From positions 1-64,000 of the forward strand of contig NZ_JPQO01000167.1 in assembly GCF_000773685.1 (NCBI RefSeq): a stretch of DNA of 64,000 nucleotides. Reading direction: 5' to 3'. Under the pieces are notes generated by a model that saw only the letters and a program-made list of their open reading frames with translations, had not been told where the DNA came from and ran no database searches. The position numbers and the translations under genes are program-made. Source of the DNA: Acinetobacter sp. HR7 (GTDB lineage Bacteria; Pseudomonadota; Gammaproteobacteria; Pseudomonadales; Moraxellaceae). Position 1 is the first letter of the stretch. The number at the start of each line of letters is the position of its first letter. Of this stretch, positions 1 through 64,000 are shown in pieces.

Positions 1-447
1 CGTCAATGCGTAAGTCCTATTATCTTGTTTACCTAAAAGGAAATTTCTTAAGTTCAGTTCAGCACGATTGATCTGATCTATGAAATACTTACTTTCATTT
101 TCAAAATTAGAATTCTTATTTTTTATGTAGATTAATGTTCTCCATGAAAGGGAAGCACAGAATTTTGCTAACCAATCTTTATACTCAATAACATAAATTT
201 TTTGATCTAAAAAAGGCATAAACATTTTTTCAGAAAATTGTTTTTCCCAACTCGAAAAAAGAAGCTCACAATCGCTGCATAATAGATAGTCCTTGATAAT
301 ATCTTGTTGCCTTTTATTGATGTTATCTACGTTTCGGAGATAGCCTGTAGCACTAGTCTTTTTTAGCCATTTACCAACAAATTTGGGGATAAAGTGACTT
401 TCTTTTAATTCTTTCGATTCATGGCAAAGCGCACATATATTATTCAT
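1..447 (-). CDS. HNH-like zinc-ribbon protein, partial (3' end off the left edge)
   Basis: An open leftward frame of 149 codons starts at ATG 447 and leaves the window without a stop. The protein begins with a CxxC pair (C5, C8) followed by the motif SHFIPKFV at 17-24, and has a second CxxC pair at C57 and C60. This two-knuckle layout with a nearby His resembles HNH-type nuclease domains and small proteins often found in accessory or defence regions. That assignment is inference from pattern only, since the catalytic end lies outside the window. The ribosome site is weak. The gene is more AT-rich than metH next door and is separated from it by hairpin repeats, which fits acquired DNA at a variable site. 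Confidence 0.55.
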   Translation of the reverse strand, partial: MNNICALCHESKELKESHFIPKFVGKWLKKTSATGYLRNVDNINKRQQDIIKDYLLCSDCELLFSSWEKQFSEKMFMPFLDQKIYVIEYKDWLAKFCASLSWRTLIYIKNKNSNFENESKYFIDQINRAELNLRNFLLGKQDNRTYALT

Positions 448-526
448 TTTTTTCAGTATGCGTATGTTTTTGAAAATTTGAATAATATCGCTTAATTTTT
501 ATTATTAATCAATTAATCCCTCCCAA

Positions 527-599
527 CCTCCCTTTAGAAAAGGGAGGAGCTGTCATGTAATTAAATTGATGCGTGAAAGTCCCCCTTTGCAAAAGGGGG
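527..599. repeat. Two tandem C-rich/G-rich hairpins (dispersed-repeat type)
   Basis: CCTCCCTTT at 527-535 pairs with AAAGGGAGG at 539-547, and CCCCCTTT at 581-588 pairs with AAAGGGGG at 592-599, both with 3-nt loops. The two units are similar to each other and resemble short palindromic repeats scattered between genes in many proteobacterial genomes. The gap at 448-681 holds these units and the terminator after them. I see no gene in it. Confidence 0.6.
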
Positions 600-630
600 G
601 ATTTAGGGGGATTCAAAAGTACTTAAACAA

Positions 631-660
631 AAAAAATCCCCTCAATTGAGGGGATTTTTT
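631..660. terminator. Bidirectional intrinsic terminator after metH
   Basis: AAAAAATCCCCTC (631-643) and its complement (648-660) form a 13-bp stem around loop aatt, with T-tracts on both strands. It ends the leftward metH transcript. Confidence 0.85.
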
Positions 661-681
661 CCACTCTAAACTAGAGGAATC

Positions 682-3600
682 TTACACGATAGAATCATCC
701 AGATTAGGCGCTAACCAGCGTTTCGCTTCATCCAGTGTCCAGCCTTTACGTTTCGCATAATCTTCCAGCTGATCACCAGAGATTTTACCCACGTTAAAGT
801 ATTCAGTTTGCGGGTTCGCATAATAGAAACCGCTGACTGATGAAGGTGGCCACATTGCAAAACTAGAAGTCAGGTAAGTACCAATCTTGTCAGTTGAACC
901 CAACCAGTCAAACAATGGCGCTTTTTCTGAGTGCTCAGGACAAGCAGGGTAACCCGGTGCTGGACGGATACCAACATATTTCTCTTTAATCAACTCATCG
1001 TTAGTTAAAGACTCATCTGCCTGATAACCCCAGAACTCCTTACGGATCCGCTGGTGCAGATGTTCTGCAAAGGCTTCCGCAAAACGGTCAGCCAGTGACT
1101 GCACCAGAATCGCGTTATAGTCGTCGCCTTTGGCCTTGTACTCATTTGCCAGTTCTTCCGCACCGAAGATCGAAACGGTAAAGCCACCCAGATAATCCTG
1201 AGCCACATTTTTAGGCGCAATAAAGTCAGCCAGCGAGTAGTTGGCTTTGCCAGTTACCTTGTCAGATTGCTGACGCAGATGCTGGAAGATATGGGTAACA
1301 TTGCCATTTTGATCGGCAACGGCAACTGTATCTGCTGCGACACGGTTCGCTGGGTAAATGCTAAAGGTTGCACGTGCATCGAAACGTTTATTTTCGATGA
1401 TGTCTTTCAGCATTTCCTGAGCCTGGTTATACAGGTCACGTGCTGCTTCACCAACCACTTCATCTTCCAGGATTTTCGGGAATTTACCCGCCAGACTCCA
1501 AGAAATAAAGAACGGTGTCCAGTCAAAGTATTCCACCAAGGTTTCCAGCGGATAGTTGGTGAAGGTTTGTGAACCAATAAAGTTTGGTTTTACTGGCGCA
1601 TTCTTGTCGAAGTCGATCTTGAAGCTATTTTCAATTGCTTCCTGATAAGACAGCTTTGCTGCTTTCGGTTGTTTATTCGCTAAACGCACACGGATTTTTT
1701 CATAATCCGCGGCATAGTCTGCCAGTAACTGTGGCTTCATTTCTGGAGACAGTAACTGGGTCGCTACACCGACTGCACGTGAAGCATCAGCCGTATAAAG
1801 TACGCCATCATTTTGGTATTGAGGCGCAATCTTCACGGCAGTGTGTGCTTTAGAAGTCGTCGCACCACCAATCATCAATGGAATCTTGAAGCCTTTGCGC
1901 TGCATTTCTTTGGCAACAAATACCATCTCATCCAGAGAAGGGGTGATCAGACCAGACAGACCGATGATATCGACTTTTTCGTCAATCGCGGTTTGCAGGA
2001 TTTTTTCACATGGCACCATCACGCCAAGATCCACGATGTCATAACCGTTACAGCCCAGTACCACGCCGACAATGTTCTTACCGATATCGTGTACGTCACC
2101 TTTTACGGTCGCCAGCAGGATTTTACCTTTGGCTTCGCCTTGGGTTTTCTCTGCTTCAATGAACGGATTCAGCCAAGCCACGGCCTGTTTCATCACACGT
2201 GCAGATTTCACCACCTGTGGCAGGAACATTTTACCGGCACCGAACAGGTCACCAACCACGTTCATACCCGCCATCAATGGACCTTCAATCACATCCAGTG
2301 GACGAACCGCTTTCAGACGCGCTTCTTCAGTATCCTGGTCGATATAAGTGGTAATGCCTTTGACCAGTGCGTACTCAAGACGTTTTTCTACCGGTTCATT
2401 ACGCCAAGCCAGATCTTCTTCAGCTTTCTGGCTGCCGCCCTGACCACGGTATTTTTCAGCAATTTCCAGCAGTTTTTCAGTTGCTTCGTTGCCGCTTTCG
2501 CCCTGGTTACGGTTTAGGATCACATCTTCAACCGCAGCTTTCAGTTCAGGATCGATGTCATCGTAAATCGCCAGCTGACCGGCATTCACGATACCCATGG
2601 TCAGACCTTGCTGGATACCGTAGTACAGGAATACCGCATGGATCGCTTCACGGACAGGCTCATTACCACGGAATGAGAAGGATACATTTGAGATACCGCC
2701 AGAGATCATGGCATTTGGCAGGTTCTGTTTGATCCAGCCAGTCGCTTCGATGAAGTCAACAGCATAGTTATTATGTTCTTCGATACCGGTTGCTACCGCA
2801 AACACGTTCGGGTCAAAGATGATGTCTTCAGAAGGGAAGCCGACTTCATTGACCAGAATGTCATACGAACGTTTACAGATCGATTTTTTGCGTTCCGCAG
2901 TATCTGCCTGACCATCTTCATCAAAGGCCATGACGATCACGGCAGCACCGTACTGACGGCACAGGCGGGCACGTTCGACAAATTCGTCATAACCTTCTTT
3001 CAGGGAAATCGAGTTCACGACCGCTTTACCCTGTACGCATTTCAGACCCGCTTCGATAATGTCCCATTTAGACGAATCCAACATGATCGGCACACGTGAG
3101 ATATCCGGCTCAGAGGCGATCAGATTCAGGAAGTGAACCATTGCCCCTTGAGAATCCAGCATACCTTCATCCATGTTAATGTCGATGATCTGTGCACCGG
3201 CTTCAACCTGCTGACGGGCAACGTCCAGAGCTTCAGTGAAGTTTTCTTCTTTGATCAGACGCAGGAATTTTTTTGAACCGGTGACGTTGGTTCGTTCACC
3301 GACATTCACGAACAACGAATCTTTGGTGATGTTAAATGGTTCTAAACCACTGAGACGGCATGCTGGTTCGATTTCTGGTACTTTACGTGGTGCAATGCCT
3401 TCAACGGCTTGCGCAATCGCACGGATATGATCCGGAGTGGTACCACAGCAACCGCCCGTGATGTTAATCAAACCGCTTTCAGCGAATTCTTTAATAAAGG
3501 CCGCAGTCTGTTCCGGCGTTTCATCATAACCACCGAAAGCATTTGGTAGGCCGGCGTTCGGGTGTGCAGAAACAAAGGTATCAGCAACGTCAGACACGGT

Positions 3601-4368
3601 TTTCACGTGTGGACGCATTGCATCGGCACCGAGGGCACAGTTAAAGCCGATTGATAGCGGTTCCGCATGACGTACCGAGTTCCAGAACGCTTCTGCAGTT
3701 TGACCAGTTAAAGTACGGCCAGAAGCATCAGTAATAGTCCCGGAAATCATAATTGGTAATTCGGTGCCCAGTTCTTTGAACACTTCTTTGACTGCAAAGA
3801 TCGCAGCTTTGGCATTCAAGGTATCGAAGATAGTCTCGATCAGGATGATATCGGCACCGCCTTCAATCAACGCCTTGGTTGATTCCATGTAATTCACTTT
3901 CAGTTCGTCAAAAGTGATATTACGGAAGGCTGGGTCGTTCACATTCGGTGAAATGGAAGTGGTGCGTGATGTTGGTCCAATCACACCTGCCACGAAACGT
4001 GGTTTTTCTGGTGTTGAATATTTGGCACAAGCTTCTTTGGCCAGACGCGCAGCTTCACGGTTGATTTCCGGAACCAGATCTTCCATGTGATAGTCGGACA
4101 TGGAAACGCGGGTACCATTGAAGGAGTTGGTTTCAATGATATCGGCACCGGCTTCAAGGTAGGCTTCGTGAATGCCTTGAATAATCTGTGGCTGGGTCAG
4201 TACCAATAAGTCGTTATTGCCTTTAAGGTCGTATGCCCAATCAGCAAAACGCTCACCACGATAATCGGCTTCTTCCAATTTATGGCGTTGGATCATGGTA
4301 CCCATCGCACCATCGATAATTAAAATTCTCTTGGCAAGAAGTTCTTTTAGGGTGGCAAGTGTGGACAT
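682..4368 (-). CDS. metH: Cobalamin-dependent methionine synthase
   Basis: This enzyme transfers a methyl group from 5-methyltetrahydrofolate to homocysteine through cobalamin, the last step of methionine synthesis in the cytoplasm. The 1228 residues match the usual MetH length. All four modules are visible: the homocysteine domain (zinc Cys near 244 and the CC pair of GGCCGTTP near 306), the pterin domain ([13 protein letters not shown] near 355), the cobalamin domain with the lower-ligand motif [11 protein letters not shown] (His near 759), and the C-terminal AdoMet reactivation domain ([15 protein letters not shown] near 1135). The gene is monocistronic, divergent from the phosphate transporter gene and followed by an intrinsic terminator. 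I did not recognise a cobalamin or SAM riboswitch upstream. Confidence 0.98.
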
Positions 4369-4819
4369 TCAAACTTTCTCAGTAAGCATTAAAAAACGGC
4401 AATAATCTTAACAGATTAGTGGACAGTTTGCTGTAGCTGTTCTTCAGAATGCTGGATATGTCTGATATGAAATTTTGATAAGCAGTTCAGACGCTGGATA
4501 GAAGACTGAAATCAGATAGAAAACTCAAAAAAAGCGATGGACAGATTAACAAGCTGAGCTGAACAGAAAAATGTAAGCGAGTTTCATCAGACTGTCATCT
4601 TAGGGGCGCAATATTTAGACAAGCAGCAATTAAGTGGTTCTATGACAGGCTGAACTTTAGCCGCTTATATAGTTCAAAACCTATAAAAACTGGCACATCA
4701 GAAAAGGGTGAATGTTCACAAGTAATTGATTAATAAAATTTAAAAATAAAATTTTTTGTAAAAATTTTAGGATCACTGGCAGTTATAAAGTCTAAAAAAT
4801 TACTTTCGCTGGCAGGTCA

Positions 4820-4837
4820 TTGTCATATAATTGTCAC
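4820..4837 (+). promoter_or_regulatory. Pho box (PhoB-binding site) upstream of the phosphate transporter
   Basis: TTGTCAT-ATAA-TTGTCAC is a direct repeat with 11-bp period. By my count it matches the E. coli Pho-box consensus CTGTCATAWAWCTGTCAY at 16 of 18 positions. A weaker 14 of 18 match lies at 4581-4598 (GTTTCAT, 4 nt, CTGTCAT). In PhoB-activated promoters the box replaces the -35 element with the -10 about 10 bp downstream. The AT-rich stretch around 4848-4853 would then be the -10, placing the transcript start near 4860. The rest of the 4369-4844 gap shows nothing else I can name. Confidence 0.65.
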
Positions 4838-4886
4838 AATTTAATTGAACAATATGGGGATTCTAGAATCCTCTATTCCTGCTTGC

Positions 4887-6506
4887 ATGAATTCTAATCA
4901 AACTCCCTTAGAATCAGCACAAGGAACGTCTTCAAAACACACGAAGAACGTACATGTGCCGACACCGAAGTTTTTTATGCCGGTGTTCCTGACTCTAATC
5001 ATTTCGACGCTGATCTATATCGGCTTTCAATTGACTTCCGATATTGCACATGTCCCTGCGGTACAGATGGGGTCATTGATCCTTTTAGGCACAGCATTAC
5101 TGATTGCGCTGGGCTTTGAATTTGTCAACGGTTTCCACGATACCGCCAATGCAGTAGCAACCGTGATTTATACCAACGCCTTGTCTGCACCTGTGGCTGT
5201 GATGTGGGCGGGTTTCTGTAATTTCATGGGGGTGATGGTCGCAAGCGGCGCGGTTGCCTATGGGATTATCGCCCTGTTGCCGGTTGAGCTGATCATGAAT
5301 GTCGGCACCGGTGCCGGTTTTGCCATGGTCTTTTCCATGCTGATTGCGGCGATTCTTTGGAACTTGGGCACTTGGTTCTTGGGTATTCCAGCTTCCAGTT
5401 CCCATACCCTGATCGGTTCGATTCTGGGTGTCGGCATCATGAACTATCTGCTGAATGCGGGTAGTGGTGCATCTGGTGTCGATGTTGAGCAGGTGATCAA
5501 GGTCGGTAAAGCCTTGCTGTTCTCGCCACTGATCGGTTTTGTTTTTGCCGGCATCTTGTTCCTGTTGGTGAAAAAAATCTTTAAACGTCAGCTTGAACTG
5601 TTTAAGCCACCTGAAGGCAACAAGCCACCACCACCACTGATTCGTGCCATTCTGATCTTTACCTGTACTGGTGTCAGCTTTGCGCATGGTTCAAACGACG
5701 GTCAAAAAGGTATGGGCCTGATCATGCTGATCCTGATCGGCTGTGTACCGCTGGCTTACTCACTGAACAAGAATCTGGATACCGCACATATCCAGTCTTT
5801 CGGTCAGCTGTCTGTACAAACGGCTGATGCCATCTATCCAAAGCATGAAGATATTCCAGATGAAAAAGCACGCGCCATCATCACGACTTACATTCAAACC
5901 AAAGAACTGAATGCTGAAGTGGTACCTGCACTGGCAAGCCTGACGGATCACCTGGGTGACAAGGTCGGCAGCTACAGCAACATCAAGGATGTTCCTGAAG
6001 CACAGGTGTCTGAATTCCGTAATGACATGTACCTGAGCACCACAGCATTTAAACGTCTGGAAAAAGCAGAAGCTTTACCGACGATGACCGCTGCTCAGGA
6101 AAAAACAGTCGATGAATATCGCGATAATCTGGATTCATTCTTGCAGTACATCCCAACCTGGGTGAAAGTGGCAACTGCCTTGGCACTGGGCTTAGGGACT
6201 ATGGTGGGCTGGAAACGCATCGTGGTGACTGTGGGCGAGCGTATTGGTAAAGAACACATGACTTATGGTCAGGGTATGTCTGCTGAACTGGTTGCGATGT
6301 CTACGATTGCTGCTGCGGATGGCTTTGGTATGCCGGTATCTACCACGCACGTTTTAAACTCTGCCGTTGCAGGTACCATGGTGGCGAACAAATCCGGTCT
6401 GAACTTCAAGATGGTGAAATCGATTTTGTCTGCCTGGGTGTTTACACTACCCGCAACGATCTGTTTATCCGGTGCACTGTACTGGTTGTTATTAAAAGTT
6501 TTCTAA
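4887..6506 (+). CDS. pit: PiT-family inorganic phosphate transporter
   Basis: This is an inner-membrane phosphate symporter of the PiT family (low-affinity, usually metal-phosphate/proton). The N-terminal half carries the family signature NGFHDTANAVATVIYT, the middle has SFAHGSNDGQKGMG, and the C-terminal half repeats the fold with FGMPVSTTHVLNSAVAG. A hydrophilic loop of about 110 residues separates the halves. The open frame extends to TTG 4845 and ATG 4854. I prefer ATG 4887 (MNSNQTPLESAQ) because the Pho box implies a transcript start near 4860. None of the three starts has a good Shine-Dalgarno, so the start is uncertain. The Pho box suggests induction by phosphate limitation, which is not the classic view of Pit as constitutive. 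Confidence 0.9.
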   Translation: MNSNQTPLESAQGTSSKHTKNVHVPTPKFFMPVFLTLIISTLIYIGFQLTSDIAHVPAVQMGSLILLGTALLIALGFEFVNGFHDTANAVATVIYTNALSAPVAVMWAGFCNFMGVMVASGAVAYGIIALLPVELIMNVGTGAGFAMVFSMLIAAILWNLGTWFLGIPASSSHTLIGSILGVGIMNYLLNAGSGASGVDVEQVIKVGKALLFSPLIGFVFAGILFLLVKKIFKRQLELFKPPEGNKPPPPLIRAILIFTCTGVSFAHGSNDGQKGMGLIMLILIGCVPLAYSLNKNLDTAHIQSFGQLSVQTADAIYPKHEDIPDEKARAIITTYIQTKELNAEVVPALASLTDHLGDKVGSYSNIKDVPEAQVSEFRNDMYLSTTAFKRLEKAEALPTMTAAQEKTVDEYRDNLDSFLQYIPTWVKVATALALGLGTMVGWKRIVVTVGERIGKEHMTYGQGMSAELVAMSTIAAADGFGMPVSTTHVLNSAVAGTMVANKSGLNFKMVKSILSAWVFTLPATICLSGALYWLLLKVF

Positions 6507-6546
6507 AAAGATCGGATGTAAAAGAGGAAATCAGGATAACGACTAA

Positions 6547-6601
6547 GGCGACAGGGATGTCGCCGTTAGACTGTGATATAGGGACATATCATCAGTCTAA
6601 C
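6547..6601 (+). repeat. Double-hairpin element downstream of pit
   Basis: GGCGACA (6547-6553) pairs with TGTCGCC (6558-6564). Immediately after, GTTAGACTG (6565-6573) pairs with CAGTCTAAC (6593-6601) around an inner GATAT/ATATC helix. It lacks a T-tract and so looks like a repetitive extragenic element rather than a simple terminator. Confidence 0.5.
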
Positions 6602-6725
6602 AAAAGATTTTTGTTACTTTCGATCTTTCAAAAGTAAAGAAGAAAAGAATGGATCAACTTCAATTTGCTTAAAGTCCATTCATAAAAATTTGAAAGATTA
6701 AAAGCCTATATTGACCTCTCCCTAA

Positions 6726-6980
6726 CCCTCTCCTAGAAGGAGAGGGGATTTTACATTACGTATTCAAATAGAGTGATTTAAGCTTAATGCTGCTCTTTTT
6801 TTACCTAAAAGATGTAGGTTTAAATATCTAATAGTAATTTAGATTTATAACGGATGCGCCCTCTCCCTATGGGAGAGGGCTGGGGTGAGGGGAAAGAATA
6901 GGAATAACTATTAAAATACTTCTCCTTAACCCTCACTTGCGCTGCATTTTAAAAGCAGTGCTTTAAAGCTTGCTCAGGAG
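6726..6980. repeat. Cluster of CTCTCC/GGAGAG palindromic repeats
   Basis: Two clean hairpins occur: CCCTCTCCT 6726-6734 with AGGAGAGGG 6738-6746, and GCCCTCTCCC 6858-6867 with GGGAGAGGGC 6871-6880. A third, interrupted copy lies around 6921-6984 (tctccttaaccctc ... caggagaggg). The 6507-7002 gap is made of these and the preceding double hairpin. I see no gene in it. Confidence 0.65.
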
Positions 6981-7002
6981 AGGGAACTTCATTTAAGAAA
7001 AA

Positions 7003-8544
7003 TTATTTTTTCAACCTACCCAGTAATCCTTTCGGTAATTTATCCGTTGCAAAACCATATAAAGCCGCAAATGGCAGGGCAGTACGCGCCAGATAAGCCA
7101 CACGCCATAAACCGCCATGGTTTGCGCCATACATCATCAACTCGAGTGGATGATTCAGTTTTACATCTGGATTGGCCACAGATTCAGGATTACGCAGGTC
7201 GTGAATCCACAGCGCTGCCATAATCGCATTCGTCGTTTCAGGTGCAAAGGCTTCGACATCAAACAGACTGGCGCCATTAAATGCTGCTTTTAACAAAGGG
7301 TTCTTGGTCACTGAATAAGTCGTGGTTGAAGGTGCAATATTGATACTGACACACTGACCATTAGCACGCGCTAAAGTTGCACGCCATTGCTGCAGACGTT
7401 TGGCCAGTGCATAGTTTGGACCTTGCTCCACCACCAGACAGTCACTAACACCGTAAGGTTTTTCGCCAACTTTGAAGAGTTCCTGCTCATTTTTCTGGAA
7501 GAAGTGTTTACGGGAAATCAGTGAAATGCCCTTGGTTAAGGTACTTTCCAGTTTAGACAATTGCTGGTATTTGCTTTGTGCAGCCTGAACCACTTCTTCA
7601 GGTACTGCGTAGACATCGGTTGGAGTGCACATATACATCAGGCTGGTATTTGCTTTCTGTTCACTGACGTAGCTCATAATGGCATCCATCGCCATGGAAA
7701 CCCGCACGTGCTTTTCGCCATCCAGATAGGCAATCGCGGCCAGATCCAGATCTTGCTTGAACTGAATTAGCCATTGGGCAATTTCAGGAATCTGGGTCAG
7801 CAGATTTGCGCCGAGTTTTTCTTTTAAGATTTCCAGTGATGTATCTGCAGATAGTGCTTCAACCGATGGTGCATATAAAGTGGCATTGCCTTGACTCACG
7901 GTATCCAGAATCTTGCCCCAGACACGGGTATTCGGCAGGTCAATCGCGACAATATTAGCTCTCCATTTGGATAACCAGGTCAGTGGGCCTGCTTCAGAAG
8001 CGGCGCCGAAGAGCACCATAGTACGATCCGACAGGTCAAACCATTCCGGATGGGAAATACATTCACGCAGGGCATTGGCATGACTTGGTTCGACAATTCC
8101 ACGTTCTTCCCAAGACTGGATCTGATCTAGTAAAGCTTGTCCTTGCAGCTTTTTGCCATGATAAGGCACATACCATTCCGGTGAATTTTCTGATGAGCCT
8201 TTTAGCTGGAAAGTATGCAGTTTTTCTGCAGGCAAAGACATCACATCTTTGAGTACATATTTTTGACCATTACGGTAAAACTCAAAACTGCAATGCGCCG
8301 TTTCCAGACCCTGTTTGGCAATACTCAGTGCAGCACCTGCAGAACGCAGTCCATCTTCAACCAGGCGCTTAAAATGCACTGGATACTGTTTGCGCCAGTT
8401 TTTCTCCTGTTGTGCGGCATTGGCATGTACAGGATCAACTGCACCTAGGGCTGCGGAAATGATGTTACGGCCAATTTTTGAGGTGCTTGGTTTTTTTTCT
8501 GAGGCTGAAATGGTGAATTGAAGACCGTCTAGGGAATTGGACAT
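7003..8544 (-). CDS. Conserved hypothetical protein with a Rossmann-like segment
   Basis: I do not recognise this 513-residue family. It is largely soluble, without signal peptide. Near residues 178-200 a hydrophobic strand runs into GAASEAGP and then a strand ending in D (IVAIDLP), a pattern seen in nucleotide-binding Rossmann folds such as short-chain dehydrogenases. A canonical YxxxK follows nowhere obvious. The C-terminus is basic (KGLLGRLKK). It is transcribed alone, leftward, between a repeat cluster and two terminator hairpins. Function unassigned. An NAD(P)-binding role is only a guess from the glycine-rich segment. Confidence 0.8.
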   Translation of the reverse strand: MSNSLDGLQFTISASEKKPSTSKIGRNIISAALGAVDPVHANAAQQEKNWRKQYPVHFKRLVEDGLRSAGAALSIAKQGLETAHCSFEFYRNGQKYVLKDVMSLPAEKLHTFQLKGSSENSPEWYVPYHGKKLQGQALLDQIQSWEERGIVEPSHANALRECISHPEWFDLSDRTMVLFGAASEAGPLTWLSKWRANIVAIDLPNTRVWGKILDTVSQGNATLYAPSVEALSADTSLEILKEKLGANLLTQIPEIAQWLIQFKQDLDLAAIAYLDGEKHVRVSMAMDAIMSYVSEQKANTSLMYMCTPTDVYAVPEEVVQAAQSKYQQLSKLESTLTKGISLISRKHFFQKNEQELFKVGEKPYGVSDCLVVEQGPNYALAKRLQQWRATLARANGQCVSINIAPSTTTYSVTKNPLLKAAFNGASLFDVEAFAPETTNAIMAALWIHDLRNPESVANPDVKLNHPLELMMYGANHGGLWRVAYLARTALPFAALYGFATDKLPKGLLGRLKK

Positions 8545-8670
8545 GCAAAATATCTCGTGATTTACAGCGATTTATAGATAGATATACACATTATCGCTGC
8601 AAAATTTAGTCCAGGCTTGGCAATATATGACATCCTGACTTTGGAAATTATTACGAGATGTTTCAAGTAA

Positions 8671-8693
8671 AAAGGAAGTATGATACTTCCTTT
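8671..8693 (-). terminator. Orphan intrinsic terminator, leftward
   Basis: AAAGGAAGTA (8671-8680) and TACTTCCTTT (8684-8693) form a perfect 10-bp stem with a 3-nt loop. Reading leftward it is followed by a U-tract. It lies about 95 nt beyond the rhomboid gene's own terminator, so it is either a backup or ends a short RNA encoded at about 8694-8787. Confidence 0.65.
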
Positions 8694-8780
8694 GAGGAAT
8701 CTGCTTAAAAATTCATTAACTGAACTTGTATCAGCTCACTCGGTACGAAAATAGAGTAATCCGGACAGATCTCTATAAAT

Positions 8781-8805
8781 CATAAAAGGGGATAAGACTA
8801 TCCCC
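8781..8805 (-). terminator. Intrinsic terminator of the rhomboid gene
   Basis: GGGGATA (8788-8794) pairs with TATCCCC (8799-8805) around AGAC, and leftward the stem is followed by TTTTATG. It sits 15 nt after the stop codon at 8820. Confidence 0.75.
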
Positions 8806-8819
8806 GTGCTCCATAAAAT

Positions 8820-9482
8820 TTAAAGCGGAAGCTGAGCTAGTTTATTTAGGAAATGTGGAATGACAAGAGGTTCTAGAATGATGGTGATGATCACCCCATA
8901 AGCTGCTCCCCATAGGTGAGCACTATGGTTGATATTGCTGTTGCCGCGTTTGCCAGACCAGACACTATAAACCACATATAGCACGGCAAAAATAATCGCG
9001 GGTACTGGAATAAAGAACACAAAAATCAGTTTCCATGGCTCAAACAGGATATAGGCGAACAGTACCGCAGAAACTGCACCTGATGCACCCAGGCTGGCCC
9101 AGCGCGGATTATTTTTATTCTTTAAATAGCTTGGCAGGATTGCCGCAATTAGCCCCCCCAGATAGAACAGCACAAAGCCCATGTCAAACAGATACTGGCG
9201 GTAAAAGCTTTCAATGATGCTGCCAAAGAAGAACAGGGTAATCATGTTGAACAGCAGATGGGTACCATCAGCATGAATAAAACCATGCGCAATAAAGCGG
9301 TCATATTCACCACGTTGAATGGCAGGCGGCCAGAAAATTAGACGGTTCATTACTTTTTCTTTGGAAAAAGCAATGAAAGAGATGACACAGGTAATCAGAA
9401 TAAGGGTAATGGTATGATTAAAAGGTAAATGCAGCATATAAGACAGTTCTAATTCTGAAGTCGGGATATCTAATCTTGCCAT
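8820..9482 (-). CDS. Rhomboid-family intramembrane serine protease
   Basis: This 220-residue integral membrane protein has about six hydrophobic helices. The catalytic serine is in GASGAVSA (S134) and the catalytic histidine in HLWGAAYG (H189), the usual rhomboid dyad. HFIH-type residues and an N in the helix with HLLFNM match the oxyanion/L1 region of the family. Substrates cannot be read from the sequence. It is monocistronic and leftward, between nfuA (divergent) and the 513-residue protein. A second rhomboid is encoded at 17175-17993. Confidence 0.92.
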   Translation of the reverse strand: MARLDIPTSELELSYMLHLPFNHTITLILITCVISFIAFSKEKVMNRLIFWPPAIQRGEYDRFIAHGFIHADGTHLLFNMITLFFFGSIIESFYRQYLFDMGFVLFYLGGLIAAILPSYLKNKNNPRWASLGASGAVSAVLFAYILFEPWKLIFVFFIPVPAIIFAVLYVVYSVWSGKRGNSNINHSAHLWGAAYGVIITIILEPLVIPHFLNKLAQLPL

Positions 9483-9597
9483 TAATCTGGCATTTAGGTG
9501 GAACTTTTATAATAAATCCGACAATTTTAGTTGAAATTTTATATTTCCCCCGCATCTTCAGTTAAAATAGCAGCTTCAGCTTGAGGAAATTATTGTT

Positions 9598-10236
9598 ATG
9601 TCGACTGAGAACAGCAGCACTACAGTTGCAGAGGAAATTCCGAACCTATTGATTACACCAAATGCGCAAGAGTATTTGAAAGAATTGCTGGAAAAGCAAA
9701 ACACGCCGGGCATTGGTGTGCGTATTTTCGTGGAAAATCCTGGTACTCCGCGCGCTGAATGTTGCATGGCTTATAGTGCACCGGATGAAGTTGTACCGAC
9801 AGACTACAAACAGGAATATCCAGATTTTCCTGCATACATCGATACACCGTCAATTCCTTACTTGCTGGATGCCGTGATTGATTACAACAAAGACCGTTTT
9901 GGTGGTCAGCTGACTTTCCGTGCGCCAAACTCTAAAGTGCCACGTGTGGGTCCAGATGCATCTGTAGAAGAGCGGATCACTTATGTGCTTCAGGCAGAAA
10001 TTAACCCAGGTCTGGCAGGTCACGGTGGTAACTGTGCACTGGTAGAAGTGATTGAAGATGAAGAACATGGTCTGACAGCAGTTCTGAAATTCGGTGGCGG
10101 TTGCCAAGGCTGTTCAGCAATTGATGTAACGCTGAAACAGGGTGTAGAAACCACGCTGAAACAGCATATTCCAGAACTGGCACGTGTAGTGGACCAAACT
10201 GACCACAGCCAGGCTGAAGGTGCTTACTTCAAATAA
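9598..10236 (+). CDS. nfuA: Fe-S biogenesis protein NfuA
   Basis: This cytoplasmic carrier delivers [4Fe-4S] clusters to client enzymes. The 212 residues show the NfuA layout: an N-terminal degenerate A-type scaffold domain (about 20-115) and a C-terminal Nfu domain with the cluster-binding CxxC in GGGCQGCSAIDVTLKQG. The start ATG 9598 has GAGGAAA upstream. It is monocistronic and ends at a strong terminator shared with the convergent gene. Confidence 0.96.
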   Translation: MSTENSSTTVAEEIPNLLITPNAQEYLKELLEKQNTPGIGVRIFVENPGTPRAECCMAYSAPDEVVPTDYKQEYPDFPAYIDTPSIPYLLDAVIDYNKDRFGGQLTFRAPNSKVPRVGPDASVEERITYVLQAEINPGLAGHGGNCALVEVIEDEEHGLTAVLKFGGGCQGCSAIDVTLKQGVETTLKQHIPELARVVDQTDHSQAEGAYFK

Positions 10237-10261
10237 GTCTTCAATCAAATTGAGCTTATGA

Positions 10262-10291
10262 AAAAAGACCCCGAATGTTCGGGGTCTTTTT
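10262..10291. terminator. Bidirectional intrinsic terminator after nfuA
   Basis: AAAAAGACCCCGA and its complement form a long stem around atgt, with T-tracts on both strands. It serves nfuA and the convergent hypothetical gene, whose stop codon it abuts. Confidence 0.9.
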
Positions 10292-11299
10292 TTATGCTTC
10301 GATTTTTAAAATTTTTAACGTACTTTTTGAATAATAGAATTTTTCCAGATAGCTACGGGCACGCTCACGTAAATGACCTTGTGAAATCATCTGCTGAATC
10401 ACAGGAACCAATAATTCATTTAGTTCCTGCTGAATCAGAGATTCGTCAATATTCAGATCACGCAGCATTGAGTCAAAAGTATGATCCTGATTACGTACAT
10501 ACCAGGCATGCACGCCGTCATGTAATTGCTGCTGCAGATAATCAGTCTGGCGGATATGGTCCCAGATTTCATGACCCAGATTCACGGTCTGGTTCAGATC
10601 CTGCACTTCAATATAATTTTTCAGTACTGATAACGGCATATCCTTGATTTTATGCCAGAGATTTGCCTGAAAATGATACAGTTTCTCATCATCAAAATGC
10701 TGGTTCAGGATATTTTCACTCAGCTGACCCAGCTTCAGGATATTCTTTTGCAGGTACTTGCTGATGGCATTGTCCAGACTGCTATCGGTGACATTTTCCA
10801 GTACCGATTTGCCCATTTTCATAAAGCGGGAAACACCCGGAACACTTTTCGCAATCATTGAATTGTCCAGATAATCCTGAATCGAATGCTGGATCAATTG
10901 GCTGATCATGGCAGAGAAAGCAGGATTATTCACGATGCGTTTGATCAGGCGTTGGCGGTGACTACTTTTACTCGCCACATACTGGGCAATCTTGTCGATG
11001 GTCATGACCGGAATCACATCAGAAATCTTGGTCGTGTCATTTGCCGGATGTACCAGTGCAAAACGGATATGTTCGGCAATCTGTTCGATTAGAAAAGAGC
11101 TTGCTGCTGTGCCTAAGATTTGCTTTTGTAGCAGCTGGTTAATCTGGGCTGGGTTCCACAGATCTTTCAGTGTCTGTTTACGAAACCAGAGATAGAATGC
11201 CTGAAACTCTTGCTGAATGGTTTCAGATTGAGCAAAGGACTGATCGAGAAAATCAAGTTGAGCATCAATCAATTGCTCAATCATTTGGTGTTTCTGCAT
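10292..11299 (-). CDS. Conserved hypothetical protein, helical
   Basis: This 335-residue protein is unrecognised. It is hydrophilic, rich in Q, L, I and K, predicted almost all alpha-helical, and has no signal peptide or membrane segment. It starts 14 nt after the lipase-like gene stops, so the two are probably cotranscribed, hydrolase first. The start has no clear Shine-Dalgarno, which would fit translational coupling. The pairing suggests a cytoplasmic partner or regulator of lipid or envelope functions, but nothing in the sequence proves that. Confidence 0.8.
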   Translation of the reverse strand: MQKHQMIEQLIDAQLDFLDQSFAQSETIQQEFQAFYLWFRKQTLKDLWNPAQINQLLQKQILGTAASSFLIEQIAEHIRFALVHPANDTTKISDVIPVMTIDKIAQYVASKSSHRQRLIKRIVNNPAFSAMISQLIQHSIQDYLDNSMIAKSVPGVSRFMKMGKSVLENVTDSSLDNAISKYLQKNILKLGQLSENILNQHFDDEKLYHFQANLWHKIKDMPLSVLKNYIEVQDLNQTVNLGHEIWDHIRQTDYLQQQLHDGVHAWYVRNQDHTFDSMLRDLNIDESLIQQELNELLVPVIQQMISQGHLRERARSYLEKFYYSKSTLKILKIEA

Positions 11300-11313
11300 A
11301 GTTATTCTAAAAC

Positions 11314-12351
11314 TTAATTTAAAGGAATGAGTTTATCAGCAAGCGGATTTTTAAGTGTCTGTGTCTTTGCAAGGAAAGGTAAATAATACTGTGCCACCTG
11401 TTGGTCTGCTTCCAGTAACGGCACGTGACCGACATTATTCAGAATAATCGGTGTTTCAGCCCGTTTTAATAAAGAATGCAGTTCCTTGGCAACTTCGACG
11501 TTTATAATACGATCTTGCTTGCCCCAGAGAATTAAAGTTGGTGCTTCTACATTACGGGTTAAGCGGGCAAAAGTCTCTGGCGTATAGATGCGGCTTAGCA
11601 TGACAATCTGGTCAATGGTTTTGCTGGTTTTGTCCGCTTGTGAAATCAGCAGTTTTTCCTGTGCTTGTACCAGTTTGTCGGGCAAGGCAGGTGGATGCTG
11701 CATCAATTTATGCCGCACATCATCCAGATCGCCCGGTTTATTCACGATCAGATTTTTTAAAGCATGCGGATCACGAGTATATGGAGTATTGGCCTGTTTA
11801 TAGATGCCGGCACTATTGATGAGAAACAGGCTTTGCGTATCAAAAGGGTATTGAGCGGCATAGACAGTGGCAATAGAACCGCCCAGAGAATGACCTGCCA
11901 CATGCAGATTTTTCTCAACTTTTAAGGCTTCCAGAAACTGGCGCAGCTGTGAGGTGACATTCGGTACGGAAAAATCAAAGTCCTCAGGTGTTCTGGTATC
12001 GCCATTATTCGGCAGGTCTGGAATGATGACATGATAATAAGGAGTCAGAAACTGTGCGACACGATTCCAATGATCTTTGGTGCCGGCCAGACCGTGAATC
12101 AGTACAATAGAAGGTCGGTTTTTACTGCCACCTTCATTATAACTCCAGGTAATTTCCCCAACTTTGATGCTTTTATTTTGCAAGCCTGCTTGGGTGCGTT
12201 GCTGGAATAAATATTGATTTAAGATATTGCTCGAAGTCTGAGCACGAGCAGGTGAAAAGACCTGGGCCTGACTCATTGTACTAATAGTTGAAGTGACAGC
12301 TAGGGCAAGCGCGCACAGTAATTTTGAGCGTTTTATTGGTGTTTTTATCAT
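11314..12351 (-). CDS. Exported alpha/beta-hydrolase (lipase/esterase-like)
   Basis: A serine hydrolase with an N-terminal signal peptide (MIKTPIKRSKLLCALALAV... to about residue 30). It has the oxyanion motif HGLAGT, the nucleophile elbow GHSLGGS, the acid in LWGKQDRI and the histidine in NNVGHVPLLEA, so the triad is complete. The frame is open 13 codons further upstream, to 12390. I chose ATG 12351 because it puts the signal peptide at the N-terminus and has GGA at suitable distance. It probably acts on an ester or lipid in the periplasm or outside. The substrate is unknown. Confidence 0.88.
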   Translation of the reverse strand: MIKTPIKRSKLLCALALAVTSTISTMSQAQVFSPARAQTSSNILNQYLFQQRTQAGLQNKSIKVGEITWSYNEGGSKNRPSIVLIHGLAGTKDHWNRVAQFLTPYYHVIIPDLPNNGDTRTPEDFDFSVPNVTSQLRQFLEALKVEKNLHVAGHSLGGSIATVYAAQYPFDTQSLFLINSAGIYKQANTPYTRDPHALKNLIVNKPGDLDDVRHKLMQHPPALPDKLVQAQEKLLISQADKTSKTIDQIVMLSRIYTPETFARLTRNVEAPTLILWGKQDRIINVEVAKELHSLLKRAETPIILNNVGHVPLLEADQQVAQYYLPFLAKTQTLKNPLADKLIPLN

Positions 12352-12659
12352 GGCTACAATTCCGTGTATTGCATCAGGTGCACTGCTCAAAGATCGTTAT
12401 GAATCACAAAGTAAATAGAACTTTTGGGTGAAAACGATGATGTGTTTTCTATTGTAAATTATTGTGAACCAATGTCACGAATTTCTTATACAGTTGTCTA
12501 GAAAAAATCCGGTTTTCATGTGAAGTATGCTAGGAAATGGCAAGAAAACTGTGAACTATCCGAAAAGATAGAAATTTGCACAAGTTCTTTTTTTGCAAGT
12601 GACATTCCCATATCAGGGGATTAAGATATTGCAACTTAAAACAATGGTGGTAAACAGGA

Positions 12660-13274
12660 ATGCTCACAGCTCAGGAAGCGATCGAACGTCTAAAAAAAGG
12701 TAACCAGCGCTTTGTTAATGGTGAAACACAGCATTTAAAATTATTATCGCATCAAGAACGTGCGGAAATGGCAGAAAGTCAGGAACCGTTTGCGATTATT
12801 TTAGGCTGTTCAGATTCGCGTGTACCTGCGGAAATGATCTTTGACCAAGGTTTGGGCGACCTGTTCGTGATTCGTGTTGCGGGTAACATTGTGGCGCCGT
12901 CTCAGGTCGGTAGTGTGGAATTCGCGGCAGAAAGCTTTGGCTGCCCTGTGGTCATCGTACTTGGTCATACCCACTGTGGTGCGATTCATTCAACCATTGA
13001 AGCACTGACTAATCCGGCAACTCCACCGTCAGCAAACCTAATGTCAATTGTGAATCGTGTTCGTCCATCGGTTGAAATCCTGATGCAGACTGAACTGAAA
13101 GATGACTTAAACAAACTGTCTCGACATGCAGTAAAATCTAACGTCTTTGCATCTGTAAACCAGTTGCGTCATGGGTCTGCCGTACTAGAGAACCTGATTC
13201 TGCAAGGTAAACTGCAAGTGATTGGTGCAGAATATTCACTGGAAACAGGTGAAGTCACTTTTTTTGACTTCTGA
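12660..13274 (+). CDS. can: Beta-class carbonic anhydrase
   Basis: This enzyme interconverts CO2 and bicarbonate for carboxylation reactions. The 204 residues carry the zinc ligands C50, H103 and C106 and the D52-R54 dyad (CSDSRVP, GHTHCGA), the hallmark of the beta class. It is cytoplasmic and monocistronic. The stop is followed by an 8-bp hairpin (ATCAGATT 13274-13281 with AATCTGAT 13286-13293) and then a shared terminator. The gap at 12391-12659 upstream is AT-rich and should hold the divergent promoters, none of which I can place firmly. Confidence 0.95.
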   Translation: MLTAQEAIERLKKGNQRFVNGETQHLKLLSHQERAEMAESQEPFAIILGCSDSRVPAEMIFDQGLGDLFVIRVAGNIVAPSQVGSVEFAAESFGCPVVIVLGHTHCGAIHSTIEALTNPATPPSANLMSIVNRVRPSVEILMQTELKDDLNKLSRHAVKSNVFASVNQLRHGSAVLENLILQGKLQVIGAEYSLETGEVTFFDF

Positions 13275-13299
13275 TCAGATTCTGTAATCTGATTGAATT

Positions 13300-13323
13300 A
13301 AAGGCGCCTTAGAGGGCGCCTTT
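13300..13323. terminator. Shared terminator between can and tesA
   Basis: AAAGGCGCC (13300-13308) pairs with GGCGCCTTT (13315-13323). The tesA stop codon lies in the loop, so the end of tesA and its terminator overlap. Confidence 0.75.
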
Positions 13324-13944
13324 AATGTATGGGTAAGCATTATTTAACAGAATGTTTTGCGCCTTGGCATTGGGATGGATCATATCCTGTTGCATCAGGT
13401 CTTTATTACCCGCCACGCCATTTAGGAAAAATGGCAGTAATTTCACTTTATATTGCTGGCTCACTACCTTGTAGTTGTTTTCAAAGGCTTTGCTATAGCT
13501 CTGGCCATAATTGGGTGGCATTTTCATGCCAAATAAAATGACTTTTGCCTTTGCTTTCTGGCTTTGCTGGACCAGACTGGCGAGATTTTTCTGAATCATT
13601 TGTGGCGGCTGACCACGCAGACCATCATTTCCCCCTAATTCAATCACCACTACATGCGGCTTATGCGTTTGTAGCAATTTAGGCAGACGTGCCAAGGCAC
13701 CGCTGGTAGTTTCGCCGCTGACACTTGCATTGACCACTTTATGCTGTTTCGGATACTGTTGGTCTAAACGTTTTTGCAACAGATGAACCCAACCCTGTTC
13801 AGGTTGAATACCATAACCCGCACTTAAGCTGTCACCCAGAATCATAATCGTCTTTGCTGAAACCAGAACAGGCATCAGGCACAGGCTGAAAAGCGCTAAG
13901 CTGCGGAATAAATAAGACTTTAGAATTCGAATATTAAGACGCAT
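13309..13944 (-). CDS. tesA: Multifunctional thioesterase I / lysophospholipase L1 / arylesterase
   Basis: A periplasmic SGNH hydrolase that cleaves acyl-thioesters and lysophospholipids. Block I GDSLSAGYG follows directly after the signal peptide, ELGGNDGLRG supplies Gly and Asn of the oxyanion hole, and DMIHPNAKAQ gives the Asp-His pair. The frame opens upstream to 14031, but only ATG 13944 (MRLNIRILKSYLF) places a signal peptide first. It is divergent from the ABC exporter pair, the same arrangement as tesA-ybbAP in E. coli. The two start codons are only about 40 bp apart. Confidence 0.94.
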   Translation of the reverse strand: MRLNIRILKSYLFRSLALFSLCLMPVLVSAKTIMILGDSLSAGYGIQPEQGWVHLLQKRLDQQYPKQHKVVNASVSGETTSGALARLPKLLQTHKPHVVVIELGGNDGLRGQPPQMIQKNLASLVQQSQKAKAKVILFGMKMPPNYGQSYSKAFENNYKVVSQQYKVKLLPFFLNGVAGNKDLMQQDMIHPNAKAQNILLNNAYPYIKGAL

Positions 13945-13983
13945 AGGACAAGTATGATTCAAGACCGCCAAGGAAGCTCCATC

Positions 13984-14679
13984 ATGCCACAGCCCATCAT
14001 TTCTGCTCAACAATTGACACAAAAGATACAACTATCACAAAAACAGTTGACGATTTTTGAGAATCTGAATCTGGAAATTCAGGCCGGTGAGCAGGTGGCG
14101 ATTACTGGACGATCGGGCTCTGGAAAATCGACTTTACTGGGTATTCTGGCTACCCTCGATCAGACCAGTTCCGGGCAGCTACAGGTTTGTGGTGAATCAA
14201 TTACCAAGCTGAATGAAGAACAGCGGGCCAAGGTCCGGCTGGAGAATATCGGTTTTGTATTTCAGTCCTTTCAGCTGTTGCCGCATCTGACTGCGCTGGA
14301 AAATGTCATGTTACCGTTACGACTGCAACCAAACTTTAACTATGCCGAAGCCGAACAAAAAGCTTTGAATCTGTTAAAGCGAGTTGGGTTAGACCGTCAG
14401 GCACAGCAAACGCCAAAAGTCTTATCGGGTGGGGAGCAGCAACGTGTCGCGATTGCCCGGGCTTTGGTCAGTGAACCAAAAATCATTTTTGCTGATGAAC
14501 CGACCGGCAATCTGGATGGGGAAACCGCGCAGGAAATTGAACAGCTGTTATTTCAGTTAAACCGAGAACTCGGCACAACGTTGGTCTTGGTCACGCATGA
14601 CCAGCAACTGGCCCAACAATGCCAGCGCCATTTTGAATTGAGCAATGGTCAATTAACTGAACATGTAAATGGAGGATGA
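13984..14679 (+). CDS. ybbA: ABC transporter ATP-binding protein, YbbA/LolD type
   Basis: The ATPase subunit of a type VII (MacB/FtsX-like) ABC system. It shows Walker [10 protein letters not shown], signature [15 protein letters not shown], Walker [13 protein letters not shown] and the switch His in LVTHD. Two starts are possible: ATG 13954 (AGGA 5 nt upstream) and ATG 13984 (AAGGA about 9 nt upstream). I chose 13984 because the protein then begins close to the family consensus. The stop overlaps the ribosome site of the permease gene, so the two are translationally coupled. Neighbouring tesA suggests a link to lipid or lipoprotein handling. Confidence 0.92.
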
Positions 14680-14680
14680 T

Positions 14681-17155
14681 ATGCATCTCTTCCGACCTTT
14701 ACTGACTCAAAGCTTTAAGACCACCGGTATTTATCTGTTGATTATTGCCCTGACTTTGGCGATCAGTGCCACAACAGCCCTCAAGTTTAGTAATGAGCAG
14801 ATTCAGAATGCGGTAGCTCTACAGGCGGCGGAAATTCTGGCTGGGGATTTGCAGCTTAGCAACAATGAACCGATTGAAGATCGCTGGCGGGATAAAGCAG
14901 ATCAGCTGGGCTTGCAGCAATCTGAAGTCACCGTATTTGGCAGTATGGCGCATACCAATGATGAATTTGTCATGGTCAATGTCAAAGCCATTGATTCAGC
15001 TTTTCCCTTACGTGGTGAGCTCCGTGTTAAACCTGCAGCAAAACAGATTCAGCCGGGTGAAATCTGGCTGAGTCAACGCGCCCTGGATTTGTTGAAAGTC
15101 CAAGTAGGGGATCAGGTCAATATTGCCGACGCTGCGTTTAAGATCACCGCAGTGATTGATTATGACTCCAATCAGGAACTAGGCTTTTCCGGTTTTTCTC
15201 CAACCGTGATTATTTCTCAGGCTGATATAGCCAGAACCAATGCGATTCAGGTTGGTAGCCGGATTGATTACCGTTTGTTGATGGCAGGTGAGCCAGAAAG
15301 CATTAAAGCCTATCAGAAAGATTTTAAAAAAATTATCAAACCTGAATCGGATTCCGATGCGGATCAAGAGCAGTTTGAAGAGCAGAACAGCCTGCGTCTC
15401 AGAAATGCCAATGAAAGCAATACCCGCTTGATGAAGCCGATTGCCAATCTGGATACTTTCCTGCAATTAGCCAATATCCTCACCATTCTGCTGTGTGGTA
15501 TTGCGATCGCCTTAACTGCACAGCGTTATGTGCAGCAGAATCAGGATCATATTGCCCTGATGCGTTGTATCGGCGCGACCCGGAATCAGATTCTAGCAGC
15601 TTATCTAGCCTTACTTGGATTAGTGCTAGTGATTGCGATGCTGATTGGGGCCATCGTTGGGGTGAGTCTAGGTTATGGATTGCTGCAACTGATGTTGCAG
15701 CTGATTCCAAACCTGAAACTGGAATTTTCTGCGGCAGCGATGCTGTTAGGACCTTTGCCAATCGCCATGCTGACCAGCGCCGTGGTGTTACTGGGTTTTG
15801 TAATGCCAAGCTTATGGCAGTTGCTGAACACACCACCCATCCGTGTCATCCGTCAGGAAGAAAAATCGGTACATTCCATGCTGTGGATGCTGGTCTGTGG
15901 TACTGTCAGCCTGATCATTTTCAGTATTGTGCTGACAGAGAATATCGTGCTGACGGCTTGGGTGATTGGCGCGATTATTTTGCTCTGTGCCGCGCTGTAC
16001 CTGACGGTTTGGGGCTTATTGAAAGTTTTACGTAATTCCAAGTCTCGAATTTCAGCTTATGTCCGAACGCCCTATCAGACTGCTTTACAGATTACCGCTT
16101 TGGCTCTCGGTTTAAGTTTGATTACGGTGCTGGCCGTGTTACGAACCGATCTGCTGGAGCGCTGGCAGCAGCAGTTGCCGGAAGGGACACCGAACCAGTT
16201 TGTTTATGGCTTGCCACCTTTTGAAATGCCCGCATTCAAGGCACAAGTAGAAGAAAATGGATGGAAAAGTACGCCTCTGTATCCCAACATTCGCGGTCGA
16301 TTGATTGCTAAAAATGATCAGCCATTTCCAGCTGAGTTGATCAAAAAGAGCAATACGTTGCGTCGGGAATTGAATCTGACCCAGACTGATCGCTATCCGC
16401 AAGATAATGTGATTGTCAGTGGTCAGGCTGAACTCAAACAGCCGGGAGAAGTGTCAGTTGAAGCAGCGACTGCGGAAGAGCTGGGGATCAAGATTGATGA
16501 CAAGCTGACCTTTAGTCTGCCTGAAGGTCCACTGGAAGCCAAAGTGGTGAACCTGCGTAGTGTGGAGTGGGAGAGTTTTAGCCCAAATTTCTTCTTTATC
16601 TTTACACCGAATACCATGGACGCTAATGCTGGCAGTTATCTGGGGAGTTTCTATGTGCCGGAACAGGAACGGCCGAAACTGGTGCAGTTGATCCAGCAAT
16701 TTTCAAATACCGTATTTATTGACGTGACATTGATCCTGAACGAGATCAAACGTATTGTGAATGTGCTGGTACAGATTGTCACTGTACTGGCACTACTGGT
16801 CAGTGTTTCTGGGGTGCTGGTGTTGATTGCCTGCCTGAATTTACTGATGGATGAACGCAAGCGGGAAGTGGCCTTGCTGCGTTCTTTTGGCAGTTCCAAG
16901 CAGAAACTGAAAACTATGCTTAGTCTGGAAATTGGTTTTATTGGACTGTGTGCTGGTATCGTATCTTGCTTGTTTGCGGAAGTGATTAGTGCAGTGGCGA
17001 GCTATCGTATGGAATTGCCGATTCAGCCACATTGGGAAATCTGGGTAATTCTGCCGATCTTTATGACGCTGTTATGTGCCTTGATTGGACGTTATCGACT
17101 GAGTTATCTCAGTGAAATTCCCCCGTTGCAAAGCCTGCGAGAATTAAACCAATAA
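14681..17155 (+). CDS. ybbP: ABC transporter permease, FtsX/MacB-like (YbbP type)
   Basis: This is an 824-residue inner-membrane permease. One N-terminal helix and a large periplasmic domain are followed by FtsX-type helices (about 255-400), then a second periplasmic domain and a second set of helices at about 690-810. The duplicated layout is typical of YbbP. ATG 14681 is preferred over 14669 because GGAGG lies 5 nt upstream, and it begins 1 nt after the ybbA stop. The partner is ybbA. Such pairs move or extract lipids or lipoproteins or act mechanically rather than as importers, but the substrate is unknown here. Confidence 0.93.
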   Translation: MHLFRPLLTQSFKTTGIYLLIIALTLAISATTALKFSNEQIQNAVALQAAEILAGDLQLSNNEPIEDRWRDKADQLGLQQSEVTVFGSMAHTNDEFVMVNVKAIDSAFPLRGELRVKPAAKQIQPGEIWLSQRALDLLKVQVGDQVNIADAAFKITAVIDYDSNQELGFSGFSPTVIISQADIARTNAIQVGSRIDYRLLMAGEPESIKAYQKDFKKIIKPESDSDADQEQFEEQNSLRLRNANESNTRLMKPIANLDTFLQLANILTILLCGIAIALTAQRYVQQNQDHIALMRCIGATRNQILAAYLALLGLVLVIAMLIGAIVGVSLGYGLLQLMLQLIPNLKLEFSAAAMLLGPLPIAMLTSAVVLLGFVMPSLWQLLNTPPIRVIRQEEKSVHSMLWMLVCGTVSLIIFSIVLTENIVLTAWVIGAIILLCAALYLTVWGLLKVLRNSKSRISAYVRTPYQTALQITALALGLSLITVLAVLRTDLLERWQQQLPEGTPNQFVYGLPPFEMPAFKAQVEENGWKSTPLYPNIRGRLIAKNDQPFPAELIKKSNTLRRELNLTQTDRYPQDNVIVSGQAELKQPGEVSVEAATAEELGIKIDDKLTFSLPEGPLEAKVVNLRSVEWESFSPNFFFIFTPNTMDANAGSYLGSFYVPEQERPKLVQLIQQFSNTVFIDVTLILNEIKRIVNVLVQIVTVLALLVSVSGVLVLIACLNLLMDERKREVALLRSFGSSKQKLKTMLSLEIGFIGLCAGIVSCLFAEVISAVASYRMELPIQPHWEIWVILPIFMTLLCALIGRYRLSYLSEIPPLQSLRELNQ

Positions 17156-17174
17156 GAAATTGATGATACCTAAA

Positions 17175-17993
17175 TTAGATGTTCAGTTGCTTACGCATCA
17201 TCTCCAGTACTTCTTCCCAGAGCGGCTGAATTGGTTCAAGCAGTTTAAGGTTGTATTGATACATGAAATAGCAGGCTGCAAAGGCGGCAAGCAGGGCGAT
17301 GAAATTAATGATTGCCGGCTTATGTAGTCTTTGCCCGGCATACCAAAGGGCTGCAAGTACCGCACCCATGATCATGCCGCCGATATGCGCGGCATTATTA
17401 ATGCCGGCAATCATAAAGCCCATAAACAGGTTGATGCCCATCACCATCAGCAGGGTCTTTTTATCCAGAATAAAACGCTGACGGGGTAAAATGGGCAGAA
17501 TAGAAATAATGGTCAATGCGCCACCGAGTCCCATCACGGCACCGGAAGCACCGGCACTGACGCGTGGAAACAGTTCCGGATTGGCGACACCACCTTCAAT
17601 TAGCGCATAAGTATCCTGAATGCTCATATAGCCACTCAGTAGACTTCCCATCAGCCCGGCACAGAGATACAGACCAACGAAATAGGCTCGCCCCAGCATC
17701 TGCTCGGCGACACTACCAAAGATATACAGCGCCCACATGTTCAACATCAAGTGAATCAGACCAAAATGAAAAAACATGCTGCTAAATACGCGAATGGGTT
17801 CCGCCAGATAAGTCAAAGGTGCATAATCAGCTCCCCAACGAATGGCGTCTTGCGTACTTGGATGGCTGGCATCGGTGCCGGTCAGAATCTGCCAGACAAA
17901 TAATCCGACATTCACAGCAATCAACAGGGCAGTGAACCACCAGGCGTGGACGTCCAGTTTACGGTGAATGGAAGGCGGTGCGTATTCAGACAT
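17175..17993 (-). CDS. Rhomboid-family intramembrane serine protease
   Basis: A 272-residue polytopic membrane protein. The catalytic serine is in GASGAVMG (S150) and the catalytic histidine in AAHIGGMIMG (H203). HLMLNMWALYIFG matches the conserved helix 2. It differs strongly from the rhomboid at 8820-9482 and has an N-terminal cytoplasmic tail of about 17 residues. It is convergent with the ABC permease (19 nt between the stops) and divergent from mtgA. Confidence 0.93.
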   Translation of the reverse strand: MSEYAPPSIHRKLDVHAWWFTALLIAVNVGLFVWQILTGTDASHPSTQDAIRWGADYAPLTYLAEPIRVFSSMFFHFGLIHLMLNMWALYIFGSVAEQMLGRAYFVGLYLCAGLMGSLLSGYMSIQDTYALIEGGVANPELFPRVSAGASGAVMGLGGALTIISILPILPRQRFILDKKTLLMVMGINLFMGFMIAGINNAAHIGGMIMGAVLAALWYAGQRLHKPAIINFIALLAAFAACYFMYQYNLKLLEPIQPLWEEVLEMMRKQLNI

Positions 17994-18069
17994 GCTATTC
18001 TTGTGCTGTATTTATCTTTCCGACAAGCTTAACACGAAAAATTGACATCTTCAGGAGTAACACACTGAC

Positions 18070-18744
18070 ATGAAAGCTTTTCTGATCCGAATCTTCCTGC
18101 TGTTGTTCAGTGTGTTTCTATGTATCCAGCTCTGGATTTTTGCCTCTCTGGCCTGGTGGCGTTTCAAGCCGGTGGATACTACCATGATGATGCGTCTGGA
18201 TTACTGGAGTGAGCCAGCCGTACCGATCAAACACCAGTGGCGTCCTTATGACGAGATCAGTACCAACCTGAAAAAGGCGGTGGTCACCGCTGAAGATGGC
18301 AAGTTTATGCATCACCACGGTTTTGACTGGGAAGGGATTCAGACCGCATTGAGTAAGAATAAAGAGCAAGGCAAGGTCGTAGCAGGTGGTTCGACCATTT
18401 CCCAGCAGCTGGCGAAAAACCTGTTCCTGTTTAACAAGCGTTCTTTTTTGCGTAAGGGTCAGGAAGTCATTGCCACCTGGATGATGGAACGGATGTGGTC
18501 AAAAGAGCGTATTCTGGAAGTGTATTTAAACTCGATTGAGTTCGGACATCATGTCTATGGAGCAGAAGCCGCAGCCAAACACTATTTCGGCAAGACTTCA
18601 GAAAGCCTGACCAAAGATGAAGCGATTTTTCTGGCAGCCATCCTGACCAATCCGAAATATTTCGAAGAACATCGTCATGCCTCTGCGCTCAAGGCACGTA
18701 AGCACATGATTCGCCGCTATATGCGTTATGCGGAAATTCCTTAA
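18070..18744 (+). CDS. mtgA: Monofunctional peptidoglycan glycosyltransferase
   Basis: This enzyme polymerises lipid II into glycan strands. It has a single N-terminal membrane anchor (about 5-28) and a GT51 domain with [14 protein letters not shown] (catalytic Glu), [14 protein letters not shown], and the second Glu region [13 protein letters not shown]. The 224 residues match the family. It is monocistronic, with a terminator just downstream. Confidence 0.96.
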
Positions 18745-18773
18745 GGGAAATATTGTTATAAATATTCACCATC

Positions 18774-18799
18774 AAGCCCGAGAAATCGGGCTTTTTTTA
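18774..18799 (+). terminator. Terminator of mtgA
   Basis: AAGCCCGA (18774-18781) pairs with TCGGGCTT (18786-18793), followed by a run of T. Confidence 0.88.
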
Positions 18800-18869
18800 T
18801 GAAAATGTCATAAATTTAAAGCATACTGATAGTAATGAATGAAGACTTTAAAATTTATATAGGTTCGAT

Positions 18870-20951
18870 ATGAATACGGCAGCGAATAGCCCTACAGTAC
18901 AGACTGAATATACCTATAACGACCGCTACATTAACCGGGAACTGTCTATTCTGGATTTCCATTTGCGTGTTCTGGAGCAGGCGGTAGATCCACTGCATCC
19001 CTTGCTGGAACGCATGAACTTCCTGCTGATCTTTTCCCGTAACCTGGACGAGTTTTTCGAGATCCGTGTAGCAGGGGTGATGGAACAGCTGTATCTGGGC
19101 AATGAAAGCCGTAGCCCGGATGGCCTGACCCCGAAACAGGTGCTGGAGCAGATTTCTAAAACTGCGCATGCTGCTATTGAACGACAGTATCGTATTTTAA
19201 ATGAAGAAATCCTGCCAAAACTGCGTGAGGAAGATATCTGCTTCTTGCGCCGTGGTGAGTTAACTCCAGCGCAGTCACAATGGGTGAAAAAATACTTCCA
19301 GGAACAGGTAGCACCGGTATTGACTCCAATCAGTCTGGACCCAGCGCATCCATTCCCGCGTTTGGTCAATAAATCCCTGAATTTTATTGTGACCCTAGAA
19401 GGGAAAGATGCTTTTGGTCGTCAGATTGACCTAGCGGTAGTGCCTGCACCACGTTCCTTGCCACGTGTGGTACGTCTGCCGGATGAATTAACCGGTGGCA
19501 AAGAGCATCACGTGATGCTGTCTGCGATTATTCATGAGCATGTATCCGACCTGTTCCCGGGCATGACCGCAACCGGATGCTATCAGTTCCGTGTCACCCG
19601 TAATGCCGACTTGGCTTTAAATGAAGATGTGGAAGATTTGGCGATTGCCTTAAAAGGCGAACTGAACTCTCGCCGTTTCGGTCGTGCGGTACGTCTGGAA
19701 GTGACTGAAAATTGTCCTCAGCATATTTATCAGTACTTGCTGGATGAGTTCGATCTGGAAGAAGAGCAACTCTATAAAGTGGCCGGTCCAGTAAATCTGG
19801 CGCGTTTGCTGTCGAATTTTAAACGCCCACACCTACGTTATGACTCATTTACTCCGGTGGTACCTAAAGTCCTGAAGAAATCGGAAAATATCTTTAGTGC
19901 GATGCAGAAGCAGGACATCCTGCTGCATCATCCATTTGAGTCTTTCTCTCCGGTAATTTCTTTGCTGCGTGAAGCGGCGCGTGATCCACAGGTACTGGCG
20001 ATCAAGCAGACGCTCTACCGTAGTGGTGCAGATTCTGAAATTGTGCAGGTACTGGCTGAAGCGGCGCGTAATGGTAAGGAAGTCACCGCCGTTATCGAAC
20101 TGCGTGCGCGTTTTGACGAAGAATCCAATATCGCCGTTGCCAATGTGCTACAGGAAGCGGGTGCGGTGGTTGTGTATGGCATTGTGGGCTATAAGACCCA
20201 TGCCAAGATGATTCTGGTAGTGCGTCGAGAAAACAACAAGCTGGTACGTTATGTCCATCTCGGCACCGGGAACTACCATGCTGGCAATGCGCGTATCTAT
20301 ACCGACTATGGTTTGCTGACCACGGACAAAGACTTGTGTGAAGATGTGCACCGGATCTTCCAGGAACTGACAGGTATGGGCAAAATGGCCAAGCTGAAAA
20401 AGCTGCTACATGCGCCATTTACCTTGCATGCCCAGCTTATCAATTACATCGACAATGAAATTGCCAATGCCAAAGCGGGCAAAAAAGCGCAGATCATTGT
20501 CAAAGTGAATGCGCTGACTGAACTACAGCTGATTAATAAGCTCTATGAAGCATCACAAGCTGGTGTAAAGATTGACTTGATCATCCGTTCAATCTGTTGT
20601 CTACGTCCGGGTTTACCGGGTTTGTCGGAAAATATTCGTGTACGTTCTATTGTCGGTCGTTTTTTGGAACATACCCGCGTGTATTACTTCCTGAATAATG
20701 GCGATTCTCGTATTTACTGCTCAAGTGCTGACTGGATGGATCGGAACCTGTTTAACCGGGTTGAAGCCTGTTTCCCGATTGAAGATGAAACCTTGAAAAA
20801 ACGCATCTATCAGCAAGGTTTGTTGAACTACCTGAAAGACAACCAGCAAGCCTGGTTGCTGCAAAGTGACGGTACCTGGGTGCGTGCTCAACCAGCAGAA
20901 GGGGAAGCACCGCATAATGCACAGCGGGTACTGCTAGAAACCTTTAAGTAA
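18870..20951 (+). CDS. ppk1: Polyphosphate kinase
   Basis: Makes inorganic polyphosphate from ATP and runs the reverse reaction. The 693-residue protein shows the Ppk1 order of domains: N ([12 protein letters not shown]), head, and two phospholipase-D-like C domains with the autophosphorylated-His region [10 protein letters not shown] and the second His in LEHTRVYYF. No exopolyphosphatase gene adjoins it. It is monocistronic with a terminator. I looked for a Pho box upstream and found only a poor one. Confidence 0.97.
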
Positions 20952-20968
20952 CGTGTCAATTTTCATTC

Positions 20969-20998
20969 AAAAAGAGGCTCAAAATGGGGCCTCTTTTT
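20969..20998. terminator. Terminator of ppk1
   Basis: AAAAAGAGGC (20969-20978) pairs with GCCTCTTTTT (20989-20998). Confidence 0.85.
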
Positions 20999-21059
20999 AT
21001 TTTGAATCGGCTTAATCGAAAGTTTATTCTGCGGCCCATCTCAAATCATTCAGGCAATA

Positions 21060-21088
21060 AAAAAGGAGCGACCGAAGTGCTCCTTTTT
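21060..21088 (-). terminator. Terminator of the rub-estB-oxyR operon
   Basis: AAAAAGGAGC (21060-21069) pairs with GCTCCTTTTT (21079-21088), 16 nt after the oxyR stop codon in the leftward direction. Confidence 0.85.
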
Positions 21089-21103
21089 AGCTTGACTAGC
21101 AGA

Positions 21104-22003
21104 TTAGTGTTGAGTGACTTTCTGCAGAATCTGTAGCAATACATCGAATTCGCTTTGCAGCGGCGTACTTTTACGTGTCACCAAAGCCAAAGTACGGGTT
21201 GGTGCGCCACTAATCCGGTTCACCTGAAGTTCAGAATTAGCTTTCACCATATTGGTATGAATTGCAATTTCTGGCAGCAGGGTGAAGCCTAAATCAGAAG
21301 AAACCATTTCAATCAGTGTCGGCAATGAGCTTGCTTTCAGGCGGTGATCATTTTTACGTTCACCAATCGGGCAGGCACTTAATGCATGATCGCGGAGACA
21401 GTGGCCTTCTTCCAGCAACATCAGGCGAGAGAGATCCAGATCTTCTAATGTTTTAGCATTTGCTGCATTCTGGTCAGATTTGTGATGCACCACGTACAGG
21501 CTTTCTTTGGCAATCTCAGCGACTTTCAGGCTGCGAGTATCAAATGGCAGTGCCAGCACCACCATATCCAGGTTGCCGTGCTCCAGACGTTCCACAATCT
21601 TTTCGCTTTGGGCTTCGTGCAGATGCAACTGGATTTTTGGCAGCTGTTTGTGCACTTCATCCAACAGTTGTGACAAGATAAATGGCGCGATGGTTGGAAT
21701 CACCCCAAGGTGCAGGTCACCAGTCAGTGGTTCGCTCATTTCGCGGCTTAAACGCATCAGGTCTTGAGCATCTGCCAGTAGAACACGGGCGCGTGCAACC
21801 ACTTGTTCACCAAGCGGGGTCAAACGTACGTTCTGACGATCACGTTCAACCAGAACGCCACCAAGCAAACGCTCCAATTCCATGATCCCGCCAGACAGGG
21901 TGGACTGAGTCACAAAAGAACGGCGAGCAGCTTCTGTAAAATGCAGCGTCTCTGACAGTGTTACGAGGTATGACAGCTGTCTTAGGGATGGTAATGCAGC
22001 CAT
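21104..22003 (-). CDS. oxyR: Hydrogen-peroxide-sensing LysR regulator OxyR
   Basis: LysR-family activator of peroxide defence genes. The N-terminal winged helix-turn-helix (about 5-62, LHFTEAARRSFVTQSTLSGG) is followed by the regulatory domain, which contains the redox cysteine pair in EEGHCLRDHALSACPIGE, spaced as in E. coli C199/C208. It is the last gene of the leftward rubA-rubB-estB-oxyR operon, 6 nt after estB, so its expression is tied to the rubredoxin genes unless it has its own promoter inside estB. Confidence 0.95.
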   Translation of the reverse strand: MAALPSLRQLSYLVTLSETLHFTEAARRSFVTQSTLSGGIMELERLLGGVLVERDRQNVRLTPLGEQVVARARVLLADAQDLMRLSREMSEPLTGDLHLGVIPTIAPFILSQLLDEVHKQLPKIQLHLHEAQSEKIVERLEHGNLDMVVLALPFDTRSLKVAEIAKESLYVVHHKSDQNAANAKTLEDLDLSRLMLLEEGHCLRDHALSACPIGERKNDHRLKASSLPTLIEMVSSDLGFTLLPEIAIHTNMVKANSELQVNRISGAPTRTLALVTRKSTPLQSEFDVLLQILQKVTQH

Positions 22004-22009
22004 AGTGTC

Positions 22010-22954
22010 CTAATTTAATGATTTAAAATGATCAGCAAATAATTCGCTAAGATATGGAATAAAATGCGGTGGGATATCATGCCCCATTCCATCAATTAAT
22101 TCAAATTTAGCACCTGATATTGCCTTTGCAACAGCCTTACCATGGCCGGGTGGCAGCAAGCGATCGTGAGAGCCATGAACCACAAGCGTCTCATGAGGGA
22201 TTTGCTTATCCAGTTGCAGCAACGAGCCCGTACATAATATTGCTAAAAACTGTTGAAGTACACCCGCTGGATAATAACTTCGCTGATATAATTTGCGGGC
22301 GGTCTGCATGGCTTCGATCTGGTTGACATAACCCGGTGAGCCAATGATTTTAAAAAGCTTTAGGCTGTGGTCGACAATTCCATCTTCATCATGCGAAGCC
22401 GGCTTGCCAATTAGACTAAAGAGTTGTTTGGGAAATGGGGGTGGTAACAGCGGCTGGTTATTGCTGGTAAACAACAAACCGAGCTTTTTCACTTTTTCCG
22501 GATAACGCGCTGCCAGAATCTGGGCAATCATGCCGCCCATGGAAGCACCGAGCACATAGACTTCATCTAGTCCCATGCGGTCAATCAACAGGCTGACATC
22601 ATCGGCCATGTCATACAGGGTATAAGGTGCGCCCTGATTTTCAAGACCGAGCATGAAACGACCCATGAGTTTCAGGGTGTTCAAGCGAGGTCCTTTATGA
22701 TGCACCTTGGACGACAAACCAATATCGCGGTTGTCAAAACGGATCACCCGGAAGCCCTGGTCAATAAAAGATTTACAGAAGAAATCTGGCCAGAACAGCA
22801 TTTGTGCGCCAAGGCCCATGACTAACAGCAGCGTGGGCTGATTTTCTAAACCACCCACTTCGACATGCAGTTCAATGCCATTACCAAGATCGACCTTGGT
22901 TTCATGCATAAAAGCTGAGTATGGGGAAACACTGTATTGCAAGGCACTGTTCAT
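22010..22954 (-). CDS. estB: Alpha/beta-hydrolase, EstB esterase
   Basis: A cytoplasmic serine esterase of 314 residues with nucleophile GASMGGM, acid in VHGSHDRLLPPGHG and histidine in DGMGHDIPPHF. The motif RFDNRDIGLSSK is typical of the RdmC/proline-iminopeptidase-like group. In A. baylyi ADP1 a gene with this neighbourhood was named estB, and I use that name on the basis of gene order. AGGA lies 8 nt before ATG 22954. Its physiological substrate is not evident. Confidence 0.88.
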   Translation of the reverse strand: MNSALQYSVSPYSAFMHETKVDLGNGIELHVEVGGLENQPTLLLVMGLGAQMLFWPDFFCKSFIDQGFRVIRFDNRDIGLSSKVHHKGPRLNTLKLMGRFMLGLENQGAPYTLYDMADDVSLLIDRMGLDEVYVLGASMGGMIAQILAARYPEKVKKLGLLFTSNNQPLLPPPFPKQLFSLIGKPASHDEDGIVDHSLKLFKIIGSPGYVNQIEAMQTARKLYQRSYYPAGVLQQFLAILCTGSLLQLDKQIPHETLVVHGSHDRLLPPGHGKAVAKAISGAKFELIDGMGHDIPPHFIPYLSELFADHFKSLN

Positions 22955-23011
22955 GACCGATTTCCTGAAAAAAGAACATTCTGTACAAAGAATGTCCTGT
23001 GTATTTAAACC

Positions 23012-24190
23012 TTAAACAGCTGCAGGAATCAAGTCAGGGACCTGTTTAGTCAGTGTAAGTCTTTGTTTTGATGCAGTTGGACCAAGTAATACAAAGCCAC
23101 GCAGGGTGCCTTCACTATCGGTGGCTTTCGCCAGCATACCATCGTCAAACTCTTCAGTTTCCCAGGTTACTTCGACTTCAGCTGGAGCCGGAAGTACAGT
23201 CAATGGCGCAGCTGGAGTTTTAACAGCCACCGGCATCGCAGGGTAGTGGACCGAAGTTGATTCACCATTCAGGGTTTTTGCCAAGGCACGTGCCTGTTGC
23301 ATGATTGGCATCACATAAGGGAGTAAGGTGCCGTTGACTTCGGCACAGTCACCGACTGCATAAATGTCGGGCAGGTTAGTTTCCAGATGTGCATTAGTCA
23401 AGATACCGCGTGCTGCATGTACACCAGAGGCTTTGGCCATAGACGCATTTGGCTGTAAGCCAACAGCAGACAGGACTACATCGGCAACTACAGACTGACC
23501 ATTGGCTAACGTTACCAGATAGTCGCCATTGTCCACTTTAGAGACTTTTTCAACGGTCGTGCCCAGGACAAACTTGATGCCAGTTTCTGCCAGATTTTGC
23601 TGGAAAGCTTTGGCAACATGTTCAGGCAGCAAACGCACTAATGGATATGGTGCCAGGTCAATGATGGTGACCTGATGACCAGTATGCTGCAAGTCATTGG
23701 CAAATTCACAGCCGATCAGACCCGCACCTAGAATTACAACACGCTTGTCCTGACGAGCTGCAAGGCTGGCACGGAACGCTTTATAGTCAGTCAGGTTGTT
23801 CACCACGTGAATGTCATCACTACCATCACCTGAAATGGCTAAACGGATCGGATTAGCACCCACTGCTAATACCAGTTTGGAATAAGATTGTTTTTGTTCT
23901 TGTCCGTCTTTGGCAATGGTCAGTTCATGGGCTGCGGCATCAATCGCTTTCCCCCAGGTATGAGGTTCAATACGCATATTCAGTTGAGCTGCCATTTTTG
24001 CTGCATCACCCAGTGCAATATTTTCAGGCGCTTTTTTACCAACAAAAGCATTGGACAGGGTAGGCTTGGCATAATTGGTCGCATCATCGGCGCAAATCAT
24101 GAGCAGTTCATGGTCTGGATTAAGCTTACGAAACTCGCGTGCGACAGCATAACCTGCCATACCCGAACCAATGATGACGATAGGATGCAT
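23012..24190 (-). CDS. rubB: Rubredoxin-NAD(+) reductase
   Basis: This FAD enzyme passes electrons from NADH to rubredoxin, which feeds the AlkM alkane hydroxylase. It has two dinucleotide-binding motifs, the FAD site IVIIGSGMAGYAVAREF at the N-terminus and the NADH site VVILGAGLIGCEFA near 150, plus the late FAD motif TNLPDIYAVGDCAEV. The frame opens 4 codons upstream, but ATG 24190 (MHPIVIIGSG) has GGAG 6 nt before it. The gene follows rubA with a terminator-like hairpin in between. Confidence 0.95.
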   Translation of the reverse strand: MHPIVIIGSGMAGYAVAREFRKLNPDHELLMICADDATNYAKPTLSNAFVGKKAPENIALGDAAKMAAQLNMRIEPHTWGKAIDAAAHELTIAKDGQEQKQSYSKLVLAVGANPIRLAISGDGSDDIHVVNNLTDYKAFRASLAARQDKRVVILGAGLIGCEFANDLQHTGHQVTIIDLAPYPLVRLLPEHVAKAFQQNLAETGIKFVLGTTVEKVSKVDNGDYLVTLANGQSVVADVVLSAVGLQPNASMAKASGVHAARGILTNAHLETNLPDIYAVGDCAEVNGTLLPYVMPIMQQARALAKTLNGESTSVHYPAMPVAVKTPAAPLTVLPAPAEVEVTWETEEFDDGMLAKATDSEGTLRGFVLLGPTASKQRLTLTKQVPDLIPAAV

Positions 24191-24229
24191 ATTGAACTCC
24201 ATGCTTTTTTAGTATGTATTTAAGGGCAT

Positions 24230-24256
24230 AAAAAAAGACCACTGAAAATGGCCTTT
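24230..24256 (-). terminator. Terminator-like hairpin between rubA and rubB
   Basis: AAAGACCA (24234-24241) pairs with TGGCCTTT (24249-24256) with one wobble, followed leftward by seven U. It lies 13 nt after the rubA stop, inside an otherwise continuous operon, so it may cut rubB-estB-oxyR expression relative to rubA. Confidence 0.65.
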
Positions 24257-24268
24257 GTCTGGCTGTGA

Positions 24269-24433
24269 TCAGACTTCGATCATTTCAAAATCGAGTTTAG
24301 ATACGCCACAGTCTGGGCAAGTCCAGTCATCTGGAATATCTTCCCATTTGGTGCCTGGTGCGATACCGTCCTGCGGCCAGCCTTCAGCTTCGTCGTAAAT
24401 CCATCCACAAACGATGCATTGATATTTTTTCAT
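24269..24433 (-). CDS. rubA: Rubredoxin
   Basis: A 54-residue one-iron electron carrier. It has the two knuckles CIVCGW and CPDCGV that hold Fe(Cys)4, and the aromatic core residues of the family. It accepts electrons from RubB and passes them to the membrane alkane hydroxylase. The frame opens 29 codons upstream, but ATG 24433 ([10 protein letters not shown]) matches known rubredoxins and has GGAG 6 nt before it. No alkane monooxygenase gene is in the window, as expected, since alkM is encoded elsewhere in Acinetobacter. Confidence 0.96.
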
Positions 24434-24836
24434 GTAACTCTCCAAAAACCAGCGATTCTTCGGGCTGGATAAAAACCTGAACAGGCAAGACTCTAATAAT
24501 ATGGCATTTTCAGCATTCATATTTGGCTAAATTTTTACGCAGTTCTGTTCAGAAAGTAAAGTGGATAACAGTTTATTCAGTGAAATTAAAAGCAGAATAG
24601 CGATACGGGTCAGAAAATATCATTTATTCAAATTTTTTATGGATTGAAATATGCTGGAAAATGCATTCATTCTGATGGATCAGTCAGGGACGATTTTTTT
24701 CTGGCGATAAGCATCTTCAGAAAAATATTTGACTGAATGGAAATGGAAAATGGCTTCGGAACAAGCATTAAAATTTTTATTAAAAAAGCACTGTGATAAA
24801 TCCCTGAACTGAAAATAGATACGCAAATGTCAAGAG

Positions 24837-24865
24837 GGAAATTGCGGGAAAAATACACAATTTCC
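24837..24865. promoter_or_regulatory. Inverted repeat upstream of apt (possible operator)
   Basis: GGAAATTG (24837-24844) and CAATTTCC (24858-24865) form a perfect 8-bp inverted repeat 65 bp before the apt start, where a promoter would be expected. The rest of the 24434-24930 gap shows no gene I would accept. Confidence 0.3.
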
Positions 24866-24930
24866 ACTATCCTTTAGTCGTAATACAGTTTAAAATTCAC
24901 CGGTTCTTTTTTCTTATTTAACGATCTCCC

Positions 24931-25473
24931 ATGAGCAATATGTCTACTTCATTGTGGTCTCACATTCGTACTGTCCAGGATTTTCCAAAGCCAGGTATCT
25001 GCTTCTTTGACTTGACGCCGCTTTTCATGAACAACATCGGTGCATTGACTGATGCCTTGATTGCGAGCATTCCTGCTGAAAAGCTGGAAGAAGTAGACAG
25101 CTTTATTGCGGTTGAAGCACGTGGTTTCGTGCTGGCTAGTCTGTTAGCACAGCGTACCGGAAAAGGCTTATTGCTGGTTCGTAAAGCAGGTAAATTACCA
25201 CCTCCAGTCGTGGGTGTGGGTTATAGTCTGGAATATGGTTTGGACCGTCTGGAAATGTCTGCTGAAGTACAGTCTAAAAAGGTGATTATTGTCGATGACG
25301 TTCTGGCCACTGGTGGTACCTTGAAAGCGGTACGTGAGCTGGCTGCTAAATGTAATCACGAAGTGCTAGGCGCTAGCATCTTCCTTGATCTACCCGACCT
25401 GCACAATGACTTGGGTCTGGATATCTGGACTGTACTGGATGATAAATCTAAGCCTGAAGTAGAAGCTGCTTAA
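24931..25473 (+). CDS. apt: Adenine phosphoribosyltransferase
   Basis: Salvages adenine to AMP with PRPP. The PRPP-binding motif VIIVDDVLATGGTL is at about 111-124, the N-terminus FPKPGICFFDLTPLF matches the Apt adenine/hood region, and the flexible catalytic loop lies at about 70-85 (RKAGKLPPPVVG). The length, 180 residues, is standard. It is monocistronic. A nearby second ATG at 24940 is possible. Confidence 0.96.
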   Translation: MSNMSTSLWSHIRTVQDFPKPGICFFDLTPLFMNNIGALTDALIASIPAEKLEEVDSFIAVEARGFVLASLLAQRTGKGLLLVRKAGKLPPPVVGVGYSLEYGLDRLEMSAEVQSKKVIIVDDVLATGGTLKAVRELAAKCNHEVLGASIFLDLPDLHNDLGLDIWTVLDDKSKPEVEAA

Positions 25474-25492
25474 GCCTTATCGATTGATTGGG

Positions 25493-25519
25493 AGCCTCAC
25501 AACCTGTGGGGCTTTTTTA
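25493..25519 (+). terminator. Terminator of apt
   Basis: AGCCTCACA (25493-25501) pairs with TGTGGGGCT (25505-25513) with one wobble, then TTTTT. Confidence 0.85.
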
Positions 25520-25531
25520 TGGCTGTTATTT

Positions 25532-26047
25532 TTATATGATGTATTGATTTTGCAGAAGCTGTTCAATTTGCAGAATCAGTGGATTGATTCGTTCCGGATG
25601 TTCCAGACGGTGATGGCCACCAGCGACGGCTTCGACCTGCATGTAGTCTTCCAATTGTGACTGCACTGCGTGCATGTCGAGCATTTCATCGCCCAGTTCG
25701 ATATAGGCAAATTGAGGAATATCGTGCTGCAGGTCCTCATCACAGATGGCAGGGTAATCATCACGGAAATTTGGATTCAGGCTTGGATTGGCAATCACAC
25801 AAGGAATCTGGAAGCGCTGCGACATCTTTAAGGCCCAGTAACCACCGAGGCTATGTCCGACCAGGATATCTGGATGAATCTTCTGAATAATTTCACTATA
25901 GAATTCAGCTACAGTCACATAATTGAGGTTGCGATAATCCACATCAATACAATATTTTTTGTCTGCATCAATGGCATGGAATTTTGTTGACTCTTTGGAA
26001 GAATCAAGTCCATGAATAAACAGGATTTTAGAAGTGCATTGGCTCAT
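25532..26047 (-). CDS. YqiA-like esterase (alpha/beta-hydrolase)
   Basis: A small cytoplasmic hydrolase of about 171 residues. ILFIHGLDSS opens the fold, GHSLGGYWA holds the nucleophile, an Asp follows in ELGDEMLD, and the His is in VAGGHHRLEH. The size and motifs fit the UPF0227/YqiA esterase group. The frame opens to 26122, but ATG 26047 gives the family's usual N-terminus. Its Shine-Dalgarno is weak. It is convergent with apt and divergent from lysS. Confidence 0.85.
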   Translation of the reverse strand: MSQCTSKILFIHGLDSSKESTKFHAIDADKKYCIDVDYRNLNYVTVAEFYSEIIQKIHPDILVGHSLGGYWALKMSQRFQIPCVIANPSLNPNFRDDYPAICDEDLQHDIPQFAYIELGDEMLDMHAVQSQLEDYMQVEAVAGGHHRLEHPERINPLILQIEQLLQNQYII

Positions 26048-26120
26048 TATGGTCGTCGTATTCGTTTGTTTTCTGGTCCAGCAATGATTTGCGTCTGAAC
26101 ACATTGTAGAACGTCTATAC

Positions 26121-26198
26121 AATGAAAGAAGTTAGCATTTGGTCTAAGAGATTTTGTTCAATGAAAGAATTAACCCAAAGGTCGCAGGCATTCTTTCA
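26121..26198. repeat. Direct and inverted repeats upstream of lysS
   Basis: AATGAAAGAA occurs at 26121-26130 and again at 26160-26169, in a longer imperfect repeat. TGAAAGAAT (26162-26170) is also inverted as ATTCTTTCA (26190-26198), a perfect 9-bp stem. It lies in the divergent promoter region of lysS and the YqiA-like gene. Confidence 0.4.
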
Positions 26199-26423
26199 CT
26201 ACTTTGATATCACAACGTTATTTTTTGAATTAATGGTCAATTAATTTTTCACAAATTCTACTCAGTAAAGGGCTGGCGGTTGTCTGACAGGAATAAATTT
26301 ATAAGGAAAGAATAGATTTGAGCAGAAAAGAGAATTCAGATGAGTCATGACGCTACGATTTAACGTCAAAATCTGCTATTGTATGCACCTTCTATTTTTA
26401 AACTAATCTTATTCGAGGCAGAG

Positions 26424-27953
26424 ATGACGCAAACTAACGCTCAATCGACTTCTGAACAACACATTTCCGAAAACGATTTAATTGCACAGCGTCATGCCAA
26501 GTTAAAGCAAATTGAAGAACACGCCAAGGAAACCGGTAAGAGCCCATGGCCAAATACCTTCAAGCGTGAACACTATGCACAAGACCTTCAAGACCAGTTC
26601 GCTGACAAATCAAAAGAAGAAATTGAAGCAGGCGAAAAGGTTTATGTAAAAGTTGCTGGTCGTGTGATGTTGAACCGTGGTTCATTCATTGTGATCCAGG
26701 ACATGACTGGCCGTATCCAGCTCTATGTTCCACGTAAAGAACTGGATGCTGATACACTAGCAACCATCAAATCACTGGATCTGGGTGACATCATTGCAGC
26801 AGAAGGTTATATCGGCCGTTCTGGTAAAGGTGATCTTTACGTTCACATCGAACATTTTGAATTACTGACTAAATCATTGCGTCCACTGCCAGACAAATTC
26901 CATGGTCTGACAGACACAGAAGTGAAATACCGTAAACGTTATCTGGATCTGATTGTTAACGAAGAGACCCGTAAAACTTTTGAAATCCGTGCCAAAGTGG
27001 TTGCTGGTATCCGTAGTTACCTGACTGAAAAACGCTTCATGGAAGTTGAAACTCCAATGATGCACGTGATTCCAGGCGGGGCGTCTGCGCGTCCATTCGA
27101 AACACACCACAACGCTTTGGATATGCCGCTGTTCCTGCGTATTGCGCCTGAGCTTTATCTGAAACGGTTGGTCGTAGGTGGTTTTGAACGTGTATTCGAA
27201 ATCAACCGTAACTTCCGTAATGAAGGTGTTTCAACTCGTCATAACCCGGAATTCACCATGATCGAGTTCTATCAGGCTTATGCAGACTATAAAGACCTGA
27301 TGGAACTGACTGAACAAATGCTGGAAAAACTGGCCCTGGATATCCTAGGTACAACTGACGTGCCTTATGGCGATGAAGTGTATAGCTTCAAAGGCCCATT
27401 CAAGAAAATCTCAATGTTTGATGCGATTCTTGAGCACAACCCGCAGTTCACACCTGAAAACGTGAATGACCGTGAGTTCCTGGCGAAATTTGTTCGTGAA
27501 GAGTTGAAAGAAGAAGTGAAACCAGGTTTCGGTCTGGGCAAACTGCAAACGATCGTATTTGAAGAAACTGTAGAAACTAAACTGCGTCAGCCTACTTTTG
27601 TGACTGAATACCCAGCAGAAACTTCTCCACTGGCTCGTCGTAATGATGAAAATCCACACATCACTGACCGTTTTGAATTCTTCATCGGTGGTCGTGAGCT
27701 GGCGAATGGCTTCTCGGAATTAAATGACCCGATCGACCAGGCTGAACGCTTCCAGGCTCAGGTTGCTGAAAAAGACGCGGGTGATGATGAAGCAATGCAT
27801 TACGATGCGGACTTCATTGAAGCGCTGGAATACGGTCTACCTCCAACAGCGGGTGAAGGTATCGGGATCGACCGTCTGGTGATGATCTTTGCCAATGCAC
27901 CAAGTATCCGTGACGTCATCCTGTTCCCACACATGCGTCATAAACACGCTTAA
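26424..27953 (+). CDS. lysS: Lysyl-tRNA synthetase (class II)
   Basis: Charges tRNA-Lys. The N-terminal OB fold at about 50-150 precedes the class II core with motif 2 ([18 protein letters not shown]) and motif 3 ([16 protein letters not shown]). The frame opens 15 codons upstream, but ATG 26424 has GAGG about 6 nt before it and avoids a non-conserved N-terminus. The 509 residues match the bacterial enzyme. It is monocistronic with a strong terminator. Confidence 0.97.
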
Positions 27954-27964
27954 ACCTAAGCACA

Positions 27965-27993
27965 AAAAAACCCGCACATGATGCGGGTTTTTT
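27965..27993. terminator. Terminator of lysS
   Basis: AAAAAACCCGCA pairs with TGCGGGTTTTTT around a 5-nt loop. Confidence 0.9.
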
Positions 27994-28074
27994 ATGGGCT
28001 ACATTCTTGTCACATAAGCCGAACATTGTTATGGACTCATCTAGGCTAAAATGCATTCTTATAAAATTACAGAC

Positions 28075-28300
28075 AAAAAAAACGCAATGATTGGGGTTGT
28101 CATTGCGTAGAAAAAGGAAAAACTTATTGCAAATGAAACTGTGGAGAATGTTTCTTGCTGTTTCCTCAATATGTAATCAGAATAAAACTCTTCAGCCTTT
28201 ATTACATTGGTAAACGTGTTAAGTGCTGTTAAGTAAAGTAAGTTTTTAAACAGTTCTGTGACTTAAATTCCATAATATGAACTAATTATGGAGATGACTC
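28075..28300 (-). ncRNA. Candidate small RNA downstream of trpS (Aar-like position)
   Basis: The gap 27994-28356 has no ORF but carries an orphan leftward terminator: ACGCAATGA (28082-28090) pairs with TCATTGCGT (28100-28108), followed leftward by eight U. trpS already has its own terminator at 28305-28330, so this one must end a separate short transcript starting between about 28110 and 28300. In A. baylyi the small RNA Aar was, as I recall, mapped next to trpS. The position fits, but I cannot confirm the sequence. I found no convincing -35/-10 pair, so the 5' end is open. Confidence 0.5.
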
Positions 28301-28304
28301 ACAA

Positions 28305-28330
28305 AAAAGCCCTTCATGAGAAGGGCTTTT
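28305..28330 (-). terminator. Terminator of trpS
   Basis: AAAAGCCCTTC (28305-28315) pairs with GAAGGGCTTTT (28320-28330), with U-tracts on both strands. Confidence 0.88.
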
Positions 28331-28356
28331 CAGTATTTTAAAGCTTTATTCCGGAC

Positions 28357-29370
28357 TTAGAAGTGGAACACACCGAGTGCATTTTTCACTTCATCTAAAG
28401 TTGCCTGAGTGATGTCACGACATTTATCTGTACCAGTTTTCAGTACATCCATGATGTAGTCAGGATCTTTTTGCAGCTCCATACGGCGTTCACGGATTGG
28501 GCCGATCAGCTCTTTCAGGATACCTTCCAAACGTTTTTTCACAGCACCATCGCCTAAACCGCCACGACGGTAGTGTGCTTTCAGCTCTTCCAGTTCTTCT
28601 TTGTTTGGATCGAACGCATCCAGATAAGTAAATACTACGTTGCCTTCTACCTGACCTGGATCTTCAATGCGTAGGTGGTTCGGGTCGGTGTACATCGCAT
28701 TGACCGCTTTTTTAATGTCTTTGTCAGAGGCATCCAGCACAATGGTATTGCCTAAAGACTTGGACATTTTTGCCTTGCCGTCAAAGCCTGGCAGACGGCC
28801 CACATTTGACAGAAGTGCCTTACATTCTGGCAGCAGTTCACGACCCACTTGACGGTTCAGACGACGCACGATTTCGTTGGTCTGTTCGATCATTGGGATC
28901 TGGTCTTCACCGACTGGTACTACAGTTGCCTTGAATGCAGTAATGTCGGCAGCTTGAGCGACTGGGTAGCACAGGAAGCCAGCTGGAATGTCACGCTCGA
29001 AACCACGCATCTGAATTTCAGATTTGATGGTTGGGTTACGTTCCAGGCGAGAAACTGTTACGAAGTTCAGGTAAAGCATGGTCAGCTCATTCAGCGCTGG
29101 CAGGCAAGACTGTACGCAGATGGTAGTTTTGGTTGGATCAATACCGACAGCAAGATAGTCAGTTGCAACTTCAATGATATTACGACGTACTTTTTCGAAG
29201 TTATCTGCATTGTCTGTCAGGGCCTGAGCGTCAGCAAGCAGCAGATGTTGATGGTGAGAATCCTGTAAACCCACGCGAGAACGCAAAGAACCAACAAAGT
29301 GACCGAGGTGAAGTTGTCCGGTAGGACGGTCGCCAGTCAAGATCACTGGACGATTATCTTGATTACTCAT
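28357..29370 (-). CDS. trpS: Tryptophanyl-tRNA synthetase
   Basis: A class I synthetase that charges tRNA-Trp. The HIGH-equivalent is HLGHFVG near residue 21 (DRPTGQLHLGHFVG), and KMSKS appears exactly in KAKMSKSLGNT. The 337 residues are standard. It is transcribed leftward alone and divergent from the DUF808 gene. Confidence 0.97.
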   Translation of the reverse strand: MSNQDNRPVILTGDRPTGQLHLGHFVGSLRSRVGLQDSHHQHLLLADAQALTDNADNFEKVRRNIIEVATDYLAVGIDPTKTTICVQSCLPALNELTMLYLNFVTVSRLERNPTIKSEIQMRGFERDIPAGFLCYPVAQAADITAFKATVVPVGEDQIPMIEQTNEIVRRLNRQVGRELLPECKALLSNVGRLPGFDGKAKMSKSLGNTIVLDASDKDIKKAVNAMYTDPNHLRIEDPGQVEGNVVFTYLDAFDPNKEELEELKAHYRRGGLGDGAVKKRLEGILKELIGPIRERRMELQKDPDYIMDVLKTGTDKCRDITQATLDEVKNALGVFHF

Positions 29371-29560
29371 TATCTATTCCAAAACAGTAGTCGTACTACA
29401 TTCAAAATTTTTAGGATCGCAACATTGTACGGCATTCTGTTTTTGAATGTCAGTCACAATAAATGCCTGCTGCAAAAAATCTAGGAATTTAAAGAAGTAA
29501 ATACAATCTCGAACTTTGTTTTTGAGTAGAATATTTCTAGATTTATAAGGAATAACAAGA

Positions 29561-30487
29561 ATGGCGAGTAGCTTATTAATATTACTGGATGATATTGCCA
29601 CGGTTCTAGACGATGTTGCGGTCATGAGTAAAATGGCTGCAAAAAAGACGGCTGGGGTTTTGGGAGATGATTTAGCACTCAATGCTCAGCAAGTGAGTGG
29701 TGTACGTTCAGAACGTGAACTTCCTGTCGTGTGGGGCGTCGCCAAAGGCTCCTTCGTTAATAAACTAATTCTTGTTCCTTTGGCTTTGCTGATCAGCGTA
29801 GTCGCGCCATGGTTAATCAATCCTTTATTAATGATTGGTGGTCTGTTTCTGTGTTATGAAGGTGTGGAGAAAGTACTACATAGCATACAGCACAAAAAAG
29901 CCAAGACTGAAGAAGAAGCTGAAGCAGAATTAACCACAATTGAAACAGATCTGGTGCAATTCGAAAAAGACAAAATTAAAGGTGCGATTCGTACGGATTT
30001 TATTTTGTCGGCTGAAATTGTTGTGATTTCGCTAGGTACTGTCGCTACTGCAGCTTTTACGACTAAGGTGATGGTACTCTCGGCAATTGCTGTGGTGATG
30101 ACAATCGGCGTGTATGGCTTTGTGGCCATGATTGTGAAAATTGATGATTTGGGATTATACCTAACCGAGCAGGCATCAAGTTTTAAACAAAGCGTGGGTC
30201 GCGGCCTACTGGCTTTTGCCCCCAAGCTTATGAAAACCCTAACGATTGTAGGAACGATTGCCATGTTCCTGGTCGGAGGCGGGATTATTGCGCATACGAT
30301 TCCATGGTTCCATCATTTCACCGAAGATTCTGTAGAGTATGTCGAGCATATTCCGACAATGGGTAGCATTGTAGGAGCGGTTACTCCAACATTCATTAAT
30401 TTGGTGATTGGTTTTATTGCCGGGTTGCTAGTATTTATCGTAATTGCTTTAATTCAAAAGATTAAATCTAAATCGAAGCAGGCATAA
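29561..30487 (+). CDS. DUF808 (YedI-type) inner-membrane protein
   Basis: This 308-residue protein begins [21 protein letters not shown], the signature start of the DUF808/YedI family, and contains several hydrophobic helices (about 65-105, 140-190, 225-250, 275-300) separated by a charged Glu/Lys-rich loop. The family's function is not established. AAGGAA lies 7 nt before the ATG. The zinc-peptidase gene follows 50 nt later on the same strand and may be cotranscribed. Confidence 0.9.
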
Positions 30488-30537
30488 TTAATCCTGAATC
30501 GCTAAAATAAGCTGAAGTAAACTATAAGGAAATCACT

Positions 30538-31440
30538 ATGCGCTGGAAAGGTCGTCGAGTTAGTAGCAATGTAGAAGACCGCCGTGGCGGTGGCGCCAAA
30601 GCGGGTGGAATCAGTATTATTGGTCTGATCGTGGCCTTTGTGGCCTGGAAATTCTTTGGGGTCGATCCGCAGCAGGCTTATCAAGCCACCAAACAAGTGA
30701 CTCAAAATGTTTCCAGTGCAGAAACGAGTGGTCTGGATAATCCAACGCCAGAGCAGCAGGAAGCGATGGAATTTGTCGGTACAGTGCTTGCAGATACCGA
30801 GGATACCTGGTCACAAGTTTTTCAGCAGCAGCTGAACCAGCAATATACGCCGCCAAAACTGGTGATGTTTAGTGGTGTAGTGAATTCCGGTTGTGGTACG
30901 GCACAATCTGCCATGGGGCCGTTCTATTGCCCAGCAGACCAGAAAGTGTATATCGATACGTCTTTCTTTAGAGACATGCGTACTCAAATGGACATTAGTG
31001 GCGAGCAGAATCAAACTGAACTGTCACGTAATGACCAGGCGGGTGATTTTGCTCAGGCGTATGTGGTGGCACATGAGGTCGGACATCATATTCAGACCTT
31101 GTTAGGCATTTCTTCGCAGGTACAGCAGGCGCGTCAGCAGGCGACCAAAGCGCAGGCCAATAAGTTATCTGTGTATCAAGAATTACAAGCCGACTGTCTG
31201 GCAGGCGTGTGGGCCTATCATAACCATGAAAGAACCCAGTTCCTAGAACAGGGCGATGTACAGGAAGCGATGGATGCTGCTCATAAGATTGGTGATGACT
31301 ATCTGCAGAAAAAAGCTCAAGGTCATGCTGTACCCGACAGTTTTACCCATGGTACCAGTGCACAGCGGATGCAGTGGTTTAATACCGGTTTGAAATCAGG
31401 GCAAATGGCGGACTGTGATACCTTTAATAAAGGGATCTAA
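30538..31440 (+). CDS. ypfJ: YpfJ-type neutral zinc metallopeptidase
   Basis: The N-terminal motif MRWKGRRVSSNVEDRRG and one transmembrane helix (about 25-40) are followed by a zincin domain with HEVGHH (AHEVGHHIQTLLG). A downstream glutamate in LQADCLAGVWAYH is the probable third zinc ligand. This matches the neutral zinc metallopeptidase family (COG2321). The domain probably faces the periplasm. Its substrate is unknown. Confidence 0.93.
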   Translation: MRWKGRRVSSNVEDRRGGGAKAGGISIIGLIVAFVAWKFFGVDPQQAYQATKQVTQNVSSAETSGLDNPTPEQQEAMEFVGTVLADTEDTWSQVFQQQLNQQYTPPKLVMFSGVVNSGCGTAQSAMGPFYCPADQKVYIDTSFFRDMRTQMDISGEQNQTELSRNDQAGDFAQAYVVAHEVGHHIQTLLGISSQVQQARQQATKAQANKLSVYQELQADCLAGVWAYHNHERTQFLEQGDVQEAMDAAHKIGDDYLQKKAQGHAVPDSFTHGTSAQRMQWFNTGLKSGQMADCDTFNKGI

Positions 31441-31472
31441 AGCTTTTAATATTTCAATTTTTCAGAATAAAT

Positions 31473-31500
31473 TAAAGGAGCAAAAATGCTCCTTTATTTT
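31473..31500. terminator. Terminator of ypfJ, shared with the convergent small gene
   Basis: TAAAGGAGCA (31473-31482) pairs with TGCTCCTTTA (31487-31496), then T-rich sequence. Confidence 0.8.
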
Positions 31501-31519
31501 TAACTCAATATTTAAATTA

Positions 31520-31648
31520 TTAGCTTAGAAAATGGCGGAAGTCTTTAATCAGACTAAAGCAGATAAATAAGACAGCAATTGCAAATAGACCGATCCTAAA
31601 TACTTTAAATTTCAGGTTGTAAATATTCTGCGGAACAAACTGCTGAAT
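31520..31648 (-). other. In-frame continuation of the small membrane protein after an amber codon
   Basis: Directly after the TAG at 31649-31651 the same frame stays open for 42 codons to TAA 31520-31522. It encodes IQQFVPQNIYNLKFKVFRIG, then a hydrophobic helix (LFAIAVLFICFSLI) flanked by basic residues. There is no usable start codon of its own. One C-to-T change (CAG to TAG) would explain the break, so the ancestral protein probably had 129 residues and two membrane segments. Confidence 0.55.
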
Positions 31649-31909
31649 CTAATGTTTGGGATAAATAAAATCTGCTTTTTCCCAGTTGAAAATAAACACG
31701 GCATTCACTGGTTTCTGGTTATTGGAGAGCATGACTTGCTCAGCTGGGCTGCTGATTAAAGTCAGAGATTTGCCTTGCTGATATTTTTGATTTTCTGCCT
31801 GCAGAATTTCCTGAATTCTGGTGACACAGGTCAACCACAACGACAGTGTGACTAGAAAAACTATTATGGCCAGACATAGGCGAAAAATAGTTTTCCCCAT
31901 TTGAAGCAT
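31649..31909 (-). CDS. Small single-pass membrane protein, probably truncated
   Basis: An 86-residue hypothetical protein: short N-terminus, one hydrophobic helix at about 8-28 (FRLCLAIIVFLVTLSLWLT), then a polar domain of about 58 residues, likely periplasmic. I do not recognise the family. It ends at an amber codon beyond which the frame continues with a second helix, so this is likely a nonsense-truncated gene. It lies alone between convergent ypfJ and the divergent antiporter gene. Confidence 0.6.
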   Translation of the reverse strand: MLQMGKTIFRLCLAIIVFLVTLSLWLTCVTRIQEILQAENQKYQQGKSLTLISSPAEQVMLSNNQKPVNAVFIFNWEKADFIYPKH

Positions 31910-32127
31910 GGGAGAACTGTTAAAAATTACGCCGAAGCATATATGAGAAATGATGATTGAATTGTATGATAATTCATCAGTTAAAATCCTTGAAAAGAAA
32001 CTTAACTCAAAAGCCTGGGAAAGGGGATTAAACTTATTTCACCCGGAAATACCTCTTTGCTAGATATTTTATTTTTTGATAGGCCGGCACTTTTCTCAGG
32101 CGTGGGCTGCATTTTTTAAGGAAATCC

Positions 32128-33627
32128 ATGGGAAATTTCTTTTTCTTACAACTTCTCACCGTTGTTTTTGCCCTATCTATTGCCACGACATTATTCAATA
32201 AGCGGGTATTGGGTTTTCCTCAAGCCATTGGGGTTCCAATTGTTTCCGCGATTTTCGTGTTTATCCTGCAATGGGGCGCGAGTCTGCTACATGGCAATCC
32301 TTTTTTCAGCATCAATATTACCAATATTGAAAACGCAGTTCGGCATATTGATTTCTATGACTTCCTGATCAATGGGGTGATCTGTTTCATCCTGACCTCA
32401 TCGGCGCTGAAATTTAAGGTTTCAGATTTGCGTAACCACTGGCGTCCGATCGGGATTCTGGCCAGTCTGGCACTGGTTTTCTGTGCAGTGTTCTTTGGTC
32501 TGGCGCTGTATGGTTACCAGTTCCTGATCGGCAAGCATGTGGATCTGGTCGTACTATTGCTGCTTGGCGCCGCCTTGGGGGCTACCGACCCGATCGGAAT
32601 CAAAGGGGTACTCAGTTCGGTTCGTGCACCGTATCATCTGATGGTGAAGCTAGAAGGCGAATCATTGTTTAATGACGCGATGTGTATTGCCTTGTTTATG
32701 ACTTTGCTAAATGTATTGCAAGGGGAAAGCTTTACTATTCTGGGTGTATTGCAAACGCTGTTGTATGAAATTGTCGTCGCAGTGCTGATTGGTGTGGTAT
32801 TTGGTTGGGCAATCCTACGTATTTTGCGTGGCAAACATGAAATGGAATCACTGATTCTGACAACAGCATTGTTAGCTTGTGGTTCTTATCTAGTGGCATT
32901 GTTAGCCCATGCATCTGCACCTATTGCCTGTGTGATTGGTGGTTTAATTGTCGGTAACAAGTGGAAAGAAATTCTGGCTGATGCCGACATCGGGGACGTC
33001 AATCATTTCTGGCATACCGTAGAAGGGATTATTAATTCCTTCCTGTTTACCCTGATTGGTTTGGAACTATTTATTATTGACCTGAGTACCAGCCTGATTC
33101 TGGGCGGGATAGTGGCCTTTATTATCTTGCACGTCGCGCGTTTTGCAGCAAACTTTTTATCTTTCTCGATGTTCCCGCACTTGCGCAGAAAGCGTTACAA
33201 CGGCAGTTTGGCAATTCTATCTTGGGGTGGTGTCCGTGGGGGGATTTCTCTGGCGCTAATTCTGGCGGTTGCCAATATTCCAGAATTGGAAGAGTACAGC
33301 AGTATTCTGATTGGTTATACCTTTATTGTGGTGCTGCTCTCCGGTGTGGTGTGTGGTCTTGGGCTGCCGGCGGTAATGAATGCGTTTTATCACAACCCTA
33401 ATGAAGAAACCCTGGGCTGGAAAGGCTGGTATCAGCGGTTGTGCCATCGAATGAACCGCAAAGGCTTTAAGTATATTATCGGTGAAGATGCGCAGGGTAA
33501 TGAAACTATTACCGTGTATCAGCCAGAAACCTTAATTGATGAGAAAGATGAGGATGGTGTCGCAGCAGTACATAATCCGGAAAAAGTGCAGGAAGTAAAA
33601 CGCCTGGAAAGTCCGGACAACTTCTAA
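32128..33627 (+). CDS. CPA1-family Na+(K+)/H+ antiporter
   Basis: An inner-membrane cation/proton antiporter with about 12 helices and a hydrophilic C-terminal tail of about 70 residues. The family core LLLGAALGATDPIGIKGVL supplies the ion-binding Asp, LEGESLFNDAMCIALF follows, and SWGGVRGGISLALIL is near 370. It resembles NhaP-type exchangers. Ion preference cannot be read from the sequence. AAGGAAA lies just before the ATG. Monocistronic with terminator. Confidence 0.93.
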   Translation: MGNFFFLQLLTVVFALSIATTLFNKRVLGFPQAIGVPIVSAIFVFILQWGASLLHGNPFFSINITNIENAVRHIDFYDFLINGVICFILTSSALKFKVSDLRNHWRPIGILASLALVFCAVFFGLALYGYQFLIGKHVDLVVLLLLGAALGATDPIGIKGVLSSVRAPYHLMVKLEGESLFNDAMCIALFMTLLNVLQGESFTILGVLQTLLYEIVVAVLIGVVFGWAILRILRGKHEMESLILTTALLACGSYLVALLAHASAPIACVIGGLIVGNKWKEILADADIGDVNHFWHTVEGIINSFLFTLIGLELFIIDLSTSLILGGIVAFIILHVARFAANFLSFSMFPHLRRKRYNGSLAILSWGGVRGGISLALILAVANIPELEEYSSILIGYTFIVVLLSGVVCGLGLPAVMNAFYHNPNEETLGWKGWYQRLCHRMNRKGFKYIIGEDAQGNETITVYQPETLIDEKDEDGVAAVHNPEKVQEVKRLESPDNF

Positions 33628-33642
33628 TTTCTTGCTTATGTT

Positions 33643-33670
33643 AAAAAGAGAATCTCCGGATTCTCTTTTT
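33643..33670. terminator. Terminator of the antiporter gene
   Basis: AAAAAGAGAATC (33643-33654) pairs with GATTCTCTTTTT (33659-33670). Confidence 0.9.
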
Positions 33671-33743
33671 TTTATTGCCCATATTTTCTATTGGTACGTG
33701 AATAATAAATGATTAAGATCAGGACAAAACAAAAGGGAAATCG

Positions 33744-34079
33744 ATGATACTAGCCAGACCCAGTGATGAACTTGCCCAAATGATTCTGAGTATTGTTGCC
33801 TTGATTCCTCAAGGTAAAGTGGCAAGCTATGGCCAGATTGCCAAACTTGCAGGATTGCCACGGCATGCGCGACTGGTCGGACGTGTACTGAAGGAAATGG
33901 ATGAATCCTCAGATTTGCCTTGGCATCGGGTGATTAATTCCCAAGGCAAAATCAGTGTGCATAAACTCGACGAGCAAGGCATGAATATACAGGCGGCTAA
34001 ATTAATGCAAGAAGGTGTGGTGGTGATAGGGGATAAAGTGAATCTAAAAACCTATCAATGGGATGGTCTACACGCATAA
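33744..34079 (+). CDS. atl: Alkyltransferase-like protein (Atl), Trp in place of the catalytic Cys
   Basis: A 111-residue relative of the DNA-binding domain of O6-methylguanine methyltransferase. The active-site motif PCHRV is replaced by PWHRV (W60), which defines Atl proteins. They bind O6-alkylguanine without repairing it and hand the lesion to nucleotide excision repair. The helix-turn-helix VASYGQIAKLAGLPRHARLVGRVL and arginine finger (R47 region) are intact. It has a good ribosome site (AAAGGGAAA) and is convergent with uspA. Confidence 0.93.
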   Translation: MILARPSDELAQMILSIVALIPQGKVASYGQIAKLAGLPRHARLVGRVLKEMDESSDLPWHRVINSQGKISVHKLDEQGMNIQAAKLMQEGVVVIGDKVNLKTYQWDGLHA

Positions 34080-34108
34080 AAATACCCCATGCGGAGATGA
34101 GGTATTTT
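34079..34108. terminator. Shared terminator between atl and uspA
   Basis: An AAATACC arm and a GGTATTT arm, extended by CAT/ATG with one mismatch, with A/T-tracts on both sides. It overlaps the atl stop. Confidence 0.6.
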
Positions 34109-34127
34109 AAATATGGCGAATTAAGGC

Positions 34128-34574
34128 TTAATCGTGACCGCGTACCACCAGCACTGGAATTTCAGCCTGTCCAAGAATGCTTTGCGCCACGCTGCCCAGG
34201 AAGAATTTCTTGAAGCCAGTACGACCATGTGAACCGATCACAATCAGGTCAGCACCTAAGGTTTTTGCGGCTTTGGCGATTTCGGTATTCACCACCTGAC
34301 CTTCTAATAACTGGGTTTCTACTTGAACACCTGCAGCTTCAAAACGTTTTTTCGCTTCATCCAAGTTTTGCTGAATGGAAGTGCGCGCACGTTCAATCAG
34401 GTCATTGGTTTGTGCTGCTGTGATGTATTCAGCAGCGATATAAGGGTCTAGAGTCATCACCTGAACCACGGTGATTTTGCTGTTAAATGCTTTGGCCAGT
34501 TCTACAGCCTTATCTACAGCAACAAGTGAAGTTTGTGAACCATCAATTGGAACTAAAATATTTTGAAAAGACAT
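34128..34574 (-). CDS. uspA: Universal stress protein, UspA family
   Basis: A 148-residue single Usp domain. The N-terminus is ILVPIDGSQTS and the ATP-binding motif is GSHGRTGFKKFFLGSVAQ (G-2x-G-9x-G-S/T), so it is probably an ATP-binding UspFG-like member. ATG 34574 has GGAG 7 nt upstream. The longer TTG start at 34580 would overlap the ribosome site. Monocistronic, leftward. Confidence 0.92.
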   Translation of the reverse strand: MSFQNILVPIDGSQTSLVAVDKAVELAKAFNSKITVVQVMTLDPYIAAEYITAAQTNDLIERARTSIQQNLDEAKKRFEAAGVQVETQLLEGQVVNTEIAKAAKTLGADLIVIGSHGRTGFKKFFLGSVAQSILGQAEIPVLVVRGHD

Positions 34575-34580
34575 AACCAA

Positions 34581-35150
34581 TCTCCTTACGGAAGCAAAGT
34601 TTTATAATTATGAACCGGTTGTCCGGGCTAAAATTTCCTGCTTATAGTTTGATCATATACCCTATTGCATAGAAATAAAACCAGCTAAATTCGTAGGAAT
34701 TCAGGAAAATTAGTTTGAATAGATAGATGAAAAATTAAGCTAAAATTCTAGTAGTAGAAAAGTCTTATTTGGGGGTTTTTGAATAATTGATCTTGGAGCT
34801 AGTTAAATTATTTGGGTTCTGGTTGCTGCAATGGAAAGGGAAAAGCCTTGTATGAATGGTTCATTAAATTTATTTAGCTGCTAATCATTTTTAACCTGCA
34901 GATCTAAGGGGATAGGGTTGGAGGTATTTTCTAAAATAAAATAGCTACTTAAAAATACATTCTTTGCTGATCTTTCTGGATGGGAGATTTAAAAAAAATA
35001 GCGCGTTGATTAAGCGCTTCTTTTTGTTCAATAGATTAGAAGAGGAATTCTAGGTAAAAGAACAATAAATAATAAGATGATGAATTTGTTTAATTTTTAA
35101 ATGATTATTACATCATTGCATAAAGACTGAACATTTACCTGTAAAAATAC
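34581..35150. other. AT-rich intergenic stretch, no gene seen
   Basis: About 570 bp between uspA and the tRNA promoter. The only structure I note is a weak 5-bp GC hairpin (AGCGC 35000-35004 with GCGCT 35014-35018) flanked by A- and T-tracts, too short to call a terminator with confidence. Confidence 0.5.
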
Positions 35151-35179
35151 TTGACGATAGGTAAGGAAGTTAAGATAAT
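35151..35179 (+). promoter_or_regulatory. Sigma70 promoter of tRNA-Met
   Basis: TTGACG (35151-35156), 17 bp, GATAAT (35174-35179). The tRNA begins 16 bp after the -10. Confidence 0.8.
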
Positions 35180-35194
35180 GCGCACACAGTTTAC

Positions 35195-35271
35195 GGCTAT
35201 GTAGCTCAGTTGGTTAGAGCACAGCACTCATAATGCTGGGGTCACAGGTTCAAGTCCAGTCATAGCCACCA
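35195..35271 (+). tRNA. tRNA-Met (anticodon CAT), elongator type
   Basis: A 77-nt cloverleaf with encoded CCA. Acceptor GGCTATG pairs with CATAGCC, the D stem is GCTC/GAGC, the anticodon stem CAGCA/TGCTG holds loop CTCATAA, and the T loop is TTCAAGT. A perfectly Watson-Crick acceptor end and the lack of an initiator-type C1-A72 mismatch argue for the elongator. It is closely similar to E. coli elongator tRNA-Met. Confidence 0.96.
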
Positions 35272-35278
35272 TTTTTAT

Positions 35279-35309
35279 AGACCAAGCTCTCAGCTTGGTC
35301 TCTTTTTTT
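35279..35309 (+). terminator. Terminator of tRNA-Met
   Basis: AGACCAAGCT (35279-35288) pairs with AGCTTGGTCT (35292-35301), followed by a T-tract. Confidence 0.92.
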
Positions 35310-35418
35310 GTGCCTAAAAAATATATTTTATTCTGTTAAAACTGTTGCACTATTCTTCTGAATTTCACCTCTAATTTTTCAGTATTTTATTTCTATCATT
35401 CAAATTATTTAAAAATAA

Positions 35419-35448
35419 AAAATCGCCTAAGCGGACTTAAGCGATTTT
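35419..35448 (-). terminator. Terminator of nadE
   Basis: AAAATCGC (35419-35426) pairs with GCGATTTT (35441-35448), extended inward by TAAG/CTTA. Confidence 0.75.
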
Positions 35449-35478
35449 GAATTTCTATCTTCTAAGAAAAGAGGAGTC

Positions 35479-37104
35479 TTAGACGCCCGGTTTCCAGCCA
35501 TTCACGATTGGGTAACGGCGTTCACGGCTAAAGGAACGTGAGCTAATACGAGGACCGATTGCACCTTGGCGGCGTTTGTATTCGCTGATATCCACCAGAC
35601 GAATCACGCGTTTTACTACCTCTTCATCAAAGCCTTTGGCAATGATGTCATCTTGGCTTTGATCTTCTTCGATATAAGAGTACAGGATTGCATCCAGCAC
35701 TTCGTATGGAGGTAATGAGTCCTGATCCAATTGGTCTGGGCGAAGTTCTGCTGAAGGTGGACGGGTAATCACACGTTCAGGAATTACTGGTGTTTCAGCA
35801 ATGCTATTACGGTATTTCGCCAGTTCAAACACAATGGTTTTGTAGACATCTTTCAGTACTGCGAAACCGCCGACCATATCGCCGTATAGGGTGCAATAAC
35901 CCACAGACAGTTCAGATTTGTTGCCGGTAGACAGTACTAGGTTACCAAACTTGTTGGATAATGCCATCAGCAGTGTGCCGCGTGAACGTGCCTGCAAGTT
36001 CTCTTCGGTTGCATCCACTGGTGCATCACCAAAGAATGGATATAGGGTTTGCAGGAAGCCATTTACAATCGGATTGATCTCGGCAATACCGAAAGTCACG
36101 CCTAGAGTTTTGGCCTGTTCTGCTGCATCTTCTACACTGATTTGCGCAGTATAAGTATAAGGCATCATCACCGCTTGGACTTTATCAGCACCCAAGGCAT
36201 CCACGGCAATGGCTAACGTCAATGCAGAGTCGATCCCGCCAGACAGCCCTAGAATGACGCCCGGGAAGCCAGAACGTTGAACATAGTCACGTGTTCCAAC
36301 CACCAGACTTTGATAAATCTCTGCCATGGTGTCCAGTACTGGAGTTACGGTGCCTTTGCTGAATGCTTGTTGTTCAGCATTGAATTCCACCAGATGTAGG
36401 CCTTCCTGGAAGCTAGGTGCTTGCAGTGCCAGTTCCCCGGTTTTATTCAGAACAAAGCTGGTACCGTCGAAGACCAGATCATCCTGACCACCCACCTGGT
36501 TACAGTAAACCAGATTGATATTCAGTTCTTTGACCAATGCAGCCATGGTGTCAATGCGGTGCTGTGGCTTGCCGACTTCATAAGGAGAAGAGTTCAGTAC
36601 TAGGGCAGTATCGATATTCAGCTGAGCCAGTTGCTGCACCGTATTTAAAGACCAGACATCTTCGCAAATCAGTACGCCAAACTTGTGACCGAGGTATTCA
36701 AAGACCAGGTGCTGATGACCTTTATTGAAGTAACGTTTTTCATCAAAAACGCTGTAATTAGGCAGTGTCTGCTTGTTATAAACACCCAATACCTGACCAT
36801 CTTTCATCACAGCAGCAGAGTTAAAACGCTGACCATCTTCAGCCACGTTCACAAAACCAAACACCATTACGATGTCTTTGACTTGTGCCAGTTGATCAAA
36901 TGCCTGTTGAGTACGTTTGGTCAAACTTGGACGCAGAATCAAATCTTCTGCAGGGTAACCAAGAATCGAAAGTTCTGGAAAGATAATCAGATCAGCATTG
37001 TCTTTTTTTGCCAGATTGGCCTGTTCGATAATTTTTTGCGTATTTGCGTCGATATTGCCTACATGTGGAGAGAATTGAGCAAGGGCAATTTTAAAACTTT
37101 TCAT
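35479..37104 (-). CDS. nadE: Glutamine-dependent NAD+ synthetase
   Basis: Catalyses the last step of NAD synthesis, amidating deamido-NAD. The N-terminal nitrilase-like glutaminase domain has its Glu in FPELSILGYP, Lys in YNKQTLPNY and Cys in LICEDVW. The C-terminal synthetase domain has the PP-loop LGLSGGIDSALTL. The 541 residues are typical of the two-domain form. Monocistronic. The upstream gap 37105-37449 contains no gene I would accept. Confidence 0.97.
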   Translation of the reverse strand: MKSFKIALAQFSPHVGNIDANTQKIIEQANLAKKDNADLIIFPELSILGYPAEDLILRPSLTKRTQQAFDQLAQVKDIVMVFGFVNVAEDGQRFNSAAVMKDGQVLGVYNKQTLPNYSVFDEKRYFNKGHQHLVFEYLGHKFGVLICEDVWSLNTVQQLAQLNIDTALVLNSSPYEVGKPQHRIDTMAALVKELNINLVYCNQVGGQDDLVFDGTSFVLNKTGELALQAPSFQEGLHLVEFNAEQQAFSKGTVTPVLDTMAEIYQSLVVGTRDYVQRSGFPGVILGLSGGIDSALTLAIAVDALGADKVQAVMMPYTYTAQISVEDAAEQAKTLGVTFGIAEINPIVNGFLQTLYPFFGDAPVDATEENLQARSRGTLLMALSNKFGNLVLSTGNKSELSVGYCTLYGDMVGGFAVLKDVYKTIVFELAKYRNSIAETPVIPERVITRPPSAELRPDQLDQDSLPPYEVLDAILYSYIEEDQSQDDIIAKGFDEEVVKRVIRLVDISEYKRRQGAIGPRISSRSFSRERRYPIVNGWKPGV

Positions 37105-37449
37105 TCCAACTAAATCCTAATCCTGATAGATTTTTTGCACTAATCGGCTGATATTTAAAATTATAGTTCTTCAGTAGAGTGCAATTGGGGTGTACTAACA
37201 TAATGCCAAATGGCTATAAATTTTAAACACAATCATAAAGCGTGATATTTAATCTCAATTATTGGGAGGAAAATATCAGACAAGAGTTATTCTATCGAAT
37301 TTTGAAGCAGATGCTAGCGTTGTTTGCATAGATTTATTGTTGAAATGCAACTGTATCATTAAAAATAAAACGAACGCTTATGCTTTTGTAAGGAATCCGT
37401 CTGAAGTGAGTATGTTGTGTGAAAAATTAGGATTTTAGCTCTAAAAAAA

Positions 37450-37947
37450 TTATTCCAGTTCCTGAATAATATTGGGTATTTTCTTAAGATAAATATCACG
37501 TGCAATATCGCCTTGCTGTTCGATGTTATAGCACCAGAATGCTTTTCCCGGAATATAGGTATATTGATAGGGATTATATTTGCCAAAACTTAAAAAATAA
37601 GCGGTCTGTAAAATCGCACCGCGTAGCACCACATTAATACCATGCTGATGCTGGAAAATATGGGTCATCTCATGAATAAATACGGCGCGAAAGCTCGCAT
37701 TCTCTTTGGAATAATCCTCCTTAAAAAGAATATTGCGCACATGCACATAGCCGATCGGTGCCATCAAAATATGTTTCGGTTGCCAGGGCAAGAAAGGATG
37801 ATTCATGACATGCACTTTGCTGTAATCAACCCGGTCACCAAACACTGAAAGGCACATCTGGATTTCACCTTGAGTGAGTGGACGGCATTTAAAGCGATCC
37901 AGTTTGAGCAGTTTGATTAAAAAAGGCAGTAACTTGAGCAACAGCAT
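37450..37947 (-). CDS. Zincin-like putative metallopeptidase
   Basis: A 165-residue protein with a hydrophobic N-terminus (MLLLKLLPFLIKLLKL) and a zinc-peptidase helix FIHEMTHIFQHQHG (H92, E93, H96). A Glu in NIEQQGDIARD about 40 residues later could be the third ligand. It resembles small proteins sometimes annotated as 'vgr-related', but no type VI gene is nearby and I do not assign a role. The N-terminus could be a signal or a membrane anchor. It is divergent from ravA and has no clear ribosome site. Confidence 0.75.
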   Translation of the reverse strand: MLLLKLLPFLIKLLKLDRFKCRPLTQGEIQMCLSVFGDRVDYSKVHVMNHPFLPWQPKHILMAPIGYVHVRNILFKEDYSKENASFRAVFIHEMTHIFQHQHGINVVLRGAILQTAYFLSFGKYNPYQYTYIPGKAFWCYNIEQQGDIARDIYLKKIPNIIQELE

Positions 37948-38085
37948 AGGGCGGTGCAGGGAAATGGGTGAAATATATAGGCAGACCTTAGCATCCTATT
38001 TTTGAGTTGTGCAAGTCAGCTTACATGGTTTCATCCAAACTACTGGAAAGTTACAATGGTTTGATTCCAAACAGGTAGTCCATTT

Positions 38086-39588
38086 ATGAAAGCGCGCATC
38101 CATACTCTCATTTCCGCCATCAGTGCAAATATGTATGAGCGCGAACATATTATCGCCCTGAGCCTGCTGGCAGGTGCAGCGGGCATGAATACCTTTCTGT
38201 ATGGTCATCCGGGGACGGCAAAAAGCCTGATTTCACGTCGTATAGCCTGCGCCTTTGAAGTGGCAGAATATTTTGAATATCTGATGAATCGTTTCAGTAC
38301 GCCGGAAGAAATTTTTGGGCCAGTCTCGATTAAGGCTCTCAAAGAAGACCAGTACATTCGCAAAACCGAGCACTATTTACCCAAAGCGGATTTCGCGTTT
38401 CTGGATGAAATCTGGAAAGCCAGCCCGGCCATTCTGAATACCCTGTTAACGCTGGTGAATGAGCGCATCTTTAAAAATGGCGATATGATTCAGCAGGTGC
38501 CGCTGAAAGTGCTGATGAGTGCCTCCAATGAGATTCCAGAACCGAATCAGGGATTGGATGCATTATATGACCGCTTTATTTTACGCCTGACTGTGCCTCC
38601 GATTGAGCAGGCAACCAATTTTCATGCATTGCTGCAAACCAAGCCGGCACGCGCTAAGCCTGAAGTTGATGAAGCCCTAAAAATTAAAAAACATGAATTG
38701 GCTAAGTGGCGTAATCAGATGCATGAGGTCGAGCTGCCAGCACATGTGCTGGCAGTATTTGATGAGATCAAGCAGCGACTGAATCACAGCTATGAAGATC
38801 ATCAGGTTTATGTTTCAGACCGTCGCTGGCAACGAATTGCCTATCTGGTTAAAGCCGCCGCTTTTTTAAATGAGCGTAGTCAGGTGCAGTTGAATGATCT
38901 ATTTATTCTCAAGCACTGTCTCTGGAATCAGGTGGAAGATGTGCCATTGGTCAATCAGGCTGTAGAGAACGCCATCCTAGAAACGGGTTTGGCTTTTGAA
39001 TCAGAGCTGGAAGCACTAACCATAGAGAAAGAAATGCTGGAGCAGAATATCCTGAACAGCTTTTACTATACCGATGATGTTTATGAAAGCTATTTGATCC
39101 GTGGTAAAGAATATCTACGCGCTGTCACCAATCTGGATCATCACTATAAGGATAAGGTGCTGTATCTGGAACTAAACAAGATGGGGACCAAAAAAGATTT
39201 CTTTGCTGTGGATGAAAGCGGTGAAGAAATCCGTGGTATTGTGTGTAATTTTAACGGATCGCGCATCTGTACCCTGAAAGGGGGCTATTACGGATTAGAG
39301 GAAACCGTTTCGCCTTATATCAAACACAGTAAAGGCACTACACGTAGCAGTGTAGCCAGCGAAGTGCGTATTGATCTGCTGCAGCAACTTAAACAACTGG
39401 AACAGAAACTGCAGGCAGATGTAGTCCGCATTCAGCAACGTTTCAAAACAGAAAGAGCTGCCCTTGATTCACCTTTTGTGCAGGAAGCAGATATTCAGCA
39501 ACTACAACAAGGCATGCAACAACAGCTGGAACGCTATCAGCTGCAGATGCAGGATTGTGCCCGTCTGGAACAGTTATGCAGAAGCTAA
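38086..39588 (+). CDS. ravA: MoxR-family AAA+ ATPase RavA
   Basis: A cytoplasmic AAA+ ATPase that works with the VWA protein ViaA. In E. coli the pair is linked to respiratory complexes and aminoglycoside sensitivity. Walker A is GHPGTAKS (40-47), and Walker B and following are in FAFLDEIWKASPAILNTLL, with a sensor region in VLMSASNEIPEPNQGLDAL. The C-terminus is a coiled-coil-like Gln-rich stretch. The 500 residues match RavA. Its last 13 bases overlap viaA. Confidence 0.93.
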   Translation: MKARIHTLISAISANMYEREHIIALSLLAGAAGMNTFLYGHPGTAKSLISRRIACAFEVAEYFEYLMNRFSTPEEIFGPVSIKALKEDQYIRKTEHYLPKADFAFLDEIWKASPAILNTLLTLVNERIFKNGDMIQQVPLKVLMSASNEIPEPNQGLDALYDRFILRLTVPPIEQATNFHALLQTKPARAKPEVDEALKIKKHELAKWRNQMHEVELPAHVLAVFDEIKQRLNHSYEDHQVYVSDRRWQRIAYLVKAAAFLNERSQVQLNDLFILKHCLWNQVEDVPLVNQAVENAILETGLAFESELEALTIEKEMLEQNILNSFYYTDDVYESYLIRGKEYLRAVTNLDHHYKDKVLYLELNKMGTKKDFFAVDESGEEIRGIVCNFNGSRICTLKGGYYGLEETVSPYIKHSKGTTRSSVASEVRIDLLQQLKQLEQKLQADVVRIQQRFKTERAALDSPFVQEADIQQLQQGMQQQLERYQLQMQDCARLEQLCRS

Positions 39589-41024
39589 ACCTGCGTTCAC
39601 CGTTACAGACACAGCAATCATTAGAAAGGCTGACCGATCAACTATACGATGAACTGCACCAGTCCACACTCAAGCATTGGCTGAATGACCATAAAACGGC
39701 ACAGCGGTTGGATGAAAAAGTGCAGGAGTGGGCCTATCAGGCCAAAAATAATCTGGATGAACAGCATCCTTATCAGGAAGCGCAGCAGCATTTGGAATAT
39801 TGGCTGCAACTAGAGCAGGTTAATGCAGCACAGTTTCAGCAGATGCTGGAGCAATACCAAAGTTTTACTCAGCAAATTGGTCTGCCAGATCTAAGCGATT
39901 TTTGGCAGTATCAGCTGCAACAGGCGAAGCACAGCGTCACTCAGTTGCAGTTCCAGTTGCTGAAAGAAAAATGGCAACGTAAGCTTACGGAAGCGGTAGC
40001 ACATTGGGAGTTTGAACAGCTGGCATTATTGCGGGATGCATTTTTAGAAGAGATAAAAGACTTCTTGGCTTCACTACAAAAAATGTCTCGATATAAGGAT
40101 AGTTTCGGCGCAGATACTGGCATCTTTCTGGATTATTCCAGTGGCAAGCTGACCCAGCAGGATGTCCAGCAGTTTGAGCAGTGGAGTCGCTATCTGGAAG
40201 AAGATGCAGAGCTGATGCGCCTGTGCCGGATGATTGGCTCGGCACAGCCATCCTGTTATCCCCGTAAAAATCTTGCTGCCAAATATGATATTCAGGCACA
40301 GGAACAGATACAACAAGTGGCCCATGAAGAAATCACCGGCATTGCACTGGGACAAGCCTTGAATCTGGCACTACCGAATGAACTGGCATTACTGTCCGAT
40401 CCAGACCTGCAGATTTTATTTGACTTAAAGTTCCTTGAATCCAACCTGATGAGCTTCCATATGCAGGGGCAGCAGTCGGGGCGGGTGATTGAAGATTCTC
40501 GGCATGCCAAGAAAAAGCTTGGGCAGAAAGGGCCGATGATCGTGTGTCTGGATACCAGCGGTTCCATGCATGGTCAGCCGGAGTTGATTTCCAAAGCCAT
40601 TTGCCTATACCTAGGCATTCAGGCGATGCGGGATAAGCGCCCGATGTACCTGATTAATTTCTCTACCAATTTGACGGCACTCAGTTTAAATACCAATACT
40701 GCATTAGACGATCTGATCCATTTCCTCAGTCAGTCCTTTCATGGTGGCACCGATATTATTCCTGTGATGGAGCATGCAGTCGAGATGCTGGAACGGCCGG
40801 AATTTCAAAATGCCGATGTCGCCGTGATTTCTGACTTTATTATGGGGCAGCTCAGTCCAGAGCTGATGGAAAAAATTGATCTGCAGAAGCAGCAGGGCGC
40901 TGGCTTTTATGGAGTCGCGATTGGAGGTTTTCGCTTTGATCATCTCGATAAAGGATTGTTTGATCATCAGTGGATTTACCAGTCCAGTACCGGAAAAGTG
41001 ATTGAATTGGAGCCGAATGCATAA
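39576..41024 (+). CDS. viaA: VWA-domain protein ViaA
   Basis: Partner of RavA. The N-terminal two thirds are helical and Gln-rich. The C-terminal von Willebrand A domain carries the metal-ion site DTSGSMHG (near 325) plus GGTDIIP for the Thr ligand. ATG 39576 has GGA 6 nt upstream and overlaps ravA by 13 nt, implying translational coupling. The frame opens to 39555, but that start lacks support. A strong terminator follows. Confidence 0.92.
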   Translation: MQKLNLRSPLQTQQSLERLTDQLYDELHQSTLKHWLNDHKTAQRLDEKVQEWAYQAKNNLDEQHPYQEAQQHLEYWLQLEQVNAAQFQQMLEQYQSFTQQIGLPDLSDFWQYQLQQAKHSVTQLQFQLLKEKWQRKLTEAVAHWEFEQLALLRDAFLEEIKDFLASLQKMSRYKDSFGADTGIFLDYSSGKLTQQDVQQFEQWSRYLEEDAELMRLCRMIGSAQPSCYPRKNLAAKYDIQAQEQIQQVAHEEITGIALGQALNLALPNELALLSDPDLQILFDLKFLESNLMSFHMQGQQSGRVIEDSRHAKKKLGQKGPMIVCLDTSGSMHGQPELISKAICLYLGIQAMRDKRPMYLINFSTNLTALSLNTNTALDDLIHFLSQSFHGGTDIIPVMEHAVEMLERPEFQNADVAVISDFIMGQLSPELMEKIDLQKQQGAGFYGVAIGGFRFDHLDKGLFDHQWIYQSSTGKVIELEPNA

Positions 41025-41077
41025 GGTTTTTTTAGCGAGAGCTCATCTCTGATAGGATTTTAATTTTATTAGTCATA

Positions 41078-41105
41078 AAAAAACCGCCCGAAGGGGCGGT
41101 TTTTT
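41078..41105. terminator. Bidirectional terminator between viaA and gltA
   Basis: AAAAAACCGCCC (41078-41089) pairs with GGGCGGTTTTTT (41094-41105) around gaag. Confidence 0.93.
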
Positions 41106-41127
41106 GGGTCTTTCGACGCGTACCGGA

Positions 41128-42402
41128 TTAACGGTTGATGTCGCGTTGAGTTTCGCCAGTGTAAAGCTGACGAGGACGACCGATTTTGTAAGGTGCGCTG
41201 TGCATTTCTAACCAGTGGCTGATCCAACCCACTGTACGTGCAAGAGCGAAGATTACAGTAAACATTTCTGTTGGGATACCAATCGCTTTAAGGATGATAC
41301 CTGAGTAGAAGTCTACGTTAGGGTACAGGTTACGTTTGATGAAGTATTCGTCAGAAAGTGCAATACGTTCAAGTTCCATAGCCAGTGCAAGCTGTGGATC
41401 GTTGATACCAAGTGCAGTTAACACTTCGTCGCAAGTTTCTTTCATTACTTTCGCACGTGGGTCAAAGTTTTTGTACACACGGTGACCGAAGCCCATGAGT
41501 TTAACTTCTTTAGTTTTCACTTTTTCCATGAACGGAGCAACGTTCTCTACAGTGCCGATTTCATCCAGCATCTTAAGAACAGCTTCGTTCGCACCACCGT
41601 GTGCAGGACCCCATAGCGCAGCAATACCAGCAGCGATACATGCATATGGGTTAGCACCAGTAGAACCCGCTAGACGTACTGTAGAAGTAGACGCGTTTTG
41701 TTCGTGGTCAGCATGAAGCGTAAAGATACGGTCCATTGCTTTCGCAAGAATTGGATTAACTTTGTAGTCACGGTCTGCTGGAGTAGCAAACATCATGTAC
41801 AGGAAGTTTTCAGCGTAGCTTAAGTCGTTACGTGGGTAAACGAATGGTTGACCAACTGTATATTTGTAAGTCCAAGCAGCCAGAGTAGGGACTTTAGCGA
41901 TCAGACGGATTGCAGTGATTTCACGGTGGTCAATGTTTTCGATGTCCAGGCTGTTGTGATAGAACGCAGAAAGCGCACCAACCACACCACACATGATCGC
42001 CATAGGGTGAGCGTCACGACGGAAACCATTGAAGAAGCGGCTAACTTGGTCGTGAACCATAGTGTGGTTACGAACTTTAGAGTCGAACTCAGCTTTTTGT
42101 TCAGCAGTTGGAAGCTCGCCATTTAACAACAGGTAGCAAGTTTCTAGGTAGTCTGCTTTAGTTGCTAACTGGTCGATTGGGTAACCACGGTGTAAAAGAA
42201 CGCCTTTACCGCCATCGATGAATGTGATTTTAGATTCGCACGCCGCTGTAGACACGAAACCAGGATCAAAAGTAAAGTGACCTGCAGCCAATACATCTTT
42301 AACGTCGATTACATCTGGGCCCAATGTGCCGCTGTAAATTGGTAGTTCAATTTGTTTGCCATCAAGCTGTAAAACGGCTTTCTTGCCAGTTGCTTCAGAC
42401 AT
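41128..42402 (-). CDS. gltA: Citrate synthase (type II, hexameric form)
   Basis: Condenses acetyl-CoA with oxaloacetate at the entry to the TCA cycle. The 424 residues match the Gram-negative allosteric enzyme. The catalytic region [16 protein letters not shown] holds one His, [14 protein letters not shown] a second, and the Asp lies in NVDFYSGI. It is transcribed leftward, facing away from the sdh operon, from a promoter about 90 bp upstream. Confidence 0.98.
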
Positions 42403-42491
42403 TCAATAGATCTCCTGTCCTGGTGAATGTTTATCCGAGTTGTCTATCAATCTTTTAATGCACAAAACGGACGGATCAAAAAATTGCTATA

Positions 42492-42519
42492 AGATTAGTG
42501 AGTACTGAAATTTTGTCAA
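42492..42519 (-). promoter_or_regulatory. Sigma70-like promoter of gltA
   Basis: On the minus strand: TTGACA (42519-42514), 16 bp, TAATCT (42497-42492), about 90 bp before the gltA ATG. Confidence 0.6.
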
Positions 42520-43287
42520 TTATACTTATGGATAAAAAATGACATTACACAGTGGTTTAGTCACATAATCTCTGTATAAAGCTTTCATGAAAATCACAGC
42601 ATCAACGCGGTATAATAAGGTAAAAATATCTTTAGGTGCAGAAAAAAAACATTGTTTGTAGCAATAATCATCATCGTTTAATCGTAAAAAAATGTTTATA
42701 AATCCAGCTTTCAGATGAGAACCCTTCGCAAAACTATATAAATTTCGCGACTTAGCTAACTTTTAAAGTCTTGTTGTTTTTGTTCAGTTTTATAATTAAA
42801 AGCGCTTAACACTTTTCATTAAAATGATTGTTTGGTTAAAAAATGACTGATTTGGAACAGCCATAATATTGTGTGAAGATATATTTGTGAGATTTTTGTC
42901 ACATTTTTATTAATTAAAGAGCAGAGGGGAATTAATAAGATGGTGGACTCAATTAAATAAGGTTAAATATCATCGAATACGTCAGCAAAATATTTAGACT
43001 CAAATGGTATCCTTCCTTATATATAAGATGTACCAGATTAAAAGAAGTATTGGCTTATTTGAGTGATATTTTCAATGGCTTACTTAAGTGGTTGAATCTT
43101 CTCCTTTAGTCTAAAGTATAGACAATATTGTTAACTATATATACTGCACTGATTTGATCAGGTTTATTTTTAAAAAACAAAGAAATAAACATCATACGCT
43201 AACTATTTGAAAGGGCGGGAATTGCACTTTTAATTGTTAATGATTCTTATTTAAATATTTTTTAGTGAAAAAGCGAAATAGAGTTGT
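42520..43287. other. AT-rich non-coding region between gltA and sdhC
   Basis: The divergent gap is 1 kb in all. It has no ORF above 60 codons and no clear RNA gene. It contains the TGTGA/TCACA site at 42886-42903 and otherwise very AT-rich DNA. Confidence 0.6.
42886..42903. promoter_or_regulatory. TGTGA-N8-TCACA inverted repeat (possible regulator site)
   Basis: TGTGAGATTTTTGTCACA has perfect 5-bp arms with an 8-bp spacer. CRP/Vfr sites have the same half-sites but a 6-bp spacer, so the match is imperfect. Confidence 0.3.
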
Positions 43288-43316
43288 TTGTGTTTTAATA
43301 TTTAGCGTTTTATAAT
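43288..43316 (+). promoter_or_regulatory. Candidate promoter of the sdh operon
   Basis: TTGTGT (43288-43293), 17 bp, TATAAT (43311-43316), about 108 bp before sdhC. Confidence 0.55.
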
Positions 43317-43423
43317 TCAGTGTCGTTTTATGTTTAGGCATGTATTTGTCTAATAATGCCAGCTTTCCTTCGAATTAATTCCAACAAACTCCGGATGGAG
43401 TTTTTAACTACAGGATGCCCGCT

Positions 43424-43813
43424 GTGAAAAGCAACAGACCTGTCAATTTGTCCATGGGTCAAGTTTTAGAAGTAAACTTAAAATCACCTGTGGCTATTGC
43501 ATCAATTCTACACCGTCTTTCGGGTGTAATCGTATTTTTACTCGTACCGGTCCTTCTATGGATTTTAGACAAATCATTGTCTTCACCTGAAGGTTTTGCA
43601 CAAGTGCAAGAAATCTTTAATGGTTTCATTGTCCGCTTCGTTGTATGGGTATTTGTAGCCGGCTTAATTTATCATTTGTTCACTGGTATTAAGCACTTAC
43701 TGGCAGATATCGGCGTTGCAGAGGAACTGCAAAGCGGTCGTACTGCAGCTACTATTTCATTAATCTTGTCTGCTATCGGTATCGTTGCAGCATTTGTATG
43801 GATCGTACTCTAA
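43424..43813 (+). CDS. sdhC: Succinate dehydrogenase cytochrome b556 subunit
   Basis: Membrane anchor of complex II, binding heme b and quinone together with SdhD. It has three transmembrane helices, with the quinone/heme region SILHRLSGVIVFLL and a heme-ligand His candidate in YHLFTGIKHLLAD. I chose GTG 43424 (MKSNRPVNLS) because AGGA lies 8 nt upstream. The in-frame ATG at 43415 lacks a usable site. The stop overlaps the sdhD start (TAATG). Confidence 0.92.
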   Translation: MKSNRPVNLSMGQVLEVNLKSPVAIASILHRLSGVIVFLLVPVLLWILDKSLSSPEGFAQVQEIFNGFIVRFVVWVFVAGLIYHLFTGIKHLLADIGVAEELQSGRTAATISLILSAIGIVAAFVWIVL

Positions 43814-44178
43814 TGAAAAGTGCTACTGGTTTAACAGGTTCAGGTTCTCGTGATTGGTTTATCCAACGCATTAGTGCTGTAGTTTTAGCTGTTTATACCG
43901 TTGTGGTATTGGGTTGGATCCTACTGAATGGTGGTTTCAACTTCGAGCAATGGTACGGCTTTATGATGACATTACCAATGAAGATTATGTCTTTATTGGC
44001 AGTCTTATCTCTTGTTGCGCATGCTTGGATCGGTATGTGGCAGGTATTCACTGACTATGTGACTACTCGTCAAATGGGTCCATCGGCTTCAGGTTTACGC
44101 CTTGTACTGACTTCAGCAGTGATCATTGCTGTATTTGCATATGCAATCTGGGCTATCCGGATTTTTTGGGCGAATTGA
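43813..44178 (+). CDS. sdhD: Succinate dehydrogenase membrane anchor subunit
   Basis: Second membrane anchor of complex II, 121 residues with three helices. RDWFIQRISAVVLAVYT precedes helix 1, and the heme-ligand His is likely in LVAHAWIGMWQVFTDY. ATG 43813 overlaps the sdhC stop by one base. A start at 43798 is open but would overlap sdhC more. It lies 12 nt before sdhA. Confidence 0.93.
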   Translation: MKSATGLTGSGSRDWFIQRISAVVLAVYTVVVLGWILLNGGFNFEQWYGFMMTLPMKIMSLLAVLSLVAHAWIGMWQVFTDYVTTRQMGPSASGLRLVLTSAVIIAVFAYAIWAIRIFWAN

Positions 44179-44190
44179 TAGGAAACAATC

Positions 44191-46086
44191 ATGGGCGCTA
44201 TAACCCCTAAAGAAGACTACACAAATATTCCACATTTAACTTTCGACGCAGTGATTGTCGGTGGTGGTGGTTCAGGTATGCGTGCTTCTTACCAACTTGC
44301 TCAAGCTGGTTTGAAAGTTGCTGTACTGACTAAAGTATTCCCAACACGTTCTCATACTGTGGCTGCACAGGGTGGTATTGGTGCATCTCTTGGTAACATG
44401 CAAGAAGATAACTGGCACTACCACTTCTATGACACTGTTAAAGGTTCTGACTGGTTAGGTGACCAAGACGCAATTGAGTTCATGACTCGTGAAGCGCCAC
44501 AAGTTGTTTATGAACTTGAACACCTAGGTATGCCATTTGACCGTAACGCAGACGGTACAATCTACCAGCGTCCATTCGGTGGTCACTCTGCAAACTACGG
44601 TGAAAAAGCGGTTCCACGTGCATGTGCTGCTGCCGACCGTACAGGTCACGCACTGCTTCACACGCTGTACCAAAGCAACGTGAAAATGGGTACTCAATTC
44701 TTCGTCGAATGGATCGCGCTTGACCTGATCCGTAACGAAGCAGGCGATGTCCTTGGTGTGACAGCGATCGACCAAGAAACTGGTAAAATCGCAGTATTCC
44801 AAGCGAAAGCAACATTGTTTGCTACTGGTGGTGCTGGTCGTGTGTACCGTGCATCGACTAACGCTTATATCAACACTGGTGACGGTCTTGGTATGGCGGC
44901 TCGTGCTGGTATTCCACTGCAAGATATGGAATTCTGGCAATTCCACCCTACAGGTGTTGCGGGCGCAGGCGTACTGTTAACTGAAGGTTGTCGTGGTGAA
45001 GGTGCGATCCTTCGTAACAAAGACGGCGAACCGTTTATGGAACGTTATGCACCAACTTTGAAAGACTTGGCTCCTCGTGACTTCGTATCACGTTCAATGG
45101 ACCAGGAAATCAAAGAAGGTCGTGGTTGTGGTCCTAAAGGCGACTATATCCTGCTGGATATGACTCACCTGGGTGCTGAAACCATCATGAAACGTCTGCC
45201 ATCTGTATTCGAGATTGGTAAGAAATTCGCGAACGTTGACATCACCAAAGAGCCAATTCCTGTAGTACCTACAATTCACTATCAAATGGGTGGTATTCCG
45301 ACTAACATCCATGGTCAGGTTGTAGTACCAGAAGGCAATGAAACTGCTCCTCTAGTGACTCATTACGATAAAAACACAGATACTTATACTGTGAATACTG
45401 ATCGTAACTTCACTAAACCAGTGAAAGGTTTCTACGCAATTGGTGAATGTTCATGTGTATCTGTACACGGTGCAAACCGTCTGGGTACAAACTCTCTGCT
45501 TGACCTTGTTGTATTTGGTAAAGCAGCTGGTGAACACATCATCGACTACGTGACTAAACACCACGGTGATGAGTACGCGCCACTTCCTACAACTGTACTT
45601 GAGAAAACACTTGAGCGTGTTCGTAAACTTGACGAATCTACTTCAGGTGAAAATGCTCAAGAAGTTGCTGACGCAATCCGTGACATCGTTCAAGACCACG
45701 CTGGTGTATTCCGTACAACTGCGCTGCTTGAAGAAGGTGTTAAACAGATTCTTGCGCTGGAATCACGTGTTCGCAACATCCACCTGAAAGACAAATCTAA
45801 AGTCTTCAACACGGCACGTATCGAAGCGCTTGAAGTTGAAAACTTATACGAAGTAGCGAAAGCAACTCTGATTTCTGCTGCTGCCCGTAAAGAATGTCGT
45901 GGTGCACATACGGTTGTTGATTTCGAATTGCCACCTGATCACCCAGAATACCCATACGGTCGTCGCGATGATGAGTGGATGAAGCACACATTATGGTTCT
46001 CTGCTGACAACCATCTTGAGTACAAGCCAGTTCGCTACAAACCTTTATCGGTTGATGCCATTCCACCGAAACCACGTACATTCTAA
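44191..46086 (+). CDS. sdhA: Succinate dehydrogenase flavoprotein subunit
   Basis: Oxidises succinate to fumarate with covalent FAD. The N-terminal dinucleotide fold is VIVGGGGSGMRASYQLA, the covalent flavin His is in TRSHTVAAQGGI, and the substrate-side Arg/His occur in HGANRLGTNSLLDLVVFG. Length 631, slightly longer than E. coli SdhA. GGAAA lies upstream. The coding sequence uses codons typical of strongly expressed genes. Confidence 0.98.
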   Translation: MGAITPKEDYTNIPHLTFDAVIVGGGGSGMRASYQLAQAGLKVAVLTKVFPTRSHTVAAQGGIGASLGNMQEDNWHYHFYDTVKGSDWLGDQDAIEFMTREAPQVVYELEHLGMPFDRNADGTIYQRPFGGHSANYGEKAVPRACAAADRTGHALLHTLYQSNVKMGTQFFVEWIALDLIRNEAGDVLGVTAIDQETGKIAVFQAKATLFATGGAGRVYRASTNAYINTGDGLGMAARAGIPLQDMEFWQFHPTGVAGAGVLLTEGCRGEGAILRNKDGEPFMERYAPTLKDLAPRDFVSRSMDQEIKEGRGCGPKGDYILLDMTHLGAETIMKRLPSVFEIGKKFANVDITKEPIPVVPTIHYQMGGIPTNIHGQVVVPEGNETAPLVTHYDKNTDTYTVNTDRNFTKPVKGFYAIGECSCVSVHGANRLGTNSLLDLVVFGKAAGEHIIDYVTKHHGDEYAPLPTTVLEKTLERVRKLDESTSGENAQEVADAIRDIVQDHAGVFRTTALLEEGVKQILALESRVRNIHLKDKSKVFNTARIEALEVENLYEVAKATLISAAARKECRGAHTVVDFELPPDHPEYPYGRRDDEWMKHTLWFSADNHLEYKPVRYKPLSVDAIPPKPRTF

Positions 46087-46100
46087 TTAGGAGATGTGAG

Positions 46101-46811
46101 ATGAGTAGAGGTACTCGTACATTTAATATCTACCGCTACGATCCTGATAAGGATGCAGCACCATACATGCAAACTTTCAAGCTTGAGTTGACTGACAAGC
46201 ACCGTATGTTGCTTGATGCACTTCTAGCATTGAAAGTACAAGATGAAACTTTGACGTTCCGTCGTTCATGTCGTGAAGGTATTTGTGGTTCTGATGGTGT
46301 AAACATCAATGGTAAAAACGGTCTTGCATGTCTGCAAAACCTGAATGATTTGCCAGAAACCATTACAATCCGTCCGCTGCCAGGTCTTCCAGTAATCAAA
46401 GACCTTGTAGTTGATATGAACCAGTTCTATGATCAGTACAACAAAATTCACCCGTTCTTGATCAACAACCAGCCTGCGCCGCCTAAAGAGCGTCTGCAGT
46501 CTCCTGAAGAACGTGAACACCTGAATGGTCTGTACGAATGTATTCTATGTGCATGTTGTTCAACTTCATGCCCATCATTCTGGTGGAACCCGGACAAATT
46601 CCTGGGTCCTTCAGCATTGTTGAATGCATACCGTTTCATCATCGATTCACGTGATACAGCGACTCAAGAGCGTCTGGCTCGTCTTGACGACCCATTCTCT
46701 CTGTTCCGTTGTAAAGGAATCATGAACTGTGTATCTGTATGTCCTAAAGGCCTGAACCCTACTAAAGCAATTGGTCACATCCGTAATATGCTTCTAGATA
46801 TGGCTGGCTAA
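46101..46811 (+). CDS. sdhB: Succinate dehydrogenase iron-sulfur subunit
   Basis: Carries electrons from FAD to quinone through three clusters. The [2Fe-2S] site is CREGICGSDGVNINGKNGLAC (split as CREGICGSDG and C at the end), [4Fe-4S] is CILCACCSTSCP, and [3Fe-4S] is CKGIMNCVSVCPKGLNP. The 236 residues match. AGGAG lies before ATG 46101. The operon ends here with a strong terminator. Confidence 0.98.
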   Translation: MSRGTRTFNIYRYDPDKDAAPYMQTFKLELTDKHRMLLDALLALKVQDETLTFRRSCREGICGSDGVNINGKNGLACLQNLNDLPETITIRPLPGLPVIKDLVVDMNQFYDQYNKIHPFLINNQPAPPKERLQSPEEREHLNGLYECILCACCSTSCPSFWWNPDKFLGPSALLNAYRFIIDSRDTATQERLARLDDPFSLFRCKGIMNCVSVCPKGLNPTKAIGHIRNMLLDMAG

Positions 46812-46836
46812 TCCAGACTGCATATAACAGTTTGTC

Positions 46837-46864
46837 AAAAAGCACACCACTTGGTGTGCTTTTT
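46837..46864 (+). terminator. Terminator of sdhCDAB
   Basis: AAAAAGCACACC (46837-46848) pairs with GGTGTGCTTTTT (46853-46864). It separates sdh from suc transcription. Confidence 0.92.
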
Positions 46865-47323
46865 GCTTTATAGGGGCACGTAAAATGACAGGTGAAGTGG
46901 AAAGCTGGTGTTTTCAGTATTCTGTCTTATGCAATAGGGCGGGGTGATGCGCTATTTCAGAGCATACTGCTCAACTTTGTGCACTCATTTGATCGGATTC
47001 GATTTATTTAGGGGTTTTAGGGGGAAATCTGACCTGAAAATGTTGCGTAATAATGTTATTATATAACGCATTATTTTGAAGGGAGTGGATTGGAAAATTT
47101 ACTCTCTTTTTGTTTATCAATGGGATGTAGAACTTTAGTCGGTTTCTCATTTAAATCCACTTATGATAGAGTAATTCCAGGGTGGTGTATTTGACTAAAA
47201 AATATACGTTTCTTGTCAAAAAAATCAATTGATTAGTCGAGATCGTGTTAGCATTTAGCGTACAAGCATATTTAAAAAAGAGTCTTTCTACGTACATTTT
47301 TTAAACATGGGAAGAGGGACACT

Positions 47324-47333
47324 TGGTATATAA
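47324..47333 (+). promoter_or_regulatory. Candidate extended -10 for sucA
   Basis: TGGTATATAA fits the TGnTATAAT extended -10 pattern. No -35 is evident. It would give a leader of about 270 nt carrying the structures at 47406-47558. Confidence 0.35.
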
Positions 47334-47405
47334 ATGTATGGTGGAGTCGCTTTAGAAAAAATTAGGCTTAAATCGTTGTTTTTTCTAAGTCGATTTGCAA
47401 AAAAT

Positions 47406-47558
47406 TGCCCGGTCACGATCGGGTATTCAATGAGTGATGATGCCGCTGAGGGGCGTTATTGTTCATTAAACACGTCAAGCCTTGGTCTTGATGTGGTGAT
47501 AACGCCTCATGGCTTATGCCTTATGGGGGACTAATGTCATATTACCAATTTGACATTA
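47406..47558 (+). ncRNA. Structured 5' leader of sucA (candidate cis-regulatory RNA)
   Basis: Three helices lie 54-206 nt before the sucA start. (1) TGCCCG 47406-47411 pairs with CGGGTA 47420-47425 (one wobble). (2) TGAGGGGCGTTAT 47447-47459 pairs with ATAACGCCTCA 47499-47509 with a 2-nt bulge, enclosing CACGTCAAG 47471-47479 paired with CTTGATGTG 47487-47495 (one wobble). (3) TAATGTCA 47532-47539 pairs with TGACATTA 47551-47558. Conserved RNA motifs upstream of sucA (sucA, sucA-II) have been reported in proteobacteria. Whether this is one of them I cannot tell. The gap 46865-47623 holds no gene. Confidence 0.55.
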
Positions 47559-47623
47559 CAAATCCTGGGTTTTGCTTAAAAAGCATCCTGAAAATGTTTT
47601 TGCAATAGGAAATGGGTCCACAA

Positions 47624-50446
47624 ATGCAAGAAGTTGCTGACGCATTGCGTCTTGACACTGAATTAAGCGCTGATAGTGCAGCGTATATTGAAGAGCTTTA
47701 TGAGCAATATCTGACCGCTCCAGAATCAGTGGGTGCTGACTGGCAGGAATACTTCGGTAAATTCCCTAAAGGTGATCAACCACACAGCAATGTACGTGAG
47801 CAATTCCTTCTTCTAGGTCGCAACTCAAACCGTATTCAGCCTGTTGTACAAAGTGCAGTAAGTTCTGAGCATGAGCGTCGTCAAATCGGCGTATTGCAAC
47901 TGATTGCAGCATACCGTAACCGCGGTCACCAAAAGGCGAAACTAGATCCACTAGGTCTGGCAAAACGCGAACAGGCGTTTGACCTGGAACTGGATGCTCA
48001 CGGTCTGACTAAATCTGACCTGGACACAGTATTCAATACTGGCAACCTTGCAATTGGTAAAGAAGAAGCAACCCTTGCTGAAATTCTTGAAGCACTAGAA
48101 ACCACTTACTGTGGTTCTATCGGTGCTGAATACATGCACATCGTGGACACCAAAGAAAAACGTTGGATCCAACAACGTCTTGAAGGTGCACGTGGCAAAT
48201 TCAACTTCTCTACAGATCAGAAAAAACACGTCCTAGAACGTTTAACTGCAGCTGAAGGCTTAGAAAAATATTTAGGTAACAAATACGTTGGTGCGAAACG
48301 TTTCGGTGTTGAAGGCGGTGAGTCTTTCATTCCGATGGTTGATGCCGTGATTCAACGCGCAGGTTCGGTAGGTTGTAAAGAAGTTGTGATCGGTATGCCA
48401 CACCGTGGCCGTCTGAACCTGCTTGTGAACATCATGGGTAAAAACCCGGCTGACCTGTTTGGTGAGTTCGAAGGTAAATCTCTGAACAAAAAAGGTTCTG
48501 GTGACGTTAAATACCACCAAGGTTTCTCTTCTAACGTGATGACTCCGGGTGGCGAAGTTCACTTGGCATTGGCGTTCAACCCATCTCACCTTGAAATCGT
48601 TGGACCTGTAGTTGAAGGTTCTGTACGTGCTCGTCAAGTACGTCGTAAAGATATCGGTGGTGATGACGTATTACCAATCATCGTTCACGGTGACGCAGCA
48701 TTTGCAGGTCAAGGTGTCAACCAAGAAACCTTCCAAATGTCACAAACTCGTGGTTACACTGTTGGTGGTACAGTTCACATCGTTGTGAACAACCAGGTTG
48801 GTTTCACCACTTCTGATCCACGTGACGCACGTTCTACAGAATACTGTACTGACATCGCGAAAATGATCCAAGCACCGATCTTCCACGTGAACGGTGATGA
48901 TCCAGAAGCTGTATTGTTTGTTGCTCAATTGGCACATGACTTCCGTCATACATTCCGTAAAGACGTTGTCATTGATATGTTCTGTTACCGTCGTCGTGGT
49001 CACAACGAAGCGGACGAACCAGCTGCAACTCAGCCATTGATGTACCAAGTGATCACCAAAAAAGCGACTACTCGTACATTGTATGCTGACAAACTTGTAC
49101 AAGAAGGCGTTCTTGACCGCGCTACTGCGGATGCAATGGTAGAGCAGTACCGTGCTGACCTTGAAGCTGGTAACCACGTTGCGAATGCACTTGTACTTGA
49201 ACCGAACAAGAAAATGTTCGTGGACTGGACGCCTTACCTGGGTCACGAATACACAGACGTTTGGGATACTACATTCCCAGAAGATCGTCTGAAAGAACTT
49301 GGTCGTAAAATGCGTGAGCTTCCAGAAGGCTTCGTGATGCAGCGCCAAGTATCTAAAGTGATTGATGACCGTCTGAAAATGCAGACTGGTGAAATGCCAC
49401 TGAACTGGGGTGCTGCTGAAACTCTGGCTTATGCAACACTTCTAGACGAAGGTTACCTGGTACGTTTAACTGGTGAAGACGTGGGTCGTGGTACATTCTC
49501 ACACCGTCACGCTAAATTGCATAACCAGGTAGATGGTTCTGTATATATCCCACTTTGCCATATCAAAGAAAATCAACCACGTGTTGCGATCTATGACTCT
49601 TTACTGTCTGAAATGGCAGTACTGGCATTCGAATACGGTTATGCAACTACTCTGCCTAAGAGCCTGATCATCTGGGAAGCTCAGTTCGGTGACTTCGCTA
49701 ACTGTGCACAGGTTGTAATTGACCAGTTCATCTCATCTGGTGAAACCAAATGGGAACGTGTATGTGGTTTGACTATGCTTCTGCCACACGGCTTCGAAGG
49801 TCAAGGCCCAGAGCACTCATCTGCACGTCTGGAACGCTTCCTGCAATTATGTGCTGAAGAAAACATGCAAGTGTTAACACCAACTACACCTGCTCAGATC
49901 TTCCATGCATTGCGTCGTCAAGCAATCCGTCCGATCCGTAAACCAATGATTGTAATGTCACCTAAGTCATTGCTGCGTCACAAGTTAGCTGTGTCTAACC
50001 TGGATGAGCTGGCAAATGGTACATTCCAAACTGTGATAGACGAAGTTGATAACATCAACAAGTCTGACGTAACTCGTCTGGTACTGTGTGGTGGTAAGGT
50101 TTACTACGACCTGCTAGAAAAACGTCGTGAAAAAGAATTGAACAACACTGCAATCGTTCGTATCGAACAATTGTATCCATACCCAGAAGCACGTCTTGCT
50201 GAAGTTCTGGCTCAATATCCAAATGTCACTGAACTGGTATGGGCTCAAGAAGAGCCGAAGAACCAAGGTGCTTGGCTGTTCATCGCTCCACGTCTGTACG
50301 AAGATGTGATGAAGTCTGGTAAACAGATTCGTATTAGCTACGCTGGCCGTGAAGCTTCTGCAGCTCCAGCGTGTGGTTCACCATATTTGCATGCAAAACA
50401 ACAAGCTCAGCTCGTTAACGACGCTCTAGCGATCGATGCTGAATAA
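47624..50446 (+). CDS. sucA: 2-oxoglutarate dehydrogenase E1 component
   Basis: Thiamine-diphosphate decarboxylase of the OGDH complex. The N-terminal E2-binding segment (YIEELYEQYLTAPESVGADWQ) is followed by the dehydrogenase core with GMPHRGRLNLL, the ThDP motif HGDAAFAGQGVNQE and the C-terminal transketolase-like half. About 940 residues. ATG 47612 is also in frame, but AGGA lies only 1 nt before it. I prefer 47624 (MQEVADALRL), where AGGA is 13 nt away, on recollection of family N-termini. First gene of sucAB-lpd. Confidence 0.97.
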   Translation: MQEVADALRLDTELSADSAAYIEELYEQYLTAPESVGADWQEYFGKFPKGDQPHSNVREQFLLLGRNSNRIQPVVQSAVSSEHERRQIGVLQLIAAYRNRGHQKAKLDPLGLAKREQAFDLELDAHGLTKSDLDTVFNTGNLAIGKEEATLAEILEALETTYCGSIGAEYMHIVDTKEKRWIQQRLEGARGKFNFSTDQKKHVLERLTAAEGLEKYLGNKYVGAKRFGVEGGESFIPMVDAVIQRAGSVGCKEVVIGMPHRGRLNLLVNIMGKNPADLFGEFEGKSLNKKGSGDVKYHQGFSSNVMTPGGEVHLALAFNPSHLEIVGPVVEGSVRARQVRRKDIGGDDVLPIIVHGDAAFAGQGVNQETFQMSQTRGYTVGGTVHIVVNNQVGFTTSDPRDARSTEYCTDIAKMIQAPIFHVNGDDPEAVLFVAQLAHDFRHTFRKDVVIDMFCYRRRGHNEADEPAATQPLMYQVITKKATTRTLYADKLVQEGVLDRATADAMVEQYRADLEAGNHVANALVLEPNKKMFVDWTPYLGHEYTDVWDTTFPEDRLKELGRKMRELPEGFVMQRQVSKVIDDRLKMQTGEMPLNWGAAETLAYATLLDEGYLVRLTGEDVGRGTFSHRHAKLHNQVDGSVYIPLCHIKENQPRVAIYDSLLSEMAVLAFEYGYATTLPKSLIIWEAQFGDFANCAQVVIDQFISSGETKWERVCGLTMLLPHGFEGQGPEHSSARLERFLQLCAEENMQVLTPTTPAQIFHALRRQAIRPIRKPMIVMSPKSLLRHKLAVSNLDELANGTFQTVIDEVDNINKSDVTRLVLCGGKVYYDLLEKRREKELNNTAIVRIEQLYPYPEARLAEVLAQYPNVTELVWAQEEPKNQGAWLFIAPRLYEDVMKSGKQIRISYAGREASAAPACGSPYLHAKQQAQLVNDALAIDAE

Positions 50447-50464
50447 TCCAGGAGATTCTAAGTA

Positions 50465-51682
50465 ATGGCAACCGAAATTAAAGCACCGGTATTTCCAGAG
50501 TCAGTTGCGGACGGCACGATCGCAACTTGGCACAAACAACCAGGTGAAGCAGTATCACGTGATGAAGTGATCTGTGATATTGAGACTGATAAAGTTGTTT
50601 TAGAAGTTGTTGCTCCTGCTGACGGTACAATTGCATCAATCATCAAAAATGAAGGCGACACAGTGCTTTCTGCTGAAGTGATTGCACAATTCGAAGAAGG
50701 TGCTGTTTCTGGTGCTGCGCAAACTCAAGCAGTTCAATCTGAAGAGAAAGTTGAACAAGCTGCTGCGCAAACTCAAGCTGGTAATGCACCGATCGTTGAG
50801 CGTAGCCAAGTTCAAGATCAAGCACCTGCAGTACGTAAAGCATTGACTGAATCTGGTATCAATGCTGCTGACGTTGCTGGTACAGGCCGTGGCGGTCGCA
50901 TCACTAAAGAAGATGTTGCGAACCACCAAGCTAAACCTGCAGCTGCTGCTCCAGTAGCACCTCTAAGTGTTGCTGTTGGTGAGCGTATCGAAAAACGCGT
51001 TCCAATGACTCGTCTGCGTAAACGTGTTGCTGAACGTCTGCTTGCTGCGACTCAAGAAACAGCAATGTTGACGACTTTCAACGAAGTAAACATGAAACCA
51101 ATCATGGAAATGCGTGCGCAATACAAAGACGTTTTCGAAAAACGTCACGGTGCACGTCTAGGCTTCATGTCATTCTTCGTTAAAGCAGCGACTGAGGCAC
51201 TGAAACGCTACCCAGCAGTGAACGCTTCTATCGATGGCGACGATATCGTTTACCACGGTTACTATGACATCGGCGTGGCAGTATCTTCTGATCGTGGTCT
51301 AGTTGTGCCAGTTCTGCGTGATACTGACCGCATGAGCTATGCAGAAGTTGAAAACGGTATCCGTGCATACGCAGGTAAAGCACGTGAAGGCAAACTGGCA
51401 ATTGAAGATATGACTGGCGGTACTTTCACTATTACCAACGGTGGTACTTTCGGTTCACTGCTTTCAACTCCGATCCTGAACCAGCCACAAACTGCGATCC
51501 TGGGTATGCACAAAATCCAAGAACGTCCTATGGCTGTAAATGGTCAGGTTGAAATCCTGCCTATGATGTACCTGGCACTTTCTTATGACCACCGTCTGAT
51601 CGATGGTAAAGAAGCTGTTGGCTTCCTGGTAACTATCAAAGAATTGTTAGAAGAACCAGCTCGCCTTATCCTTGACCTATAA
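50465..51682 (+). CDS. sucB: Dihydrolipoyllysine succinyltransferase (OGDH E2)
   Basis: Core of the OGDH complex. The lipoyl domain has its Lys in [10 protein letters not shown] near 44, followed by a Gln/Ala-rich linker, a peripheral-subunit-binding domain ([20 protein letters not shown]) and the catalytic domain with [13 protein letters not shown] near the end. The 405 residues are typical. GGAG lies upstream of the ATG. It is followed by a perfect hairpin before lpd. Confidence 0.97.
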
Positions 51683-51701
51683 TTTTAGTTCTTAAGAATA
51701 A

Positions 51702-53180
<1,479 letters not shown>

Positions 53181-53182
53181 TT

Positions 53183-53212
53183 AAAAAGAGAGCGGCGTCA
53201 GCCGCTCTTTTT
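53183..53212. terminator. Terminator of sucAB-lpd
   Basis: AGAGCGGC (53189-53196) pairs with GCCGCTCT (53201-53208), then TTTT. Confidence 0.88.
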
Positions 53213-53287
53213 ACATTTGATGGTTGTGTTTGTTTGAATAATCATCTAAAAATAAAGATAAGAAATAAGACATCGTTTTAAAAAATT

Positions 53288-53321
53288 CCAATATCGATGT
53301 TGCAGCGCCACAGGATATTGG
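53288..53321 (+). promoter_or_regulatory. Long hairpin in the sucC leader
   Basis: CCAATATC (53288-53295) pairs with GATATTGG (53314-53321), and the loop folds further (TGT/ACA and GC/GC around a 3-nt loop). It ends 41 nt before the sucC ATG. RNA motifs upstream of sucC have been described in pseudomonads, but homology is untested. Confidence 0.45.
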
Positions 53322-53362
53322 ACGCGGTAATAACAAAGTGAAAAGTAGTAAAAGGTCAATCA

Positions 53363-54529
53363 ATGAATTTACATGAATATCAAGCCAAAACTTTATTAAA
53401 AAAATATGGGATGCCAGTGCAAGAAGGTATTCTTGCGACCAATGCCGATGAAGCCGTGCAGGCATTCCAGCAATTAGGTGGAAAATTTGCTGTATTAAAG
53501 GCACAGGTACATGCCGGGGGGCGTGGCAAGGCAGGTGGGGTAAAGGTGGTCAAATCTGCCGAAGAAGCTGCTGAATATGCCAATCAGATTATTGGAACCC
53601 GTTTAGTTACCTATCAAACCGATGCCAATGGCCAACCAGTGAATAGTATCCTGGTGGCTGAAGATGTTTATCCGGTTGAACGTGAACTCTATCTCGGTGC
53701 AGTAGTTGACCGTTCTAGCCGTCGTATTACCTTTATGGCATCTACAGAAGGCGGTGTTGAAATTGAAAAAGTCGCTGAAGAAACGCCAGAAAAAATTATT
53801 AAAGTTGAAGTTGATCCGCTAGTTGGTTTATTACCTTTCCAGGCACGTGAAGTGGCATTTGCCCTGAACCTGAAAGATGGTCAAGTGAACCAGTTTGTCA
53901 AAGTCATGACGGCTGCTTATAAAGCATTTGTTGAAAATGACTTTGCCTTGTTTGAAATTAACCCGCTGTCTGTACGTGAAAATGGTGACATTCTGTGTGT
54001 CGATGCTAAAGTGGGTATTGATTCAAATGCGCTATACCGTTTACCTGAAATTGCAGCATTACGTGATAAATCTCAGGAAAATGAGCGTGAGTTGAAAGCC
54101 TCTGAATTTGACCTGAACTATGTGGCCTTAGAAGGGAACATTGGCTGTATGGTGAATGGTGCCGGTCTTGCGATGGCAACTATGGACATCATCAAACTGT
54201 ATGGTGGTCAGCCAGCCAACTTCCTGGACGTGGGTGGTGGTGCAACCAAAGAACGTGTGATCGAAGCATTCAAAATTATCCTGGCAGATTCTTCTGTACA
54301 AGGTGTCCTGATCAATATTTTTGGTGGAATTGTACGATGCGACATGATCGCTGAAGCGATTATTGCAGCGGTTCAGGAAGTTAATGTCACTGTGCCTGTG
54401 GTGGTTCGCCTAGAAGGCAACAACGCAGAGCTGGGTGCCAAATTACTGGATGAATCAGGTTTGAAATTGATTTCTGCAAATGGCCTTGCCGATGCTGCAG
54501 AAAAAATTGTTGCTGCAGTAAAAGCGTAA
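53363..54529 (+). CDS. sucC: Succinyl-CoA synthetase beta subunit
   Basis: ATP-grasp subunit that makes ATP (or GTP) while converting succinyl-CoA to succinate. It starts [19 protein letters not shown], has the Gly-rich nucleotide loop [13 protein letters not shown], and [13 protein letters not shown] near the C-terminus. The 388 residues are standard. sucD follows after 13 nt. The pair sits between terminators, so it forms its own operon, separate from sucAB-lpd. Confidence 0.97.
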
Positions 54530-54542
54530 GGGAGTATCGAGC

Positions 54543-55433
54543 ATGAGCGTATTAGTTAATAAAGACACTACAGTTTTGGTTCAGGGTTTCACAGGTAAAA
54601 ACGGTACTTTCCATTCAGAGCAGTCGATTGCCTACGGTACTAAGGTGGTTGGTGGGGTAACTCCAGGCAAGGGTGGTACTACTCATCTTAATTTACCTGT
54701 ATTCAATACTATGAAAGAAGCAGTGCGTGAGACTGGTGCAACAGCTACTTCGATTTATGTGCCAGCGCCATTCGTACTGGATTCTATTATTGAATCGATC
54801 GACTCTGGCATTGAGCTGATCGTGGTGATTACTGAAGGTGTACCAACACTGGATATGTTGAAAGCCAAACGTTATCTGGAAACCAATGGCAATGGTACAC
54901 GTCTGATTGGTCCAAACTGTCCGGGTATTATTACCCCTGAAGAATGCAAGATCGGGATTATGCCAGGACATATTCATAAAAAAGGTAAGATTGGGATTAT
55001 TTCGCGTTCTGGCACCCTGACTTATGAAGCGGTTTCACAAACAACTAAATTGGGTCTAGGTCAGTCAACTTGTATCGGTATTGGTGGTGACCCAATTCCA
55101 GGTATGAACCAGATTGATTGCCTGAAACTGTTTGAAGAAGATCCTGAAACTGAAGCGATTATTATGATTGGTGAGATTGGCGGTACCGCAGAAGAAGAAG
55201 CGGCTGAATATATCCAGTCCAATGTCACTAAACCGGTTGTTGGTTATATTGCAGGTGTGACAGCACCGAAAGGTAAGCGCATGGGTCATGCCGGTGCAAT
55301 TATTTCGGGTGGTAAGGGTACTGCGGAAGAAAAATTTGCTGCCTTTGAAAAGGCGGGCATCGCATATACCCGTAGTCCGGCAGAGTTGGGTTCAACTATG
55401 TATCAGGTATTAAAAGATAATGGCTTAATCTAA
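54543..55433 (+). CDS. sucD: Succinyl-CoA synthetase alpha subunit
   Basis: CoA-binding, phosphohistidine-bearing subunit. The N-terminal Rossmann segment [17 protein letters not shown] binds CoA, and the active-site His lies in [18 protein letters not shown]. The 296 residues are slightly longer than the 289 of E. coli. GGGAG precedes ATG 54543. Confidence 0.97.
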
Positions 55434-55451
55434 ACTGTAATAATCAAATAT

Positions 55452-55478
55452 AAAGCCCTCTATATGAGGGCTTTTTTT
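55452..55478 (+). terminator. Terminator of sucCD
   Basis: AAAGCCCTC (55452-55460) pairs with GAGGGCTTT (55466-55474), then a T-run. Confidence 0.9.
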
Positions 55479-55516
55479 ACAACAAATTAACAATAATTTG
55501 GTCATATAGAAAGAAA

Positions 55517-55545
55517 TTGTGAGAAATGTCTCACTTTGTTATAAT
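55517..55545 (+). promoter_or_regulatory. pga promoter with operator-like inverted repeat
   Basis: TTGTGA (55517-55522), 17 bp, TATAAT (55540-55545). GTGAGA (55519-55524) and TCTCAC (55529-55534), 4 nt apart, form a perfect inverted repeat lying across the -35 and the spacer, where a repressor would block polymerase. The predicted transcript start is near 55552, about 30 nt before the pgaA ATG. Confidence 0.75.
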
Positions 55546-55582
55546 GATTGTAAAACTACAATACACAATAAGATATACACAA

Positions 55583-58033
55583 ATGCGAAATTACAAAAAT
55601 CATTATTCATTTGTCTACATGCTGTTAATGGCGGGAATGACTTCCACACCTCTATATGCAGCTATTTCGGATGTTCAACGGCAACAGGTCGTTGAACAAA
55701 TTAAGGCGGGAAAAGCTCAAACAGGACTTAAATTGCTTGCTGATATGGTGCAAAAAGATCCGAGCAATATGACTTTGCTGGCTGATTATATTTTGTTAAG
55801 CAAGCAATACAATCCGCAAGCTTCTCAACAAGATTACAAGCTTAATCACTTAAATTTTTCAACATATCCGGTGTATGGTCAGTTGCCATTAGTGATGCTG
55901 TTGAGAGATCAGGGGAAATTTCAGCTGGCTGAGCAGTATGCGGCAGGCTTTCAAAAACACAGTATCAGTGATATTCCATGGAATTTGTATCGTGGAATAT
56001 TGCTGGCAGAAGGTGGCCAAGCGGAGCAAGCTAAGCAGCGACTCAAACAGGTAGATCAGCAGAAATTAAATGCAGATCAGCTTGCACAATTGGCTTATAC
56101 TTATCGGTTACTTGGACAACCTGTACAGTCATTAGAAAGTGCAAAGAAAGCGATGGCGATCAGCCGCGCTGAAAATGTGCAAGAACAGTATGTACTGGCA
56201 CTTGCAGCTAATGCTGATTATGACAGTGCTAATCAATTCTTACAGCTGAATGGAAAAGGAAAAAGCCAGTTAAAGCATGAAGTTCAACTGATAAAGTTCA
56301 GTCAAAATATTCGTCATGCAATAGACTTTTATCGCGTACAAACGGAACAGGATCAAGGCAAGATTGCCTATACACAGCTTGATGCTGTACTAGCTGAGAT
56401 GCGAATGTATGAAAAAGAATTAGCTGACTATCCAGAGCTTCGCCAGAAATTTTATTACAACTATATTTATGCATTAAGCGCACGTCAGCGATCAAAAGAA
56501 GCACTGGCACAACTTTCCAAATTAAATCAGCCGGTAGAGCAGATGCCAGCATATGCGCGACATGCACTTGCAGATAGCTATCTGCGTGAGCATAAACCTC
56601 AGCAGGCTGAAATACTGTACCGCAGCCTGTTTAAAGAAAAAAATTATGTGGACTATGACGTTTATGCCGGTCTGTATTATAGCTTGATTGAACAGGAGAA
56701 ATTTAAGGCTGCTGATGCACTGATTGAAGAAATGGATCAGCGTTTACCGGTATATTTTTATAGTAGTGCTAAAGGGGTGGACCGCCAGATTCACTGGGAT
56801 CGTGATGAGTTTATTACTCTAAAAGGATTGCATTTCGGTTATAAAAATCAGCTAGATAAAGCGGAGCAATATTTCCAGAATCTAGTGGCTAAATCTCCAG
56901 GTAATCAGAGTTATCTTAATTCTCTGGCAACCATCCAGCGTTGGCGTGAAAAACCTCTACAGGCACAAGCGACTGTATCTTTACTTAATGGCACGGAGCC
57001 AGTAACTCGGGCAACGCGCATCAATAGTATGGAAAATGCTCAAGCCATCACAGATGTAAAGACCTGGCGTGATAGCAATACCGATTTATACACACGAGCA
57101 GAAAATGATACTGGTGTGATCCGTAGCCATAAAGAGCTTCGAGATCGCGATCGTTTCACTATTTCCCATAATAGTCTTTATGCTAAAAGTGATGCAGATG
57201 AACAAAATGAAGTGAATAATCTGAATGGTGCACGTGAGAAACAAAGCTGGACAAGATTAAATACACCATGGTTCTCAGATTATTTCCGGAGTTTTGTGGA
57301 ACATCAATATCGTAGCGGGGAGTATGAAGAAGGAGATCGAGATGATCAGCGTATTGGCTTAGGTTTGGAGTGGGCAAATAAACGCAAATATGCCACGGTT
57401 GCTGTTTCTCAAGCAACCGAAGGTGATCGCTTTGGTGTTAATTTGACCTGGAATCACTGGTTAGATGACCACTGGAATTATGGTATTGGTTATAACAGTC
57501 AAGCAGATATTCCGTTACAAATACAAGATGAGCATGAAGGGCAGTCTTACCGTTTTGATTTGAACTGGCAAAAACATGAATCTACGAAAGCTGGTTTAAG
57601 TTATCAATTTACAGATATTGATGATGGCAATGAGCGCCAAGAGCTTGGTACTTATTTCAAGCAACGTATATTTCAGTCCCCCCATCATTTAACCCATATG
57701 AACTTATATGGTTTCTGGGCAGAAAATAAAGATATAGAAACTGCATATTTCAATCCTTCTTCCAGCTGGAGTGCAGAAGTAGGCTTAGAACATGATTGGA
57801 TTACCTGGCGTAGTTATGACCAATCTTTAACACAACGTTTTTCATTCAACTTGGGTGTATTTGATCAGGAAGACTATGATGCCGGACTGATTTATTTAGC
57901 GAAATACCAGCACCTTTGGAAAATTACTCGAACTTGGTCATTAAATTATGGAGTGTCTTATGGACAGCATCCTTACGATGGTGAAGATGAAAATAGACTA
58001 GAAGCAAGTTTTGGCTTCGAGGGAAGATTCTAA
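55583..58033 (+). CDS. pgaA: PNAG export outer-membrane porin PgaA
   Basis: Exports partly deacetylated poly-beta-1,6-N-acetylglucosamine through the outer membrane. A signal peptide (to about residue 26, ...STPLYA) is followed by TPR-like helical repeats (about 30-480) and a C-terminal beta-barrel of alternating aromatic strands, ending in SFGFEGRF with the terminal Phe that outer-membrane proteins need for assembly. The frame is open to 55526, but that is upstream of the promoter, so ATG 55583 is used. About 816 residues. Its stop overlaps the pgaB start. Confidence 0.95.
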   Translation: MRNYKNHYSFVYMLLMAGMTSTPLYAAISDVQRQQVVEQIKAGKAQTGLKLLADMVQKDPSNMTLLADYILLSKQYNPQASQQDYKLNHLNFSTYPVYGQLPLVMLLRDQGKFQLAEQYAAGFQKHSISDIPWNLYRGILLAEGGQAEQAKQRLKQVDQQKLNADQLAQLAYTYRLLGQPVQSLESAKKAMAISRAENVQEQYVLALAANADYDSANQFLQLNGKGKSQLKHEVQLIKFSQNIRHAIDFYRVQTEQDQGKIAYTQLDAVLAEMRMYEKELADYPELRQKFYYNYIYALSARQRSKEALAQLSKLNQPVEQMPAYARHALADSYLREHKPQQAEILYRSLFKEKNYVDYDVYAGLYYSLIEQEKFKAADALIEEMDQRLPVYFYSSAKGVDRQIHWDRDEFITLKGLHFGYKNQLDKAEQYFQNLVAKSPGNQSYLNSLATIQRWREKPLQAQATVSLLNGTEPVTRATRINSMENAQAITDVKTWRDSNTDLYTRAENDTGVIRSHKELRDRDRFTISHNSLYAKSDADEQNEVNNLNGAREKQSWTRLNTPWFSDYFRSFVEHQYRSGEYEEGDRDDQRIGLGLEWANKRKYATVAVSQATEGDRFGVNLTWNHWLDDHWNYGIGYNSQADIPLQIQDEHEGQSYRFDLNWQKHESTKAGLSYQFTDIDDGNERQELGTYFKQRIFQSPHHLTHMNLYGFWAENKDIETAYFNPSSSWSAEVGLEHDWITWRSYDQSLTQRFSFNLGVFDQEDYDAGLIYLAKYQHLWKITRTWSLNYGVSYGQHPYDGEDENRLEASFGFEGRF

Positions 58034-59841
58034 TGAATATAATAAAAATTAAACTGACACTTGCCCTATTAGGATGCTTAAGTCTATGTGTGAACTATAG
58101 TCATGCTGAAAGTACAGCAATGGATTTGCCCGAAAACCAATTTGTAACTCTTACTTTTCATGATGTAAGGGATGATGTGGCTCGTCGGGGAGATCGTGAC
58201 CAGTATGCAATTAGTACCGAATATTTGGCACAGTATTTTGCATGGTTAAAACGTGAAGGTTGGAAAACCATTACTTTAAAAGATATCCGCCGTGCTCGTG
58301 AGCAGAAAGTTTCATTACCAGAAAAGTCGGTTTTATTGACATTTGATGATGGAGCTTTAAGTGGCTATACCAAAGTTTTTCCTTTGTTAAAGCAATACAA
58401 ACTGCATGCAGTTTTTGCGATTCCAACCAGCTGGATTGGTACCAATCATAAAGATGCAATAGAAGCATATGGTGCCAATAACTTGATGAATTGGGATCAG
58501 ATGCGAGAAATGCAGAGCAGTGGACTTGTTGAGTTTGTTTCACACTCACATGATATGCATCGTGGTGTGCTTGCAAATCCACAGAAAAACATGCAGCCTG
58601 CCGCGACTGCACGAATATATGATTCAAAAAAAGCCCGTTATGAAACGGATCAAGCTTTTAGACAGAGGGTATTGAATGATCTAAAGCGTTCCAAAAATAT
58701 TTTGGAACAGGAGCTTTCGACACCAACCCATGCAATCTTTTGGCCATATGGTGCTGTAACTCCAGAGACGGAAGATATCGCCAAGCAGGCTGGGCTCAGT
58801 ATGTCCTTTAGTTTAGGAACGATGGCACCACTGGCTGATTCAGTCAAAACCTATCAGCGGGCGCTTATTATCAACAATCCTAACCCGGCTGAAATATCCG
58901 AAGCTATGGCTGACTTCTTGTACCATACTAAACAGCCATATATGGAACAGAAGAGTTTCATTCAGTTTAACCTGCAAGACCTGAGCCAGCCAACGCTAAA
59001 ACAGGCAGATGAAAAATTAAGCCAGTTTTTGAATCAATTAGATGCTTTGAAAACCAATCAGTTGATTTTAAAACCAGTGGCTGATTTGGATGGCAATGGA
59101 ACGATTGATGTAGCCTACTTCCCAAATCGGCAGATCAAAATGCAGCAGGATCTGCTGAACCGTACTGTATGGCAGGCACGTACGCGAACTTACCAGCGTG
59201 TATATGCAGAGTTACCGTTGAGTCTAGCCAATCAAGGCTACAATATGGCACAGCTGGTTGAAGACATATTCAAATACAATGGTAACCTGGAAGGGTTGGT
59301 AATTGATGCAGGAAATGAGCTGAACTGTGCAATCGAAACCTCACAGTGGACTGCTGAATGTAAAAAGCAAATCCAGAGCGTCATTGATTTAAAGCAGCAA
59401 TCTGGGCAACGTGCGAAATACTATGCCAATATCAGTAATGTATATCTCGCAGTCTTAAAGATTAAAACGAATAAAAGCATAGGTTTAAAAAAATTATTCG
59501 ATAATTTGTTAGATGACGCTGACTATATCTATCTGGTCGTAGATGAAAACATGAAAAAGGCTGAGCATGATCAGCTACTTAAAAATATTCAGCTACTCAC
59601 ACCTGTACAAAAACAACGCTTGATGGTGGGCTTTGATCTTGCTGGTCAGCTAAACAAAGACCAATGGACTGCTACCCGAATTGCTGATTTACGTAAACAA
59701 GGTATCCAAAAAATCTCACTTGAAAACTATAACTTTAAAAATGCCGGACATGTTCAGCAAAGGCTTTATGCATCTGTCAGTTTAAACAGTAATCCTTTGG
59801 CTTATCGTGATCCATTTAAGGCACAAGGAGAACATCAATGA
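58033..59841 (+). CDS. pgaB: PNAG N-deacetylase PgaB with a degenerate C-terminal domain
   Basis: A periplasmic, probably lipid-anchored deacetylase needed for PNAG export. The short signal ends at LLGC (C15), a plausible lipobox. The CE4 domain is intact: TFDDG (D105, D106), SHSHDMHRG (H171, H176) and FWPYGAVTPE. The second half (about 307-602) aligns with the GH153 hydrolase half of PgaB by position and by ADLDGNGTIDVAYFPN, but the acidic motif expected at its start reads FNLQDLSQP, and the HDD of the active strand is replaced by IDAGNE. I infer this half is catalytically dead, perhaps still polymer-binding. Confidence 0.93.
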   Translation: MNIIKIKLTLALLGCLSLCVNYSHAESTAMDLPENQFVTLTFHDVRDDVARRGDRDQYAISTEYLAQYFAWLKREGWKTITLKDIRRAREQKVSLPEKSVLLTFDDGALSGYTKVFPLLKQYKLHAVFAIPTSWIGTNHKDAIEAYGANNLMNWDQMREMQSSGLVEFVSHSHDMHRGVLANPQKNMQPAATARIYDSKKARYETDQAFRQRVLNDLKRSKNILEQELSTPTHAIFWPYGAVTPETEDIAKQAGLSMSFSLGTMAPLADSVKTYQRALIINNPNPAEISEAMADFLYHTKQPYMEQKSFIQFNLQDLSQPTLKQADEKLSQFLNQLDALKTNQLILKPVADLDGNGTIDVAYFPNRQIKMQQDLLNRTVWQARTRTYQRVYAELPLSLANQGYNMAQLVEDIFKYNGNLEGLVIDAGNELNCAIETSQWTAECKKQIQSVIDLKQQSGQRAKYYANISNVYLAVLKIKTNKSIGLKKLFDNLLDDADYIYLVVDENMKKAEHDQLLKNIQLLTPVQKQRLMVGFDLAGQLNKDQWTATRIADLRKQGIQKISLENYNFKNAGHVQQRLYASVSLNSNPLAYRDPFKAQGEHQ

Positions 59842-61097
59842 TTCAAATTAGTTTAAGTGATGTCGTCTTCGGATTTGCCTTTTTCTATCCGTTATTTATG
59901 GCTTGGATGTGGATCGCGGGTGGTCTTTGGTTCTTTTTTAAACGTGAGCTGAGCCAAAAGGAATTGCCCAAACCTAGTAATGCTGGATGCAGTATCTTGA
60001 TTCCGTGCTTTAATGAGGCAGAGCAGGTTAGACAGACAATCCGTTATGCCATGCAGACCCAATATCCAAAATTTGAAGTGATTGCAATTAATGATGGGAG
60101 TTCTGATGAAACTGGAGAAATTCTGCATGAACTTGCCAGCAAATATTTAAATTTAAGAATAGTACATCTTGCGGATAATCAAGGTAAAGCTTATGCATTA
60201 CGTGCTGGAGCAATGGTGAGCCGTTATGAATATTTAATTTGTATTGACGGCGATGCCTTAATGCATCCACATTGCACCCTGTGGATGATGCATCATTTGA
60301 CGATGTTCCCGCGTGTCGGGGCAGTGACCGGAAATCCACGTATCCTGAACCGCTCCAGTATTCTAGGTAAGGTACAGGTCGGTGAATTCTCTTCTATTAT
60401 TGGTTTGATTAAACGAGCACAACGTACCTATGGGAGGATTTTTACTGTATCGGGTGTTTGTGCCGGTTTCAGAAAAACTGCGCTAAACCGTATAGGTTAC
60501 TGGCGTGATGACATGATTACGGAGGATATTGATGTATCTTGGCGTCTGCAATTTGACCATTGGGATGTGCAGTACGTTCCTCAAGCGTTGACTTATATCT
60601 ATATGCCAGAAACATTTAAAGGTTTATGGAAACAGCGTCTACGTTGGGCACAAGGCGGGATTGAAGTGCTGTTCGCCTATGTGCCAAAAATATTTAAATG
60701 GCGTTTACGCCGTATGTGGCCAATAGCACTAGAGTCCATGATTAGTGTGCTTTGGGCATATACCATGTTTGGTGTATTCGTTTTGTTCTTCTATGGATTG
60801 TTTTTTCCTGTGGCACCAGAGTGGTACATCAATACACTCATGCCACAATGGTATGGTGTAATACTCGGTTCTAGCTGTCTAATTCAATTCATCGTAAGTC
60901 TATGGATTGATCGTCGTTACGATAAAGGACGAATGTTCAGAAGTTATTTTTGGGTAATTTGGTATCCATTATTTTTCTGGATTTTGACCATGTTAACGAC
61001 AGTAATTGCTTTGCCGAAAACCATTTTTAAAACCCAAACCCGAGCACGGTGGACAAGTCCTGACAGAGGCTACCGTGGTGAGACAGAGGTGGAATAA
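59838..61097 (+). CDS. pgaC: PNAG synthase, processive glycosyltransferase PgaC
   Basis: A GT2 inner-membrane synthase polymerising UDP-GlcNAc. One N-terminal helix is followed by the cytoplasmic catalytic domain with AINDGSSDE, CIDGDA, TEDIDVSWR and QRLRWAQGG (the D, DxD, TED and QxxRW motifs), then C-terminal helices at about 305-390. The 419 residues match. It overlaps pgaB by 4 nt (ATGA) and is followed 1 nt later by pgaD. Synthesis normally needs PgaD and c-di-GMP. Confidence 0.96.
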   Translation: MIQISLSDVVFGFAFFYPLFMAWMWIAGGLWFFFKRELSQKELPKPSNAGCSILIPCFNEAEQVRQTIRYAMQTQYPKFEVIAINDGSSDETGEILHELASKYLNLRIVHLADNQGKAYALRAGAMVSRYEYLICIDGDALMHPHCTLWMMHHLTMFPRVGAVTGNPRILNRSSILGKVQVGEFSSIIGLIKRAQRTYGRIFTVSGVCAGFRKTALNRIGYWRDDMITEDIDVSWRLQFDHWDVQYVPQALTYIYMPETFKGLWKQRLRWAQGGIEVLFAYVPKIFKWRLRRMWPIALESMISVLWAYTMFGVFVLFFYGLFFPVAPEWYINTLMPQWYGVILGSSCLIQFIVSLWIDRRYDKGRMFRSYFWVIWYPLFFWILTMLTTVIALPKTIFKTQTRARWTSPDRGYRGETEVE

Positions 61098-61098
61098 A

Positions 61099-61677
61099 AT
61101 GCCGAACAATAACAATAATACTGCGCAGAAGCAGATTAAAATTGCAGAATATATAGAAGTCCCTGCAGCAATCGAAATACCAAAGCTTGAGCTTTCTCAG
61201 ATAGAAGGTGCCGAATTAGATATTCCAGAATATATTGATGTTCCTGAATATGTGAAAGACCGGACTGGTGGATATACCTTAATGACATTAGGCTGGATGG
61301 CCTGGGCGTGGTTGTTTATGCCACTGGTTTCACTTGCTTTATGGTGGTTTCAGTCAAATCTGGTTATAGGTCAAGTATTAAGTGAACATACTTCTTATCA
61401 AGGACTGACTTTAATAAAGTTGACTATATTGATTGTGGTTGCTTTTTTATGTCTATTGATATGGGCCAGTTATAACTGGATTCGTTTTAATGGTGTTGAT
61501 CGTAGATCTGCACCTAAACCAGTAGAACTACAGCAAATTGCATCGAGTTTTGCACTTGATAAACATGCCCTACTGGAAATGGTACAGGCGAAGAATTTAA
61601 CTTTGCACTATAACAGGGAAGGAAAACTTGAGCAGTACGATATTCAAGGTCAAATTATGAAAGTTTCTTCGGCTTAA
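61099..61677 (+). CDS. pgaD: PNAG synthase accessory subunit PgaD with N-terminal extension
   Basis: Small membrane partner of PgaC, forming the c-di-GMP-dependent synthase. Two transmembrane helices (about 70-95 and 110-135) are followed by a cytoplasmic tail. At 192 residues it is longer than E. coli PgaD (about 137) because of a cytoplasmic N-terminus of about 60 residues with repeated motifs (AEYIEVP, PEYIDVP, PEYV). ATG 61099 has GGTGGA upstream. The frame opens inside pgaC to 61006 without support. The 3' end overlaps the convergent hydrolase gene by 23 nt. Confidence 0.88.
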   Translation: MPNNNNNTAQKQIKIAEYIEVPAAIEIPKLELSQIEGAELDIPEYIDVPEYVKDRTGGYTLMTLGWMAWAWLFMPLVSLALWWFQSNLVIGQVLSEHTSYQGLTLIKLTILIVVAFLCLLIWASYNWIRFNGVDRRSAPKPVELQQIASSFALDKHALLEMVQAKNLTLHYNREGKLEQYDIQGQIMKVSSA

Positions 61678-62854
61678 AAATCAATTCGGAGGGGTGTGGC
61701 TGGTAAGGGTCTTCTGGATAATAGCCAATATGCTGCACCCCATTTTCTCTCAATAATTGAATAGTTTCTAAAAGTTCTTCATTCGACAGCTTACGTTGTG
61801 TGTTCCAATCAATAGTCTGAATCTCAAAAATAGTCCGTTTCAATGTTGGATCATATTGGCGGGCTTTCTCAATCAAGTCGAAATAAAACTGTTTCGGGTC
61901 CGTGGCTTTTTCCATATATGGCATTGCCATTACGGCGTTGTAATCATAGTGTTGTAGAGTACTTACTGTGGATTGTGCAAACCACTTTTCGCTTTCAGGA
62001 TTTAGCAGGACAGGGGCATAAGAATTGCGAGCAAACCTGAGATTAGGATGTATTTCTTTTAATTTAAGACTTAATTGTAGGGCAAGGCCATCAAGATAGG
62101 TAGTTTTTGCCTTGGCAAATTTTAATTGATCGGAATGCTCTGGATTACGAAGTAATTTCTCAGCATTTCTAAATCCCCAGCGTTTGTAGACTTGTATGGC
62201 AGAAGCCGAACTGTCTTCAAAGTCATTCAAGGTTATATCGTCGTGGTACAAAATACCATCAACAGTAACTGTGTCCGTGAGAGCTTTATATATCTCATAA
62301 ATATAAATGAAATTTTTGGGGTCAAAAGGTGAGAGGCGGATATAGCCTTTAGTACTTTGATTCGCATGTTCTACATAATTTGCTTGATAATGTTGTGGTA
62401 GTTCCCAAGCCCACATCGGTAGCCACGCATATATTGTTTTAACAGTGGTTTGACTACGAATCTGATCAGTGATGTTTTTAAACAAATCTGCTTTTACAGG
62501 TAGATGAGGATTAGGAAAATAAACCTCATGTGCTGAACCATTCGCATCTGGATCAGCGAAAGCTTGCAGGAAAATTGTATTTGGTTGTACTTCTTGGATT
62601 CTTTTAATTAAATGAGTGATATTCTGCGTTAGTTGTTTTGGATCTGGATCGTAAATATAGTCTATATCCAGATGCATGATCGACATTTCAATTTGTTGAT
62701 CTAACTTATTTTGTTCTGCTGTTGGCGAGTTTGAAGAGAAAGGATTATTTAAGTCATTTGCTGAACTAGAGGCTGGGCTGAGTAAGCTCAAACAAGAAAT
62801 TAAACTGCAACTTATTTTGAATAGTTTTTCTCTAGAAGAAAATTTAATTTTCAT
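61655..62854 (-). CDS. Stand-alone exported PgaB C-terminal-type hydrolase (GH153 / GHL13)
   Basis: A 399-residue protein with a signal peptide (cleavage near SSSA, or a lipobox at LISC). From about residue 55 it matches the C-terminal hydrolase half of canonical PgaB: HLDIDYIYDPDP (61-72), LQAFADPDANG, YFPNPHLPVKADLF, YAWLPMWAW, DGILYHDD (199-206) and the end HIGYYPEDP. It has no deacetylase domain. It should cleave deacetylated PNAG in the periplasm or outside, a role the degenerate half of the neighbouring PgaB probably lacks. Convergent to pgaABCD, with overlapping 3' ends. Confidence 0.85.
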   Translation of the reverse strand: MKIKFSSREKLFKISCSLISCLSLLSPASSSANDLNNPFSSNSPTAEQNKLDQQIEMSIMHLDIDYIYDPDPKQLTQNITHLIKRIQEVQPNTIFLQAFADPDANGSAHEVYFPNPHLPVKADLFKNITDQIRSQTTVKTIYAWLPMWAWELPQHYQANYVEHANQSTKGYIRLSPFDPKNFIYIYEIYKALTDTVTVDGILYHDDITLNDFEDSSASAIQVYKRWGFRNAEKLLRNPEHSDQLKFAKAKTTYLDGLALQLSLKLKEIHPNLRFARNSYAPVLLNPESEKWFAQSTVSTLQHYDYNAVMAMPYMEKATDPKQFYFDLIEKARQYDPTLKRTIFEIQTIDWNTQRKLSNEELLETIQLLRENGVQHIGYYPEDPYQPHPSELIFKPKKLS

Positions 62855-62972
62855 AATGCTATTCCATTAATTATCGTTATTATAGGGAAATGAATAATAC
62901 CTTATCGACATAATGCTTATTTTTATTATTCAAAATAGCATATTTATTTTCAGGAATATGTTTAATTATTGA

Positions 62973-62999
62973 AAAAGGCTTCCGAACCGGAAGCCTTTT
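62973..62999. terminator. Terminator of the flotillin-like gene
   Basis: AAAAGGCTTCC (62973-62983) pairs with GGAAGCCTTTT (62989-62999), 26 nt after the stop codon. Confidence 0.85.
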
Positions 63000-63025
63000 G
63001 TTCCATATCTTGGAAAATAAAAAGT

Positions 63026-64000
63026 TCAGGCTTTTGATTTTAGGCTCTGCGTCATCCCGTTAATATCTCCACCTTGAATCCCCAATTCACTCATCAAGCT
63101 ATCAATAAGGGGTGCCTGGCTGCGATAACGTAGGGCGCTATTCACCACCTGATCGGAGAGGGCAATATTGCCACCTTCATGGTGAGCCTCAGCTCCAGCA
63201 GATGACCCATGCAGACCATTGACTTGTAAAATCTTGATGTCATCAATGTTTTCCATTGGCTTGACACTTTCACGGATAATTTCTGGCAAATATTTCAACA
63301 TTGCTAAACGAATCTGCATTTCCACCTGTTCAGAAGACAAGACATTATTCGCTTCATTCACTGCACGGGTACCTTCTGCATCTACCTTATATTGTTTCTC
63401 CATCGCTTCAGCGAGTAAAACTTTGGCTTCGGCTTCACCTTTCGCTTTCAGGCGAACTTTTTCAGCTTCGGCTTCAGCGGCAATACGCACGGCTTCTGCT
63501 TCATCCGCAGCGGCCTGTTTTCCAGCTTCCGCAGCAACGGTAATCGCAATCGCTTCTTTTTCTGCCTGTTCTTTTGCAGCCACCAGTTCAACCGCCTTTT
63601 GACGTTCTGCCTGCTGGATCTGACGGACTGTTACGACTTCTTCTTCCGCTTTTACTGCCTGTGCACGTGCAAGGTCAGCTTGGGCTTTGGCTTCAGATTC
63701 AGCGCGAGATTTTTCTGCAATGGCAATGGCGCGATCCTGTTCAGCCAGCTCAATGGTTTTCTTTTGCTCAACTTGTGCTTTTTGTACTAGTTGGGCTTTT
63801 TGGATATTTTCATTTTCAACATCGCGTGCTGCGGCAATGCGTTTTAATTCAATTTCACGTTCTGCTGCAATACGCGCTTCTTCCGCTTCCCGTTTTTTCG
63901 CAGCTTCCTGTGCTGCAATTTCAGCAAGCTGTTCAGCACGGCGAATGGCAATTTCACGTTCCTGTTGCAGCTTGGCATATTCTTCTTCACGGATGATCTG
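63026..64000 (-). CDS. Flotillin/YqiK-family membrane-scaffold protein, partial (5' end off the right edge)
   Basis: The frame is open from the stop at 63026 to the right edge (325 codons including the stop). It consists of a long charged coiled coil rich in Glu, Ala, Lys and Arg (IIREEEYAKLQQ..., AEEARIAAEREIEL..., AEAEAEKVRLKAKGEAEA) and a C-terminal flotillin tail. That is the C-terminal part of flotillin/YqiK proteins, which organise membrane microdomains. The N-terminal membrane anchor and SPFH domain must lie beyond 64000. Confidence 0.88.
   Translation of the reverse strand, partial: QIIREEEYAKLQQEREIAIRRAEQLAEIAAQEAAKKREAEEARIAAEREIELKRIAAARDVENENIQKAQLVQKAQVEQKKTIELAEQDRAIAIAEKSRAESEAKAQADLARAQAVKAEEEVVTVRQIQQAERQKAVELVAAKEQAEKEAIAITVAAEAGKQAAADEAEAVRIAAEAEAEKVRLKAKGEAEAKVLLAEAMEKQYKVDAEGTRAVNEANNVLSSEQVEMQIRLAMLKYLPEIIRESVKPMENIDDIKILQVNGLHGSSAGAEAHHEGGNIALSDQVVNSALRYRSQAPLIDSLMSELGIQGGDINGMTQSLKSKA

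Follow-up and report, generated by a model that had tools for sequence, protein, structure and literature searches.

A PgaB with a degenerate hydrolase half beside a convergent stand-alone GH153 gene in Acinetobacter: a probable separation of two functions into two genes

The pga locus of Acinetobacter sp. HR7 raises the question of whether the two enzymatic functions of PgaB, deacetylation and cutting of PNAG, can be divided between two genes. The role of the hydrolase half of PgaB is stated as an open question in two publications (PMC5933820; PMC7112194). It is hard to settle, partly because removing this half from the fused protein also harms the deacetylase. According to PMC5933820, isolated GH domains of the Bordetella and E. 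coli proteins cleave dPNAG, and alanine changes at the equivalents of D364 and D474 left Y. pestis biofilms normal, with the caveat of a raised gene copy number. The Y. pestis mutants count against the reading favoured here.

The window, i.e., the whole stretch of 64,000 nucleotides analysed here, contains the pga operon and a convergent gene at its end (Table 1). The TIGR03939 match of pgaA (E 2.2e-103, 347 bits) lies below the family cut-off of 366.65, and the true start of pgaD is probably later than the mechanical ORF start. The initial annotation had opened the region of interest at position 58939, which is the beginning of the C-terminal half of PgaB. PgaB, here of the PgaB2 type, and the stand-alone protein both exceed the TIGR03938 cut-off. 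Pipelines name both genes PgaB, which calls for caution in annotation, as neither would do the whole job.

Table 1. Positions of the genes, domains and residues discussed, in window coordinates
Feature	Coordinates	Strand	Basis or remark
pgaA, outer-membrane PNAG porin	55526..58033	+	Pfam PgaA_barrel E 2.8e-41; start codon as predicted
pgaB (PgaB2 type), 602 aa	58033..59841	+	CE4 deacetylase half intact, GH153 half degenerate; TIGR03938 405 bits, profile 1-366 of 621
Deacetylase domain of PgaB2, aa 94-257	58312..58803	+	Pfam Polysacc_deac_1
TFDDG motif of deacetylase domain	58339-58353	+	
SHSHDMH motif of deacetylase domain	58540-58560	+	
WPYG motif of deacetylase domain	58741-58752	+	
Degenerate GH153 half of PgaB2, aa 302 to end	58936..59838	+	Structural match of the model to 4p7q, the C-terminal domain of E. 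coli PgaB
Ala426 of PgaB2, at the site of the proposed catalytic Asp D474 (Bordetella)	59308..59310	+	Alignments
Cys pair C432 and C443 of PgaB2	59326..59361	+	Both invariant among 23 sequences of alignment A4
C-terminal signature LNSNPLAYRDPF of PgaB2	59782..59817	+	Alignment; absent from aligned canonical PgaB
pgaC, PNAG synthase	59838..61097	+	TIGR03937 564 bits
pgaD	61006..61677	+	Pfam PgaD E 4.2e-23; mechanical ORF start overlaps pgaC
3'-terminal overlap between pgaD and stand-alone gene, 23 bp	61655..61677	.	Coordinates
Stand-alone GH153 gene (PNAG hydrolase domain), 399 aa, convergent to pga operon	61655..62854	-	GHL13 profile 1-324 of 324
Asp205 of stand-alone protein, D474 equivalent	62240..62242	-	Alignments
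N-terminal export signal of stand-alone protein, aa 1-33	62756..62854	-	Judged by eye

The deacetylase half of PgaB2 has kept D114, D115, H184 and H189 (E. coli numbering), which we take to be the CE4 metal and base residues. In the alignment, they are present in 73/73 full-length PgaB2 (the other two of 75 are interrupted by contig ends) and in 79/79 PgaB1. The hydrolase half is degenerate, and Pfam GHL13 matches only aa 314-399 (profile 4-88, E 4e-18). An alignment was made of the window proteins, E. coli PgaB and 79 canonical PgaB1 from Acinetobacter. The Bordetella residue numbers were placed on the motifs by counting along the Bordetella chain, and the residue roles, with D474 as the proposed catalytic Asp, follow PMC5933820. 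At D326, D328, D364, H473, D474 and E585, the window PgaB has N, Q, D, D, A and a gap, and a profile-profile alignment sets its DAG opposite the canonical HDD. Neither H473 nor D474 is kept in any of the 75 PgaB2, the E585 column, in a region that aligns poorly, is a gap in all of them, and the active-site loops are absent. The claim that this half had lost the acidic motifs of the hydrolase is thus borne out for D474, H473 and most acidic subsites, with the nuance that the window PgaB still has D364, as do 66 of the 75 PgaB2. By residue alignment, PgaB2 lacks the active hydrolase domain that canonical PgaB carries within the same chain.

The TIM-barrel fold of the degenerate half is nonetheless predicted to be kept. 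In the AlphaFold2 model of the window PgaB (pLDDT 72.6, pTM 0.66), this half aligns to 4p7q with Z 24.5 and rmsd 3.0 over 272 residues, against Z values of about 16-17 for unrelated barrels. The conserved cysteines possibly form a C432-C443 disulfide, and a Cys occupies the D480 column in 68/75 PgaB2.

The stand-alone protein covers the entire GHL13 profile (E 5.6e-110, 367.9 bits, cut-off 27) and has all six of the residues listed above. No deacetylase match was found in it by Pfam and TIGR profile searches, and no third GHL13 match occurs elsewhere in the source genome. Among the 31 stand-alone genes recovered, D474 is present in all and E585 in 30, the exception (G168) being cut short. The predicted model (pLDDT 80.5, pTM 0.81) has its best Foldseek matches in 4p7o_B (E 1.3e-34, TMt 0.85) and 6au1_A (E 1.1e-33, TMt 0.86). 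In the alignment of relatives, the signal region ends in an AxA-type site in several and has a lipobox-like Cys in others. Sequence and predicted fold both identify the stand-alone protein as an entire GH153 domain with putative PNAG-cutting activity. This agrees with the initial annotation, in which the convergent gene encoded exactly that domain with its own export signal and no deacetylase. The structural comparison proposed there matched the predicted models of both hydrolase domains to known PgaB folds.

The survey of 175 Acinetobacter genomes found PgaB2 in 75 and the stand-alone gene in 31, of which 28 carry it beside PgaB2 and three have the operon deleted or eroded. In all 28 paired genomes, the two genes lie on the same contig, on opposite strands and at most 3.4 kb apart. 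The window and 16/21 named loci show an overlap between the stand-alone ORF and the 3' end of pgaD. This conserved shared place and the distribution of D474 (0/75 PgaB2, 31/31 stand-alone genes) support, at the level of sequence, a separation of the deacetylase and hydrolase functions into two genes. The expected co-occurrence holds for the 28 genomes with the pair but is not exclusive: the stand-alone gene is present in part of the genomes with a degenerate PgaB, while 47/75 PgaB2 genomes are without it, and all 47 have a canonical PgaB1. The intact GH153 source is the stand-alone gene only in 14 genomes, PgaB1 only in 47 and both in 14; no PgaB2 genome (0/75) was found without any. D474 is present in 79/79 canonical PgaB1 examined, out of 114 found. 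Among the 61 PgaB1 partners, the one in G014 carries an in-frame TAG and is therefore shortened at the N-terminal side.

The co-occurrence gives a Fisher p of 7.2e-8 with kinship ignored. Nine PgaB1 losses inferred across 73 PgaB2 rows all fall on stand-alone-bearing branches, which make up 38% of the tree length (with losses placed uniformly, p 1.6e-4; a post hoc test). A kinship-aware pairs test was not significant (6 pairs, median p 0.25), with trait b differing 0.0 times the same way, 2.8 times the other way and 3.2 times not at all. In the operon-less G132 and G168, the stand-alone gene looks worn, with matches stopping at residue 345 of 399 and, in G168, an in-frame stop; in G049, the operon is eroded yet the gene is intact.

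The suggestion that opposite promoters give independent control of the two genes did not find support. Promoter-like sites are not enriched (19 found, mean 24.5 expected from shuffles), and with the 3' ends overlapping, the arrangement could just as well link the two transcripts as keep them apart. Terminator-like sites number 13 (5.6 expected), none of them at the junction of pgaD and the stand-alone gene. An Rfam search of 53000-64000 at gathering thresholds returned no RNA element.

We consider it fairly probable that this is a PNAG locus with the two enzymatic jobs of PgaB in two proteins, the pseudo-hydrolase PgaB2 and a GH153 acting in trans. PgaB2 would deacetylate PNAG through its N-terminal half, and its C-terminal half would be a non-cutting, structural pseudo-hydrolase that probably has a supporting role for the deacetylase, as well as binding the polymer and docking on PgaA. 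The stand-alone GH153 would leave the cytoplasm for the periplasm or cell surface, where it may cut partly deacetylated PNAG in trans, so that chains are trimmed or cleared. Where relatives have a second pga locus, the cutting may come from canonical PgaB1 instead, and selection would keep a GH153 supply in trans. A further version, to which we give only tentative credence, is a two-state PNAG machine. There, the PgaB2 scaffold would work only with GH153 in trans, from the detached gene or PgaB1. Cutting would be freed from synthesis, with separate setting of chain length and release, and the overlap between the convergent genes may make synthesis and cutting oppose each other at the transcript level.

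Three other readings have to be weighed against a split of the two jobs. The stand-alone protein could be a secreted enzyme for matrix dispersal or foraging, like dispersin B, located beside pga through the shared polymer, the loss in PgaB2 being a separate event. Its own convergent gene and export signal would suit such a role, as would the AxA-type signal ends without lipobox in several relatives, its persistence in three genomes with the operon deleted or eroded, and the degenerate PgaB of other genera without a GH153 partner. However, none of the 53 genomes having PgaB1 only carries the gene, though there is PNAG to disperse there too. Moreover, the lipobox-like Cys of other relatives fits a periplasmic or membrane-held protein, and two of the three orphan genes look worn, which makes this reading rather unlikely. 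We regard as improbable a relaxed decay, in which pga was duplicated, PgaB1 cuts, the hydrolase half of PgaB2 wore out and the stand-alone gene is an unimportant leftover copy. PgaB1 is indeed present in 61/75 PgaB2 genomes, and the C-terminal half of PgaB2 has a higher dN/dS than its own deacetylase half in 13/13 pairs. Yet the values of 0.05-0.19 in those 13 pairs mean that purifying selection acts on the degenerate domain, and those of the stand-alone gene (0.07-0.17, 6/6 pairs) indicate the same. The invariant catalytic residues of the stand-alone gene and the new conserved features of PgaB2, the Cys pair and the C-terminal signature, also argue against decay. That strong constraint, the predicted barrel and the D364 kept by 66/75 PgaB2 could mean instead that cutting persists in the C-terminal half, by other residues or with a different specificity, and that the stand-alone protein has another target. 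The uniform loss of H473 and D474, the gap at E585 (poorly aligned), the missing loops around the active site and the inactivity of published D474 mutants (PMC5933820) leave this reading with very little credit.

As to its origin, the stand-alone gene may have arisen by fission of an old PgaB2 or have been gained from elsewhere, as its placement as sister to PgaB1 and its placement outside PgaB1 plus the sister-genus PgaB could not be told apart (AU p 0.517). A copy of Acinetobacter PgaB1 was rejected, as the gene does not nest in PgaB1 and each group forms one clade. A horizontal origin from a phage was also set aside, as a viral scan gave 39 pattern matches, with 0 relatives confirmed by tblastn. 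In the plasmid search, 53 records matched the stand-alone query, the annotated ones among the 15 listed being fused pgaB; some of these records are chromosome-sized. A deacetylase loss in PgaB1 was likewise discarded: TFDDG is seemingly absent in 74/79, but these have TVDDG-type variants with all catalytic residues. Outside Acinetobacter, no other stand-alone GH153 was confirmed, a statement that excludes G463 and G899. The former has a 488-aa frame against 669 in its kin, the latter a 236-aa frame under the cut-off. In three non-Acinetobacter genomes (G773, G666, G539), the hydrolase half of PgaB is degenerate or shortened and no intact GH153 is present; PNAG loci can thus exist without an intact GH153, and the need for it is not universal.

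No description of this split layout was found in the papers searched. With a natural split of the two functions, deletion of one gene would remove cutting alone. If a supply in trans is needed, the retention of GH153 in PgaB2-bearing Acinetobacter species would be explained, and in the stand-alone protein one would have a PNAG-cutting enzyme that is single-domain by nature.

Compared with known systems, PgaB2 resembles canonical PgaB (E. coli PgaB, Bordetella BpsB) in operon position and in its two folds, CE4 and GH153, and Foldseek alignments give 36-38% identity between the stand-alone protein and the solved GH153 domains. The arrangement differs in that the fused hydrolase half is without the catalytic Asp, an intact copy being encoded apart from it by a convergent gene. 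A. baumannii has two pga operons (PMC9935895; PMC4457973), and deleting both pgaB raised PNAG acetylation more than deleting pgaB1, as reported in PMC9935895. Its PgaB2 (A1S_2161, second pga 'hms' operon) is of the same type by homology. In NZ_CP064203.1, a 609-aa PgaB2, presumably A1S_2161, has AGTTLNC in place of HDD. A. baumannii differs in having no stand-alone gene: the stand-alone query matches one place in each of six records, namely the canonical PgaB1, and no such gene lies in the 13.8 kb surrounding PgaB2. Staphylococcus IcaB is, like PgaB2, a PNAG deacetylase without hydrolase activity in its chain; it is described without a GH domain altogether in PMC7112194, whereas PgaB2 retains a constrained pseudo-domain. 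BcsZ (cellulose), PslG and AlgL are separate periplasmic polymer-cutting enzymes encoded with synthesis genes (PMC5933820). The stand-alone GH153 shares this arrangement, but these enzymes belong to other folds or families and act on other polymers, and it appears to be a domain that has come apart from an ancestor of the fused type. Dispersin B is a stand-alone PNAG-cutting enzyme of family GH20. The stand-alone protein would be of the same single PNAG-cutting type, but in family GH153.

In Acinetobacter, the degenerate-type PgaB (PgaB2) seems to depend on an intact GH153 hydrolase encoded elsewhere in the genome. A total of 175 Acinetobacter genomes were searched with three queries (PgaB family, stand-alone protein and degenerate half); the listed matches were ordered by score, all groups counted here ranked within the listed part, and the totals were consistent with the tallies. 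PgaB2 was found in 75 genomes and the stand-alone GH153 gene in 31. Any match was obtained in 131 genomes, namely 114 with PgaB1, the canonical PgaB with an intact hydrolase half, 14 with PgaB2 without PgaB1, and three with the stand-alone gene only; the other 44 carried none of the three. PgaB1 was the only gene in 53 genomes, was accompanied by PgaB2 without the stand-alone gene in 47, and by both in 14. PgaB2 and the stand-alone gene without PgaB1 were present in 14 genomes, including G129 (65% complete) and G157 (80% complete). Neither PgaB2 alone nor PgaB1 with the stand-alone gene but without PgaB2 occurred in any of the 175. The co-occurrence of a degenerate PgaB with the stand-alone gene, implied by the initial annotation, therefore stood for 28 of the 75 PgaB2 genomes but not for the other 47, which carry PgaB1 instead.

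Could this pattern have arisen by chance? With kinship disregarded, Fisher's test gave p 7.2e-8 for the 75 PgaB2 genomes. On a PgaB2 gene tree built by a quick method from 73 full-length rows, Dollo counting placed nine losses of PgaB1, all on branches with the stand-alone gene. Since these branches make up 38% of the tree length, evenly falling losses would be so placed with p 1.6e-4, a value derived post hoc, once the pattern had been seen. A stricter test on independent pairs was not significant (median p 0.25). Because of this result and the post hoc value on a quick gene tree, the dependence of PgaB2 on an intact GH153 is considered only likely.

Outside the genus, overlapping family searches covered 293 genomes of the order, 369 of the class and 349 of the phylum, and no further stand-alone GH153 was confirmed in them, the rows of G463 and G899 aside. 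Three genomes of other gammaproteobacterial genera, G773 (100% complete), G539 (99%) and G666 (97%), encode a PgaB whose hydrolase half is degenerate or shortened; no second GHL13 match was found in them. To judge from sequence, the cutting activity has been lost there independently. These genomes count against a general rule that a degenerate PgaB needs an intact GH153. In G773, a neighboring frame of 569 aa has a PgaC match with a PgaD match at the end and is apparently a fusion of the two.

Coordinates of the features discussed (L-numbers, genome stretches with their own coordinates)
Feature	Genome	Stretch	Coordinates	Strand
pgaB2	G000	window	58033-59841	+
Stand-alone GH153 gene	G000	window	61655-62854	-
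3' overlap of pgaD and stand-alone gene	G000	window	61655-61677	
Hydrolase-half locus	G773	L255	5861-7543	
Apparent PgaC-PgaD fusion	G773	L255	4149-5858	
Hydrolase-half locus	G666	L257	5287-6687	
Hydrolase-half locus	G539	L258	6130-7572	
Second PgaB	G209	L217	5554-7485	

The window belongs to a 3.12 Mb assembly of 227 contigs. The order is sucD, pgaA, pgaB, pgaC and pgaD on the forward strand, then, on the reverse strand, the convergent stand-alone gene and one of flotillin type. Among the named loci around the same operon, that of A. schindleri is the closest, with a PgaB C-terminal half 79% identical to the window's. The convergent gene had been described as a hydrolase domain with its own signal. 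Indeed, it encodes a full GHL13/GH153 domain (Pfam profile search), and an N-terminal export signal was recognized by eye in its sequence and in the alignment with relatives. The window PgaB retains its deacetylase; the Pfam match in its hydrolase half is limited to the first 86 residues. The 3' ends of pgaD and the stand-alone gene overlap by 23 bp in the window. Among 21 named loci, 16 show such an overlap as well, of 23-104 bp (35 bp in 10 cases), and in the other five the two ends are 34-293 bp apart.

In all 28 genomes with both genes, PgaB2 and the stand-alone gene lie on opposite strands of one contig, at most 3.4 kb apart; larger stretches were examined for 10 of these, the window and the 21 named loci. 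The stand-alone gene still adjoins sucD in G132 and G168, where the operon is gone, and in G049, where a pgaC piece and pgaD are left. Erosion or deletion between sucD and this gene is visible in the corresponding stretches (L140, G049; L141, G132; L142, G168), with a shortened stand-alone match in G132 and an in-frame stop in G168. The canonical PgaB1 loci (L153-L204) occupy a second place with their own pgaC and no match to the window pgaA or pgaD; no pgaC adjoins PgaB1 in G043, G058 and G070. Two PLSDB entries, each about 15 kb long and entered as plasmids of A. baumannii (NZ_CP123857.1, NZ_CP123859.1), have pgaB2 and pgaA near one terminus and are possibly mislabelled chromosome pieces.

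Little et al. (2018) proposed D474 (Bordetella numbering) as the catalytic acid and reported D326, D328, D364, H473 and E585 as required for activity or binding (PMC5933820, available text). These residues were placed onto the Acinetobacter sequences by motif, for PgaB1 in 79 of 114 genomes, including all 61 that also carry PgaB2. In the alignment, D474 and H473 are both kept in 79/79 PgaB1 and 31/31 stand-alone proteins and in 0/75 PgaB2, and a profile-profile comparison agreed at the HDD site (97.7% probability), which confirms the degenerate hydrolase half. The proposed loss of the acidic motifs applies to D474 but not throughout, as D364 is kept in 66/75 PgaB2 rows and an Asp stands at the D326 column in 51/75. 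E585 faces a gap in all 75 rows, in a poorly aligning region. Because AlphaFold2 models place both PgaB2 (middling confidence; pLDDT 72.6, pTM 0.66) and the stand-alone protein on the PgaB hydrolase fold, the PgaB2 C-terminal half is predicted to be a pseudo-hydrolase and not an unrelated domain.

PgaB2, PgaB1 and the stand-alone genes each form one clade, and the absence of D474 from all PgaB2 suggests a single old loss. For PgaB2, close pairs gave a dN/dS of 0.05-0.19 over the C-terminal half (13 pairs) and of 0.04-0.12 over the deacetylase half. The range was 0.07-0.17 in six pairs of stand-alone genes and 0.01-0.07 in nine pairs of PgaB1 hydrolase halves; some of the dS estimates are >1 and rough.

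Two pga operons and a likely hydrolase activity of PgaB1 have been noted in A. baumannii (PMC9935895, section 5), and the available text does not mention the loss of PgaB2 catalytic residues. A partial pga duplication in this species and PgaB-type proteins without a hydrolase domain are also on record (PMC7112194, available text). No description of the stand-alone gene was found in the accessible, mostly non-subscription literature on PgaB, GH153 and the second pga.

Most likely, PgaB2 would deacetylate PNAG and guide the polymer to PgaA without cutting it, and the stand-alone enzyme would do the cutting in trans, as a periplasmic or surface protein; activities, location and regulation are inferred. 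A mirror case, at the level of motifs, is found in a sister genus of the same family (G209). In its second PgaB, the GH153 motifs are intact but the residues for deacetylation are lost (FDEPA; the His pair for the metal is absent), and no pgaC lies within the 14-kb stretch around it; the canonical PgaB, elsewhere in the genome, adjoins pgaC. According to published work, the hydrolase domain is active when isolated, and the E. coli deacetylase requires its C-terminal half (PMC5933820, available text). Both facts fit a layout that obliges the dead half to remain and leaves cutting free to move.
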